From the NCBI GenBank assembly GCA_001778375.1, contig MFGV01000021.1:1-47913 (forward strand): a DNA stretch of 47,913 nucleotides, read 5' to 3'. The notes under the pieces are model-generated. The model was not told the DNA's origin. It did no database searches and saw only the letters and a list, made by a program, of their open reading frames with translations. Of the stretch, positions 1 through 47,913 are shown in pieces (within the stretch, counting starts at the first letter, position 1; every line of letters starts with the position of its first letter). Made by a program: the position numbers and the translations under genes. This DNA comes from Candidatus Firestonebacteria bacterium RIFOXYD2_FULL_39_29 (lineage in GTDB: Bacteria; Oederibacteriota; D2-FULL-39-29).

Positions 1-65
1 GAACGGTGTTTCTAGAAATAATTGCGACACAGTCTGTATTAGTAATTGATTTAATTGGAGGTTAT

Positions 66-902
66 ATGGCTTTATTTAAAAAAATGAAATTTAGGGAACT
101 TACTGCGAAAAAAGTGGAAATACCCAATGGTTTGTGGAGTAAATGCGATAATTGTAAAGAAATGATATATACCAAGCAATTGGAAGAAAACCTTCGTGTT
201 TGTCCTAAATGCCAGAATCACTTCAGGATGAATGCCAAGGAACGAATTAAACTCCTTGTTGATGAAGGGACCTGGGTGGAAGATAAAAACAGAGTGATAC
301 CTATGGACCCGCTTAACTTTCCTGAATATAAAGGAAAACTTAAGAAAAGTCAGGAAGCTACCGGCTTAGATGATGCGATTATTACAGGTGAAGGTAAGAT
401 CTGCGGGATTCCGACAGCAATCGGTGTAACGGATTCTTTCTTTATGATGGGTTCCATGGGTTCTGTAGTGGGGGAAAAGCTGACAAGGATTGTTGAGCAT
501 GCGATAGCCAGAAAAATCCCGCTTCTTCTTGTTTCTTCTTCCGGCGGCGGCGCAAGAATGCAGGAAGGTATCCTCTCGCTTATGCAGATGGCAAAGACCA
601 GCGCGGCTTTAAAAAAACTGACAGACGCACATATTCCTTATATTGCTCTTTTAACGGACCCGACCGGCGGGGGTGTTACTGCCAGTTGGGGAATGCTCGG
701 AGATATTACTATTGCAGAACCAAATGCTTTGATCTTATTTGCAGGCCCGAGAGTTATCGAACAGACCATAAGGCAAAAGCTTCCGAAAGGTTTTCAGAGG
801 TCGGAATTCCTGCAGGAACACGGTTTTATTGATATGGTAGTCCACAGAAAAGACTTGAAAGAAAGCCTCTCTAAGGTTTTAAAGTTTTTCTATAATAATT
901 AA
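66..902 (+). CDS. accD: Acetyl-CoA carboxylase carboxyltransferase subunit beta
   Basis: AccD is the beta half of the carboxyltransferase that moves CO2 from biotin to acetyl-CoA to give malonyl-CoA, the first step of fatty acid synthesis in the cytoplasm. The 278-residue product has the family's N-terminal zinc ribbon (C27, C30, C46, C49) and the crotonase-like core with the glycine-rich segments SSSGGGARMQEG and TDPTGGG that shape the oxyanion holes. Length is normal for the family. The reading frame is open further upstream, to a possible start at 6, but ATG 66 is chosen because TGGAGG lies five bases before it and the family begins with a short basic stretch just before the zinc ribbon. 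The alpha subunit (accA) is not in the window. The gene ends in a small hairpin followed by a T run. Confidence 0.95.
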   Translation: MALFKKMKFRELTAKKVEIPNGLWSKCDNCKEMIYTKQLEENLRVCPKCQNHFRMNAKERIKLLVDEGTWVEDKNRVIPMDPLNFPEYKGKLKKSQEATGLDDAIITGEGKICGIPTAIGVTDSFFMMGSMGSVVGEKLTRIVEHAIARKIPLLLVSSSGGGARMQEGILSLMQMAKTSAALKKLTDAHIPYIALLTDPTGGGVTASWGMLGDITIAEPNALILFAGPRVIEQTIRQKLPKGFQRSEFLQEHGFIDMVVHRKDLKESLSKVLKFFYNN

Positions 903-924
903 GCATACTTTGCTTTATTTTTTT
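901..924 (+). terminator. Probable weak intrinsic terminator after accD
   Basis: AAGCA (901-905) pairs with TGCTT (911-915) around a five-base loop, and TATTTTTTT follows. The stem has only five A/T-rich pairs and begins inside the stop codon, so efficiency is probably modest. Confidence 0.45.
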
Positions 925-942
925 AGCATTTTCTGATTAGAT

Positions 943-1052
943 TTGATTTTTCTTTAATTTTAATGGTAAAATATAAATGGTAATATATACACCGTAATAT
1001 TCATGTAATACTCATCCGCCTAGGCGGAAATATTTTTACTCGGCTTCAGCCG
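943..1052 (+). promoter_or_regulatory. Candidate promoter and palindromic leader of the ABC ATPase gene
   Basis: TTGATT (943-948) and TAAAAT (967-972) are separated by 18 bases, a fair sigma70-type promoter. Downstream lie a perfect 14-bp palindrome TCCGCCTAGGCGGA (1015-1028) and a short hairpin CGGCttcaGCCG (1041-1052). The ribosome binding site AAAGGAGG follows at about 1071-1078. The TCCGCC/GGCGGA pair occurs again in the insertion at 24104-24124, so it may be a repeat family rather than an operator. Confidence 0.4.
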
Positions 1053-1085
1053 TACGTGCTCTGCTCGGTAAAAGGAGGCCATTAG

Positions 1086-2192
1086 ATGGCGAAGGTAATA
1101 CTTGAAAAGATAGAAAAGAGGTTCATAAACAATCCAAAACCTGCAGTTGCTGAAATGAGTCTTGAAATCAATGACAAGGAGTTTGTTGTCCTTGTCGGAC
1201 CTTCGGGTTGCGGCAAATCAACAACCCTCAGAATGATCGCAGGTCTCGAAGAAATTACTTCCGGTAGAATATTGATTGACGATAAAGTGGTCAATGAAAT
1301 CCCTCCCAAGGACAGAGATGTGGCTATGGTTTTTCAGAACTACGCACTGTATCCGCATATGACTGTTTATGATAATATGGCGTTTGGTTTGAAGATCAGA
1401 AAATATCCGAAAGATGAGATTAAGCGGCGTGTCATGGAAGCTGCAGAGATTTTGGGAATTCAAGAACTCCTGGAAAGACGTCCAAAACAACTTTCAGGCG
1501 GACAGCGCCAGCGTGTGGCCGTAGGCAGAGCCATAGTACGAAAACCAAAAGTTTTCTTGTTTGACGAACCTTTATCAAACCTTGATGCAAAATTAAGAGG
1601 TTCGACAAGAACAGAGATTATAAAACTGCACAACCGGCTTCAGGCGACGATGATTTATGTTACTCATGATCAGGTGGAAGCTATGACCATGGGGGACAGG
1701 ATTGTTGTTATGAAGGATGGTTTTGTCCAGCAGATAGGCGATCCGGTTACTATCTATGATCATCCCAAAAATAAATTCGTTGCAGGTTTTATAGGCACGC
1801 CTCCGATGAATTTTCTTAACGGTAAAATTGAAAAGAAAAATGGAAATGTATATTTTGGAGAAGGTAGTTTTACTTTGAAACTTGATAAAAGCATGAATGA
1901 TAAAATGTCTTCTTATGACGGAAAAGAAATTATACTCGGGGTGCGTCCCGAGTACATAGAAGAAAAAAGGATTTCAAAACTTGCTGACCCGGAATGGAAG
2001 ATTTCGGCCATGGTTGATGTAATTGAACCGATTGGTTCTTCTGCATATGTTTATCTTACGACAGGACAGTCGTCTTTTGTCGCATCCCTTGATTCTCATG
2101 AACAGTTGAAGATTTCTGAAAAAGGGGAAATCGTGTTTAATATGGAAAAAGTACACTTTTTCGACCGTCAGACAGAAACTACTATTATCTAG
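1086..2192 (+). CDS. Carbohydrate-type ABC transporter ATP-binding protein (MalK/UgpC/MsmK family)
   Basis: This is the ATPase of the CUT1 class of sugar importers, which couples ATP hydrolysis to a pair of membrane permeases. The 368-residue protein has Walker A GPSGCGKST (38-46), signature LSGGQRQRVA (from 136), Walker B VFLFDEP (156-162) with SNLDAKLR after it, and the H-loop THD around 193-195. Residues from about 240 form the TOBE-type regulatory tail typical of MalK and UgpC. ATG 1086 is preceded by a strong AAAGGAGG. No matching sugar permease or binding protein is in the window, so it probably serves transporters encoded elsewhere, as MsmK does in streptococci. The next gene, a ROK sugar kinase, starts 11 bases after the stop, which supports a sugar-related role. 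Confidence 0.9.
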   Translation: MAKVILEKIEKRFINNPKPAVAEMSLEINDKEFVVLVGPSGCGKSTTLRMIAGLEEITSGRILIDDKVVNEIPPKDRDVAMVFQNYALYPHMTVYDNMAFGLKIRKYPKDEIKRRVMEAAEILGIQELLERRPKQLSGGQRQRVAVGRAIVRKPKVFLFDEPLSNLDAKLRGSTRTEIIKLHNRLQATMIYVTHDQVEAMTMGDRIVVMKDGFVQQIGDPVTIYDHPKNKFVAGFIGTPPMNFLNGKIEKKNGNVYFGEGSFTLKLDKSMNDKMSSYDGKEIILGVRPEYIEEKRISKLADPEWKISAMVDVIEPIGSSAYVYLTTGQSSFVASLDSHEQLKISEKGEIVFNMEKVHFFDRQTETTII

Positions 2193-2203
2193 GATTAAAA
2201 AAG

Positions 2204-3178
2204 ATGTCAAAAAAAAATGAATATGCGATAGGAGTTGATCTCGGCGGTACTAATATTGCCGCGGGGATTGTTAATTATTCAGGAAAGGTAATTTTGCGTG
2301 AAAAAATCCCTACCATGGCAAAACTTGGAGGGAAAGCTGTTCTTGACCGCATAGTTCAATTAATAAACTCCTTAATTTTAAAAGCCGACCCAAAAATAAG
2401 AAAAAGAATTATTGGTATTGGTATGGGAACACCGGGTCTTGTGGAACATAAAAAAGGGATTATTCATGAACCGCCCAATTTGCCGGGAATGGACGGGATG
2501 AATATTAAAAAATACATGGAATCTCGTTTAAAAATAAAAACGTTTGTTGCAAATGATGCTAATGCGTATGCTGTCGGTGAACATACCTTTGGTGCGGGAA
2601 AAGGCACAAAAAATATGGTGTGTATTACTCTCGGGACCGGGCTTGGCGGCGGTATTATTATTGACGGTAAACTTTATGTAGGGTCTTTTGAGACGGCCGG
2701 AGAACTGGGACATATAATAATCAGGAAAGAAGGAAAAAAGTGTCATTGTGGGAGTATAGGGTGTGTGGAGTCTTATGTGGGCGCGAATTTCATAGCTGAG
2801 CGTGTGAGGACGGACATAAAAAATGGAAAAAAGACCGCAATAGTAAAACTCGTGAACGGGGATTTATCAAAGATCACTCCGGCAATACTTAAAAAAGCGG
2901 CAATGCAAAATGATAAATATTCTAAAGCTCTTTGGAACGAAATTGGCGCAGAGATTGGGACTGCTCTGATCAGTATCGTTAATACTTTAAGTCCTGAAAT
3001 GGTGGTAATAGGCGGCGGAGTTTCAAAGGCCGGGGATGTTTTGCTAAACCCAATAAAGAAAAAATTTAATATGATAGGTTTTAAATTCTTAAAAAAGAGA
3101 GTAAAGATTGTTCCCGGCAAGCTTTCGGACGATGCGGGAGTGCTTGGTTCAAGTTCTCTTGTTTGGAATCATATTTAA
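2204..3178 (+). CDS. ROK-family sugar kinase (glucokinase-like)
   Basis: ROK kinases phosphorylate glucose, mannose, fructose or N-acetyl amino sugars with ATP; other ROK members are transcription repressors. This 324-residue protein lacks an N-terminal helix-turn-helix, so it is a kinase. Visible features are the phosphate loop DLGGT (12-16), catalytic Asp in VANDAN (D118), and the ROK zinc site H170 with CHCGSIGC (C180, C182, C187). The C-terminal VIGGGVSKAG is the second nucleotide-binding segment. Start ATG 2204 lies 11 bases after the ABC ATPase stop, with AGGA upstream. Its exact sugar cannot be read from sequence; glucokinase is the default for this subgroup. The coding start carries a run of nine A residues. 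Confidence 0.9.
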   Translation: MSKKNEYAIGVDLGGTNIAAGIVNYSGKVILREKIPTMAKLGGKAVLDRIVQLINSLILKADPKIRKRIIGIGMGTPGLVEHKKGIIHEPPNLPGMDGMNIKKYMESRLKIKTFVANDANAYAVGEHTFGAGKGTKNMVCITLGTGLGGGIIIDGKLYVGSFETAGELGHIIIRKEGKKCHCGSIGCVESYVGANFIAERVRTDIKNGKKTAIVKLVNGDLSKITPAILKKAAMQNDKYSKALWNEIGAEIGTALISIVNTLSPEMVVIGGGVSKAGDVLLNPIKKKFNMIGFKFLKKRVKIVPGKLSDDAGVLGSSSLVWNHI

Positions 3179-3199
3179 TGTCGGGAGCCGGAAGGCAAT

Positions 3200-5305
3200 A
3201 TGTTAAGTAAAACAATAGCCGCCCTTTTGTTTTGGGCGGTTTTATTATTTTGTGGTGTAATAAATACTTATGGCGGGGAAATATCGGCTCCGGCGGCCGG
3301 AGTTACAATAGAACGGACTTCTGCGGAAAAAAGTGTTGTCACTTCTGAATCAGTTATACTTCCCAAGCAGGAAGTGACCTCCGAAGAAAAAATACCGGTT
3401 GATTGTTCTGCGGACTATCTGGAATACGATGAAGGTTTGGGGATAATAAATGGAAGAGGAAATGTAAAAGTAATATACAAAGGGACCGAAATTACCGCAG
3501 ATGAAGTAAGATTTGATGTGAAATCGTCGTATTTGGAGGCCAAGGGGAATATTATTCTTAAGGAAGGTGACAGTATTATTAATGGCGCTTATGTCTCCTT
3601 TAATATGAAGAGTAAAACAGGGAGAATAGACCGGATCCAACTTTCAAACGGTCCGTGGTATTTTAAAGGTTTAGCTATAGAAAAACCGGATGAAAAGAAT
3701 GTTTCAATAATGGAAGGCTATGCCACTACCTGTAAGGATAAAGAGCATCCTCACTACCGTCTGGTTTCTCAGAAAATACATGTTGAAATAGATAATATAG
3801 TTGAAAGCTGGAATGTCCTGCTTTATATCGGAGATATTCCTGTGTTTTATTTTCCTTATATTTGGAAGTCTCTGAAAATATCCTCAAAGAGTCCTCTAAC
3901 CGTGAATCCCGGTTATTCAAGCAATGAAGGCGGTTTTCTTAAGCTTGCGTATAACTATGATTTTTCTGCGTATCTTTCCGGCGCAATTTTGCTGGATCTT
4001 ATGACGAAAAAAGGGTTAGGGTACGGGATACAACAAAATTATAGATTTGATGAAGGCTCGACAAATGGATACCTCTATGCTTACTATATCCGCGAGAATG
4101 ATACCGGTAAAGAGAGAATCCGCCTGAATCTTGAACATTTAAGCAGATTTGACAATACTTTTAACCTTGTGGGGCGGCTTAATTTTCTCACTGATGAGGC
4201 GTTGACTCAGGAATATGATTCCTATGGTTTTCCGATTGTATCCAGAGATATTAGATCTTATATTGCAGGGACGTATTACGATCCGGCATTTTCGGTTATT
4301 GCAGCAATTGACCGTCAGGATACATATTTTCTTAAAGACAGTGCTTACAAAATGGCATATCTGACTCTCCCGATGTTGAGATTCAGCACTTCGTCATTGC
4401 GCTTTGGTGAGACCAGTCTTTATTACAGTTTTTGGAGCGAACTTGCCAATTACTACAGCGGGAACAGTGGATATTATATCCTCAGGCTTGGAGGTCATCC
4501 TGGGATTTCATATTCCATGCAATTAGATCAATCAACTAACCTTAATACCACTATGGGGTTTAATGCTTATACCCAGGATCGACTGGAGTTACACACTGTT
4601 GGGAATCTGACAACTGCTGATTACTATGCTACAACCAATCTGCATACTTCCTGGAACATGAATATGGATACGGACTTTACTTATTCGTATTCCCAGCGGC
4701 TTACCGATATAAGCTATGACTTTTATGGAGGGGTGTTAAACAGCAGGCTTGACGGGCGTCTTAATCTGAGAATTGAAAGTTTTTTCTCCACCACCTTTTC
4801 AAGCGGTTATGATTTCAGGAATTATTATAACGATCCCAGATTAAACTTCAGTAATATTCTCAATTCTATAAATGTTTTTGTTTCTGAAGATTTCAATGCT
4901 TCCTCTTTTTTACAATATAGTATAGTCGACAGTACGGTAAAATCCGCTGATGTTTTTGCTAATTATGGTAAACCCACCGGGACGAAAATAACATTTGGTA
5001 TTAATTATTTGAATCGTGCTCCCTCCTATGCTGATTTCCTATATCTTTCCGGTTCTCTTGCGATGGATTTAGGAAAGGACATTCGTATAGAATATGGAGC
5101 TCGCTTTGATACTGTGGCAAATGAAGTTAAGGAACAGCATGCTGCGATTTCTACAAATCTTACGGATTGCTGGTATTTAGACATAAATTACTCAAAAACC
5201 TATGGTATATATACTAATGAATCTGTTGGCTTTACTCTTCAGCTTAGAGCCTATAAAGAATCTATTCTTGATAAAAAGCTTTCCCCGGGGGACTTCAAGT
5301 ACTGA
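3200..5305 (+). CDS. lptD: LPS-assembly-like outer-membrane protein (LptD/OstA family)
   Basis: LptD is the outer-membrane translocon that inserts lipopolysaccharide into the outer leaflet. The 701-residue protein has a signal peptide (about 1-26), a Pro/Ser/Thr/Val-rich linker, then an OstA-type beta-jellyroll domain (about 67-170) with the typical phrases ADYLEYDEG, GRGNVKV and ADEVRFD. The rest is rich in alternating aromatic/polar strands, as expected for a 26-strand barrel. The conserved inter-domain disulfide cysteines of E. coli LptD are not obvious: I see only scattered Cys near residues 71, 176 and 660. No lptE or imp partner is nearby. A GGAAGG sequence precedes ATG 3200. Only three bases separate its stop from the peptide transporter permease, so the two are probably co-transcribed, an uncommon pairing. 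Confidence 0.82.
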   Translation: MLSKTIAALLFWAVLLFCGVINTYGGEISAPAAGVTIERTSAEKSVVTSESVILPKQEVTSEEKIPVDCSADYLEYDEGLGIINGRGNVKVIYKGTEITADEVRFDVKSSYLEAKGNIILKEGDSIINGAYVSFNMKSKTGRIDRIQLSNGPWYFKGLAIEKPDEKNVSIMEGYATTCKDKEHPHYRLVSQKIHVEIDNIVESWNVLLYIGDIPVFYFPYIWKSLKISSKSPLTVNPGYSSNEGGFLKLAYNYDFSAYLSGAILLDLMTKKGLGYGIQQNYRFDEGSTNGYLYAYYIRENDTGKERIRLNLEHLSRFDNTFNLVGRLNFLTDEALTQEYDSYGFPIVSRDIRSYIAGTYYDPAFSVIAAIDRQDTYFLKDSAYKMAYLTLPMLRFSTSSLRFGETSLYYSFWSELANYYSGNSGYYILRLGGHPGISYSMQLDQSTNLNTTMGFNAYTQDRLELHTVGNLTTADYYATTNLHTSWNMNMDTDFTYSYSQRLTDISYDFYGGVLNSRLDGRLNLRIESFFSTTFSSGYDFRNYYNDPRLNFSNILNSINVFVSEDFNASSFLQYSIVDSTVKSADVFANYGKPTGTKITFGINYLNRAPSYADFLYLSGSLAMDLGKDIRIEYGARFDTVANEVKEQHAAISTNLTDCWYLDINYSKTYGIYTNESVGFTLQLRAYKESILDKKLSPGDFKY

Positions 5306-5308
5306 CCT

Positions 5309-6280
5309 ATGACAAAATATATCATTAGACGACTGCTTCTTTCCATCCCGGTATTATTTGGTATTACGGTAATTACATTTGTAATTATTCATATTACACC
5401 CGGCGGGCCTACAGCGCTTCAAAGTAATATGAACGCAAAAATTTCTGCGGATTCCGTGGCAAAGCTCAGGGCGCTTTACGATCTCGATAAACCTTTATCT
5501 GTTCAGTATGTGAAATGGCTGTGGCGTGTAGTCCGGCTGGATTTTGGTGAATCCTTTATTGATAACCGTCAGGTTATAGATAAGATCCTGGAAAGAATCC
5601 CTAACACATTACTGTTAACCGTTTTGTCGATGTGTGTGATATTTGTTGTTGCTATTCCTATTGGTATTTATTCAGCTATAAAACAAAACGGGTATTTTGA
5701 TAAAATATTTTCAATTGGAACATTCCTGGGTTACTCCATCCCTACGTTCTGGCTGGCGCTCCTATTAATGTCGTATTTTGGGAATTATCTCAAACTCTTG
5801 CCTGTATCAGGTATGAGATCATCCGATGCTGAAAGTTTTCCGGTATATCTTCAGATATTTGACCGTTTATGGCATCTTGTGCTCCCTGTATTTGTGAGTG
5901 CTTTCGGCGGGGTTGCAAGTATATCCCGTTATACAAAATCCAGTATGCTGGAGGTTGTCCGTCAGGATTATATCAGAACTGCCAGAGCTAAAGGGTTGTC
6001 GGAAAACAAAGTAATATTTAAACATGCTTTTAGAAATGCGCTTTTACCTATTGTCACAATACTCGGGCTATCCTTACCCGGACTTATCGGCGGTGGTTTT
6101 ATATTTGAAACGATATTTTCCTGGCCCGGAATGGGACGTTTGGCTTATGAGTCATTTTTCAATTTTGATTACACGGTTATTATGGGAGTAGTTATTTTTG
6201 CAGCAATATTAACATTAATAGGCAATATTATTGCTGATATTACCTATGCATTGGTAGATCCGAGGATTAGATATCAATGA
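5309..6280 (+). CDS. Peptide/nickel-type ABC transporter permease 1 (DppB/OppB family)
   Basis: This is the first membrane subunit of a di- or oligopeptide importer. The 323-residue protein begins MTKYIIRRLLLSIPVLFGIT, the family's N-terminal helix, and has about six transmembrane segments. The EAA loop that contacts the ATPase is seen as DYIRTARAKGLSENKV (near residues 218-234), followed by HAFRNALLP. The C-terminal LVDPRIRY is typical. It overlaps the second permease by four bases (ATGA), showing translational coupling. The upstream spacer is only three bases after the LptD-like stop, with no good ribosome binding site, so translation probably depends on coupling. Confidence 0.93.
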   Translation: MTKYIIRRLLLSIPVLFGITVITFVIIHITPGGPTALQSNMNAKISADSVAKLRALYDLDKPLSVQYVKWLWRVVRLDFGESFIDNRQVIDKILERIPNTLLLTVLSMCVIFVVAIPIGIYSAIKQNGYFDKIFSIGTFLGYSIPTFWLALLLMSYFGNYLKLLPVSGMRSSDAESFPVYLQIFDRLWHLVLPVFVSAFGGVASISRYTKSSMLEVVRQDYIRTARAKGLSENKVIFKHAFRNALLPIVTILGLSLPGLIGGGFIFETIFSWPGMGRLAYESFFNFDYTVIMGVVIFAAILTLIGNIIADITYALVDPRIRYQ

Positions 6281-7131
6281 AAGATCAAATATTACATAAA
6301 GGACAAAAGGTGTTGGGAAAGCTAATTCGTAATAAACTTGCATTTTTAGGAGCTTTTGTAATATTTGTACTGAGTTTTCTATCGGTTTTTGCTCCCATGA
6401 TTGCACCTTTTAATCCTGAAGATCAAAACATTGAAGAAAGGCTTTTAGCGCCGAATTCAAAGCATATATGCGGGACAGATGAACTTGGAAGGGATGTTTT
6501 TTCGCGGATGGTTTTTGGTGCGAGGGTCTCTTTGGCTGTGGGATTTATAGCTGTGATTATATCCGCTATTATAGGAATTTTAATAGGTTCTGCGGCGGGG
6601 TATTATGGGGGCTGGCTTGATACGGTATTAATGCGTTTTGTTGATATAATGCTCTCAATACCTACGCTATTTTTGATATTAATGCTGACTGTGTATCTGG
6701 GACCGAATATTATTAATGTAATGATAATAATTGGTTTAACCGGATGGATGGATCTTGCCCGTTTGGTTCGAGCTGAGTTTCTTACCTTGAAAAAAAGAGA
6801 GTATGTGCTGGCTGCAAGGGTTTCAGGTGCATCAAACGGCCGGATAATATTTAAACACATTTTACCCAATGCCTTATCCCCGGTATTTGTATCTGTAATA
6901 TTTGGGGTTGGAGGGGCGATACTTTTAGAATCCGGTTTAAGTTTCCTGGGTCTTGGTGTTCAGCCTCCGGATGCGAGCTGGGGAAATATTTTAACTTCAG
7001 GTAAAGATTATATCGAAAGGGCCTGGTGGTTGACTGTTTATCCCGGTTTGGCAATATTTATTACGGTTATGTCTTATAATATTTTAGGCGAGGGACTTAG
7101 AGATGCTCTGGATCCCAGGCTTGTAGAATGA
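6277..7131 (+). CDS. Peptide/nickel-type ABC transporter permease 2 (DppC/OppC family)
   Basis: This is the second membrane subunit of the same importer. The 284-residue protein has the OppC N-terminal helix (LIRNKLAFLGAFVIF), the periplasmic signature PEDQNIEERLLAPNSKHICG followed by TDELGRDVFSR, and the EAA loop REYVLAARVSGASNGRIIFK. The C-terminal LGEGLRDALDPRL is diagnostic of DppC/OppC. It is joined to its neighbours by four-base ATGA overlaps on both sides. Family length is about 280-300 residues, so it is complete. Confidence 0.94.
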   Translation: MKDQILHKGQKVLGKLIRNKLAFLGAFVIFVLSFLSVFAPMIAPFNPEDQNIEERLLAPNSKHICGTDELGRDVFSRMVFGARVSLAVGFIAVIISAIIGILIGSAAGYYGGWLDTVLMRFVDIMLSIPTLFLILMLTVYLGPNIINVMIIIGLTGWMDLARLVRAEFLTLKKREYVLAARVSGASNGRIIFKHILPNALSPVFVSVIFGVGGAILLESGLSFLGLGVQPPDASWGNILTSGKDYIERAWWLTVYPGLAIFITVMSYNILGEGLRDALDPRLVE

Positions 7132-8114
7132 AAGATAAAATGCTGGAAGTAAATAATTTATCGGTTGGATTTTTTACCCCGGACGGGACGTTGACCGCTG
7201 TGGATGGTATAAATATTTCGGTAAGAAAAAAAGAAACGGTTTGTCTTGTGGGGGAATCCGGATCGGGAAAAACGGTTTCAGCTCTTGCAATTATGAGGTT
7301 AGTTCCCAATCCGGGAGTAGTTACATCCGGAGAAATAATATTTAACGATGAAAACCTGCTAAAAATTTCCGAAGAAAAGATGAGGGCGCTCCGCGGGGCT
7401 GAGATATCAATGGTGTTCCAGGAGCCGTTTAACTGTTTGAATCCCGTATTCCGTGTAAGCGGGCAGATAGGGGAATCAATAGAGATACATCTCGGACTTA
7501 AGGGTAAAGAAAGGGATGAAAAAATAATAGAGGTACTGAAACTCGTAGGCATAACCGATGAAAAAAGGGTCTTTAGTTCTTATCCTCATGAACTTTCAGG
7601 AGGAATGCGGCAGCGTGTGATGATAGCTATGGGTCTTGTGAGTAATCCCTCCTTACTTATAGCGGATGAACCGACAACGGCGCTGGATGTGACCATTCAG
7701 GCGCAAATTCTGGAACTTCTGGCTGATTTGAAAGAAAAACTCTCTCTTAGTATTCTACTAATTACCCATGACCTTGGAATTGTAAATGAGATTGGAGATC
7801 GGGTTTATGTTATGTATGCCGGTAAAATCATGGAAAAAGGGAGTAAAAACGAGATATTTGGAAGCGCAAAGCACCCTTACACCGAAGGACTTCTGAAATC
7901 AGTTCCCGACCTTGGCCCCGTGAAAAAGCGCCTTTATACTATTGCGGGAAATATTCCAGACCTGACGGATATCCCCACAGGCTGCAGGTTTCACCCCAGA
8001 TGCCCTTATGTTATGGATATCTGTAAAATGAAAGATCCTGTTGAGAGTATGTTCTCCAAAGAACATTCTGCCTGGTGTTTTAGATATTTCGGCGGGGAGC
8101 AGAAGAATGGCTAA
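7128..8114 (+). CDS. Peptide/nickel-type ABC transporter ATPase 1 (DppD/OppD family)
   Basis: First of two non-identical ATPases that power the importer. The 328-residue protein has Walker A GESGSGKT (42-49), signature LSGGMRQRV (from 156), Walker [15 protein letters not shown] and the H-loop ITHDLG. The C-terminal oligo_HPY region shows the usual cysteines ([15 protein letters not shown] and a later WCF), which in some DppD/OppD proteins hold a 4Fe-4S cluster. It overlaps the permease upstream by four bases and the next ATPase by eight. Confidence 0.94.
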
Positions 8115-9057
8115 ACTTATTGAGGTAAAGAACCTTAAAAAATCTTTCAAGAGTTCAGAGGGGATTTTTAGTAAAGGCAGACCTGTATTTGCCGTTAATG
8201 GAGTAAGTCTTGAAATAGAAGTCGGAGAATCACTCGGATTGGTCGGGGAAAGCGGCTGCGGAAAAACAACAGTGGGAAAGCTTATTCTTGGTTTGGAAAA
8301 GCCCGACAGCGGTGAAGCGTTTTTTGAAAGCAAACAAATATCCGGTTTGCCCGAGAAAGAGCTTTTCCGGATAAGAAAAGAGATGCAGATAGTATTCCAG
8401 GATCCTTTTGCTTCTTTAAACCCGAGAATACGGATAGGAAATGCTATAGGTGAAGTACTTAAGATTTACGGCGAAAAAGACATAGAAAAAAGAGTAAAAG
8501 AATCTATAAAAACCATCGGGCTTCCGGAAGATACTTATTATCGGTACCCGCACGAATTTTCAGGCGGCCAGCGGCAGAGGATTTGTATAGCAAGAGCCCT
8601 TGTCGGAAATCCAAAGTTCGTGGTCTGTGACGAGCCCGTATCCTCACTTGATGTTTCCGTGCAGGCTCAGATTATTAATCTTCTGAAAGATCTAAAAGAA
8701 AAATCCAATCTGACTTATTTGTTCATCTCCCATGACTTAAGAGTTGTGAGAAATATTTGTGACAGGATTTCTGTAATGTATTACGGTGTGATAATAGAAG
8801 AAGGGGAAAATGAAGATATATACAAAACTCCTCTGCATCCCTATACAAAGCTGCTGCTTTCTTCAGTACCGTCAATGTCTGAAAAAAAGAACAAAGAAGT
8901 TTTGAAAACATACAAAGAAGGCACGTCTAATTTAAACAAACCCGCCGGCTGTCCCTTTTACTTTAGGTGTCCGGAAAGAATAGAAAAGTGTGAAAAGGAA
9001 ATTCCACAGCTGAAGGATAAAGGAAATCGGCATAAAGTTGCATGCTGGAAAGAATAA
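8107..9057 (+). CDS. Peptide/nickel-type ABC transporter ATPase 2 (DppF/OppF family)
   Basis: Second ATPase of the importer, 316 residues. It carries Walker A GESGCGKTTVGK, the phrase MQIVFQDPFASLNPRIRI that is characteristic of DppF/OppF, signature FSGGQRQRICIARAL, Walker B FVVCDEPVSSLDVSVQ and a Cys-rich oligo_HPY tail (GCPFYFRCPERIEKC). The frame is open back to 8041, but ATG 8107 is preferred because GGGGAGCAGAAG lies just before it and the family begins with MxxLIEVKNLKKSF. The cluster ends here: no substrate-binding protein gene (dppA/oppA) follows, so the binding protein must be elsewhere or absent. Confidence 0.94.
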   Translation: MAKLIEVKNLKKSFKSSEGIFSKGRPVFAVNGVSLEIEVGESLGLVGESGCGKTTVGKLILGLEKPDSGEAFFESKQISGLPEKELFRIRKEMQIVFQDPFASLNPRIRIGNAIGEVLKIYGEKDIEKRVKESIKTIGLPEDTYYRYPHEFSGGQRQRICIARALVGNPKFVVCDEPVSSLDVSVQAQIINLLKDLKEKSNLTYLFISHDLRVVRNICDRISVMYYGVIIEEGENEDIYKTPLHPYTKLLLSSVPSMSEKKNKEVLKTYKEGTSNLNKPAGCPFYFRCPERIEKCEKEIPQLKDKGNRHKVACWKE

Positions 9058-9077
9058 AAAAGGTGCTGGGTACTGGG

Positions 9078-9123
9078 TTTACATATTTGAGTTATTGAAT
9101 ATAATAATACCACATTAATGTGG
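9078..9123 (+). promoter_or_regulatory. Promoter with palindromic operator at the predicted start site (FGGY kinase)
   Basis: TTTACA (9078-9083) and TATAAT (9100-9105) are 16 bases apart. The predicted transcription start, about 9112, falls inside the perfect 14-bp palindrome CCACATTAATGTGG (9110-9123). That position suits a repressor acting on the sugar kinase gene. The regulator is not encoded nearby. Downstream, the leader contains decameric and AACGTG-type repeats. Confidence 0.5.
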
Positions 9124-9128
9124 GACTA

Positions 9129-9165
9129 TTATAGACCTTTACAGACATTATGGACTTTTATGGAC
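9129..9165 (+). repeat. Four helically phased TTAYRGAC repeats in the FGGY kinase leader
   Basis: TTATAGAC (9129), TTACAGAC (9139), TTATGGAC (9148) and TTATGGAC (9158) recur every 9 to 10 bases. They lie between the promoter and the coding start. Function unknown. Confidence 0.6.
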
Positions 9166-9174
9166 AAATGTTTT

Positions 9175-9204
9175 ACGTGAGCAACGTGATAACGTGTAAC
9201 GTTT
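9175..9204 (+). repeat. Quasi-tandem ACGTG repeats upstream of the FGGY kinase
   Basis: ACGTG at 9175, 9184 and 9192, then ACGTT at 9199, spaced seven to nine bases. The same word family recurs at 23096-23125 upstream of another gene, including the shared CGTGAGCAA. Confidence 0.5.
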
Positions 9205-9229
9205 TAACAATATAGTTAAGGAGTTATCT

Positions 9230-10738
9230 ATGTATTTACTCGGTCTTGACATCGGTACTACAAACTGGAAAGCTAACCTTTACGACTTAAAGGGTCGGCT
9301 TATTATCTCTGTCAGTCATCCTGCGCCTGTAAAAAAGGATAAGAGTGGTAATAGTTATTACGATGCCAATCAAATGTGGAAGATATTTTGTGTTTTGATC
9401 CGTCAGGCCGTAATAAAGGTTAAAAACCCTGAACTGATAAAAGCAATTTCCTTTGCTTCCATGGCAGAGGCGGGATGTTTAGCGGATGAAAACGGATTGC
9501 CTTTAACTCATATTATTCCCTGGTTTGATAAACGTACAATACCTATGATGAAAAAGATATTGAGAAAAATTTCAAAAAAAGAAATCTTTGGGATTACAGG
9601 GGTAAATCTTACTCATATTTTTTCAATATGCAAGATCATCTGGTTTAAGGAACATGAGAGAATTGCCTTTAAAAAAGCGGCAAAGTGGGTTTGTGTTCCG
9701 GACTACCTTATTAAAAGAATATCAGGCGAGTGGGCAACGGATTATTCAATTGCTTCAAGAACAGCGTTATTTGATATTAAGAATAAAAAATGGTCAAAAA
9801 AGATGCTTGATTTTGCGGGTATTAAAGAAAGCTTTTTACCCAAAGCGTTTCCTTCAGGGACTTTTGTTGGAAATGTCACAGAGAAAGCCTCGAAAGAATG
9901 CGGGCTTTCTATCAATACAAAGGTTGTCCTTGGCGGGCATGATCATGTTTGCGGCAGTCTGGGCGCGGGACTTTTCTCGGAAGGGAAAGCGCTTGATTCT
10001 ATGGGGACTGCGGAAAGTATATGTGTCCCTCTGGAAAATATTGACAATCTGAATAAATATTTTAATTCAGGTTTTTCTTTTGGATGCTATACGTTCGGCA
10101 GTATGTATTATGCTATGGCAGGGTTATATTACTCCGGTGGAATTATTGAATGGCTTATGCGTGAATATTATGAAACAGATCAAAAGAAGAGTAAAATATA
10201 TAAAACGATGATTAAAGACGCGAAAGGATCAAAACCCGGGTCAAACGGTCTTTATGTGTTGCCGCATTGGCTTGGGATAGGTGCTCCGTATGGACTGCGC
10301 GAGGCGAAAGGCATGATAATAGGATTCCATCCGGATACGACAAAAGGAGACCTTATAAATGCGGCTTATGAAGGACTTGCTTATGAATACAGACTTCTGA
10401 TTGAAACTGCCGAAAAAACAGTCGGCTTCAAAGCGAAGGAAATAATCGTAATAGGCGGTGGTGCCAAAAATAAACTCTGGCTTAAAAGAAAAGCAGACAT
10501 TTTAGGAAGAACTTTAACAGTGCCGGAGGTATCCGAGTCTGTATGTTTCGGTGCCGCCTTACTTGCAGGATTAGGCTCAAACACAATAAAAGATCCGGTA
10601 AGTTTTGTAAATCGTAATAAAAAAGAACTCATAAAAGCCGGAAAGAAGTTGAAGGACTTCTATAATAATGAATACCTTAACCATTATATGCGAATATACA
10701 GACAAAACCTGCCTTATTGGAAAAACAAGACTACTTGA
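9230..10738 (+). CDS. FGGY-family carbohydrate kinase
   Basis: FGGY kinases phosphorylate xylulose, gluconate, glycerol, fuculose and related sugars with ATP. The 502-residue protein has the N-terminal phosphate loop LGLDIGTTNWKANLYD (4-19), the central adenosine-side segments GGHDHVCGSLGAG and DSMGTAESI, and the C-terminal FGGY-type motif IVIGGGAKNKLWLKRKADILG followed by EVSESVCFGAALLAG. Length is typical. It is a single-gene unit behind its own promoter, with AAGGAG about eight bases before ATG 9230. Its substrate cannot be assigned; xylulose-like ketoses are the commonest for proteins of this layout, which is only a guess. The neighbours do not form a sugar pathway. Confidence 0.88.
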   Translation: MYLLGLDIGTTNWKANLYDLKGRLIISVSHPAPVKKDKSGNSYYDANQMWKIFCVLIRQAVIKVKNPELIKAISFASMAEAGCLADENGLPLTHIIPWFDKRTIPMMKKILRKISKKEIFGITGVNLTHIFSICKIIWFKEHERIAFKKAAKWVCVPDYLIKRISGEWATDYSIASRTALFDIKNKKWSKKMLDFAGIKESFLPKAFPSGTFVGNVTEKASKECGLSINTKVVLGGHDHVCGSLGAGLFSEGKALDSMGTAESICVPLENIDNLNKYFNSGFSFGCYTFGSMYYAMAGLYYSGGIIEWLMREYYETDQKKSKIYKTMIKDAKGSKPGSNGLYVLPHWLGIGAPYGLREAKGMIIGFHPDTTKGDLINAAYEGLAYEYRLLIETAEKTVGFKAKEIIVIGGGAKNKLWLKRKADILGRTLTVPEVSESVCFGAALLAGLGSNTIKDPVSFVNRNKKELIKAGKKLKDFYNNEYLNHYMRIYRQNLPYWKNKTT

Positions 10739-11075
10739 AAACCCTGTATTGTACATGTGAAATCATTCTAAACATTAGTTTAAACTAAAGTGTAAACTAA
10801 AATACATACCATAAAAACGAAGTAGAACTATTCAAATTAGAACTTCATGAAACCATTATGTTCATTGTCTAATCAGTGGAATCCAGTAGCTTTGTAATCG
10901 GTGGAATCGAACCCGAAATTCCACTAAACTTTAATATTATGCAAGCCAATAATGGTATGCTTTCTACTTCGGATTTCGGGTACATATGTAAACTTTGCAA
11001 AAATAATAAAACGGTGTTATAATGTAAGTGAAAATATTCGCAGGGATGATAAAATTAATAGTAAGGATGGTGAAA
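10739..11075. other. Intergenic region with palindrome, interleaved inverted repeats and promoter
   Basis: No gene is seen in these 337 bases. The region holds the 14-bp palindrome TTAGTTTAAACTAA (10775-10788), a direct repeat AATCRGTGGAATC (10871-10883 and 10896-10908), and inverted pairs CGAAGTAGAA/TTCTACTTCG (10818-10827 and 10962-10971), ACCCGAAAT/ATTTCGGGT (10911-10919 and 10973-10981) and GTGGAAT/ATTCCAC (10901-10907 and 10918-10924). It ends with the promoter of the next gene. Confidence 0.5.
10995..11023 (+). promoter_or_regulatory. Promoter of the TolA-like/CsgG-like protein gene
   Basis: TTGCAA (10995-11000) and a perfect TATAAT (11018-11023) are 17 bases apart. The start site would be near 11030, which rules out an upstream ATG at 11028 and supports the start at 11076. 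Confidence 0.65.
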
Positions 11076-12368
11076 ATGAAAAAAACATTATTTGTGATGT
11101 GTGTTTGGTCATTTTTGTTTGTTTCGGAAGGCGGTATTTTGGCGGAACAAAAATTGAAAGATTTGGATGTGCTATATTTAGCTGCGCAGCCGGCGGATAA
11201 GGCAGCAAAGGATGCGGCAGACAAAGCAGCAAAAGATGCTGCGGACAAAGCTGCAGCAGAAAAAGAAAAACAGGAATTTGCTGACAGGGTTGCATTAGAA
11301 GAGAAAGCAAAAAAGGAAGCGGCTGACAAGGCTGTTGCAGAAGAAAAAGCAAAGCAAGAGGCGGCTGACAAGGCTGCGGCAGAAGAAAAAGCAAAGCAAG
11401 AAGAGGCTGACAAGATTGTTGCTGAAGAGAAAGCAAAGAAAGAAACGGCTGATAAAGCTGCGGCAGAAGAAAAAGTAAAGCAAGAGGCGGCTGATAAGGC
11501 TGTTGCAGAAGAAAAAGCGAAAAAGGAAGCGGCGGATAAGACAAAAGAAAGCGGTAACAGCGGTACAACTCCTGCTATTCCCGGTTCAGGAACCACGGAT
11601 ACTGTCCCTGCTCAGCCTGCTGACAAAGATTCTAAAGACAAATTAAAAGAAAACAAGGAAAATAAAGACGAAAGCATTGAGGATAAAGTTAAAAGATGGA
11701 AAGAGGAAAAAGAAAATAAAGGGAAAGGATCAAAAGAAAAAAAGGATAAGAACGATGGGGAGAATAAAGACAAAGATAAAGAGAAAAAGGAAAAAAATGG
11801 CGAAAGCAATGATGATAAATTTAAAAAGTGGAAAAATGAAACTCTTGATGACAAACTTAAAAGATTAAGAGAGGAAAAGAAAAATAAGACCACGGTTGGA
11901 AACAAAGACAGTAAGGAAAGTAAAGAGAAAAGAGAAATAAGCGGGGTGTTGGACGTTAAGGACTTTCCCGCGTCTAAAATGGAAATAGCGGTAATGTATA
12001 TGGCAAGTGAGAATATCACTCCCAGTGTTGTCGAGATAGTCACGGAGTTGCTGAGAAATAATCTTATAAATTCCGGTAAATATAAGGTTATCGAGAAATT
12101 TGATATGGATAAGGTAATAAGAGAAAAGTACAGGGATGCCGGTTGTGCCAACCCGGAGTGTGCCATCGAAGTTGGGAAAGCGCTGAATATGCAGGAAGTG
12201 GTCGTAAGCTCAGTAAACAAAATTGGCTCAAAATACATAATTAATTCCATAATGCTCGATGTAAGCTCCGGAAATACCACCGTTACCGCCTCCGCCGAGT
12301 GTTCTTCCATAAACGATCTCTCTGAAGCCTGCAAAGAAATAGCAGGTAAATTAACTAGAGATAAATAA
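11076..12368 (+). CDS. Secreted TolA-like coiled-coil protein with C-terminal CsgG/FlgO-like domain
   Basis: Role unknown; probably a periplasmic or outer-membrane-associated envelope protein. The 430-residue product has a signal peptide (1-23, ending near ILAEQ), then Ala/Lys/Glu/Asp-rich helix (about 35-155) made of 14-residue repeats with consensus EEKAKKEAADKAVA, then a Lys/Glu/Asn/Asp-rich low-complexity segment (about 175-300), and a globular domain (302-430). That domain reads like the CsgG/FlgO/TolB-N fold: IAVMYMASENI, INSGKYKVIEKFDMDKV, then a paired-cysteine motif CANPEC (357-362) and IEVGKALNMQEVVVSSVNKIG. Proteins with such a CxxxxC helix-capping pair are frequent in Elusimicrobia and spirochaetes (recalled, not searched). 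ATG 11076 has AAGGA eight bases upstream. The coding DNA is itself repetitive (42-base units, 11280-11550), so length may vary between strains. Confidence 0.75.
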   Translation: MKKTLFVMCVWSFLFVSEGGILAEQKLKDLDVLYLAAQPADKAAKDAADKAAKDAADKAAAEKEKQEFADRVALEEKAKKEAADKAVAEEKAKQEAADKAAAEEKAKQEEADKIVAEEKAKKETADKAAAEEKVKQEAADKAVAEEKAKKEAADKTKESGNSGTTPAIPGSGTTDTVPAQPADKDSKDKLKENKENKDESIEDKVKRWKEEKENKGKGSKEKKDKNDGENKDKDKEKKEKNGESNDDKFKKWKNETLDDKLKRLREEKKNKTTVGNKDSKESKEKREISGVLDVKDFPASKMEIAVMYMASENITPSVVEIVTELLRNNLINSGKYKVIEKFDMDKVIREKYRDAGCANPECAIEVGKALNMQEVVVSSVNKIGSKYIINSIMLDVSSGNTTVTASAECSSINDLSEACKEIAGKLTRDK

Positions 12369-12420
12369 AATTAGGGACAGCGACCAATTTATTCATTTAA
12401 TTGGTCGCTGTCCCTAATTT
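12368..12420. terminator. Perfect hairpin acting as likely bidirectional terminator; REP-like palindrome
   Basis: Positions 12368-12389 and 12399-12420 form a perfect 22-bp inverted repeat with core AGGGACAGCGACCAATT and a nine-base loop. It lies between convergent genes and is flanked by A and T runs, so it can terminate in both directions. The left arm begins at the last base of the upstream stop codon, and the aroB stop codon (TAA, 12421-12419 on the minus strand) lies mostly in the right arm. The GGGACAGCGACC core resembles palindromes seen repeatedly in bacterial genomes near IS200-like transposases, which I recall but could not check. Confidence 0.8.
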
Positions 12421-13519
12421 AGTTGGTTAGGATGTTTGCAATTATATCTTCAGGAATGTTCTCAACTATTTTTACTTTTCCTATGCTTATAGGAAGCACA
12501 AATCTGTTTACACCGGAGACGAACTTCTTATCTCTTTTCATTGAGGCGAGGATTTTCTTTGGCTCTATTCCTTTGGCTGAGACGGGGAGTCCTGCCTTAC
12601 GAATAAGAGATTCTATTCGTGTTGCTTCACAAGAGCAAAGACAACCCAGTTTGACTGCCAGTTTTGCGGCTAAGACCATGCCTATACCTACGGCTTCTCC
12701 GTGGTGGAATTTCTTGTAGTTTGTGGCGGCTTCGATTGCGTGGCCGAGAGTATGACCGTAGTTCAGTATTATCCTGATATCTTTATCGTCTCTTTCGTCT
12801 GCTGAGGTGATTTTGGCTTTTATTCCCGCGCAAACAGGTATCATTTTATTAAGAGCGGTTTTGTCATAGTTTAAAAGCTTTCTCATGTTCTTTTCAAAGA
12901 AAGAAAAGAGCGAGCTGTCTTTGATCACTCCGTACTTTATTGCCTCCGCCAGACCGCATTTTAGTTCTCTTAGAGGGAGAGTATTTAATACTGCTGTATC
13001 CATGTAAACCATCTTTGGCTGCCAGAAGGCGCCTATAAGGTTTTTAGCTTCCCTGAAGTTAAAGGCTGTTTTTCCGCCGAGACCGCAGTCTACGAGACCG
13101 AGTAAGGTTGTCGGGACCTGAATATAGTTAACCCCGCGCCTGTAACTGCTTGCAACAAAGCCTCCGAGATCGCCGACTACTCCGCCGCCGAGAGTAAGTA
13201 AAATAACCTTTTTCTGCTGGTTCTTATCAAATTCATAAAGGGCATTGAGAATCTTAAGGTAGGTCTTAAAATTCTTTTGTACTTCGCCTGCAGGGATAAT
13301 GACTTTTCCTACATCGGAAAACCCGCCTTTTTTCAAGGCCGTTATAGTCTTCTTTAAATAAAATCTTGCTACATTTTTATCAGTAATTATAAAAATAGAG
13401 TTGCCGCATTTAAGTTTTTTAACCGCTTGCCCAAGATTTGAAAGTATGTTATTACCGAGGACGATGTCGTAACTCTTGTCGGTTCTTGTTTTCAGGGATA
13501 TTTTAATTATTTCAGGCAT
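12419..13519 (-). CDS. aroB: 3-dehydroquinate synthase
   Basis: AroB converts DAHP to 3-dehydroquinate in the shikimate pathway, using NAD and a divalent metal. The 366-residue protein shows the NAD-binding GGGVVGDLGGFVASSYRRG, IQVPTTLLGLVD and GGKT, and the metal ligands in AEAIKYG (Glu), GHTLGHAIE (His) and HHGEAVGIGM (His). Length is normal. The usual DSSVGGK turn is DCGLGGK here, a mild divergence. GGGG lies about ten bases before the start. The gene overlaps the upstream protease by eight bases, so the two form one minus-strand operon. Confidence 0.95.
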   Translation of the reverse strand: MPEIIKISLKTRTDKSYDIVLGNNILSNLGQAVKKLKCGNSIFIITDKNVARFYLKKTITALKKGGFSDVGKVIIPAGEVQKNFKTYLKILNALYEFDKNQQKKVILLTLGGGVVGDLGGFVASSYRRGVNYIQVPTTLLGLVDCGLGGKTAFNFREAKNLIGAFWQPKMVYMDTAVLNTLPLRELKCGLAEAIKYGVIKDSSLFSFFEKNMRKLLNYDKTALNKMIPVCAGIKAKITSADERDDKDIRIILNYGHTLGHAIEAATNYKKFHHGEAVGIGMVLAAKLAVKLGCLCSCEATRIESLIRKAGLPVSAKGIEPKKILASMKRDKKFVSGVNRFVLPISIGKVKIVENIPEDIIANILTN

Positions 13520-14753
13520 TTTTTACCCCGTTAGTTTCTGCGAAATCTTCCGCCATTTTAATCCTGTCAAGCATTGGCGGATGGGAAGCGAACCAGAAAG
13601 TCAGGAAGTCATCCGTGTAAAGATAGGACTTGTTATCTTTTGCAAGCCCTACCATGCTGGAGATAAAAACTGCTTTATTTTGAGTGGTTTTTAGTTCGAA
13701 GGTGTCGGCGGTCACTTCCATCTTCCTGCTGAAAAAGCTGTCAATAGGAGTTGTAAAGAATGTATAGACAGTCAGTATAAACATCAGAAGCGGCAATCCT
13801 GCGGCTTCTGAGATGATGAGCCCTCCTGAAAATTCAGGAAATGTTAACGCTATTAACCAGGCTATAATAAAAGAGCCAAAGAAACCGAGGGCAATTCCTT
13901 TAAGTACATGATGGTATTTCCAATGTCCGGCCTCGTGAGCTACTACGGAAGCGACCTCTTCAGGCGTATTGTTTTTCACCAGAGTATCAAATATGTAAAT
14001 TGATTTTTCAGGACCAAATCCGGTAAAAAAGGCGTTTGTATGTTTTGAATATTTTGATTCGTTGATCTGAAAAAGTTTTTTAAGTTTAATCCCTGCCTTA
14101 TCTGCAACTTCAAAAATAGGTTTGGTGTATTCACCCTGTTCGAAATTGCTCTTTTTGTAGAAAAGAGGCAGTACCAGGTACGGATAAAGAAAGGTAAGTA
14201 CCAGTTCGAAGGCTAAAAGAACAACAGGGATAAACCAGACCCAGTTTTCTCCGGATTTTCTAAAGGTCATATAAGCTGCGGAGATAATAATGATATTGAT
14301 AACTGCTCCTACAGAAAATTGCTTAATGTTGTAGATGAGCCAGTCTTTTAAGGTCAGATTGGAAAACCCGAATTTATGTTCGAGTACGTAAGAAAAGTAA
14401 TAGCTAAACGGCAAGTTTAGCAAAAACTGGATAAGTATGTAGCAAAGCGCAAAGAGCGCCGTTTGAAGGGTTAGGTAGTTGAAAGAAATTGGAGACAAAA
14501 GCCCCGATAAATAGACTGCAAAGCCGCTAAAGAAAAAAATCAGGGGGAAGAGCAAATCGATTATTTTTTTTGCCACTCCCGCACCAAAACCCCTGTCATG
14601 ATATTCCTTGCCCTTTTTAATATCTTCCTCAGTGAAGTATTTCAAGGCTAGCTTCTCTTTTTCTCCGGTCTTGCCGCCCTTTTTGTCCAGATATGTAAAT
14701 AGGATGCGAAGAAGAATATAGGCGATTGTTAAGGTGATAAATAGAATTTTCAT
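13512..14753 (-). CDS. M48-family membrane metalloprotease, Ste24/CAAX-type
   Basis: Ste24-type proteases are multi-span membrane zinc enzymes; in eukaryotes they trim CAAX proteins, in bacteria they probably act in membrane protein quality control. The 413-residue protein has about six or seven membrane helices, the zinc motif HEAGH (H273, E274, H277) in VVAHEAGHWKYHH, and the downstream Glu-bearing region DSFFSRKMEVTADTFELK, whose Glu is the third ligand. The C-terminal FWFASHPPMLDRI is the family's closing motif. A GTGAGGA sequence precedes the start. It is the first gene of the aroB unit. Full length for the family. Confidence 0.92.
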   Translation of the reverse strand: MKILFITLTIAYILLRILFTYLDKKGGKTGEKEKLALKYFTEEDIKKGKEYHDRGFGAGVAKKIIDLLFPLIFFFSGFAVYLSGLLSPISFNYLTLQTALFALCYILIQFLLNLPFSYYFSYVLEHKFGFSNLTLKDWLIYNIKQFSVGAVINIIIISAAYMTFRKSGENWVWFIPVVLLAFELVLTFLYPYLVLPLFYKKSNFEQGEYTKPIFEVADKAGIKLKKLFQINESKYSKHTNAFFTGFGPEKSIYIFDTLVKNNTPEEVASVVAHEAGHWKYHHVLKGIALGFFGSFIIAWLIALTFPEFSGGLIISEAAGLPLLMFILTVYTFFTTPIDSFFSRKMEVTADTFELKTTQNKAVFISSMVGLAKDNKSYLYTDDFLTFWFASHPPMLDRIKMAEDFAETNGVKNA

Positions 14754-14789
14754 GTTTTATCCTCACTAATTGAATTTGCTAACGTTCAC

Positions 14790-14818
14790 ATTTTACCCAT
14801 ACCCGGAAAAAAAGTCAA
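14790..14818 (-). promoter_or_regulatory. Promoter of the protease-aroB operon
   Basis: On the minus strand TTGACT (14818-14813) and TAAAAT (14795-14790) are 17 bases apart, which gives a start near 14783 and a leader of about 30 bases. Confidence 0.65.
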
Positions 14819-14903
14819 TGTTTAATAAGCTCAAACTGCTTAAAAGATAATGTGTGTGCGGCTTGATGTCTTTATTTGGAAATTCATCATCCTGAATATT
14901 TTT

Positions 14904-14975
14904 TGTAGTTGCCTCATTACGTGCCCGCCTCTGGAGGGATGAGGCCTAAAATGCTTGATAAATCAAGCAACTACA
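14904..14975. repeat. REP-like element folding as a three-way junction
   Basis: Outer arms TGTAGTTGC (14904-14912) and GCAACTACA (14967-14975) enclose two further inverted repeats: GCCTCAT/ATGAGGC (14911-14917 and 14939-14945) and GCTTGAT/ATCAAGC (14953-14959 and 14962-14968). The arms share bases, so alternative folds are possible. No coding potential. It is probably a dispersed palindromic repeat; no second copy is in the window. Confidence 0.65.
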
Positions 14976-15238
14976 GTTCTAATTTTATTCTGTTTTTTTG
15001 AGGAATTTCTGGTATTTATTTGGTTTAACCGAAAAGTCTTTTAATAATTTATATTATCGATTTGATATATATGCTTTATTAGAAAATATTTGGTATATGT
15101 AGAAAGATTCTGGTAGAATAACAGCTGAACAATAAGTACAAAGTACGAGTGCGAAGTACAATATAAGGTACGACATATATAGCACTTTTTATCGTCATTT
15201 GTAATTTGTCTTTCGTAATTTATTTTGGGGGCGTGTAT
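14976..15238 (+). other. Spacer with heptamer repeats and weak promoter upstream of the AsmA-like gene
   Basis: No gene seen. TTGGTA (15090-15095) and TAGAAT (15114-15119), 18 apart, are a weak promoter candidate. Then AAGTACA (15134), AAGTACG (15141), AAGTACA (15154) and AGGTACG (15166) form quasi-repeats with a seven-base unit. Confidence 0.4.
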
Positions 15239-17839
15239 ATGAAAAAGACTTTGAAAATAGTAGGGATAGTATTCGGAAGTTTTGCGGCGATTGCGGTGAT
15301 TTTGACACTTGTGGTTTCTTTTCTTATTCCCTGGGATAAGGTGAAAGATAAGATAGCTGAAAAGGCTTCGGCCGAACTCAAAAGGGAAGTGAAGATTGAA
15401 AAAATATCTTTTGGCTTGTTCAAAGGTGTAGAGCTTAAAAACTTCTATATAGGTAATTCCGAAGGCTTTACAAAAGGTGCTTTTATTTCTGCCGAGTCGG
15501 CGCTGGCGAAATATGATTTTTGGGCGCTTTTTAGAAAACAGGTTATACTTACGAAAATAGAGTTGGTTAAGCCTTATATAATGGTGGAGAAAGATAAAAA
15601 GGGGAAATACAATATTTCTGATATTATGGAGATGGCAAATGCTTCAGAGAAAAACTCAAAAAATGAAGTAAAAACTGAAACGCCGGTAAAGGCGGACCTG
15701 CCTGTAGAACTTTCTGTTTCAAAGTTTGCTCTTACCGGGGGAACGGTCAAATACACGGATGCTTCTTCTACTCCGGTAATGCTGGTAGAAGTGAGAAATA
15801 TTAATGTTTCGGTTGACGGTCTTTCGCTTGAGAGTATCAAACCCTTCCTTGTGAAAGCCTCGGCAACCGTGGATTACAATAAAATGCCTGTTGAATTTTC
15901 CTTTGAAGGTAAAATGGAGGTCAGGTTAAAGGAACAAATATGTAAGGCCAGCGGGCTTTTTGTACGTTTGCCGGGAGTGGAGCTTAATGCTGATGCTGAA
16001 GTAATGAAATTTATGGATAATCCTGAGTTTAAGCTTGACGCTTCTGTGGTAATGAACGGCGAAAAGGTGCTGAAATTGGCGGGTGGAATGGTTCCGAAAG
16101 AAATGAAGGTCTATATTGACGATACAAAACTGGCAGGTGATGTTTCGTTTAAACTTAGTGCGGCAGGGAGCATGGTGAAAACACAAAAATCCTACGATAT
16201 AAAAGCTAACGGCTCGGGTAATGCTGATTTGTCGAAAATGGATATCAAGTACAGTACGTATTTTACAAAACCAAAAAATCATCCTGTTGTGATGAATTAT
16301 AAATTTGACCTGACCGGGGAAAAAATTGTGCTTGACGCAGATATGAAGCTGAAAGATTCTGCAATGAAAGCAAAAGTTAATCTTTCAGGTTTTGAAGCGC
16401 CTAAAATAAACGTAAATCTTGACGGGGAAGTAGGGATAGCTGAAGTATATTCTCTTATTCCTCTAATGGAAGGTTTTTCCGCCGAGGGTAAGGCAAAGCT
16501 GGCGGGTAGTATGAAAATTCCAGTTAAAAAAGACTATTCCGTTGATTACAAAGGTATAGTTATTGATCTTAAAGGAAAGATAGCCGACTTTGGTACCAAG
16601 TATGCAAAGTTTAACTACGGTGTTACAAAATTAAATGCTGATTTGCTGTTTAATGAAAAAATATTGGAGCTTAAGAATTTGGCCTTTTTATCAGGAACTT
16701 CTCCTTTTAGCGGGTATATCTCGGCTGCAAATTTTAATCTGGAAACAATGACGGAATGGAAGACTAAGTTCACGGGAGATGTTAAGCTGGACCTGAAATG
16801 CCAGAAGTTTCTTATAGACGAGATAATGGATGCCTTGCCGGAAAAACAGAAATCTTCTATGCCTGCATCTGCTACGGCTGTAAAAGGCGCGGCAAGTGCG
16901 GCAGAGCCGGATGCAACTATAGGATTTACCAATGAAGAGATAAATGAATATCTTGTATATGTTAATCCCGGTCTAAAAGTTGACGGAAAAATAGAGCTTA
17001 AAGAGATGATTTATAAAAAAGTTAAATTCACAGATATGGTAACGTTAATTAAACTGGCAAATAAAACGGCTAACTTAAACAACACCATCAGCGGTTACAG
17101 TGGTTCTATTTTAAACACGATACAAATAGATATGAATATTCCCGGACTCGGGTATTCAGTTTCGGCTGATGTTAACGGAGTGCAGTCGGGGGATTTGATA
17201 AATGCAGTTATCGATTCTTTCTTTAAACCGGAATTTGCCGTGCATATGAAAGAAAAGATCTCAGGGGCTGCGGTTGCCAGGGTTGTACTTAAGGGTTCAG
17301 GTTCGAATATGCGGGATGTAAAGAAGAATATTGCCGGTTCTTTGGAGTATAAGATTGTAAACGGAAAATTGCGCAATTGGAAGATCCTTGGGGATGCGCT
17401 TGCCTCAGCCAAGATCAATAGAACGGACGAGATAAATTTCCGGGAATTTACCGGAAAACATAAAATCGGGAGTCAGAAAGTTACTTTTGATGAATTCAGG
17501 ATTATTTGCGATGATGCCAGATATAATGTTGCTGCGGGAGGCTATGTTAACTTTGACAAAAATCTTGATAGTCTGATGTTCTTGCCTGTCAGAATTGATT
17601 TTTCTCCGGGAATTGCCGGTGCCTTGGGGGATATTGGTAAGTATGGAGCAGATGAAAAAGGCTGGATCCCTGTGGATGTGGATTATAATTGTCCTATTAA
17701 CAGGCCTGCCCTTCCTGCTCCTAACCTTGAAAGGGCGCAGAATAATGTAAAAAGAAAAGCGGTGGAAGAATTAAAAAAGAATGAACCTGAGTTAAAGAAA
17801 AAGGCTGCTGATTTACTCAAAGGCCTTTTCGGAAGATGA
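15239..17839 (+). CDS. AsmA-family envelope protein
   Basis: AsmA-like proteins (AsmA, TamB, YhdP group) sit in the inner membrane, reach through the periplasm and are implicated in phospholipid traffic to the outer membrane. The 866-residue protein has one N-terminal membrane helix (about 5-29), the AsmA opening IPWDKVKDKIAEKASAELKREVKIEKISFGL split here only by family convention, many beta-strand repeats, and a C-terminal AsmA-type segment with GNADLS-like and GYVNFDKNLDSL phrases. It ends in a Lys-rich helix. ATG 15239 follows GGGGG and starts the membrane helix; an upstream in-frame ATG at 15206 has no ribosome site. It heads an operon with a PAP2 phosphatase, a DUF5693-like protein and csaB, all envelope-related. 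Confidence 0.85.
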   Translation: MKKTLKIVGIVFGSFAAIAVILTLVVSFLIPWDKVKDKIAEKASAELKREVKIEKISFGLFKGVELKNFYIGNSEGFTKGAFISAESALAKYDFWALFRKQVILTKIELVKPYIMVEKDKKGKYNISDIMEMANASEKNSKNEVKTETPVKADLPVELSVSKFALTGGTVKYTDASSTPVMLVEVRNINVSVDGLSLESIKPFLVKASATVDYNKMPVEFSFEGKMEVRLKEQICKASGLFVRLPGVELNADAEVMKFMDNPEFKLDASVVMNGEKVLKLAGGMVPKEMKVYIDDTKLAGDVSFKLSAAGSMVKTQKSYDIKANGSGNADLSKMDIKYSTYFTKPKNHPVVMNYKFDLTGEKIVLDADMKLKDSAMKAKVNLSGFEAPKINVNLDGEVGIAEVYSLIPLMEGFSAEGKAKLAGSMKIPVKKDYSVDYKGIVIDLKGKIADFGTKYAKFNYGVTKLNADLLFNEKILELKNLAFLSGTSPFSGYISAANFNLETMTEWKTKFTGDVKLDLKCQKFLIDEIMDALPEKQKSSMPASATAVKGAASAAEPDATIGFTNEEINEYLVYVNPGLKVDGKIELKEMIYKKVKFTDMVTLIKLANKTANLNNTISGYSGSILNTIQIDMNIPGLGYSVSADVNGVQSGDLINAVIDSFFKPEFAVHMKEKISGAAVARVVLKGSGSNMRDVKKNIAGSLEYKIVNGKLRNWKILGDALASAKINRTDEINFREFTGKHKIGSQKVTFDEFRIICDDARYNVAAGGYVNFDKNLDSLMFLPVRIDFSPGIAGALGDIGKYGADEKGWIPVDVDYNCPINRPALPAPNLERAQNNVKRKAVEELKKNEPELKKKAADLLKGLFGR

Positions 17840-17846
17840 GGAAATA

Positions 17847-18416
17847 ATGGAAGAATTTATAAAAAAACTACTTGACCTTGATGTCCGGGTTTTTTATTTT
17901 TTAAACAAGGATCTCGCTAATCCTGTTCTTGATTTTATTATGCCGATTATAACTAATGAAAAATTTATTTTGATTCCTGTTATAGCTGTGGCTATTTATT
18001 TTATGATCAAGGGCAGCAGGAATACCAGGATTGCCATACTTTGTATGATTATTGCGGTGCTTCTTGCTGATGCTGTTGCCTACCGCCTTATAAAACCGTT
18101 TTTTGGCAGGTTGCGTCCTTGCGATGTCCTTCCAAATGTGCATATTCTTGTGCTGGCCGGGAGATTTTCTTTTCCTTCAAACCATGCCGCAAATATGATG
18201 GCTCTTGCGGTCATAACTTTTTTCTTTTATAAAAAATATTCCTGGATAATATTTGCTATTGCGCTTATCGAAGGATTTTCAAGGGTTTATGTCGGGGTGC
18301 ATTATCCTCTGGACGTTTTGAACGGTTATTTTCTGGGGATCTTGTGTGCTTTTCTGGTAATTGCTGTTTACAGGGGTATTGAGTTGGAGAAAAAGAAAAA
18401 AGGAGCAAGAAAATAG
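17847..18416 (+). CDS. PAP2-family membrane phosphatase
   Basis: PAP2 enzymes dephosphorylate lipid phosphates such as undecaprenyl pyrophosphate, phosphatidic acid or lipid A. The 189-residue protein has about five membrane helices and all three catalytic motifs: KPFFGRLRP, FPSNHA, and SRVYVGVHYPLDV. Its small size fits the bacterial undecaprenyl-pyrophosphatase/lipid A phosphatase type. It starts eight bases after the AsmA-like stop. A role in recycling the polyprenyl carrier for the polymer modified by CsaB is plausible but inferred. Confidence 0.9.
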   Translation: MEEFIKKLLDLDVRVFYFLNKDLANPVLDFIMPIITNEKFILIPVIAVAIYFMIKGSRNTRIAILCMIIAVLLADAVAYRLIKPFFGRLRPCDVLPNVHILVLAGRFSFPSNHAANMMALAVITFFFYKKYSWIIFAIALIEGFSRVYVGVHYPLDVLNGYFLGILCAFLVIAVYRGIELEKKKKGARK

Positions 18417-18417
18417 A

Positions 18418-19716
18418 ATGAAGAAAATGACCCTTATTATGGCGGTCTTCTTCCTGCTCTCGCTGCTGCTTGCCGTACTTTCCCTGGGTAAAATATCTGA
18501 ACGTTTAAAACTTGAAGCCTCTAAATCCGTGGAGATAGCAGTGGACCTTACCGGGGAAAAAAATAAAACAGCAGGTAGTAAAAATTTTACGGTGTTTTGC
18601 GGTCAGAGTGACCGCGGTTCCATTAATAACAGTGAAAAAATATTATATGTTAAAACCGGAGAAAAATTTCAAACAAAAAAAGGCGCCCGGTATTGTTTTG
18701 AAAACAATATAATTCCGGAAGAGCTGTTAGAGAAAGACGCTAATTCTTTGGTTTGTCTTAATGAACTTGTAATGGCGTTAAATTATCAAAAACTGAAAAG
18801 AAACAGAATCCTTACTTTGCATATTTTAAAAAAAGAAGAGGCCTTGAAGTTGTCGCGGTTGGATATATATAAACGTTTTATCAGGGCGGCGGTGGAGAGA
18901 AATATCAAAGTGCTGGTAGCTCCTGATATTGAAACGGCGGAAGAGATCAAAAAATCTTTAACTTCAAGAGGATATGAAATTAAAACTTTCAAGTCAAACC
19001 CGGTGTTGATGCGTTCTGTTTTGAGCAAGTACCGCCTTTTGTATAATAAATACTATGCATTAATTGTTTCAATAATATACCCGTTATTTGGCTTCTTTTT
19101 AATGCGGTTCTTTAAAAGTGTTTTTGTGCGTTTTTCCGTGCTTACTTTTGTTTCTTTACTTGCTTCTTTTATTATTGCAGGTACACTTTCTGAAACGGAT
19201 TTTATGCTGAAACTGAGTATGTTCTCCGGCGCAAAAGTTGCTCTGCTTTTACCGCCGCTTGCGGTATTTTTTATTCTGGCATATGAGAATAAATCACTAT
19301 TTAACAAGAAATCCGCAGGTATCATATCCGTTTTTCTTCTCGGGTTTATTGTGGTAGCAGTTATCGCAAGATCCGGTAATTACAGCATGCCTTTACTTCC
19401 TTTCGAGAAAGAGCTTCGCGAGTGGTTTGAAAATGTTTTTGTTGCCAGGCCCCGGCTTAAAGAGTTTTTAACCGGGCATCCGGCTATGCTGCTTGGACTC
19501 TATATGTATGTCCGCACAAAAGTTTCTTGGGAAAAAGTAGCTGCAATATTCTTGATCGCTCTCGGGACGCTCGGGCAAACTTCTATTATTAACACCTTCT
19601 GCCATCCGCAGGCAGATTTTATACTCTCAGTACTCCGGACAATGTACGGTCTTTTAATCGGGATAACAATAGGAGGGTTACTTATACTATGCCTCAAACT
19701 CGTAAGAAAATACTGA
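18418..19716 (+). CDS. DUF5693-like multi-span membrane protein
   Basis: Function unknown. In Firmicutes and relatives, DUF5693 proteins are encoded directly upstream of csaB, and this gene has the same place; the family call rests on that context and on overall layout. The 432-residue product has an N-terminal membrane helix, a soluble region (about 30-205) with LNELVMALNYQKLKRNR and KVLVAPDIETAEEIKKS, and then about six to eight membrane helices to the end. ATG 18418 is taken because AAAAAGGAGC lies before it and a helix follows; the frame is open back to 18361 inside the PAP2 gene. Its 3' end overlaps csaB by 28 bases. Confidence 0.65.
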   Translation: MKKMTLIMAVFFLLSLLLAVLSLGKISERLKLEASKSVEIAVDLTGEKNKTAGSKNFTVFCGQSDRGSINNSEKILYVKTGEKFQTKKGARYCFENNIIPEELLEKDANSLVCLNELVMALNYQKLKRNRILTLHILKKEEALKLSRLDIYKRFIRAAVERNIKVLVAPDIETAEEIKKSLTSRGYEIKTFKSNPVLMRSVLSKYRLLYNKYYALIVSIIYPLFGFFLMRFFKSVFVRFSVLTFVSLLASFIIAGTLSETDFMLKLSMFSGAKVALLLPPLAVFFILAYENKSLFNKKSAGIISVFLLGFIVVAVIARSGNYSMPLLPFEKELREWFENVFVARPRLKEFLTGHPAMLLGLYMYVRTKVSWEKVAAIFLIALGTLGQTSIINTFCHPQADFILSVLRTMYGLLIGITIGGLLILCLKLVRKY

Positions 19717-20693
19717 TATTCGGATATTTTGGTTTTAAGAACAGGGGAGATGATCTTATTCTTCTTTCTCTGGTGAATAATCTGAAGGAAACCGCGGACA
19801 TTACCGTTCTTTCGAAAAGACCGGAGTTGACAGCTAAGGAATTATCGGTAAAAGCCGTGAACAGGTGGAATCCCTTCAGTGTTCTTTGGCAGATTTTACG
19901 CGCTAAATCAGTTGTCGGGGGAGGGGGCGGGTTGTTCCAGAATAAGACAAGTACCAGAAGCCTGTTTTACTATCTTTCGATAGTTGTGCTTTCAAAATTA
20001 TTTTTTAAGAGAATTGTGCTATTTTCTCAGGGAATTGGCCCTATTCACGGTAAGTGGCCCAGATACTTTTCCCGGATGATTCTCAATCTTGCGGATATCA
20101 TTACCGTAAGGGATCGCGGTTCCTACATGGAATTAAAGAAACTCGGGTTAAAGGAAGACTCGATTATTACTGCGGACGCGGTTTTTGCTTTGGATTTTTT
20201 CCCCTTCAGAAAAGAAAAGGCAAACACAGGAAAAGTCGGTTTGGCTCTTAGAAAGTTCCACGATTACGGGTATTTTGTTGAAGAGCTTCAGGAAGTGAGG
20301 GATGAACTTAAAAATAATGAAAAAATAAGTTTTACATTTTATCCTTTTCATCTGCCCGAGGATAATATAATAGGAGGGGAGATAAGGATTAAAGCGAAAC
20401 TTGAAGATCTTCTTCGGGAGTTCTCAACTCTTGATCTGGTTGTAGGAGCAAGATATCACAGTCTGCTTTTGGCGTATGCTTTACATAAGCCCTTTATCGG
20501 TATTAATGTGGACACAAAAATTAAATATTTTTGTGAGGCCCACGAAATGCCCTGTCTGGACCTTAACAAAAATACTTTCAAAAAAAATATTAAAAGTAGT
20601 ATAATACACATGATCGGGAAAAAACCGGAGTTTAATCCGGAAGAAGCCGGAAAAAGGGTGAAAGACTCGTTTTCGCTGGTATTCGAAGACTAG
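19689..20693 (+). CDS. csaB: Polysaccharide pyruvyl transferase CsaB
   Basis: CsaB adds ketal-linked pyruvate to cell-wall polysaccharide, creating the ligand for SLH domains of S-layer or outer-membrane-tethering proteins. The 334-residue protein opens with the family pattern KKILIFGYFGFKNRGDDLILLSLV and shows VVGGGGGLFQNKTSTRSLFYYL, LFSQGIGP, TVRDRGS and VVGARYHSLLLAYALHKPFIGI. Length is typical. The ATG lies 28 bases inside the preceding gene, with AGGAGG about ten bases upstream. No SLH-domain protein is in the window. Confidence 0.88.
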   Translation: MPQTRKKILIFGYFGFKNRGDDLILLSLVNNLKETADITVLSKRPELTAKELSVKAVNRWNPFSVLWQILRAKSVVGGGGGLFQNKTSTRSLFYYLSIVVLSKLFFKRIVLFSQGIGPIHGKWPRYFSRMILNLADIITVRDRGSYMELKKLGLKEDSIITADAVFALDFFPFRKEKANTGKVGLALRKFHDYGYFVEELQEVRDELKNNEKISFTFYPFHLPEDNIIGGEIRIKAKLEDLLREFSTLDLVVGARYHSLLLAYALHKPFIGINVDTKIKYFCEAHEMPCLDLNKNTFKKNIKSSIIHMIGKKPEFNPEEAGKRVKDSFSLVFED

Positions 20694-20833
20694 CGCGAAA
20701 AAGGATGCTCAGAGGCTTGGATGCTCGGATGCTTGGCAAAAGCTTGAGGATGGAAGATACAATGAAGGAAAAGGTTTAAAAATTTGTTTTTTTAGTTATT
20801 GTTTTGTTTTAAATTTGAATTATAGAGGAACGG
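20694..20833 (+). repeat. Octamer quasi-tandem repeats in a short spacer
   Basis: GGATGCTC (20703), AGAGGCTT (20711), GGATGCTC (20719) and GGATGCTT (20727) repeat with an exact eight-base period; GGATGG appears again near 20750. The rest is T-rich and precedes AGAGGAACGG, the ribosome site of the next gene. No gene seen. Confidence 0.6.
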
Positions 20834-21421
20834 ATGTTTGCCAGGCTAGCGATTGTTTTATTCATAGTGTTATCACCTGTAACGGATAATAAAGACAGCC
20901 TTTTAACAAAGGACCTTAATAATTGGAATATAATTTCCGGGAATTGGAGTATTGTTGATAATGAAATACATGGAATCTCAGGAGGGGGCGACGGATTAAT
21001 ATTCTTTAAAAAAAGTATATTTAAGAACTTTGTGATGGAATGCAAAATAAATGTGGTAAATAGGGAAGGCAGCCTGGTTTTTAGAGCTGCTGATAAAAAT
21101 AATCTTTATATTCTGGTTTTCAATCCTAAAGTTAATGAGGAATCACAGGGAAGCATTCTTTTAATCCGGCGGTTAAAAGGGAAAGAGACTTATTTCGCGG
21201 GAAGTGAACAGTATTTCAGGATAAAAGAATCTGTTAAGCTGAAAATAATCTGCGAGGGTAAGAAAATTGATATTTATGTGAATGACAAATTTACTCTATC
21301 GGTTGAAGACAATAATCTTGCTTTCGGTTTTACGGGTCTTCGTGTTTTTGGTGATTTTTTTAACAGCTGCAGTGCTTATTTTAAGGAATTCTCTGTGAAA
21401 GAGCTGGAAATAAAAAAATGA
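20834..21421 (+). CDS. Secreted LamG/DUF1080-like protein, function unknown
   Basis: The 195-residue product starts with a short hydrophobic segment (1-15) that may be a signal peptide. The rest resembles a concanavalin-like beta-sandwich of the LamG or 3-keto-disaccharide hydrolase (DUF1080) kind: NWNIISGNWSIVDNEIHG, KNFVMECKINVVNREGSLVFRA, NNLYILVFNP and IDIYVNDKFTLSVEDN are the typical strands. It is one domain only, with no obvious catalytic set, so carbohydrate binding is as likely as hydrolysis. GAGG precedes the start. It overlaps the next gene by four bases (ATGA), so the three genes from here form one operon. Confidence 0.6.
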   Translation: MFARLAIVLFIVLSPVTDNKDSLLTKDLNNWNIISGNWSIVDNEIHGISGGGDGLIFFKKSIFKNFVMECKINVVNREGSLVFRAADKNNLYILVFNPKVNEESQGSILLIRRLKGKETYFAGSEQYFRIKESVKLKIICEGKKIDIYVNDKFTLSVEDNNLAFGFTGLRVFGDFFNSCSAYFKEFSVKELEIKK

Positions 21422-21741
21422 AAAGAATTATTATGACCGGTGGTAATATCAGCGGCGGGTTAAGTCTTAGGCATAAGTTAATTTTAACCGGCTTTATTAT
21501 TCTGGGTGTTGTTTTAATGATTTTTTTTGCTTTTGCGGTCATGGCGCTTGCTGTAGTTCTCATACCTGTTGGTATCGCATTATTTGTTGTAAGGAAGTTA
21601 CTCTTACACGGCAGAAAAGTTGAAACATCTGAAGTTGAACCGTTAAATACTCGGGAGATAAAAGATATTATTGATATAACAGAGTATGAAAATACAGAAG
21701 ACCTAAAAATGCTTCAAGGGCACGGGAAAGATGGAAAATAA
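21418..21741 (+). CDS. Small two-helix membrane protein, function unknown
   Basis: A 107-residue protein with a basic N-terminus, two close hydrophobic segments (about 20-42 and 44-62, LILTGFIILGVVLMIFFAFA and VVLIPVGIALFVV), and a charged, acidic cytoplasmic-type tail. I do not recognise a family. It is coupled by overlaps to the LamG-like gene (four bases) and to the acetyltransferase (11 bases). That tight packing supports it as a real gene even though its ribosome site is weak. Confidence 0.65.
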   Translation: MKRIIMTGGNISGGLSLRHKLILTGFIILGVVLMIFFAFAVMALAVVLIPVGIALFVVRKLLLHGRKVETSEVEPLNTREIKDIIDITEYENTEDLKMLQGHGKDGK

Positions 21742-22888
21742 AATAGAATTTCTTTCGAAAAAAGATATTGGCCAGTTCTTAAAATTGGCTGACCACGCCT
21801 TCCCGACAGAAGTTCCGGTAGAAAAAACTTGCAGGCATATTGCCTTGAGTAAGAATGATAGAGGTATAAAACATCTGGGGATACGAGATAAAGGCAAAGT
21901 GGTAAGTCATGTCGGACTTTATCCTTTAAAAATGAAGCTCCCCGGTGCAGTGCTCGGTATTGCCGGTATAGGAGCTGTTGCCACTTACGAAAAATACCGC
22001 GGTAAGGGATTTATGAAACTCCAGCTGGAATATGCTGAAAAGCTTATGAATGAGAACGGCTATGATATTTCCTGGCTTGCAGGTGAGAGAAAAAGATACG
22101 GATATTTCGGCTGGGAAAATGCCGGAAGATTAATGAAATATAGTATTACGGAAAGAACAACAAAGGGGATAGTTACTTCCGGATACACTTACAGAAAATA
22201 TTCCGATAGGATTCAAGATCTTAAAGGTATAATTAAAATACATGAAAAAGACGGAATCGGACTCAAAAGAACGTTTTTGGACTATCAACTTCTCTTTAGC
22301 CGGCTGCACCGGGAGACAATAATTGCCTCCGTTGGAAGTAAACCCGCGGCGTATATTACATTTATGATAACCCGATGGTCAAAAGAAAACGGGACCGTTC
22401 TGGAGTTCGGCGGTGATTTGACAGCGCTTAAGGCATTGTTCCGGCACGTAATTGAAAAATATGAATTCAAAGAAATTATTGCAGCTGCTCCTGCTTTTTT
22501 TAACAGGTATAATGAATTACTTGCTTCAATTTCAGGATACCGGGTGCTGGAAAATTACGGAATGATAAAGATAATAAATCTTAGATCAATGCTGGAAAAA
22601 TTTACCGGTCAAATGAGCATAAAAGTAGAAGGTCTTAACCTTAAGAAGACGATGGTCACTTTCGAGATCCCGGAATTAAATCAGAAGGCAACTCTGGAAA
22701 TAGGTGAAAATGTTAAAGTCGCTGATAAACCGGCCGCGCTTAAAATAAGCCTGAACAGAAAAGATATGGTGCGTTTCCTCTTTGGCTTGTCTAAACTTTC
22801 GGACGAATATAATTTAAGTGAAAAATACGCGCCGCTTAATGTAATTCTACCGCTTGATATCTATATGTGGCGGCTGGAAACGGTGTGA
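21731..22888 (+). CDS. Eis-like GNAT acetyltransferase with SCP2-type C-terminal region
   Basis: GNAT enzymes transfer acetyl groups from acetyl-CoA to amines; Eis-type members modify aminoglycosides, polyamines or proteins and carry a second GNAT-like and a sterol-carrier-like domain. The 385-residue protein has the acetyl-CoA loop in KYRGKGFMKLQLEYAEKLM (near residue 80-98), preceded by GIAGIGAVATYEKYR. The middle ends around 270, and the last 100 residues (VADKPAALKISLNRKDMVRFLFG) look like the SCP2-type domain. Length fits the Eis family (about 400). GGGAAAG lies at the start codon's upstream side. Substrate unknown. Confidence 0.8.
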   Translation: MENKIEFLSKKDIGQFLKLADHAFPTEVPVEKTCRHIALSKNDRGIKHLGIRDKGKVVSHVGLYPLKMKLPGAVLGIAGIGAVATYEKYRGKGFMKLQLEYAEKLMNENGYDISWLAGERKRYGYFGWENAGRLMKYSITERTTKGIVTSGYTYRKYSDRIQDLKGIIKIHEKDGIGLKRTFLDYQLLFSRLHRETIIASVGSKPAAYITFMITRWSKENGTVLEFGGDLTALKALFRHVIEKYEFKEIIAAAPAFFNRYNELLASISGYRVLENYGMIKIINLRSMLEKFTGQMSIKVEGLNLKKTMVTFEIPELNQKATLEIGENVKVADKPAALKISLNRKDMVRFLFGLSKLSDEYNLSEKYAPLNVILPLDIYMWRLETV

Positions 22889-22891
22889 AAC

Positions 22892-22936
22892 AAAGTTAAT
22901 AAAGTTTGTAAAGTCCATAAGGTTCATAAAGTTCTG
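22892..22936 (+). repeat. Five exact-period nonamer repeats
   Basis: AAAGTTAAT, AAAGTTTGT, AAAGTCCAT, AAGGTTCAT and AAAGTTCTG follow each other without gaps: five nine-base units, consensus AAAGTTCAT, starting four bases after the acetyltransferase stop codon. Confidence 0.8.
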
Positions 22937-22937
22937 G

Positions 22938-23091
22938 CAGGTTGCTGAAAAACTCATTTTTCTGTCATTCTCGCGAAGGCGGGAATCCAGTTGTATTTAA
23001 AATTGCTTGCACAATAAGCATTTGGCATTTGAGGTTCTGAAAAATAGTATTAACGTATTAAACTTTTAATATTGAGTTTTTCAGCAGCCTG
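22938..23091. mobile_element. MITE-like element, copy 1 (two-ended, 154 bp)
   Basis: The left end CAGGTTGCTGAAAAACTC and the right end, whose complement reads CAGGCTGCTGAAAAACTC, are terminal inverted repeats. Inside lies a GCGAAGGCGGGAATCC-type palindromic segment and no ORF. The left part (22938 to about 23020) matches copy 2 at 24061 closely; the ends match copy 3 at 47496. Non-autonomous: no transposase is present in the window. Confidence 0.75.
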
Positions 23092-23095
23092 TTAG

Positions 23096-23125
23096 AACGT
23101 TAGTAACGTTTGAACGTGCAACGTG
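23096..23125 (+). repeat. AACGTK quasi-tandem repeats upstream of the SIMPL gene
   Basis: AACGTT (23096), AACGTT (23105), AACGTG (23113) and AACGTG (23120) recur with a spacing of seven to nine bases, directly after the MITE-like element and before the ribosome site. Same word family as 9175-9204. Confidence 0.55.
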
Positions 23126-23151
23126 AGCAATTTTTTTTCCAGGGAGCTTTA

Positions 23152-24060
23152 ATGAGATTAATACTCGTTTTCATCTTTCTGGCCGCCGCTTTTACTCCGG
23201 CCTATTGCCAGGAAAAAGACGGAAAAAACAGTCAGGTTTTGGACGCTAGCGAAGAACTTGAAAATGTCGCCTATAGCGGAGGACAGATCTCCGGTTTCAC
23301 TATTACGGGCACCGGTATTTTGACGGCTAAACCCGACAATGTTTTTGTACGGTTTACCGTAAAATCTGAACCTTCCGTAAATTTAAAAGCGGCGGAAGTT
23401 GATGTTAGTAAAAAGGTGGAATTTCTGATCCGCGGAATTTGCCGTGAATTTAAACTTAAAAAAGAAAATTTTACGGTTTCCGGCGCCGGAACCCAAATTC
23501 AGGAAAGAACTAAAAAGGGCGCTTCCGCAAATGACCGGTTTGATGATGAAGGTAACCGCCTTAAAAGTAAATCGTACAAGAATACGGCAAAAAAAACTGT
23601 GGTTATAAATAATCTTAAAGATAAAAAACAGGCAGAAATAATGGATATTTTGGATGCGGCTGCTAAATACGGCGGAGCTCCAATAGCAATTAATGACATG
23701 GAGGACACTGCTGCTGAGAGTGTATCTGTTATTTCCGAAGGCTTGACCGGGTCTAAATTATTTAAAGGTGCGACCCCGGCAAAAATAACCGAAAATATCC
23801 AAAATCCGGTCAATCAATTAATTAATTATCATTTAAATGAAGAAACTCTTAAGAAGCTGATGAAAGATGCAAAAGCAGCAGCCATGCTCGAAGTAAAACA
23901 AAAATACTCCAAAGTCACGGCCAAAATTAAGATCAAAGAAGAGGAGTTCGATATAGATATAACGGAAGACAATAATGTAAATAGTGACGAGGAAGGTTTA
24001 CTGACCCTTAAAACCGAGGTAACAGTGGCGTATAAGAAATCTGCAGTAAAAGAAAATTAG
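23152..24060 (+). CDS. SIMPL-domain (DUF541) periplasmic protein
   Basis: SIMPL proteins are secreted, often oligomeric, and of unclear role. The 302-residue product has a cleavable signal peptide (1-20, AAAFTPAYCQ), followed by the SIMPL opening ISGFTITGTGILTAKPDNVFVRFTVKSE, and the usual VDVSKKVEFLIRGICREFKLKKENFTVSG. An insertion rich in Ala and Asn (about 180-235) precedes the C-terminal strands. ATG 23152 has AGGGAG upstream and starts the signal peptide; an in-frame ATG at 23110 has none. The stop codon TAG lies in the TTAGCAGG end shared with the MITE-like family, so the 3' end of the gene may have been set by an insertion. Confidence 0.8.
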   Translation: MRLILVFIFLAAAFTPAYCQEKDGKNSQVLDASEELENVAYSGGQISGFTITGTGILTAKPDNVFVRFTVKSEPSVNLKAAEVDVSKKVEFLIRGICREFKLKKENFTVSGAGTQIQERTKKGASANDRFDDEGNRLKSKSYKNTAKKTVVINNLKDKKQAEIMDILDAAAKYGGAPIAINDMEDTAAESVSVISEGLTGSKLFKGATPAKITENIQNPVNQLINYHLNEETLKKLMKDAKAAAMLEVKQKYSKVTAKIKIKEEEFDIDITEDNNVNSDEEGLLTLKTEVTVAYKKSAVKEN

Positions 24061-24171
24061 CAGGTTGCTGAAAAACTCATTTTTCTGTCATTCTCGCGCT
24101 ATGTCCGCCGATCTTTATGGCGGAAAGGCGGGGATCCAGTTGTATTAAAATTGCTTGCACAATAAGCATTT
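24061..24171. mobile_element. MITE-like element, copy 2, lacking its right half
   Basis: It starts CAGGTTGCTGAAAAACTC directly at the SIMPL stop codon and follows copy 1 up to the word AATAAGCATTT. There the match stops and no right terminal repeat is found. Relative to copy 1 it carries a 26-base insertion (24099-24124) that contains TCCGCC and GGCGGA as inverted arms. Confidence 0.7.
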
Positions 24172-24221
24172 AAGGGGGGTACCATCTGCCTTCCCATTAC
24201 CATTCTGATATGACATATTAC

Positions 24222-24256
24222 TTGACAAGGGCAGTTTATCCTGTTAAAATACCGGC
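24222..24256 (+). promoter_or_regulatory. Consensus promoter giving a leaderless transcript
   Basis: TTGACA (24222-24227) and TAAAAT (24245-24250) are 17 bases apart, close to the ideal. The start site, about seven bases after the -10 box, coincides with the ATG at 24257. No ribosome binding site exists upstream. Confidence 0.7.
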
Positions 24257-25408
24257 ATGAGGAAGATTATCAAACGCATATTCGAGTTAAATCTACCTAA
24301 ATGCAAATCCGCCTATTTATGGGGTCCAAGAAAAGTTGGAAAAACTTATTGGATTAGGCATGAATTAGCAAATCATAAAATAATTGATCTTCTAAAAACA
24401 GATGTATTTGCGGAATATGCAGCCAGGCCTTCTCTTCTAAGAGAAAGATTTATTAATCATAAAGGGCTTATTGTTATAGACGAAATACAGAAAATCCCTT
24501 CTTTGCTTGATGAAATACATTGGCTCATCGAAAATAGTGATGTTTCATTCTTAATGACAGGAAGTAGTGCCCGCAAACTTCGAAGAGAACATGCAAATCT
24601 CCTTGGTGGAAGAGCGTGGCGAAGAACAATGCTTCCTTTATCGTATTTTGAAGTTGAAGGCTTTGATTTAGAAACAGTAATGGTATCCGGATTACTTCCA
24701 CCGCATTATCTTTCTCCAAATCCTTTGGAAGACCTTAGAGCATATATAGCAGATTATTTAAGAGAGGAAATAATAAACGAGGCAAGAATCCAAAATATAC
24801 CGGCTTTTAATGAATTCCTTCGAGTATGCGCCCTTACATCAAGTGAACTTCTTAATTATGTCAATGTCGGCCGTGAATCCGGAATTTCTCATAAAACAGT
24901 CCGCTCATACTTCAACATACTTGAAGATACTTACCTGGGCTATAGAGTTTCGCCCTGGAAAAGCTCTAAAACAAGAAGAATGATACAAACTGAAAAATTC
25001 TATATTTTTGATGTAGGCGTTGCAAATTATCTCGCAAGGCGTAAACCTGTAATAGGCAGCCGCGACTTTGGCAAATCCTTTGAGCACTACATATTCATGG
25101 AATTAAAAGCTTACCAGGCTTATAAAAATCCTGATATGCCTATAACATTCTGGCGCACCAGCTCAGGCTACGAAGTTGATTTCATTCTTGGGGATAAGGA
25201 TATCGCATTAGAGATAAAAGGCTCTAGCAGAATTCATGATGGAGATACACTCGCTCTAAAAGCGCTGCAAGAAGACGGCCCAATTAAACACTCAATTATT
25301 GTTTGTCTTGAAAACGAACCAAGACAGCTCTCCAACAAAATCCAAATTTTTCCTTGGGAATTATTCCTGAAAAAACTCTGGAATAACGATTTTTTTATAG
25401 GGGACTGA
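24257..25408 (+). CDS. AAA-family ATPase with DUF4143 domain
   Basis: These proteins are common in bacteria and archaea, spread horizontally, and have no settled function. The 383-residue product has Walker A GPRKVGKT (23-30), Walker B LIVIDE (71-76), a sensor-like LMTGSSARKLRR, and a C-terminal DUF4143 region with a PD-(D/E)xK-like core, EVDFILGDKDIALEIKGS. Length is normal and the frame is intact. It has its own consensus promoter and appears leaderless. It sits between a truncated MITE-like element and gene debris, which suggests a recent arrival. A weak terminator-like hairpin follows (CGCTA/TAGCG near 25431-25448, then TTTTGTTTTT). Confidence 0.88.
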   Translation: MRKIIKRIFELNLPKCKSAYLWGPRKVGKTYWIRHELANHKIIDLLKTDVFAEYAARPSLLRERFINHKGLIVIDEIQKIPSLLDEIHWLIENSDVSFLMTGSSARKLRREHANLLGGRAWRRTMLPLSYFEVEGFDLETVMVSGLLPPHYLSPNPLEDLRAYIADYLREEIINEARIQNIPAFNEFLRVCALTSSELLNYVNVGRESGISHKTVRSYFNILEDTYLGYRVSPWKSSKTRRMIQTEKFYIFDVGVANYLARRKPVIGSRDFGKSFEHYIFMELKAYQAYKNPDMPITFWRTSSGYEVDFILGDKDIALEIKGSSRIHDGDTLALKALQEDGPIKHSIIVCLENEPRQLSNKIQIFPWELFLKKLWNNDFFIGD

Positions 25409-25558
25409 TACTATGAAAGGGTTACCTCCTATCGCTATTCTAGTAGCGGGCTTTTGTTTTTGCTATCGATACAATTTTACATTAAATTGCATCGTTGAGA
25501 CTTGTTTAAATATTCGATTGAGAAATTTCGAATAATTAATATCATAATAAAGAAGAAA
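25409..25558 (+). other. Spacer with terminator-like hairpin
   Basis: CGCTATTCTAGTAGCG with GGGCTTTTGTTTTT after it (near 25431-25460) can end the ATPase transcript. The rest is AT-rich without a recognisable gene. Confidence 0.4.
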
Positions 25559-25603
25559 ATGAAGAAAAAAAATATAGTAGACTTTACGATGGATGATCAA
25601 TAA
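25559..25603 (+). pseudogene. Possible relic of a LOG-family gene 5' end
   Basis: ATG 25559 opens a 14-codon frame reading MKKKNIVDFTMDDQ and then a stop. The intact LOG gene at 28592 starts MKKKHIQDFTMED. Ten of 13 residues match, and about 29 of 39 bases. This looks like the truncated start of a duplicated gene. It is short enough that chance cannot be excluded. Confidence 0.35.
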
Positions 25604-26072
25604 GGAAATCCTGAATCCAAAAGCTAAAAATGTAGAGCCAATATCCGCCGGAGGCAGAATAAAATTAGAGAATTTAGAATTGGGTAAATATATTGTAGAA
25701 TATTGGGATACGTATAATGGAGAAATAAAGTATAGGCTGCAGAAAAATGTTGAAAAAGACGGTAATATGGAAATTAAGCTGCCTAAAATAGAAAAAGATA
25801 TAGCGTGTAAGATAAAGAATATAAACAAAATTGCTGCAATACCAACTATATATAATAAAGAGGAAGAGCTTTTTGGTCAATCTCAAAATTTAACTGTGAG
25901 CCAGATGGAAGACATAGAAAGAAATCTGAAACTTATAGAGCAATTTCTTTATAATAAAGATTATGGAGTGGCAAAGAACCTGTATAATAAATTAAAAGCA
26001 AAATATCCTGATGCGGATTTTGGTTATGTTAACAAAGTTGTATATAAAAATGTAATGAAAAGGATGAAATAA
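25593..26072 (+). pseudogene. Hypothetical protein or remnant, glycoside-hydrolase-like C-terminal sandwich
   Basis: A 159-residue frame without signal peptide or good ribosome site. Residues 22-65 (LENLELGKYIVEYWDTYNGEI then KLPKIEKDIACKI) resemble the small C-terminal beta-sandwich found after glycoside hydrolase catalytic domains, usually GxYxVEWWDTYxGE. The catalytic part is absent. The rest (about 85-159) is a Lys/Asn/Tyr-rich helical region of unknown kind. The frame is closed by a stop at 25578 just upstream, so it is best read as a fragment. It could also be a small expressed protein; nothing here decides this. Confidence 0.4.
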
Positions 26073-26145
26073 ATAAATAGTTCTTTGATTCTTAATATAA
26101 ATTTGGTAGCATACTTGTAACATAATATAATACAGGAGGCGGCAG

Positions 26146-28551
26146 ATGAATAGAAAAACGGTAATTTTAGGGAGTATTGTTGCGGCAATATTGTTTGCTG
26201 AGTTGTGGATTGAGGATAATCACTATGCCTTTGCTGCACCTGCAAAGGAAGCGTCTGCGTCAAAAGCCAAGTTGATTGGAGAACCTAAAGTCGCCAAATC
26301 TGCCATTGGATATACTATTTCGTTTACTGTTTCTAATCCGTGTGATGTAACTGTAAGGATAACTAAATCAGGGGAAGCGGTAAGACACTTGGCAAGCGGT
26401 ATGGTGGGATTAAAAAAAGCGGTACAGCCTTTTTCGGCAGGTTCATTGTCTCAGAGTATAACCTGGAACGGGCAGGATGACAGCGGCAAAGAAATAGAAG
26501 TGAGTAATGACTGCAAGGTTCTAATCGCGGTAGGCGTAAACGCAAAATTCGATAAGTTTATTTTAGGGGAGCGTGACGGCTACAAATCCTGGAGATCTGA
26601 TGCACTTACTATAGTAAAAGGAAACGGCGACGAATATCTTGTTACTCAATCAGGCGGGGTTCATCTAAATACCACAAGAGTATTTGACAGCAAAGGCAAA
26701 TTCGTTAGGATGGTATGGCCTCCGAGCATTAACAAATCTAAGGAAAAATTACAAAGATTTATAACTGATTCTTCAATAGGAATGGATAATTGGGACGGTT
26801 CCCGGGTTCCTACATGTGTTAATCATAATTCGACATATTATGCCGGGACATCTCACCCTGCAACAGTTGCTCCCGATGGAAGCGTAATAGGCATTCATAA
26901 TTGGTGTTCCGATTATCTGGGATTATGGATGGTTGATCCCGACGGATTTATATGCAAGTGGGTTTGGCGTCCTCCCTGGCAGCCGGCTATTGAAAATACC
27001 TTTACGAAGAATCTTTGGAAATTTGCTTTTGATAAAGAAGGGAATGTTATTTTTGCGGACGGATTTCATCATGTTGTGGGATATTTTAAGATAGGAGATA
27101 TGAGTCCGATAAATTCATTTGTTTATTCCGGAAAGGAAAAGCTTTCTTCCCCCCGTAATTATATAGGGGAAGTAAGTTTTAACAGTTATGCGGCGCATGT
27201 AAAGAGAAGACACAAACTGGAAGATAAACCGGTTTTAGACGATGAGAGTCACTTTTCAGGGCCTAATGATGTGGCTGTAGATAAAGACGACAATATACTT
27301 GTGCTTGACGGGGATAAGGTTAAAGTTTACAAAAAGGACGGATCGTTTATTAAAACAGCGGAAAAAACCGCGTTTCCCGATAAGTCATTCAAGGTTCCTC
27401 CGCCGATTCTGGATGCCGGTAAGAACCCCCGCGCATTTGTATTCCCCGGATTTCTAAAGGTCGATTCAAAAGGTCAGCTATATTTGGGATATACAAGAAG
27501 CGATATTGACGGAAAAGAGTTTAAAGAATTTAACATGTCGGGTTTTAGCGGTTTTTACGGGTATTCCGCTATTGATTCCGAAAACAACTGGTATTTGCCG
27601 GTTATGTATAAAAAAACTGTTCAAATCTGGAAAGTTTCTCCGAAAGGTGAACGTTTAAAGTTCGGGACAAAAGATGCTATTAATCTGGAATATAGCGATG
27701 CCGAACCGTTTAGCGGCATTAAAGGTCTTTTTGTCGCAAAAAACTCTGATATTTATGTTGTTTCCGAGACGGATAAATGGAAAGTTACCCGTGATGTTAC
27801 AAAAATATTAAATTTTGGGGATCTTGTTACAAGAGGTGAGAAGATCTGCCAAACAAAAGTAGATATTTATGGTGCTGACGGTTCATTAAAGAAAAAAGGC
27901 GCAGTTAAAAGCGTCGGCATAAATGATGTTGCGGTTGACAAAGAAGGAAATATTTATGTTATCGACGGAACTATGTGGCATGGCGCTCAGATGACAACTG
28001 CTTCCCAGGGAGGTTCGCCCGGCGGAAAGAAAGCGTGGCCGATGCCGTATCTTACTCCGGAAGAAACAAAGCTTGATTTAAAGAAGGAATGGCCTAAAAT
28101 ATTTACGCTTTTTGGGCGTCTTTTAAAATTCTCCCCGGAAGGGGGAGTTTTGGACAGTGTTGACGGAAAACCGCAAATTTGGAATCATGCGGGGGTTTCG
28201 GGTGTATCTCCCTGGAATTGCGGAGGCGAATGTCCGGCTGCACAAATTTGTCTTGATTCTGATGAGCGGCTTTGGGTCCCGGATGCGTATATGTATCAGA
28301 TAAAAGCGGTTGATAAAGCAGGGAATCTTATTTTACGTGTCGGCAATTACGGAAATGAAGACTGTAATGGCGGCGGCGGCGATAAAATTCTTGAAGGTAC
28401 AAAAGTGATTATTGATCCGGAGATTCCTTTAGCAAGACCTTCCGGAATAGCTGTTTACAAAGATTATCTTTTTATTTCCGATATGTATGCTCACAGGGTT
28501 ATGCGGTGTAAATTAGAATATAATGACAAGAAGGAAGTAGCTGTTCCGTGA
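26146..28551 (+). CDS. Large secreted NHL-repeat/beta-propeller protein with FlgD-like domain
   Basis: Function unknown; probably extracellular or periplasmic. The 801-residue product has a signal peptide (1-31, ending HYAFAAPA), a FlgD-type Ig-like domain (about 55-130) with the signature SITWNGQDDSGKEIEVSNDCKV broken only by family variation, and then a long propeller-like region. NHL-type turns are clear in GPNDVAVDKDDNILVLDGDKV, VGINDVAVDKEGNIYVIDG and RPSGIAVYKDYLFISDMYAHRV. A Cys pair occurs in CGGECPAAQIC; no haem motif is present. AGGAGGCGGC lies just before the ATG. TATAAT (26126-26131) with TTGGTA 17 bases upstream is a promoter candidate, but its start site would fall in the ribosome binding site, so the real promoter may lie further up. 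Confidence 0.75.
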   Translation: MNRKTVILGSIVAAILFAELWIEDNHYAFAAPAKEASASKAKLIGEPKVAKSAIGYTISFTVSNPCDVTVRITKSGEAVRHLASGMVGLKKAVQPFSAGSLSQSITWNGQDDSGKEIEVSNDCKVLIAVGVNAKFDKFILGERDGYKSWRSDALTIVKGNGDEYLVTQSGGVHLNTTRVFDSKGKFVRMVWPPSINKSKEKLQRFITDSSIGMDNWDGSRVPTCVNHNSTYYAGTSHPATVAPDGSVIGIHNWCSDYLGLWMVDPDGFICKWVWRPPWQPAIENTFTKNLWKFAFDKEGNVIFADGFHHVVGYFKIGDMSPINSFVYSGKEKLSSPRNYIGEVSFNSYAAHVKRRHKLEDKPVLDDESHFSGPNDVAVDKDDNILVLDGDKVKVYKKDGSFIKTAEKTAFPDKSFKVPPPILDAGKNPRAFVFPGFLKVDSKGQLYLGYTRSDIDGKEFKEFNMSGFSGFYGYSAIDSENNWYLPVMYKKTVQIWKVSPKGERLKFGTKDAINLEYSDAEPFSGIKGLFVAKNSDIYVVSETDKWKVTRDVTKILNFGDLVTRGEKICQTKVDIYGADGSLKKKGAVKSVGINDVAVDKEGNIYVIDGTMWHGAQMTTASQGGSPGGKKAWPMPYLTPEETKLDLKKEWPKIFTLFGRLLKFSPEGGVLDSVDGKPQIWNHAGVSGVSPWNCGGECPAAQICLDSDERLWVPDAYMYQIKAVDKAGNLILRVGNYGNEDCNGGGGDKILEGTKVIIDPEIPLARPSGIAVYKDYLFISDMYAHRVMRCKLEYNDKKEVAVP

Positions 28552-28591
28552 GAAATAAGGGGCAGAGCCGATTGTTTTTTAAGGAGAAAAA

Positions 28592-29287
28592 ATGAAAAAG
28601 AAGCATATACAAGATTTCACTATGGAAGATAATTGGAGAATGTTCCGGATCATGTCGGAGTTTGTTGAGGGTTTTGATGAAATGGCAAAAGTTGTCCCCG
28701 CGGTTTCTATATTCGGATCTGCGAGGGAAAAACCCGGGGAGAAATATTATAAGATAGCCGAAGAAATTGCCGGAAAACTTGTTAAAAAAGGATTTTCAGT
28801 TATTACGGGCGGCGGCGGCGGTCTTATGGAGGCGGGAAACAAAGGCGCCTTCGAGGCCGGAGGCAAATCCATCGGGCTTAATATCGAATTGCCGCATGAA
28901 CAAAAACCGAATCCTTATGTTACCAAATCCATGCAATTCCGTTATTTTTTTGCGAGAAAGGTTATGTTTGTGAAATATGCGACAGCCTTCATTATTATGC
29001 CCGGCGGGTTTGGGACTATGGATGAACTCTTTGAGTCTATTACTCTTATCCAAACCAAAAAAATAAACGAATTTCCTGTGATTCTTGTCGGGACAGAATA
29101 CTGGAAAGGCTTATTGGAATGGTTAAAGAAAGAGATGGTGGGAAGAGGCTATATTGATGCTTCCGATATGGATATGTTTATTTCTGCGGATACCGCAGAA
29201 GAAGCCGTCTCGCATGTAATTAAATACTGTAGAGTAAATAAAATAGGACATAAGTACAAAGATAAAGAGCAAAAAATATTGAGATAG
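28592..29287 (+). CDS. LOG-family Rossmann-fold protein (TIGR00730-type)
   Basis: LOG-family proteins hydrolyse nucleoside 5'-monophosphates to base and ribose 5-phosphate, as in cytokinin activation; bacterial members also include nucleotide-salvage and (p)ppGpp-binding enzymes. The 231-residue protein has the signature PGGFGTMDELFE and the glycine-rich loop TGGGGGLMEAGNKGA. The N-terminal DFTMEDNWRMFRIMSEFVEGF is typical of the longer subgroup. AAGGAG precedes ATG 28592. A truncated copy of its 5' end may lie at 25559. Confidence 0.9.
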   Translation: MKKKHIQDFTMEDNWRMFRIMSEFVEGFDEMAKVVPAVSIFGSAREKPGEKYYKIAEEIAGKLVKKGFSVITGGGGGLMEAGNKGAFEAGGKSIGLNIELPHEQKPNPYVTKSMQFRYFFARKVMFVKYATAFIIMPGGFGTMDELFESITLIQTKKINEFPVILVGTEYWKGLLEWLKKEMVGRGYIDASDMDMFISADTAEEAVSHVIKYCRVNKIGHKYKDKEQKILR

Positions 29288-29331
29288 TATTTGAAACAGC
29301 ACTTTCTTGCGTGCCTAAGGGTTTCGGGCTA

Positions 29332-29361
29332 TTGCCACAAGCCTCCTTATTATGCTACAAT
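29332..29361 (+). promoter_or_regulatory. Promoter for a probably leaderless TPR gene transcript
   Basis: TTGCCA (29332-29337) and TACAAT (29356-29361) are 18 bases apart. The start site would be at 29368-29369, on the ATG. No ribosome binding site is present before the start. Confidence 0.5.
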
Positions 29362-29368
29362 TAACACA

Positions 29369-32215
29369 ATGTTAAAGAAAATTCTTATAGTAATACTCTT
29401 AGCGGCTTCCATGTCCGGCGTTGAAGAAGCTTCCGGCATGTACAGGTTTGCTTACGGGCTTTTTAAGGACAAAAACTATCAGCTTGCCATAGAGCAGTTC
29501 CAAAAAATCAGCTCCTTATATCCTTCCGCAAAAGAAGCAGCAGATTCCGCTTATATGACTGCGGAATGTTATTTTAATCTGGGTTCTTACGAACAGGCGA
29601 TTAAGGAGTATAACAATGTCCTTGATAGGCATTCTACGCTGGAATACAGGGATTCTGTAGCTTATCGTATAGGTGAAAGTTTTTTTGCGTTAAAAAAATA
29701 TGAAGAAGCTCTTGACGCTTTTAAAAAAATAATTCCCGGAAGTTATCTTTATCCGGATTCTTTATATTGGACGGGGGAGTGTTACTTTAATCTCGAAAAG
29801 CTTGAGGATGCGGTAGTTCTTTATGAAAAAGTAGTAAAAGATTATCCCGAATTTACCCACGCTGATTTTGCCTATTACTCCATGGGTTGGTGCTATTATC
29901 GCCTCGGAAAATATCAGACGGCGGCAGTTAACTTTGCGAAGATCTCTCTTAAAACTGTTAATAGCCCGCTTACGGAGACTTCGCTTTTCTGGAAGGGAGA
30001 AGCTTTATTTCTGGGAGGATCTTTTGACCAGTCAATAATCGCCTTTGAGGAGTTCTTAAAGAAAAATCCGGCGCACAAAAATTCTGACGCGGCGTCTTAC
30101 CGGGTTGGCGAGTGTTTTTATAAACTGAAAGATTATAAATCTGCAGTCAGTGCTTTTGAGCTGTTTTTAAAGATATATCCCGAGAGCGCGTTGAAGAATG
30201 AAGTCAGATACTGGCTTTCCGTATCTTTTGTCAATCTTGGCAAGTTTGACTATGCTTTAAAATCGCTTAAGGATATTACGGCAGGGAAGGATGTCCCCTC
30301 CGAACTTGCCCACAGGGCGAAGTATGCGCTCGGGTGGTGTTTCTTTAAACAGAAACGTAATTGGGAAGCGATAGAAGAGTTGAAGGATATTACGGATAGT
30401 GCGGATGCGCCGAAGGCGTTGAAACCTTATGCTCTGTATCTTTCTGGTAATTGTTTTTACAGTCTGGGCCGCCTTATGGATGCAAAGGTTCAATATTATA
30501 AAATATATAATGAATATCCAAAAAGTGAATTAGCCGACGATGGTCTGTATTGGGTTGGTTGGTGTGATTATAAATTAATGTATTATGACTACGCTAAAAC
30601 ACATTTTTCCAACTTGCTTACTCAGTTTCCGGATAGTACCTGGGTTTCAGAATCGCATTTTCGTCTCGGAGAAACATTCTTTGCGAAAAAGGAATATGAA
30701 GCTGCGATTACTGCCTATAAGGATGTTATTTCCGATTATAAAGATCCCCGGCTTACGATTGTCTCCCAGCTTGGAATAGCCTGGTGTTACTTCCAGCTTA
30801 AGAAATTTACGAGTTCTTTGAGTGAGTTTACCAGGGTCTCAGAGCTGGATAAGAATGAAGATTTTATCGGAGAAATAAGCTATATGAGCGGAAGCTGTCT
30901 TTATAATCTCAAAGATTATATTTCCGCCTTAAAGTCTTACCGGAAAGTAATCGAAAAATCCAGGGATCCCGAAGAAACAGCTAAAGCCAAATATCAGGCA
31001 GGCTGGTGTCTTTATAACGGGAATGATTTTGAAGGTGCAGTTTCTTTCTGGTCAACTTTGAATACCGCAGAAAGTGCTTATTGGACGGGCTTTGCTAATT
31101 TTAGAAGAAATGAATTTGACAAAGCAATTCTTAGTTTTTCCAGGATAGAAAAAGAGCATTCAAACAGTGCTTTTGTTCCGGATGCAATGCTGAAGATCGC
31201 AGACTCTTACTATAATATGAATAACTATGACACCGCGGTTAACTACTATCAGAAGGTAATAGACAAATACAGCGACACGAAATATGAGAGAGATGCTCTT
31301 TACGGTCTTTCCTGGACGTATTCCCGACTTGGGAAGGTGAGCGAAGCTGCTGAAATATCAAAAAAGTTCCTTAGGAAATTTCCCAAGGAAGAATTCTCCG
31401 CCGAGGTTCAATTTAAACTCGGAGAGTATTATTTTAGCGAAAAAAATTATAAACAAGCGGTGGAAGAGTATGAAAAGTTCATAAGCGAGTTCCCGACTTC
31501 AAATATGGTGGACCAGGCGTTATTTAGCAGAGCTGAAGCTTTTCTTAATCAAAAAGATAATGGAAGAGCTGTTGAAAGTTTCCGGGTGCTTATTTCGAGG
31601 CACAGCACATCTTCATTGGCACCCAAGGCGCAATTCAGGATCGCGAGTATTTACTTTTCTCTCGAGAGGTACGCCGATGCGGCCAATGAGTATCTGGATG
31701 TTTTAGAAAAGTACCCAAAAAGCGAATTTGCTCCTTCTGCCGCTTATAATACGGGTCTTGTTTATAAAAAACTTAAAAAGATTGACGAAGCAATTAAACA
31801 GTATAAAGTAGTATTGGACAACTATCCAAAGAGCGAGCTTGCGAAGGATGCGGCGATGGAAGCCGGGGCGTTATATGAGGGGAAAAAAGATTACGCAAAT
31901 GCGGCATTATCTTACGCCTGGCTGGTTAAAAATGTTCCGGAGAAGGCTCAGGAGGCTCAATACTGGACGGGTAATACTTATTACGCCTCGGGTGATTATG
32001 AAAATGCGGCGAAAGAATATATGAAAGTGGTTGAAATAGAAAAGGTGACGGATGTTTGGAAAATTACGGCAAAAGCAAGAGCGGCTGAGTGTTATGAGCG
32101 TCTTGCAAAATATGAGGATGCAAGAAAACTTTATTCTGAAATTATAAAAGACAGTGTAAATCCTGACTGGAAAAAATCCGCTGAAAAGCGCCTGAAAGAT
32201 CTGGAGGGTAAATGA
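29369..32215 (+). CDS. Large periplasmic tetratricopeptide-repeat protein
   Basis: A 948-residue protein made almost wholly of TPR units of the YbgF/BamD kind, probably a periplasmic scaffold. After a signal peptide (1-22) come more than 20 units with the recurring YxxGxxYFxxxxYxxAIxxYxxVIxxYPxS pattern, for example YPKSEFAPSAAYNTGLVYKK and KIDEAIKQYKVVLDNYPKSE. ATG 29369 is chosen because it begins the signal peptide and follows a promoter, although the frame is open back to 29291. It overlaps the barrel protein gene by four bases, so the two are co-translated and probably work together, for example at an outer-membrane port. Confidence 0.82.
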   Translation: MLKKILIVILLAASMSGVEEASGMYRFAYGLFKDKNYQLAIEQFQKISSLYPSAKEAADSAYMTAECYFNLGSYEQAIKEYNNVLDRHSTLEYRDSVAYRIGESFFALKKYEEALDAFKKIIPGSYLYPDSLYWTGECYFNLEKLEDAVVLYEKVVKDYPEFTHADFAYYSMGWCYYRLGKYQTAAVNFAKISLKTVNSPLTETSLFWKGEALFLGGSFDQSIIAFEEFLKKNPAHKNSDAASYRVGECFYKLKDYKSAVSAFELFLKIYPESALKNEVRYWLSVSFVNLGKFDYALKSLKDITAGKDVPSELAHRAKYALGWCFFKQKRNWEAIEELKDITDSADAPKALKPYALYLSGNCFYSLGRLMDAKVQYYKIYNEYPKSELADDGLYWVGWCDYKLMYYDYAKTHFSNLLTQFPDSTWVSESHFRLGETFFAKKEYEAAITAYKDVISDYKDPRLTIVSQLGIAWCYFQLKKFTSSLSEFTRVSELDKNEDFIGEISYMSGSCLYNLKDYISALKSYRKVIEKSRDPEETAKAKYQAGWCLYNGNDFEGAVSFWSTLNTAESAYWTGFANFRRNEFDKAILSFSRIEKEHSNSAFVPDAMLKIADSYYNMNNYDTAVNYYQKVIDKYSDTKYERDALYGLSWTYSRLGKVSEAAEISKKFLRKFPKEEFSAEVQFKLGEYYFSEKNYKQAVEEYEKFISEFPTSNMVDQALFSRAEAFLNQKDNGRAVESFRVLISRHSTSSLAPKAQFRIASIYFSLERYADAANEYLDVLEKYPKSEFAPSAAYNTGLVYKKLKKIDEAIKQYKVVLDNYPKSELAKDAAMEAGALYEGKKDYANAALSYAWLVKNVPEKAQEAQYWTGNTYYASGDYENAAKEYMKVVEIEKVTDVWKITAKARAAECYERLAKYEDARKLYSEIIKDSVNPDWKKSAEKRLKDLEGK

Positions 32216-33762
32216 AAAAGATATTTGCTCTTCTTTTGCTGGCGTTGACTTCTTGTTTGCTTGCCCAGGAGGAGATTAAAAAAGACAGAGAACCGGTATT
32301 TGTACTTCCTGATGTTGTGGTCTCCGGGGAGTCGGACCTTAGAGTAGGAGTCGAGAAGAAAGATTTACTTCCTGCAAATTATCCGATGCCTCCGAAAGAG
32401 ACTCCGCTTATGGAAATGGAGTTTATAAAGGGTCCGTATCTGGAAGAAGATAAGAGATCCCCGATGCTTGAAAAAACTGAAGGTAAAAATCAGTTTGGAG
32501 AGTTAACAGCATATGCGGGAACTTTTGATAATTATTTTGCCAAATTAGCATACGGAAGACAATTTGAAAATCTTAGTTTTATAATTAATTTATTGGGAGA
32601 TAAAAAGAATTTTCTCCTTCAGGATTCGGGTTATACCAATATTTCAGCTTCCGGAGATTTGACATATTTTTTTAATAAGGCCTTGAAGCTGGGACTTACT
32701 CTTGATTATGAAAACGAGACGATAAAAACCCCTTATGCCTCGACACTGGGATTTTCCTCTGTTATAAAGGATTTTTATACCGCCTACTTGCGCGCCTCTT
32801 TGCCTCTTATGGACAAGCTCAGCTTGACTTCATATTTCAGCTTTGCAAGGTCAGATTTAAGTACTTTTGGAGTTGTAAACAATGAGACGAGTTTTGGTGT
32901 TAAAACTGATTTTGAGATGGTTTTTGAAAATAAAAAGCATCTTCCGGGTCTGGGTATAGATTTTCGAAACGACAATATTTTTGGCTGGAGTTATTCTGCT
33001 GCGTTGGAAGACAGATTTAAAATTGAAAATACCGACATATTTGTCGCTTTAAAAAGCGATAATGGCTGGCTTTTTGTGAATGCGAAAGCTGTATTTGATG
33101 TTGACGGCTTCACCCGTGTGTTTGTATCTTATGAACCGGGCAGGGTCTATCCAAAATTTAAAAATACCTATGACGATGATATATACCTTGTAAATCCCGG
33201 ACTTATGGCTGAAAACACCTGGCTAAATATAGGTGTGGGGGTGGAGCACAGATTATTAAAACAGATACCTGTAACTTTGGAGTTTTATAGAAAAGAAATA
33301 AGCGACCTTATCTCTTATGAGTCCGCAGGCCTCGCTACTTCCCCCGTAAATATTTCTAAAGCTTCAATAATAGGTGTAAATGTGAAAGAAGAATGGAAGA
33401 TATTTGACGGGCTTACTCAGAAATTGATTTATAAATATGTTAATGCGGCTAATCCTGATAATCCGGTAATGAATATTCCGTATATCCCTCTTCATTCGGC
33501 AACCCTGTCCGGTGAATATGTAATCACTGATTGGACTTTTGACGCCTCCTTTGAGTATAGAGGAGATATTTTCTACTCTCAGACGGTTACTGACAAGCTA
33601 AAAGATGTCTTTTTGGTCTCAGCAGGTGTCAAAAAAAGCTTTGGCGGAAATATCACAGTTTTCGTCAAAGGGGAAAACCTTTTAAACAGAGAGTATCAGA
33701 ATATCAAAGACTATTCATTGCCAAAAGCAGCAATAAAAGCAGGGGTTACGGTGAATTTCTAA
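32212..33762 (+). CDS. TonB-receptor-like outer-membrane barrel lacking a plug
   Basis: The 516-residue product has a signal peptide (1-19, ending CLLAQ) and a short N-terminal segment with VFVLPDVVVSGES, similar to the region just before the plug in TonB-dependent receptors. The usual plug of about 120 residues is not recognisable; barrel-like strands begin near residue 100. The C-terminus is typical of the receptor family: VFVKGENLLNREYQNI, ending in the outer-membrane beta-signal Phe. It may be a porin-like exporter or importer that uses the TPR partner encoded just upstream with a four-base overlap. A ligand cannot be predicted. Confidence 0.75.
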   Translation: MKKIFALLLLALTSCLLAQEEIKKDREPVFVLPDVVVSGESDLRVGVEKKDLLPANYPMPPKETPLMEMEFIKGPYLEEDKRSPMLEKTEGKNQFGELTAYAGTFDNYFAKLAYGRQFENLSFIINLLGDKKNFLLQDSGYTNISASGDLTYFFNKALKLGLTLDYENETIKTPYASTLGFSSVIKDFYTAYLRASLPLMDKLSLTSYFSFARSDLSTFGVVNNETSFGVKTDFEMVFENKKHLPGLGIDFRNDNIFGWSYSAALEDRFKIENTDIFVALKSDNGWLFVNAKAVFDVDGFTRVFVSYEPGRVYPKFKNTYDDDIYLVNPGLMAENTWLNIGVGVEHRLLKQIPVTLEFYRKEISDLISYESAGLATSPVNISKASIIGVNVKEEWKIFDGLTQKLIYKYVNAANPDNPVMNIPYIPLHSATLSGEYVITDWTFDASFEYRGDIFYSQTVTDKLKDVFLVSAGVKKSFGGNITVFVKGENLLNREYQNIKDYSLPKAAIKAGVTVNF

Positions 33763-33881
33763 GAAGCAGGCTTAATTTGAGATGAGATGAGTCAATCTTT
33801 AGGAAAAATCCGCTCAAGACTTCAATTTCCATTTGCCAAGTAAAGGTATACTGTCTACTTTTGTGTCGGCCTAAATGGGTA
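33763..33881 (+). other. Spacer between the barrel gene and the riboswitch promoter
   Basis: Nothing recognisable except the short repeat GAGATGAGATGAG near 33780. Confidence 0.4.
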
Positions 33882-33910
33882 TTGACTTTTAATGCTTTTG
33901 TTGTTAAAAT
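33882..33910 (+). promoter_or_regulatory. Promoter of the pilus/secretion operon
   Basis: TTGACT (33882-33887) and TAAAAT (33905-33910) are 17 bases apart. The start near 33917 lies just at the 5' edge of the GEMM aptamer, exactly where a riboswitch transcript should begin. Confidence 0.75.
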
Positions 33911-33917
33911 CTACTAG

Positions 33918-34004
33918 ACATCCGAAAAGGCACACTTGTCGTAAGGCGGGGTCGCAAAGCTACGGGTCCAGATGAAAGAGGCTGGATTGCCAAGCGCATC
34001 GATA
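33918..34004 (+). ncRNA. GEMM-I cyclic-di-GMP riboswitch aptamer
   Basis: The aptamer shows the GEMM hallmarks in order: AAAAGGCACAC, a hairpin capped by the GNRA loop GTAA (33941-33944), GGTCGCAAAGC (from 33950), ACGGGTCC (33962-33969), a variable loop, and GGATTGCCAAGC (33984-33995). GEMM-I RNAs bind c-di-GMP; one subgroup prefers cyclic AMP-GMP. Aligned by eye to the Vibrio Vc2 aptamer, the base at position 20 appears to be G, which fits c-di-GMP. The aptamer precedes an intrinsic terminator and the pilB-pilQ operon. Pilus genes are a known GEMM target class. Confidence 0.88.
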
Positions 34005-34026
34005 ACTTATTAATTTAGTTGCGAAC

Positions 34027-34068
34027 CGTCAAATTATCGCAGGATGCGGTAATTTGACGTATGTTTTT
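34027..34068 (+). terminator. Intrinsic terminator in the riboswitch expression platform
   Basis: CGTCAAATTATCGC (34027-34040) pairs with GCGGTAATTTGACG (34046-34059) over 14 bp including one G-U pair; the loop is AGGAT and TTTTT follows at 34064-34068. It lies 30 bases after the aptamer and 120 before pilB. Whether ligand favours or prevents it cannot be decided by eye; a weak competing pairing involving CGCA (from 33996) and TGCG (near 34020) is possible. Confidence 0.8.
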
Positions 34069-34092
34069 ATAATATTAAGCAATTCATTTAAT

Positions 34093-34173
34093 TCAGGTTC
34101 AGGGCAGTGAACCTGATTATGAAGAGAAGTTGGTTTATTGCGGGTAAGAGGATTTGTTTCAAAATATTTTGAA
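34093..34173 (+). promoter_or_regulatory. Additional hairpin and palindrome in the pilB leader
   Basis: TCAGGTTCA (34093-34101) and TGAACCTGA (34108-34116) form a nine-bp hairpin with loop GGGCAG. A perfect 16-bp palindrome TTCAAAATATTTTGAA (34158-34173) abuts the putative ribosome site AGGG. Neither is part of the GEMM platform. Confidence 0.5.
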
Positions 34174-34187
34174 TAGGGTCGGTCGAT

Positions 34188-35876
34188 ATGGATAAGCATC
34201 CGTTAGGTGAAATGCTTATACAGGAGAAGCTGATTACTCCTGCGCAATTGGAAAAGGCTATTGCTGAGCAAAAAGCCAGTAATAAACGCCTTGGTCATAC
34301 TTTAATTGATTTAGGTTATATCACTGAAGATGATCTTCTAAGAATACTTGGTAAACAATTAGACACACCTTACATCAACCTCAATGATGTTATAATCGAT
34401 CCCGAAATAATAAAATTAATTCCGGAAGACATTTGCAGAAGGTATAAAATTTTACCTTATAGTCAGGAAGATAATTCCGTTTATGTTGCAATGATAGATC
34501 CCCTGGATTTCCGGGTTATCAACGATCTCAAATTTTTGATTCATAAGGAAATTAAACCAATGCTTGCTAGTGCGAAAGCGCTGGCAAAATCAATTTCCAG
34601 ATATTACGGTCTGACAGATGAAATGCGTGATATGGTTAAGGAGATAGATAATAAGCTTCTTGATGATGGGGCCTGCGAAAGTGAGAAAGTAAATGAAATA
34701 TCTGATGATGCTCCTATTATTAAAATAGTAGACTTGATTATTATTAATGCGGTAAAAGAAAGAGCAACTGATATTCACATAGAGCCTTTTGAAAAGACGA
34801 TGAGAATACGATACAGAAAAGATGGAGTTCTTCATGAAGTGCCGGCTCCGCCTTTTCCGATTTATCCTGCAATGGTTTCACGTGTTAAGATTATGTCCAG
34901 GCTTGATATTGCTGAAACAAGACTTCCTCAAGACGGTCGTATTACAAAAAAAGTAACCGGAAGGGATATAGACTTTCGTGTTTCTATTGTTCCTAATCAG
35001 TTTGGTGAACGTATTGTTCTTAGGGTTCTTGACCGGGGCGCTACGGTGCTTGATTTGGAAAAGCTGGGTATGCAGGGCGAAGACTTAGTCAAATTTAATG
35101 AAGCTATCAACAAACCTTACGGTATGATTCTGATTTCCGGACCTACCGGTTCGGGTAAAACTACCACACTTTATGCTGCCTTAAATAAAATATATAATAC
35201 CGGCGAGAACATAATGACAATTGAAGACCCGATAGAATACTCTTTCTTTGGGATAGGACAGGTTGAAGTCAAAGAAGAAATAGGACTCACCTTCGCAAAA
35301 GTCCTGAGAAGTTTTCTCAGACATGACCCTGACATTATTCTCCTTGGTGAAATGCGTGATTTTGAAACTGCTGATATTGCGGTTAGAGCCGCTCTTACCG
35401 GCCATCTGGTGTTCTCAACTATTCATACTAATGATGCTCCAAGTTCTGTCACCAGACTCATTGATATGGGCATAGAACCTTTTCTTATTAATTCCTGTAT
35501 AGTCATGGTTATGTCCCAGCGTCTTGTAAGAAAAGCTTGTGAACATTGCAAAGAAGATTATATAATGACCGCTGATCAGCAATTGGCGGCGCTGGGGATT
35601 ATTATAAATAAAGCAGGCGCGAAGTTCTATAAAACCAGAGGGTGCGAGATTTGCGGCGGTTCGGGTTCAAGGGGCAGACTTGCAATCTATGAAATAATGG
35701 TTATGGACGGAGAGTTAAAAAATATGATTGCAAAAAGGGCTGAACCTCATGAACTTAAAGCTGCTGCTGTCAAAAATGGTATGCGGACTCTGTTTCAGGC
35801 AGGTATAGATCAAGCCTTAAAAGGCATGACTACGATTGATGAAATAATAAAAGTAGCAGGTACTGCCAATCAATAA
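34188..35876 (+). CDS. pilB: Type IV pilus/T2SS assembly ATPase PilB/GspE with tandem MshEN motif
   Basis: This hexameric ATPase powers pilus or pseudopilus polymerisation at the inner membrane. The 562-residue protein has Walker A GPTGSGKTT (318-326), Walker B with DPDIILLGEMRD (380-391) and a four-cysteine zinc site (C451, C454, C486, C489) typical of GspE/PilB. The N-terminus (5-57) matches the MshEN c-di-GMP-binding pattern: LGEMLIQEKLITPAQLEKAI ending at Q28, a five-residue spacer KASNK, then RLGHTLIDLGYITEDDLL ending at Q57. Copy 2 is canonical; copy 1 has Pro instead of the first Arg and Lys instead of Gly. It is the first gene of the riboswitch-controlled operon. Confidence 0.93.
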   Translation: MDKHPLGEMLIQEKLITPAQLEKAIAEQKASNKRLGHTLIDLGYITEDDLLRILGKQLDTPYINLNDVIIDPEIIKLIPEDICRRYKILPYSQEDNSVYVAMIDPLDFRVINDLKFLIHKEIKPMLASAKALAKSISRYYGLTDEMRDMVKEIDNKLLDDGACESEKVNEISDDAPIIKIVDLIIINAVKERATDIHIEPFEKTMRIRYRKDGVLHEVPAPPFPIYPAMVSRVKIMSRLDIAETRLPQDGRITKKVTGRDIDFRVSIVPNQFGERIVLRVLDRGATVLDLEKLGMQGEDLVKFNEAINKPYGMILISGPTGSGKTTTLYAALNKIYNTGENIMTIEDPIEYSFFGIGQVEVKEEIGLTFAKVLRSFLRHDPDIILLGEMRDFETADIAVRAALTGHLVFSTIHTNDAPSSVTRLIDMGIEPFLINSCIVMVMSQRLVRKACEHCKEDYIMTADQQLAALGIIINKAGAKFYKTRGCEICGGSGSRGRLAIYEIMVMDGELKNMIAKRAEPHELKAAAVKNGMRTLFQAGIDQALKGMTTIDEIIKVAGTANQ

Positions 35877-35882
35877 TTATTT

Positions 35883-35910
35883 AAAGGGGTTATAAAACCC
35901 TTTTAGGGTT
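35883..35910 (+). promoter_or_regulatory. Mutually exclusive hairpins between pilB and pilC
   Basis: AAAGGGGTT (35883-35891) pairs with AACCCTTTT (35896-35904). The AACCC of this arm can instead pair with GGGTT (35906-35910). The downstream ribosome site is GCGGAGG. The element could tune or process the mRNA. Confidence 0.45.
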
Positions 35911-35927
35911 AACGCGGAGGCTAAACA

Positions 35928-37166
35928 ATGCCAGTATTTTCGTATAGTGCTGTTGATTCAGACGGAAAAGCCTATAAAGGTGACGTTGACGCAGAGAGTA
36001 AAGATATTGCTGTAACAAAGCTCCAGCGTCAACGGTTAATGATCACCAGTATAAAAAGAAAATTGGCGATAACCCAGTTCTTCAATAAGAGCCTGTCCGG
36101 CGGGAATATCTCCCAGGATGATATTTTACTTTTTTCGAGACAGCTTGCAACTTTAGTTAAAGCCAGAATCCCTATTGAACAGTGTCTTGAAGTTTTGATA
36201 AATCAATTGGCTAATCCGCTGTTAAAGACAATAATTAAAAATGTCAGAAACGAGGTTATTTCCGGTACGCCGCTTTCTACCGCCATGAGTAAGTATCCCA
36301 AATACTTTGACAGTTTATATGTGGGCATGTTGAGGGCCGGCGAAGCTTCCGGTAAACTGCCGGAGATTCTTATTCGTACGGCAAAATATATGGACAGGAC
36401 ATCGAGGCTTCGCAATAAAGTAAAATCGGCAATGATTTATCCCATACTGGTCATTTTAGTCGGTATAGCCGTTGTGATATTTATTTTAACTTTTGTTATT
36501 CCCAAATTTCAAGATATGTATAAGACCATGGGCGGCAATCTGCCCTGGCTTACAAAAACGATGATTTACTTGAGTAACGATGTAATCGGTAAATATTTTT
36601 TAACTTTTCCTGCTGCTTTCTTTTCTTTTGGAATTATTATTTGCGGGATTTATTTTATTTCGAAACTTCTCGGCACGGAAAAAGGCAAATTTAAAAAAGA
36701 TGAAGTAATGTTACAGCTTCCTATACTCGGTGCTTATATGTCGAAAGTTATTTTTGCCAAATTTTCCCAGACTCTCGGTATTCTTGTAAATAACGGGGTG
36801 CCTATCCTTGAATCAATGGATTTAGTTTCTAAAACAGTAGGAAGTAAACCTGTCGAAAAGGCAATTCTTGATGCTAAAGAGAAGATTAAAGAAGGTGAAA
36901 AAATAGCGGATACCTTAAAAAAAAGCGCGTATTTTCCTGCGCTTGTTATCTCCATGGTGCATGTCGGCGAACAGACAGGTAAGCTTGGTGAAGTATTGGA
37001 GCAAATATCGGAGTTTTATGATGAGGAAGTTGAGATCTCAACAGCTGCTCTTACTGCGCTTATTGAGCCTTTACTTATTATCGGTCTTGCAGGTGTAGTT
37101 GCTCTTATTGTTATGGCTCTTTATCTTCCGGTCTTTAAAATGTACGGAAATATGAAAAAAAGTTAA
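35928..37166 (+). CDS. pilC: Pilus/T2SS inner-membrane platform protein PilC/GspF
   Basis: PilC/GspF is the polytopic platform on which the ATPase acts. The 412-residue protein has two T2SF domains (about 75-195 and 280-400), with the typical LFSRQLATLVKARIPIEQ and ILVNNGVPILESMDLVSKTVG, and MVHVGEQTGKLGEVLEQISEFYDEEV near the end. Membrane helices are near 175-200, 225-250 and 380-405. N-terminal FSYSAVDSDGKAYKGDVDAESKD is the family start. Length normal. CGGAGG precedes the ATG. Confidence 0.94.
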   Translation: MPVFSYSAVDSDGKAYKGDVDAESKDIAVTKLQRQRLMITSIKRKLAITQFFNKSLSGGNISQDDILLFSRQLATLVKARIPIEQCLEVLINQLANPLLKTIIKNVRNEVISGTPLSTAMSKYPKYFDSLYVGMLRAGEASGKLPEILIRTAKYMDRTSRLRNKVKSAMIYPILVILVGIAVVIFILTFVIPKFQDMYKTMGGNLPWLTKTMIYLSNDVIGKYFLTFPAAFFSFGIIICGIYFISKLLGTEKGKFKKDEVMLQLPILGAYMSKVIFAKFSQTLGILVNNGVPILESMDLVSKTVGSKPVEKAILDAKEKIKEGEKIADTLKKSAYFPALVISMVHVGEQTGKLGEVLEQISEFYDEEVEISTAALTALIEPLLIIGLAGVVALIVMALYLPVFKMYGNMKKS

Positions 37167-37195
37167 AAAGGATAAAATTAAAAAGGGGAGGCTTT

Positions 37196-37669
37196 ATGAA
37201 AAGAGGGAAAGGTTTTACACTGCTGGAACTGATGATTGTTATAGCGATTATCGGATTGTTAATAGCTATAGTAATACCGGATTTACTAAAGACGAGGGAG
37301 CAGGCGGAGATAGAATCCTGTAAGGCGTCGCTTCGAGGCGTGCAGTCAGCGCTGGAACTTTACTATACACATTACAAATATTATCCTGACAATTTACTGA
37401 CACCAATAAATGAAGGGTATCTGCAGGAAGGCGGCGACAAGGATCCGTGGGGCAGGGCGTACCGGTATCGTTTGGCTACCGGTTCCGGAGCTGCGAATGA
37501 ATCAGAAGGTGCAAAGACGGCGAATAACTACCTTATAGGAAGTGACGGACCGGATGCAAAGCAGGATACGGATGATGATGTTGAGCCGCCAATTAATACG
37601 AAACGGCATTCTTTTAAGAGCAATAAAACTTCTTCTGAATCAACCGGTGAGGGCGTTTCGGAGGAATAA
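37196..37669 (+). CDS. GspG-like major pseudopilin
   Basis: A 157-residue prepilin with a short basic leader, the prepilin-peptidase site G/FTLLELMIVIAIIGLL and Glu5 of the mature protein. The soluble part has the GspG features: a Pro/Tyr-containing turn, DPWGRAYRYR, and a calcium-loop-like GSDGPDAKQDTDDD. GspG is the major subunit of the T2SS pseudopilus, so this subunit argues for a secretion system rather than a classical pilus. The C-terminal 25 residues (polar, Lys/Ser/Glu-rich) extend beyond the usual end. GGGGAGG lies before ATG 37196. Confidence 0.88.
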   Translation: MKRGKGFTLLELMIVIAIIGLLIAIVIPDLLKTREQAEIESCKASLRGVQSALELYYTHYKYYPDNLLTPINEGYLQEGGDKDPWGRAYRYRLATGSGAANESEGAKTANNYLIGSDGPDAKQDTDDDVEPPINTKRHSFKSNKTSSESTGEGVSEE

Positions 37670-37859
37670 TTTGTTAGTGATTAAAGAAAACACAGCTTTT
37701 GACTTTTGCTGAATAAATGAAAGAAATTTTGGAAAGTAATGAAGATTTTAGCGGTTTTAAGACTCAATATTAATGGATAAAAAAGAAAGCCGATTAGGTT
37801 ATAAGGTACTTAAATTAAGCACCGGAAAAATGCAACAGCGAAGCAGGAGAGCAAAACCA

Positions 37860-38384
37860 ATGAGAAAAAGAGTAAAAAATAAAGGGCTTACACTGGTTGA
37901 GGTTCTTATTGCTGTTGCTTTTATTTCTCTGGTATATGCTTTTGTTATTCAGCTTTTCTTTAGCGGCTTCATGGATATTAACGTCGGAGATATCCAGGAA
38001 GAATCCGCGCGCCTTGCAAATAATGAAATGATAAGACTGTCAAGTATTGAGAACCCTCTTTATGTGGGCTTGCTTGAGATGCCGCAAGGCGGAGAGATAA
38101 TTGACAAGTTAAAAGCAGGGACAATGACGCCCAGTCAGCTGGTTGATGAAGGTATCGTTGTGCTGAAAACACTTCAGACTGTCGGGCAGATTCAGGATTC
38201 TTCAAATAACGAAGAAATAAGGATGTCAAGTGAAACCAGGGCTGATTTTACCAGAACAGTTGAATGGATGGTTATGGATGTAAATCCTGTTCTGGTCAGC
38301 ATTAAAGTAACGGTGAACTGGAGCGACCCTCGCGGTGAAATAAAAGACGGGGATTTTTTCCTGGAGACTCAGCTGTCAAATTAA
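37860..38384 (+). CDS. Minor pseudopilin (PilV/GspI-like)
   Basis: A 174-residue prepilin-type protein: KNKG/LTLVEVLIAVAFISLVYAF is the class III signal with Glu5 conserved, followed by a soluble domain of about 140 residues. Minor pseudopilins cap the pseudopilus. The frame is open back to 37773, but AGGAG (37845-37849) ten bases before ATG 37860 and the short leader favour this start. It lacks cysteines. Assignment to GspI versus GspH is uncertain. Confidence 0.78.
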   Translation: MRKRVKNKGLTLVEVLIAVAFISLVYAFVIQLFFSGFMDINVGDIQEESARLANNEMIRLSSIENPLYVGLLEMPQGGEIIDKLKAGTMTPSQLVDEGIVVLKTLQTVGQIQDSSNNEEIRMSSETRADFTRTVEWMVMDVNPVLVSIKVTVNWSDPRGEIKDGDFFLETQLSN

Positions 38385-38406
38385 TTTTTAGGAGATGTAC
38401 GTAGAA

Positions 38407-39321
38407 ATGAAAAAAACCTGTAAAAGGCACAAGGGTTTTACTCTTCTGGAGCTGATGATTGCTATGGGTATTTCCTCCCTCCTTCTTCTGGTTTTATATT
38501 ATGCTTATTTCCTTGCTCAGACATTCTTTTACATGGGTACTGATACCATTCAGGAACAAACATATGTGCGGAATCTTTTTTCTAAAATTTCAGAAGATTT
38601 GCAGTTTGCAAACCGTCTGAATTCTCTCGGAAATAATTGTGATGATTTGGAGTTTGAAATCTTTAACAGAACAGTAATTGATACCGATGCCAGTTCAAAT
38701 GATAAAACCGTGGAAGGTAATACTATTGCTTATTCTACTAAATCTTCCGGTGATTCCAAGTATATAATTCTTATGAAAAAGGTAGACAAATACGAATGGG
38801 TTTTGAAGTTTGGCCATAGCCAAAAGCCAAATGATAATGAATATCCCCTTGGTTATCCTGATGATATGCGTGATCCAAATGATGGCAAAAGACAGACAGA
38901 AACGGGAGAAGAAGAGGAAGTTCTTGAACAGGTTGATGGGAATGAATTTCTTATGAATACAATACAATTCATACCTTACGATCAAAAAGGAGAAAAGATT
39001 GAAAGCGCATCGGGATATGATTATAGTTCAATGAAAGCTTCAAGAAGCATCCGGATTGAGGTTGAATACCTGCTGAAAGGTGATTATGGTGATACGGCAA
39101 GATTAGCAACAAGAAAAAAAACAGCCACTGCGAATATTCTTTTTATAAGTTTTTCAATGCTTAGTACATCTACCGAAGAAGTCATGATTAATCCGGCTCC
39201 GGGTATTTTTAATATGTATTGCCTTGGCGATGTACCTGTAACATCTAAAAATAGCGCTTCAAAATATCTTCCCTGTACGGGCCTGAATGATTTTCAAAAG
39301 ATAAAGATAAGTATAAACTAG
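38407..39321 (+). CDS. Minor pseudopilin (PilW/GspJ-like)
   Basis: A 304-residue prepilin-type protein with KRHKG/FTLLELMIAMGISSLLLLVLYYAYF as the class III signal and Glu5. GspJ is about 200 residues, so this is longer, with an acidic insert around 160-185 (TETGEEEEVLEQVDGNE). ATG 38407 is preferred over ATG 38395 because AGGAG (38390-38394) touches the latter. It ends 14 bases before the PilM-PilN start. Confidence 0.78.
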   Translation: MKKTCKRHKGFTLLELMIAMGISSLLLLVLYYAYFLAQTFFYMGTDTIQEQTYVRNLFSKISEDLQFANRLNSLGNNCDDLEFEIFNRTVIDTDASSNDKTVEGNTIAYSTKSSGDSKYIILMKKVDKYEWVLKFGHSQKPNDNEYPLGYPDDMRDPNDGKRQTETGEEEEVLEQVDGNEFLMNTIQFIPYDQKGEKIESASGYDYSSMKASRSIRIEVEYLLKGDYGDTARLATRKKTATANILFISFSMLSTSTEEVMINPAPGIFNMYCLGDVPVTSKNSASKYLPCTGLNDFQKIKISIN

Positions 39322-39335
39322 AAAGGAGATTTAAA

Positions 39336-40994
39336 TTGGCTAAAACAACAAGCATAGGAATTGACATAGGCTACAACCAGTTAAAGGTTGTTCAGCTCAA
39401 AAAGACGTCAAATGGTGTCAAAATTGACAGATTTTACTTTGAAGATTACGGATTATCATCAAAAGAGCTTGATTCCCCTGGAATCCGTATGAAAGCTATT
39501 TCTCAGATATTAGGCAGGATATTCAAGGATTTAAAACCGGTTAATGTTGTTTTGGCTATCAGTAAATTTGAGGAAAATATCCGCACACTTTCAATGCCCA
39601 TAATGCTGGAAAAGCAACTCCGGGAAGCCTTGAAACTTGGAGGAAATCAGGAGTTTATCCCGTTTGATCTTAAAGAAATGATCTGGGATGTCAATATATC
39701 TCATTTATACAGAAGAAAAGAAGATGTAAAGAGTGATGGCAGGGAAAAAATGGATGTTATCTTTGCTGTTGCAAAGAAAGAAGTCGTAAATAATTATCTT
39801 GATTTAGCGGAAAAATTAAAGTTCTCGGTTGATTTTCTTGAGTCGAATGCTCTTGCCAGTCTCAACTTCTCCTGTTTTAATATGGTGATACCAAAAGACA
39901 AGGTCTGGGGTAAAATTGATTTTGGTTCGGAGACAACCGCAGTAAATGTGCTTGAAGGTGAAAGTTTAAAATTTGGTCTTAATGTTCCGTGGGGAATAAA
40001 TGATATTATAGAAGTAGTTCAGTCTTCCCTTTCCATGGACTGGTTGACTGCGAAAGAATACGTCAGTAAACTGGATTTTAGTGCGGGTTATACCGGCTCT
40101 GATGATCAATCTAAAAAGGTGTTTTCTGCGCTTGAATCGAAGATTAAGGATTTTTTAAGGCAGCTTAACGGGGCTTTTTCTTTCTTTGAAAGCAAGAGCG
40201 GCGGAAGTTCTGTTTCGGAAGTTATTATAAGCGGAGGCGGGTCCAAACTCGTAAATATCGGTAAATATATCTCGTCAAAGATCGGAAAAAACGTAAAAAG
40301 TGAAAATCAGATAAATAAAAATGTTATCAGTTATGATAAAGCAATAGAGTCCTCGCTTTTGGAAAACCTGCCTTTGCTTACTACCGCTATCGGTGCGGGA
40401 CTTCGTAATCTGTTGCAGGTAAAGAACAATATCAATCTACTTCCGCTTGAAATAATAATCGGGAGGAAGCTCCGGAGTCGAAGGTCTCTTATAATTGTTG
40501 TTGCTGTTTGTATTTTCCTGATTCTGATGCTTGCGACGGGATATAAAATGAAACAAAGATCGGATGTAATGTTGAAAATAGATGATATAACAGGAAAGCT
40601 TGATACCATGTCTTCCGATATTAAAGATCTTAAAAGGAAGAAGAAAGCAATAGACAGGTTGAAGATAATAAAAATAAGATATACCAAGCCTGAAACTAAG
40701 TTTAGAAAATGGTCGACTTATATATATGAGCTTAGCTCGATTGTTCCGGATAGAATGTGGCTTGAAACTGCGGAATGGAGTTCTCTGGGTTTTGACACTA
40801 CCGGTGCCTGCAAAGAGGATATTGTCAAGGAACTCTGCGATAACGGGGAAAATACGGAAAACTTTAAAAAACTTAAGAGTGTTAACACCAGGCAATTGGA
40901 GGATAGGACTGCTTTTAAGGTTTCTATCAGAGCAGAAAGAATACCTGCAGTCAAGACCAAAACTTCGGTTAGTTCGGCGGGAGGGAATAAATAA
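39336..40994 (+). CDS. pilM: PilM-PilN single-chain fusion (GspL-like architecture)
   Basis: PilM is an actin-like cytoplasmic protein that binds the N-terminal INLLP peptide of the membrane protein PilN; together they link the cytoplasmic ATPase to the periplasmic complex. Here both occur in one 552-residue chain. Residues 1-350 are PilM (IGIDIGYNQLKVVQLKK, KIDFGSETTAVNVLEG, EVIISGGGSKLVNIGKYIS). INLLP is at 366-370, a single membrane helix at about 380-403 (SLIIVVAVCIFLILMLATGY), then a periplasmic PilN-like domain with coiled-coil and DRMWLETAEW. GspL of T2SS has the same general layout. The start is TTG 39336, with AAAGGAG upstream and no better choice. It overlaps the next gene by one base. 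Confidence 0.88.
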   Translation: MAKTTSIGIDIGYNQLKVVQLKKTSNGVKIDRFYFEDYGLSSKELDSPGIRMKAISQILGRIFKDLKPVNVVLAISKFEENIRTLSMPIMLEKQLREALKLGGNQEFIPFDLKEMIWDVNISHLYRRKEDVKSDGREKMDVIFAVAKKEVVNNYLDLAEKLKFSVDFLESNALASLNFSCFNMVIPKDKVWGKIDFGSETTAVNVLEGESLKFGLNVPWGINDIIEVVQSSLSMDWLTAKEYVSKLDFSAGYTGSDDQSKKVFSALESKIKDFLRQLNGAFSFFESKSGGSSVSEVIISGGGSKLVNIGKYISSKIGKNVKSENQINKNVISYDKAIESSLLENLPLLTTAIGAGLRNLLQVKNNINLLPLEIIIGRKLRSRRSLIIVVAVCIFLILMLATGYKMKQRSDVMLKIDDITGKLDTMSSDIKDLKRKKKAIDRLKIIKIRYTKPETKFRKWSTYIYELSSIVPDRMWLETAEWSSLGFDTTGACKEDIVKELCDNGENTENFKKLKSVNTRQLEDRTAFKVSIRAERIPAVKTKTSVSSAGGNK

Positions 40995-42064
40995 TGGCTG
41001 CCCAAAATTCTAAAACACAAAAAAAGACAATTCTTGCTTTGCTCGAAGGTTATAACATCAGCAAGGTGGATTTGATAATTTATGCTTCCTGTCTTCTGGT
41101 TTTTGTTGTATCGGTTGCGATGTTCGTATTCTTTTCCGGAGATCTTGTTAAAAAGCAGAAGGATTACACCGAGTATTCGGAGGATTATGACAGTTCTCTG
41201 ATGATTAAGACGCAGGAGGCCCAGTTAACGGAGGCATTTTCTGTCCTGGACACGGCGGCTTTTGAGCTCAGAAATAAGTTCTTGTCGGAAAAACAGGTCG
41301 GTGATTTTAAAGAAGCTGTGAAAAACCTTGCAAAGAAATACGGTTGTGATAGAATGGATGCTACAGAAAGGTCAGAGCCTTCTGATACTACAGAGCTTTT
41401 CAAAGTTAAGTCAAAAGACGGAGTTGAAAAGGTTATTAGAATTAAATTTAAGAGAAGGTCTCTGGAGTTCAATTTCCAGATGACACTCGGTAATTTTTTC
41501 GGGTTTTTAAAATCATTTGAAACAAGTAATAAAATGCTGGAAATTCAGCCTTTCAGGCTGGCACAGGGTGATAATAAAAATTCTGTAAGACTTAATAATT
41601 TTAATGTTATGGTCTATGTCGTACCTTCTGAGCTGGATAAAGAGCTTGTGGATTTGATAGGGGATGTGACCTTTGAAGATCATATTTCTGATGTTTTGTT
41701 GGGAGAAAAAGCCCAGGTGGTACCTATAACAGAAAAAAGGATAATGGTGAAAGAAACTGTTAAGACAAAGGACGGAGAATGGAATATAAAGCCTATATTC
41801 AGGCCTATGGACCCTCCAAAACCAAAGCAGATTATCCCTCCGGGTGAACTCAGATATTTCATAGCTTCTAATCCTATTTATGGTTTTACTTATAATAATG
41901 ATACGAATAATGTCTACTATGCTATGGTTGGCGGGATTTTGAAAACAAGGGATAATAAAACTATTCCTAACTATGATTCTTTAAAATTACTTCAAATTAC
42001 GAAAATGGGTTTTATTCTGGAAATGGATGATGTAACAGGGGAGTTGTCGAAATTAAAAAGGTGA
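40994..42064 (+). CDS. PilO/GspM-like protein with possible PilP/GspC-like C-terminal domain
   Basis: PilO pairs with PilN in the periplasmic alignment complex. The 356-residue product has a membrane helix (about 25-48), a coiled-coil (55-115), and a ferredoxin-like PilO core around 115-215 (RRSLEFNFQMTLGNFFGFLKSFETSN). That is as long as a normal PilO. The remaining 140 residues contain a Pro/Lys linker and a small domain (about 285-356: GELRYFIASNPIYGF, YYAMVGGILKTRDNKTIP, LLQITKMGFIL) that looks like the beta fold of PilP or the GspC HR domain. The linkage PilN-PilO-PilP in two chains would be compact. The PilP part is inferred. Confidence 0.7.
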   Translation: MAAQNSKTQKKTILALLEGYNISKVDLIIYASCLLVFVVSVAMFVFFSGDLVKKQKDYTEYSEDYDSSLMIKTQEAQLTEAFSVLDTAAFELRNKFLSEKQVGDFKEAVKNLAKKYGCDRMDATERSEPSDTTELFKVKSKDGVEKVIRIKFKRRSLEFNFQMTLGNFFGFLKSFETSNKMLEIQPFRLAQGDNKNSVRLNNFNVMVYVVPSELDKELVDLIGDVTFEDHISDVLLGEKAQVVPITEKRIMVKETVKTKDGEWNIKPIFRPMDPPKPKQIIPPGELRYFIASNPIYGFTYNNDTNNVYYAMVGGILKTRDNKTIPNYDSLKLLQITKMGFILEMDDVTGELSKLKR

Positions 42065-42066
42065 TA

Positions 42067-42117
42067 AGTTTCATAAAACTTTGGGGGCTTGTGCCGGTAA
42101 CACGGTCTTATTGCCCC
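42067..42117 (+). promoter_or_regulatory. Structured leader upstream of the secretin gene
   Basis: Two hairpins: AGTTT/AAACT (42067-42071, 42076-42080) and GGGGC/GCCCC (42084-42088, 42113-42117). No T run follows. They may stabilise or separate secretin mRNA. A strong AAAGGAGG then precedes the secretin ATG. Confidence 0.4.
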
Positions 42118-42178
42118 TGATAGAGAAGGAGGTGTAGTCTCTTAAGTATTTTAAAAAAAATAAAAGGAGGAATGGCTG

Positions 42179-43846
42179 ATGAAAAGAATACTAACTGTAG
42201 TAGTCGCAATGCTGATTGGAAGTTTTGCATTTGCTGCTGATGTAAAGTTTGTGGAAGCGCCTATAGACTTCCCGAATACACCGGTAAAAGTAGCGCTCGA
42301 AACGGTGTTTTTGAAGTCAGGGGTTGCGTATGCTATAGAGGTGGCGGACATGGGAGTGTATGGTAACGTAACTCTTAGCATAACAGAAAGACAGGAACTT
42401 GACACCGTCTTGAATTTAATCCTGGAGCCGAAGGGTCTGCAGTTTACGGTAGATGCCGGCGGTATTTATCATGTAAAGAAAAAAGAAAAAGAGGACACAA
42501 AGGCTCCGAGAGTTACCAAGTTGTATGCGTTGACCTACGCGACAGCGGGTGAACTTGTAAGGCAGATGAAGTCAGTACTTACAAAAGAAGGAGTAGTCTC
42601 GGTGGATGTAGGGACAAACGCCCTTATTATTACCGATGTAGCGGAAGTATTTGAGGGAATTGAAAGTTTGCTAAAAGAATTGGATAACCCTGAAAGAAAA
42701 GCAAAGTTAATAGCAATAAAGGCGAAGTTATTAGAAACGACAAAGAAAACGGACACTCAAGTTTCAATGGATTTTCAGTATACACCTGCCTCTAAGATAA
42801 GTATGGGAGGCGAAGCGTTTTTAGACATAACTAGCCCGGGCAGATGGCTGGGAACGATGTACAAGTCGGGTAGTTCATTATTTGCATCACAAACAACACT
42901 AACAACAACGGTAGGAGCAGGAGCATCGACGTATGTAGGGGGAGCTTTTTTAGGTCCGTTTACCTATACTGATGGAATTAATAACAAAACGGAGTTTGAA
43001 ATGCTTGCGACCCAGGCTACGACCCATGTTGAAATGGTCGCAGATCCGGATGTTATAGTGGAAGATGGTACAGAAGCAAGAGTACAGATAGGATCAAGGG
43101 AACCGATTACATCTATGAACGTAGTTAGCGGTACGATAACGTATTCGTATACTTATCAGGATGTAAATATAATACTACAGGTAACTCCTCAATCCCAGAG
43201 AGACGGGACAATCAGTGTGCAGATAAACCCGCAGATGAACCAGATTGCAGGTTATGTTTCACCGCAGGAAGGAATGAGAATACCGGTCATAGATAACAGG
43301 GAGATAAGGACAAAGTTGTTTGTAAGTAACGGCGGAACGATAAGACTGGGAGGAATGATAAAGGATAGGGCGATGACTTCTGAAACGAAGGTTCCATTCC
43401 TTGGAGATATTCCGTTAATCGGAATGCTGTTTAAATCGTCAAATCCTGTAGTGGAAAAAGTGGATGTGAGCTTGTTTGTTAGCCCGCATATAGTAGATTA
43501 TGCGCCGCCAAGGTGTCAGAATACACCCTGGATAAGCCAGTATGAAGTAAAGGTACCGGGTGAGACGGATGTGTTGATAGACTGGAAATTGGACCTGCCG
43601 TTTGGAGCTAATGGAATATACAGCTACAATATATACAGAGATGTGCAGGTTATCACTGACTTAACAGATAGAAGGCCGTATGCAACAGGAATAAACGGAG
43701 ACAGTACGAGCTGGATGGATATGAGCAGGAAGAGAAGGGGTCAGACGTACTACTATGTAGTTACGGCAGTTAATCCGTCAGGAATGGAGCAAGCAATAGA
43801 TCCTTCGGGAAAGAATAACGCTGTAATCACTATTCCCGATAGATAG
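42179..43846 (+). CDS. pilQ: Secretin PilQ/GspD family with C-terminal fibronectin-III-like domain
   Basis: Secretins form the outer-membrane channel for pili and T2SS substrates. The 555-residue protein has a signal peptide (1-19), an N0/STN-type domain (about 24-98), an N1-type domain (105-165: KLYALTYATAGELVRQM), a Ser/Thr/Gly-rich stretch, and the secretin core with the hallmark VPFLGDIPLIGMLFKSSNPV (from 405) and VSLFVSPHIV. Unlike PilQ or GspD it continues about 100 residues with a fibronectin-III-like fold (VLIDWKLDLPFGANGIYSYNIYRD, YYYVVTAVNPSGM). Codon choice between about 42840 and 43840 (many GTA, ACA, ATA) looks different from its neighbours. Last gene of the operon; a strong terminator follows. 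Confidence 0.88.
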   Translation: MKRILTVVVAMLIGSFAFAADVKFVEAPIDFPNTPVKVALETVFLKSGVAYAIEVADMGVYGNVTLSITERQELDTVLNLILEPKGLQFTVDAGGIYHVKKKEKEDTKAPRVTKLYALTYATAGELVRQMKSVLTKEGVVSVDVGTNALIITDVAEVFEGIESLLKELDNPERKAKLIAIKAKLLETTKKTDTQVSMDFQYTPASKISMGGEAFLDITSPGRWLGTMYKSGSSLFASQTTLTTTVGAGASTYVGGAFLGPFTYTDGINNKTEFEMLATQATTHVEMVADPDVIVEDGTEARVQIGSREPITSMNVVSGTITYSYTYQDVNIILQVTPQSQRDGTISVQINPQMNQIAGYVSPQEGMRIPVIDNREIRTKLFVSNGGTIRLGGMIKDRAMTSETKVPFLGDIPLIGMLFKSSNPVVEKVDVSLFVSPHIVDYAPPRCQNTPWISQYEVKVPGETDVLIDWKLDLPFGANGIYSYNIYRDVQVITDLTDRRPYATGINGDSTSWMDMSRKRRGQTYYYVVTAVNPSGMEQAIDPSGKNNAVITIPDR

Positions 43847-43864
43847 AGAAAAGATAGTTAAAAG

Positions 43865-43910
43865 TTGACATGTCCGGCACTTGCTGATACAAGTGCCGGA
43901 TGTGTTTTTG
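43865..43910 (+). terminator. Strong intrinsic terminator after the secretin, with embedded promoter-like bases
   Basis: TCCGGCACTTG (43873-43883) and CAAGTGCCGGA (43890-43900) form an 11-bp stem with loop CTGATA, extended by wobble pairs to about 16 bp; TTTTT follows. A third copy of the right arm lies at 43956-43966, just upstream of eno. TTGACA (43865-43870) with TACAAG 17 bases downstream may be the eno promoter, overlapping the stem. Confidence 0.8.
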
Positions 43911-44000
43911 TATCGAGAATGTAAGACTTTAAAAGTATTCTACTATGCATAAGGGCAAGTGCCGGACTGATTTTCAGGGTAAATCTTAAGAGGAGGAGCA

Positions 44001-45290
44001 ATGGCAGGAGTAAGTAAAATAAAAAAAATAATCGGAAGGGAAATAATGGATTCAAGAGGTAACCCAACCGTTGAAGTGGATGTAATACTTGGTTCCGGAG
44101 TGGTCGGAAGAGCTGCTGTGCCGTCCGGCGCCTCAACGGGAATTAACGAAGCGCTTGAACTTCGTGACGGAGACAAAAAGAGATACGGCGGAAAAGGTGT
44201 CCTTAAAGCCGTGAGCAATGTAAATAATATTCTGGCGAAAGAAATAGCAGGTATGAACCCTTTAAAACAGCGGGAGATTGATAATAAAATGCTCTGTGCT
44301 GACGGTACCGATACAAAATCAAATATGGGTGCTAATGCGATACTCGGTATTTCCCTGGCTGTTGCTAAAGCTGCAGCACAAGAAGTAAAAAAACCTCTTT
44401 ACGAATATCTCGGCGGAAAAAATGCCAGAGTTTTGCCTGTACCTATGATGAATATTTTAAACGGCGGCAAACACGCGGATAACAATGTTGACATTCAAGA
44501 GTTTATGATTATGCCTGTGGGAGCAAAAAATTTTAAGGAAGCTCTCCGTATGGGTTCTGAGACGTTTCATTCGCTTAAAAAAATACTTTCCAAAGCAGGA
44601 CTGAGTACCAGCGTCGGTGATGAGGGCGGTTTTGCTCCGAATTTAAAATCCAATGAAGAAGCCTTGAAAGTGATGATGCAGGCTATTGAAACCGCAGGTT
44701 TTAAACCGGGGAAAGATATTGTGTTTTGCCTTGATCCGGCGGCAGCTTCTTTTTTTGAAGAAGGTAAATATGTGTTAAAAGCCGAAAAGAAAAAAAATAA
44801 TACCTCCGATGATATGATTAAGTTTTACGGAAATTTGATAAAGAAATACCCGGTCAAATCCATTGAAGACGGTCTTGATGAAAATGATTGGGCAGGCTGG
44901 AAAAAGTTTACCGAGATCTGGGGTAAGAAACTTCAGCTTGTCGGGGATGATTTGTTTGTTACAAACGTGAAGTTGCTTCAGAAAGGTATTGACCGTGACA
45001 CGGCAAATTCTATTTTAATTAAAGTTAATCAGATAGGTTCTCTTTCTGAAACGCTGGATACCATTGACCTTGCAAAGAAGAACGGTTATTCGACGGTTAT
45101 GTCGCACAGATCAGGAGAGACAGAAGACGCGACAATTGCCGATCTGGCAGTTGCGGTAAGTGCGGGACAGATTAAAACAGGCTCTGTCTGCAGATCTGAC
45201 CGTGTTGCGAAATACAATCAGCTCCTCAGGATTGAAGAACAACTGGGAAAGAGAGCTGTTTATCCCGGAGCTTCAATATTTAAGAGGTAA
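44001..45290 (+). CDS. eno: Enolase
   Basis: Enolase interconverts 2-phosphoglycerate and phosphoenolpyruvate in glycolysis. The 429-residue protein has [17 protein letters not shown], the mobile loop PSGASTG, the metal- and substrate-binding [27 protein letters not shown] and KVNQIGSL, and the signature [18 protein letters not shown]. Length and order are normal. AGGAGG precedes ATG 44001. The operon terminator of the secretion cluster lies upstream, so eno is transcribed separately or by read-through. Confidence 0.97.
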
Positions 45291-45295
45291 TAAGA

Positions 45296-46192
45296 TTGTT
45301 TTTTCAGCAAATAGTGAATGGAATTACTCTTGGCGGTGTTTACGCGCTGGTAGCTCTCGGGTATACTATGGTTTATGGAGTACTCGAGTTTATAAATTTT
45401 GCGCACGGTGAAATTTACATGGTTGGCGCCTATTGGGCGCTCTTTACGCTGGGGCTGTTCAATGTATCTCTCTTGAGCGGCCCCGGTCTTTTTTTTGCTC
45501 TATGTGTAGTATTTCTTTCATCTATATTGTTTTGTTCAATTCTTGGCGTAATAATTGAAAAAGTGGCTTATAAACCGCTTCGAAATTCTCCCAGACTGGC
45601 GCCTCTCATAACATCCCTGGGGGTCTCAATTGTTCTGCAAAATGCCGTAATGCTTATTGCCGGCGCGGAAAATAAGAAATTTGATGTTAATTTCCCTGAT
45701 ACCGGTATTAATATAGGAAACGTTTATATCTCCTATATTAATGTTTTTATAATAGCCGTGTCAGTACTTTTAATGATTTTACTGAATTATTTTGTGAGAA
45801 AAACTAAGCTTGGCAAGGCGATGAGGGCGGTAGCTGAAGACAAGAAAACAGCAAGTCTGATGGGTATAAACGTAGACGGGATAATATCATTGACTTTCCT
45901 TCTCGGTTCAGCGCTGGCGGCTGTGGCCGGCGTGATGATAAGTATTTCTTACGGTATGATTAATTTTTCCATGGGTTATATGGTAGGTCTCAAAGCTTTT
46001 ACAGCGGCAGTACTGGGAGGGATCGGGAGCATTCCCGGCGCAATGTTTGGGGGGATCCTTCTTGGTCTTATTGAGAGCCTGGGAGCAGGATATATTTCCT
46101 CGACTTATAAAGACGTAATTTCATTTGCGATTCTTATTTTAGTATTGATCTTCAGGCCGAGAGGTCTTTTTGGTTCAAAGCAGTCGAAATAA
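45296..46192 (+). CDS. livH: Branched-chain amino acid ABC transporter permease LivH family, orphan
   Basis: LivH is one of two permeases of the leucine/isoleucine/valine importer. The 298-residue protein has about eight helices and the family phrases VNGITLGGVYALVALGYTMVYG, FINFAHGE, RAVAEDKKTASLMGINVDG and FTAAVLGGIGSIPGAMFGG. The start is TTG 45296, with GAGG near 45283 overlapping the eno stop region. LivM, LivF, LivG and LivJ do not follow: the next gene is unrelated. Either the rest of the transporter is elsewhere or the cluster has been broken. Confidence 0.9.
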   Translation: MFFQQIVNGITLGGVYALVALGYTMVYGVLEFINFAHGEIYMVGAYWALFTLGLFNVSLLSGPGLFFALCVVFLSSILFCSILGVIIEKVAYKPLRNSPRLAPLITSLGVSIVLQNAVMLIAGAENKKFDVNFPDTGINIGNVYISYINVFIIAVSVLLMILLNYFVRKTKLGKAMRAVAEDKKTASLMGINVDGIISLTFLLGSALAAVAGVMISISYGMINFSMGYMVGLKAFTAAVLGGIGSIPGAMFGGILLGLIESLGAGYISSTYKDVISFAILILVLIFRPRGLFGSKQSK

Positions 46193-46337
46193 TAGTGAAG
46201 TAATAATACTAAATATAGTATAATGTTTAATAATAGCAGTGAAGGACAGTTTACAGTGTACCGTTTACTGTAATAAAGTAGCTCGAATACAAAAAAAACT
46301 GTAAACAGTAAACTGTAAAAATTTTGAAGGAGGAATA
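46193..46337 (+). repeat. Inverted blocks of GTTTACN heptamers upstream of the CsgG-barrel gene
   Basis: GTTTACA (46249), GTGTACC (46256) and GTTTACT (46263) are three adjacent heptamers; TGTAAAC (46300), AGTAAAC (46307) and TGTAAAA (46314) are their inverted counterparts. The two blocks can pair around a 30-base loop. TATAAT (46219-46224) is a -10 candidate with a poor -35, so the structure probably lies in the mRNA leader. Confidence 0.6.
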
Positions 46338-47495
46338 ATGCGAAAAAGAATATTTGATGGAATACTTTTGTTCTTAGTGAGTGCGATCTATCTGGCGGCA
46401 ATGGATCAGAATGTTGCGATAGATGATGCTTTATCAAGGGTGTACTCTTCTGCCTCGAAGATAAAAAATGCAAAAGTCATTTCTATTGTCCCGTTTGAAT
46501 ACGGGCCCGGGATTACTTTTAAATCAGTTGAGGATAAAATTGTTCTTAAACTTGCGAAAACAGGAAATTTTAAGGTGATGGATAAGAAGTCTCTTGAAAC
46601 AATAATAAACGAGCAGAAACTTTCATTAACCGGATTGACAGAACAGACTAATATGGCGAAAATAGGACAACTTTTAAACGCTGATTGTTTGTTGTTTGGT
46701 AAGGTTACTTTGTCCGGCGAATCAATTGTTATAAATGTTAATTTAAAAGATGTAGCCACAGGGGCCGTGGTCTGGGCCGATGAGTTTGTGGGTGAAGACC
46801 TGAATAAGATTTCTTTTGGGCCCGGAATCAGAAGCGGATTTTTCAACGGCAGTGTAAACTATCTGCTAAATGACGGCGCGACTAATTTTACGACAGTTCC
46901 CGGAGGTTCCGCCGAGAACCAGTTCTTCTTTGCTTTTACCGGTTCTTTTGAACAGCGCTTGCAGGGGTTGAAGGCCATATCTTTTAGTTTGGACGGTATA
47001 TTTTATCGTGGATATTTTCAGCCTGATCCGGTTGCTGCGGCAATAAAAATAGGGGCAAATGATTATATTTTCAGGTCAACGTCTAATTATACCAATCTTA
47101 AACTTCAGCTTTGCGCGCTTGTCAAACTTCACCCGGGTTATATCTTTGACTGGGGTAATGATGTTCTTGTTCTTTATTTTGGTCCCGGGCTTGATGCTAA
47201 CTATATGCTTGCGGACGCAACTTACAGGTTAACACAAACTACCGGAGGTACTTTTGACAGCGGCGATATTACGTATAAAAAAACGATAGGCCAGATCCTT
47301 GCTTTCGGCGGTATGACTTTCAGGGTAGGGATTGAACTAAAACTTTCAACTAACTTCTCGGTTTTTATGGAAGCTTTTTACATCCCGGAGATTACAGCAA
47401 ATATGATCGAGGCGGATACAAAGATACTGCCCAAGGTAACTATCGGGCAGGGTAATTCAACTTACGGTCTCGGAATAAAATACAATATATTCTAA
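46338..47495 (+). CDS. CsgG/FlgO-like domain fused to a C-terminal outer-membrane barrel
   Basis: The 385-residue product has a signal peptide (about 1-21), a CsgG/FlgO-like domain (about 42-165: AKVISIVPFEY, KLAKTGNFKVMDKKSLETIINEQKL, KIGQLLNADCLLFGKV, INVNLKDVATGAVVWADEF), and a beta-rich C-terminal half (about 190-385) ending LGIKYNIF, a classical outer-membrane C-terminal Phe. It resembles a small eight-strand barrel. CsgG itself is a lipoprotein that makes an oligomeric channel, so this combination is unusual. Its domain is related in kind to the C-terminal domain of the protein at 11076. Its stop codon TAA lies at the edge of the MITE-like element. GGAGGA lies six bases before the ATG. 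Confidence 0.75.
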   Translation: MRKRIFDGILLFLVSAIYLAAMDQNVAIDDALSRVYSSASKIKNAKVISIVPFEYGPGITFKSVEDKIVLKLAKTGNFKVMDKKSLETIINEQKLSLTGLTEQTNMAKIGQLLNADCLLFGKVTLSGESIVINVNLKDVATGAVVWADEFVGEDLNKISFGPGIRSGFFNGSVNYLLNDGATNFTTVPGGSAENQFFFAFTGSFEQRLQGLKAISFSLDGIFYRGYFQPDPVAAAIKIGANDYIFRSTSNYTNLKLQLCALVKLHPGYIFDWGNDVLVLYFGPGLDANYMLADATYRLTQTTGGTFDSGDITYKKTIGQILAFGGMTFRVGIELKLSTNFSVFMEAFYIPEITANMIEADTKILPKVTIGQGNSTYGLGIKYNIF

Positions 47496-47623
47496 CAGGC
47501 TGCTGAAAAACTAAAATAATGGACTTTAAGCAGCCTGATACCTCGCCATTTGTCCTCAAATGGCGGGTAAAATGATAAAAATTGCAGCTGAAAAAATCTT
47601 AAAAAGAGTTTTTCAGCAACCTG
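47496..47623. mobile_element. MITE-like element, copy 3, inverted (128 bp)
   Basis: The left end reads CAGGCTGCTGAAAAACT and matches the right end of copy 1, including the preceding TTCTAA. The right end, read on the other strand, is TTAGCAGGTTGCTGAAAAAC and matches the left end of copy 2. So it has the opposite orientation to copy 1. Inside is a perfect nine-bp hairpin CGCCATTTG/CAAATGGCG (47544-47552 and 47557-47565). No ORF. Confidence 0.75.
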
Positions 47624-47639
47624 CTAAGGATGGAAAAAA

Positions 47640-47660
47640 GGGGCCGCTAAAAACGGTCCC
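47640..47660 (+). promoter_or_regulatory. Hairpin directly before the small cysteine-rich gene
   Basis: GGGGCCG and CGGTCCC (seven bp, one G-U) flank the loop CTAAAAA. The stem ends seven bases before ATG 47668; no ribosome binding site is evident, so the hairpin may affect its translation. Confidence 0.45.
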
Positions 47661-47667
47661 ATGAAAT

Positions 47668-47829
47668 ATGTTCAGTTTTATCGCAAAAATACTCGCTAAA
47701 ATAAGAAATCTGCTTAAAAACCCGTCTGATGAATTTCTCTGCGACACCTGCGCCTATGACTACCCGTCTGCCTGTAATAATTCGAAGAGACCGAATGTAA
47801 AAGAATGCTCTGAGTACAAGAAAAGATAA
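47668..47829 (+). CDS. Small cysteine-rich protein (53 residues), probable metal-binding
   Basis: A small gene easily missed. It encodes an amphipathic N-terminal helix (FSFIAKILAKIRNLLKN), then a four-cysteine unit: CDTC (25-28), SAC (C36) and EC (C47), with RPN between and a basic end EYKKR. The pattern CxTCxYDYxSAC with RPN and CxEYK is one I recall from short hypothetical proteins of anaerobes and candidate phyla, but I did not search for it. The start is the only ATG in frame after the stop codon at 47662. It may bind zinc or iron; function unknown. Divergent repeat DNA lies upstream and a riboswitch downstream. Confidence 0.6.
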   Translation: MFSFIAKILAKIRNLLKNPSDEFLCDTCAYDYPSACNNSKRPNVKECSEYKKR

Positions 47830-47855
47830 CAATTACTAATAACTAAGCACTAAAT

Positions 47856-47913
47856 TCTAGTGTGCCAAGGGAAGCGTATTTGTTTAAGCTGGTGAAAGTC
47901 CAGTGCAGGCAAA
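47856..47913 (+). ncRNA. Cobalamin riboswitch, 5' part, cut by the window end
   Basis: The sequence contains the B12-riboswitch core pieces in order: TGCC then AAGGGAAGC (47868-47876), AGCTGGTGAAAGTCCAG (from about 47887) and GTGCAGGCA. TGCC and GGCA can pair to close the core. The following CCC/CGC-ACTG box must lie beyond the window. The gene under its control is expected downstream and is probably for cobalamin uptake, synthesis or a B12-independent enzyme. Confidence 0.72.

Follow-up and report, generated by a model that had tools for sequence, protein, structure and literature searches.

A type IV pilus operon in Candidatus Firestonebacteria carries two elements for sensing a single second messenger. 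On balance, we favor the reading in which a class I c-di-GMP riboswitch controls the operon, its motor PilB is a c-di-GMP receptor, and the two arms have opposite signs. Both elements are conserved among relatives, the RNA has a comparative fold, and the calculated pairings of its leader are mutually exclusive. By prediction, c-di-GMP would bind both elements, turn the RNA switch OFF in vivo and activate the motor. Two-level control had been proposed by a sequence-only reading that specified no switch sign. Its two sensing elements stand and are conserved, but its caution is better placed on the RNA arm (U at position 92, weak antiterminator) than on the protein.

Locus and operon organization

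The DNA analyzed here (the window, 47,913 nucleotides) is contig C21 of a 3.0-Mb Candidatus Firestonebacteria draft genome (MAG), labelled G000; G001–G008 are eight relatives in the same order with orthologous pilB. The window PilB is 74–93% identical to the PilB of eight Candidatus Firestonebacteria records. Running from pilB to the secretin gene (34188–43846), the operon spans about 9.7 kb, in agreement with the roughly 10 kb, pilB first, described from the sequence alone. Gene order is pilB, pilC, a GspG-like pilin, a weakly ComGE-like protein, a prepilin-like protein, a pilM-like protein, a protein without family and the secretin; enolase follows. The features are:

33882–33910, +, sigma-70-like promoter, TTGACT-17-TAAAAT (motif; conserved in orthologous leaders)
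33918–34008, +, GEMM-I aptamer with 3′ flank, P1 to P1 33920–34003 (RF01051, model R1, covariation)
33929, +, position 20 (Vc2 numbering), G as in c-di-GMP-type aptamers (alignment of leaders)
33956, +, position 47, A (alignment of leaders)
33999, +, position 92, U in the window and G001 (comparative fold)
34000–34008, +, continuation of the P1 3′ strand, antiterminator 5′ strand CGATAACTT
34031–34039, +, antiterminator 3′ strand AAATTATCG, within the terminator 5′ arm
34027–34068, +, intrinsic terminator, 15-pair stem and T-rich tail
34188–35876, +, pilB, extension ATPase, 562 aa (PF00437, 447 bits)
34200–34271, +, c-di-GMP motif 1, PilB residues 5–28, PLGEMLIQEKLITPAQLEKAIAEQ (NF053729)
34287–34358, +, c-di-GMP motif 2, PilB residues 34–57, RLGHTLIDLGYITEDDLLRILGKQ (NF053729)
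34359–34619, +, MshEN C-terminal subdomain, PilB residues 58–144 (PF05157, 79.2 bits)
35928–37166, +, pilC/gspF-like platform protein (PF00482)
37196–37669, +, GspG/pilin-like protein (PF07963, PF08334)
37773–38384, +, possible minor pilin (weak ComGE-like match)
38395–39321, +, prepilin-like protein (PF07963)
39336–40994, +, pilM-like protein (PF11104)
40994–42064, +, operon protein without a family match in profile searches
42179–43846, +, secretin, pilQ-like (PF00263, 134 bits)

The promoter (TTGACT at 33882–33887, 17-nt spacer, TAAAAT at 33905–33910) matches 10 of 12 consensus positions. Shuffling the region gives a mean of 1.2 sites of equal quality, so the motif alone says little; it is, however, conserved ahead of the orthologous pilB genes, and the promoter was already part of the sequence-only reading.

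The GEMM-I aptamer and position 92

Searching the window with RF01051 gives a match at 33919–33994 of 39.3 bits against a gathering cut-off of 35 (E = 2.6e-4), which bears out the GEMM-I assignment made earlier; orthologous copies score up to 58.9 bits. Model R1, built from the orthologous leaders, gives the window aptamer 96.6 bits, a score to be read with the window sequence being part of its training. Structure built from orthologues places the aptamer at 33918–34008, with P1 to P1 at 33920–34003, and the 33918–34004 first proposed is thus a better estimate than the Rfam end.

Eight leaders aligned with MAFFT share a three-helix junction composed of P1 (AU.CG/CGAU), P1b, P1c and P2/P3, in which 91.6% of cells are paired and nine pairs have changed on both sides; no shuffle reached as high. 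Slid controls favor this fold, since it was sketched on the window row while the alignment was visible, but the double changes are independent of that. The GEMM-I fold is almost certainly real. The register that Rfam assigns to the 3′ half of the window aptamer was rejected on covariation, the missing P1 and energy: it pairs only 62.9% of P2/P3 cells, has no P1 and comes out about 12 kcal/mol less stable. The c-di-GMP-I-GGC variant (RF03167) was also rejected, at 38.6 bits against a cut-off of 59 and with CGCAAA in the window copy where the consensus has CGCGAA. Position 20 is G (33929), not the A that we take to define cGAMP (GEMM-Ib) riboswitches and that is presumably present in the Geobacter metallireducens pilM cGAMP riboswitch. 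Over the pilB start, a weak fluoride-riboswitch match (34181–34249, 20.6 bits, cut-off 34) is probably chance.

The ligand contacts G20 and A47 are present in the window aptamer. Position 92, in Vc2 numbering the base just 5′ of the P1 3′ strand (33999), is U in G000 and its nearest sister G001 in the comparative fold; G002, G004, G005, G006 and G008 have C. The window has C there only under the Rfam register for its own copy, and Rfam's own alignments of G002, G004 and G006 also give C. Elsewhere in the G000 and G001 genomes, GEMM-I copies seem to have kept C92; in several G000 copies, where a P3 insertion shortens the Rfam match, it was read by eye further 3′. A U at position 92 would be expected to reduce affinity for c-di-GMP to some degree or to shift preference. 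The Vc2 double mutant G20A/C92U is quoted at 4900 nM versus 0.011 nM for the wild type (PMC9049102).

Conservation of the leader

Six of the eight relatives' operons (G001, G002, G004, G005, G006 and G008) have the aptamer at the same site, with the RF01051 match ending 105–158 bases 5′ of pilB; in all of these but G001 it is the sole RF01051 match. The G007 leader holds a degenerate copy, and G003 has promoter and pilB with no recognizable aptamer. G000 and G001 are 92% identical over the aptamer and 94% over the promoter, versus 40% 5′ of the promoter and 39% between the terminator and the ribosome-binding site. Their differences in P1c and P3 preserve pairing, one of them through a double change. 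Judging by sequence, the Firestonebacteria leaders form a natural series that runs from intact aptamers through altered and decayed ones to outright loss.

Beyond the order, model R1 matched none of the 36 further species searched within the phylum and found no GEMM-I next to PilB at 60 other PilB loci; being derived from the Firestonebacteria pilB-leader family, R1 would miss remote aptamers. GEMM-I is present in 158 of 258 Desulfobulbia genomes, and the approximately 30 best loci read there showed no motor downstream. Two Desulfobulbia loci (L168 and L184) have a solitary MshEN gene 5′ of a strong GEMM-I aptamer, the gene ending about 60–80 bases before it; the encoded protein has a likely membrane segment and no ATPase.

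Expression platform

The terminator reported from the sequence alone is found, with its stem at 34027–34059 and a T-rich tail, interrupted in the window, running to 34068. Its competitor is most evident in G004, where strand CCGAUAACUUA, comprising C92, C93 and the remaining P1 strand, can form 11 uninterrupted, perfect pairs with UAAGUUAUCGG of the terminator region. The corresponding antiterminator of G001 has nine perfect pairs. In the window the antiterminator 3′ strand has A34033, which is G in both G001 and G004.

By forced-fold energies, for G004 the antiterminator is the minimum (−48.4 versus −38.5 kcal/mol for aptamer plus terminator), for G001 the two are near balance (−48.1 versus −49.5 kcal/mol), and for the window the antiterminator is disfavored (−29.3 versus −38.4 kcal/mol; minimum −46.7). 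Terminator probabilities are taken from G004 and the window, those of G001, G006 and G008 being left out because the pairs chosen for them were poorly placed. With a notional −10 kcal/mol on P1, the G004 terminator pair rises from 0.00 to 0.97 (0.969) while the antiterminator falls from 1.00 (0.999) to 0.03. The window terminator pair stays at 0.999 with or without the ligand bonus, and its antiterminator is negligible; since the terminator prevails regardless of ligand, equilibrium folding predicts that this copy does not switch. The antiterminator calculated for G006 is another one, made with the P2 3′ strand; its probability of 0.75 drops to 0.003 with ligand at a stage when the terminator 3′ arm has yet to be made. 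The G008 antiterminator is weak (0.03–0.13), and a search of the G002 leader found none.

In relatives the P1 strand also builds the antiterminator, so ligand should trigger termination. The strands come in the same order in Cd1, an OFF switch in which the ligand-pairing C87 is captured by the antiterminator (PMC9262584). An OFF sign is probable for the family. Whether the window copy still responds to c-di-GMP is evenly poised, and its weakened antiterminator means that the switch may be blunted.

The predicted c-di-GMP-binding domain of PilB

PilB scores 634.5 bits against TIGR02538, slightly under the equivalog cut-off. Its N-terminus carries the two 24-residue motifs noted earlier, separated by exactly five residues (KASNK) and matched over residues 5–57 by NF053729, a model of MshE-related c-di-GMP-binding domains (74.9 bits, cut-off 38). 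The Pfam family called MshEN (PF05157), against which the sequence-only reading would have had the region aligned, covers the C-terminal subdomain that follows. The domain is homologous over its whole length to MshE (5HTL, E 4e-20) and to PilF and PilB structures.

The motif consensus has (R/K/L)LG, Gly at position 10, hydrophobic positions and Gln at position 24. Motif 1 retains LG, the hydrophobic positions and Gln; as noticed earlier, it lacks the usual Arg and Gly, replaced by P5 and K14. Motif 2 departs only by a Tyr at one hydrophobic position. The motif 1 substitutions had raised the concern that binding may be weak, a caution that known binders make less pressing. Thermus PilF GSPII-B does without the position-1 Arg, having Lys and Leu there and a Kd of 6 nM, and GSPII-C has Pro at position 1 yet binds (PMC11731258). 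Myxococcus xanthus PilB, a reported binder (PMC11656802), has Asn at the motif Gly position in our comparison. No tested precedent was found for Pro and Lys together in one motif. In all nine orthologues, including G003 and G007, both motifs retain LG (or IG), the hydrophobic residues and Gln, and a paralogous PilB of G000 (contig C86) has lost the motif. Retention of the motifs where the aptamer is absent (G003) or degenerate (G007) indicates that the protein level is held more strictly than the RNA. PilB is likely to bind c-di-GMP.

Signal supply and other GEMM-I loci

Eight GGDEF domains with intact GG[DE]EF were read in G000, along with nine PilZ matches; an EAL search of the genome gave no match. 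Hypr cGAMP synthases have Ser or Thr at the specificity position (PMC6456294). None of the eight GGDEF domains read does, and a Hypr enzyme was rejected on that basis. Three of them (L122, L126 and L128) have Asn for Asp at this base-specificity position (GHxxGN).

Several further GEMM-I loci occur in G000 and G001. The G000 locus L006 (contig C78) has a GEMM-I-like aptamer from 1501 that falls below the cut-off, at 32.2 bits, because of a P3 insertion. Its gene at 1867–2946 fuses a PilZ domain (PF07238, 53.5 bits) to an exosortase-type acyltransferase (TIGR03694), with a short ORF starting MHAWCCK in between; by its sequence, the locus is a candidate second two-level locus in G000. Downstream of their aptamers, eight loci (L002, L004, L005, L006, L044, L045, L046 and L047) share an almost identical gene start, GGAGGAACGATGCGTGCTTGGTGCTGTAAA (MRAWCCK...), in most cases ahead of PorV/PorQ-family proteins, which looks like a duplicated aptamer-plus-gene-start cassette. 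Long P3 insertions seem to be present in L002, L003, L005 and L006 of G000 and to cut the Rfam match short; the actual 3′ end is probably GCTGAACTGCCGAT, some way beyond it. GEMM-I-like aptamers also precede a CheY-like response regulator in G000 (L007, 32.0 bits) and G001 (L049, 35.0 bits); at L007 a PilT-like ATPase lies on the opposite strand.

Alternative readings and proposed mechanism

U92, the A34033 that breaks the antiterminator and a terminator probability of about 1.0 with or without ligand would all suit a decayed switch in G000, with a terminator-locked leader that attenuates almost constantly at any c-di-GMP and PilB alone in control; so would the degenerate or lost aptamers of G007 and G003 beside retained PilB motifs. 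However, the G000 and G001 aptamers are far more alike than their flanks outside promoter and terminator, and their changes preserve pairing, so the fold still seems to be under selection after C92U, and equilibrium folding leaves out co-transcriptional kinetics. Decay is possible but doubtful. U92 also bears on the identity of the ligand, since position 92 pairs one ligand base: G20/A47/U92 might favor an adenine opposite it, for example in cGAMP reversed relative to GEMM-Ib. The Vc2 double mutant G20A/C92U accepts c-di-AMP (PMC7288161, PMC9049102). Against this, the GGDEF domains read lack the Hypr Ser/Thr (PMC6456294), a G-U wobble would still permit c-di-GMP, and U92 occurs in two genomes only. 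A changed ligand is highly improbable, as is the corollary that such a natural aptamer has a shifted or broadened ligand beside a motor still binding c-di-GMP, RNA and protein then reading different signals.

With an ON switch, c-di-GMP would cause read-through and both levels would act in the same direction, as in C. difficile. ON precedents are the class II switch of C. difficile pilA1 (PMC6200980) and the GEMM switch of Geobacter pilM (PMC9262584). Both use other expression platforms, and here the aptamer's own 3′ strand competes against a downstream terminator arm, the order of the OFF switch Cd1; we regard an ON sign as quite improbable. Control by RNA only would require a Firestonebacteria PilB that fails to bind c-di-GMP. 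The Pro and Lys that occupy two consensus positions of motif 1 could be taken that way, as could PilF GSPII-A, a non-binder with one degenerate motif (PMC11731258). Yet the differences are confined to two non-essential-looking positions, and the hydrophobic, LG and Gln positions are intact in nine orthologues, unlike in the paralogue, making this reading unlikely, though less so than an ON switch.

Opposed two-level control, the preferred reading, would have an ancestral arrangement that is best seen in G004. In the unliganded RNA, the P1 3′ strand with C92 and C93 would pair with the terminator 5′ arm, and the antiterminator so formed would allow transcription of the operon. Binding of c-di-GMP would lock P1 in the aptamer, the terminator would form and new synthesis would stop. 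Meanwhile c-di-GMP on the PilB N-domain would support extension by existing motors, an activation borrowed by analogy from MshE; in C. perfringens PilB2, ATP hydrolysis is unchanged by c-di-GMP (PMC11656802). As the relatives predict OFF, RNA and protein would act in opposite directions, an incoherent feed-forward that could give a burst of pilus activity while no new machinery is made. In G000 the RNA response may be blunted by U92 and the weakened antiterminator, and the protein arm looks intact. Since the leaders of the series all precede pilB, and thus one and the same protein receptor, the contribution of each sensing level becomes testable, as does the question whether a single substitution at position 92 makes a GEMM-I switch less responsive or redirects it to another ligand.

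Comparison with known systems

The closest likeness is to the C. difficile pilA1 operon, in which a c-di-GMP riboswitch precedes a type IV pilus operon and the motor PilB has a predicted MshEN-type c-di-GMP-binding domain (PMC6200980, PMC8653836, PMC9765702, PMC11656802). There, however, the RNA is of class II (Cdi-2-4), ON and ahead of the pilin gene, whereas in Firestonebacteria, an unrelated phylum, it is of class I, predicted OFF and ahead of the motor gene. If the OFF sign is true, one second messenger would halt synthesis of the pilus machine yet keep its motor active, the reverse of the C. difficile logic. Cd1 (c-di-GMP-I) of C. difficile shares the class, an antiterminator made of the aptamer 3′ strand including the ligand-pairing C, and a ligand that favors the terminator (PMC9262584); it differs in its target, and the window copy has U at position 92. 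The pilM riboswitch of Geobacter metallireducens (GEMM-Ib) likewise places a GEMM-I fold ahead of pilus genes, but it is a cGAMP sensor and ON (PMC9262584). On the protein side, Vibrio MshE, Thermus PilF and Myxococcus PilB are extension ATPases with the same N-terminal tandem of 24-residue motifs and 5-residue spacer (PMC5013675, PMC11731258, PMC11656802); the window PilB differs in the Pro and Lys that replace the usual Arg and Gly of motif 1, and its binding is predicted. What differs from the C. difficile pilA1 precedent is the class I RNA, its predicted OFF sign and the natural aptamer series.
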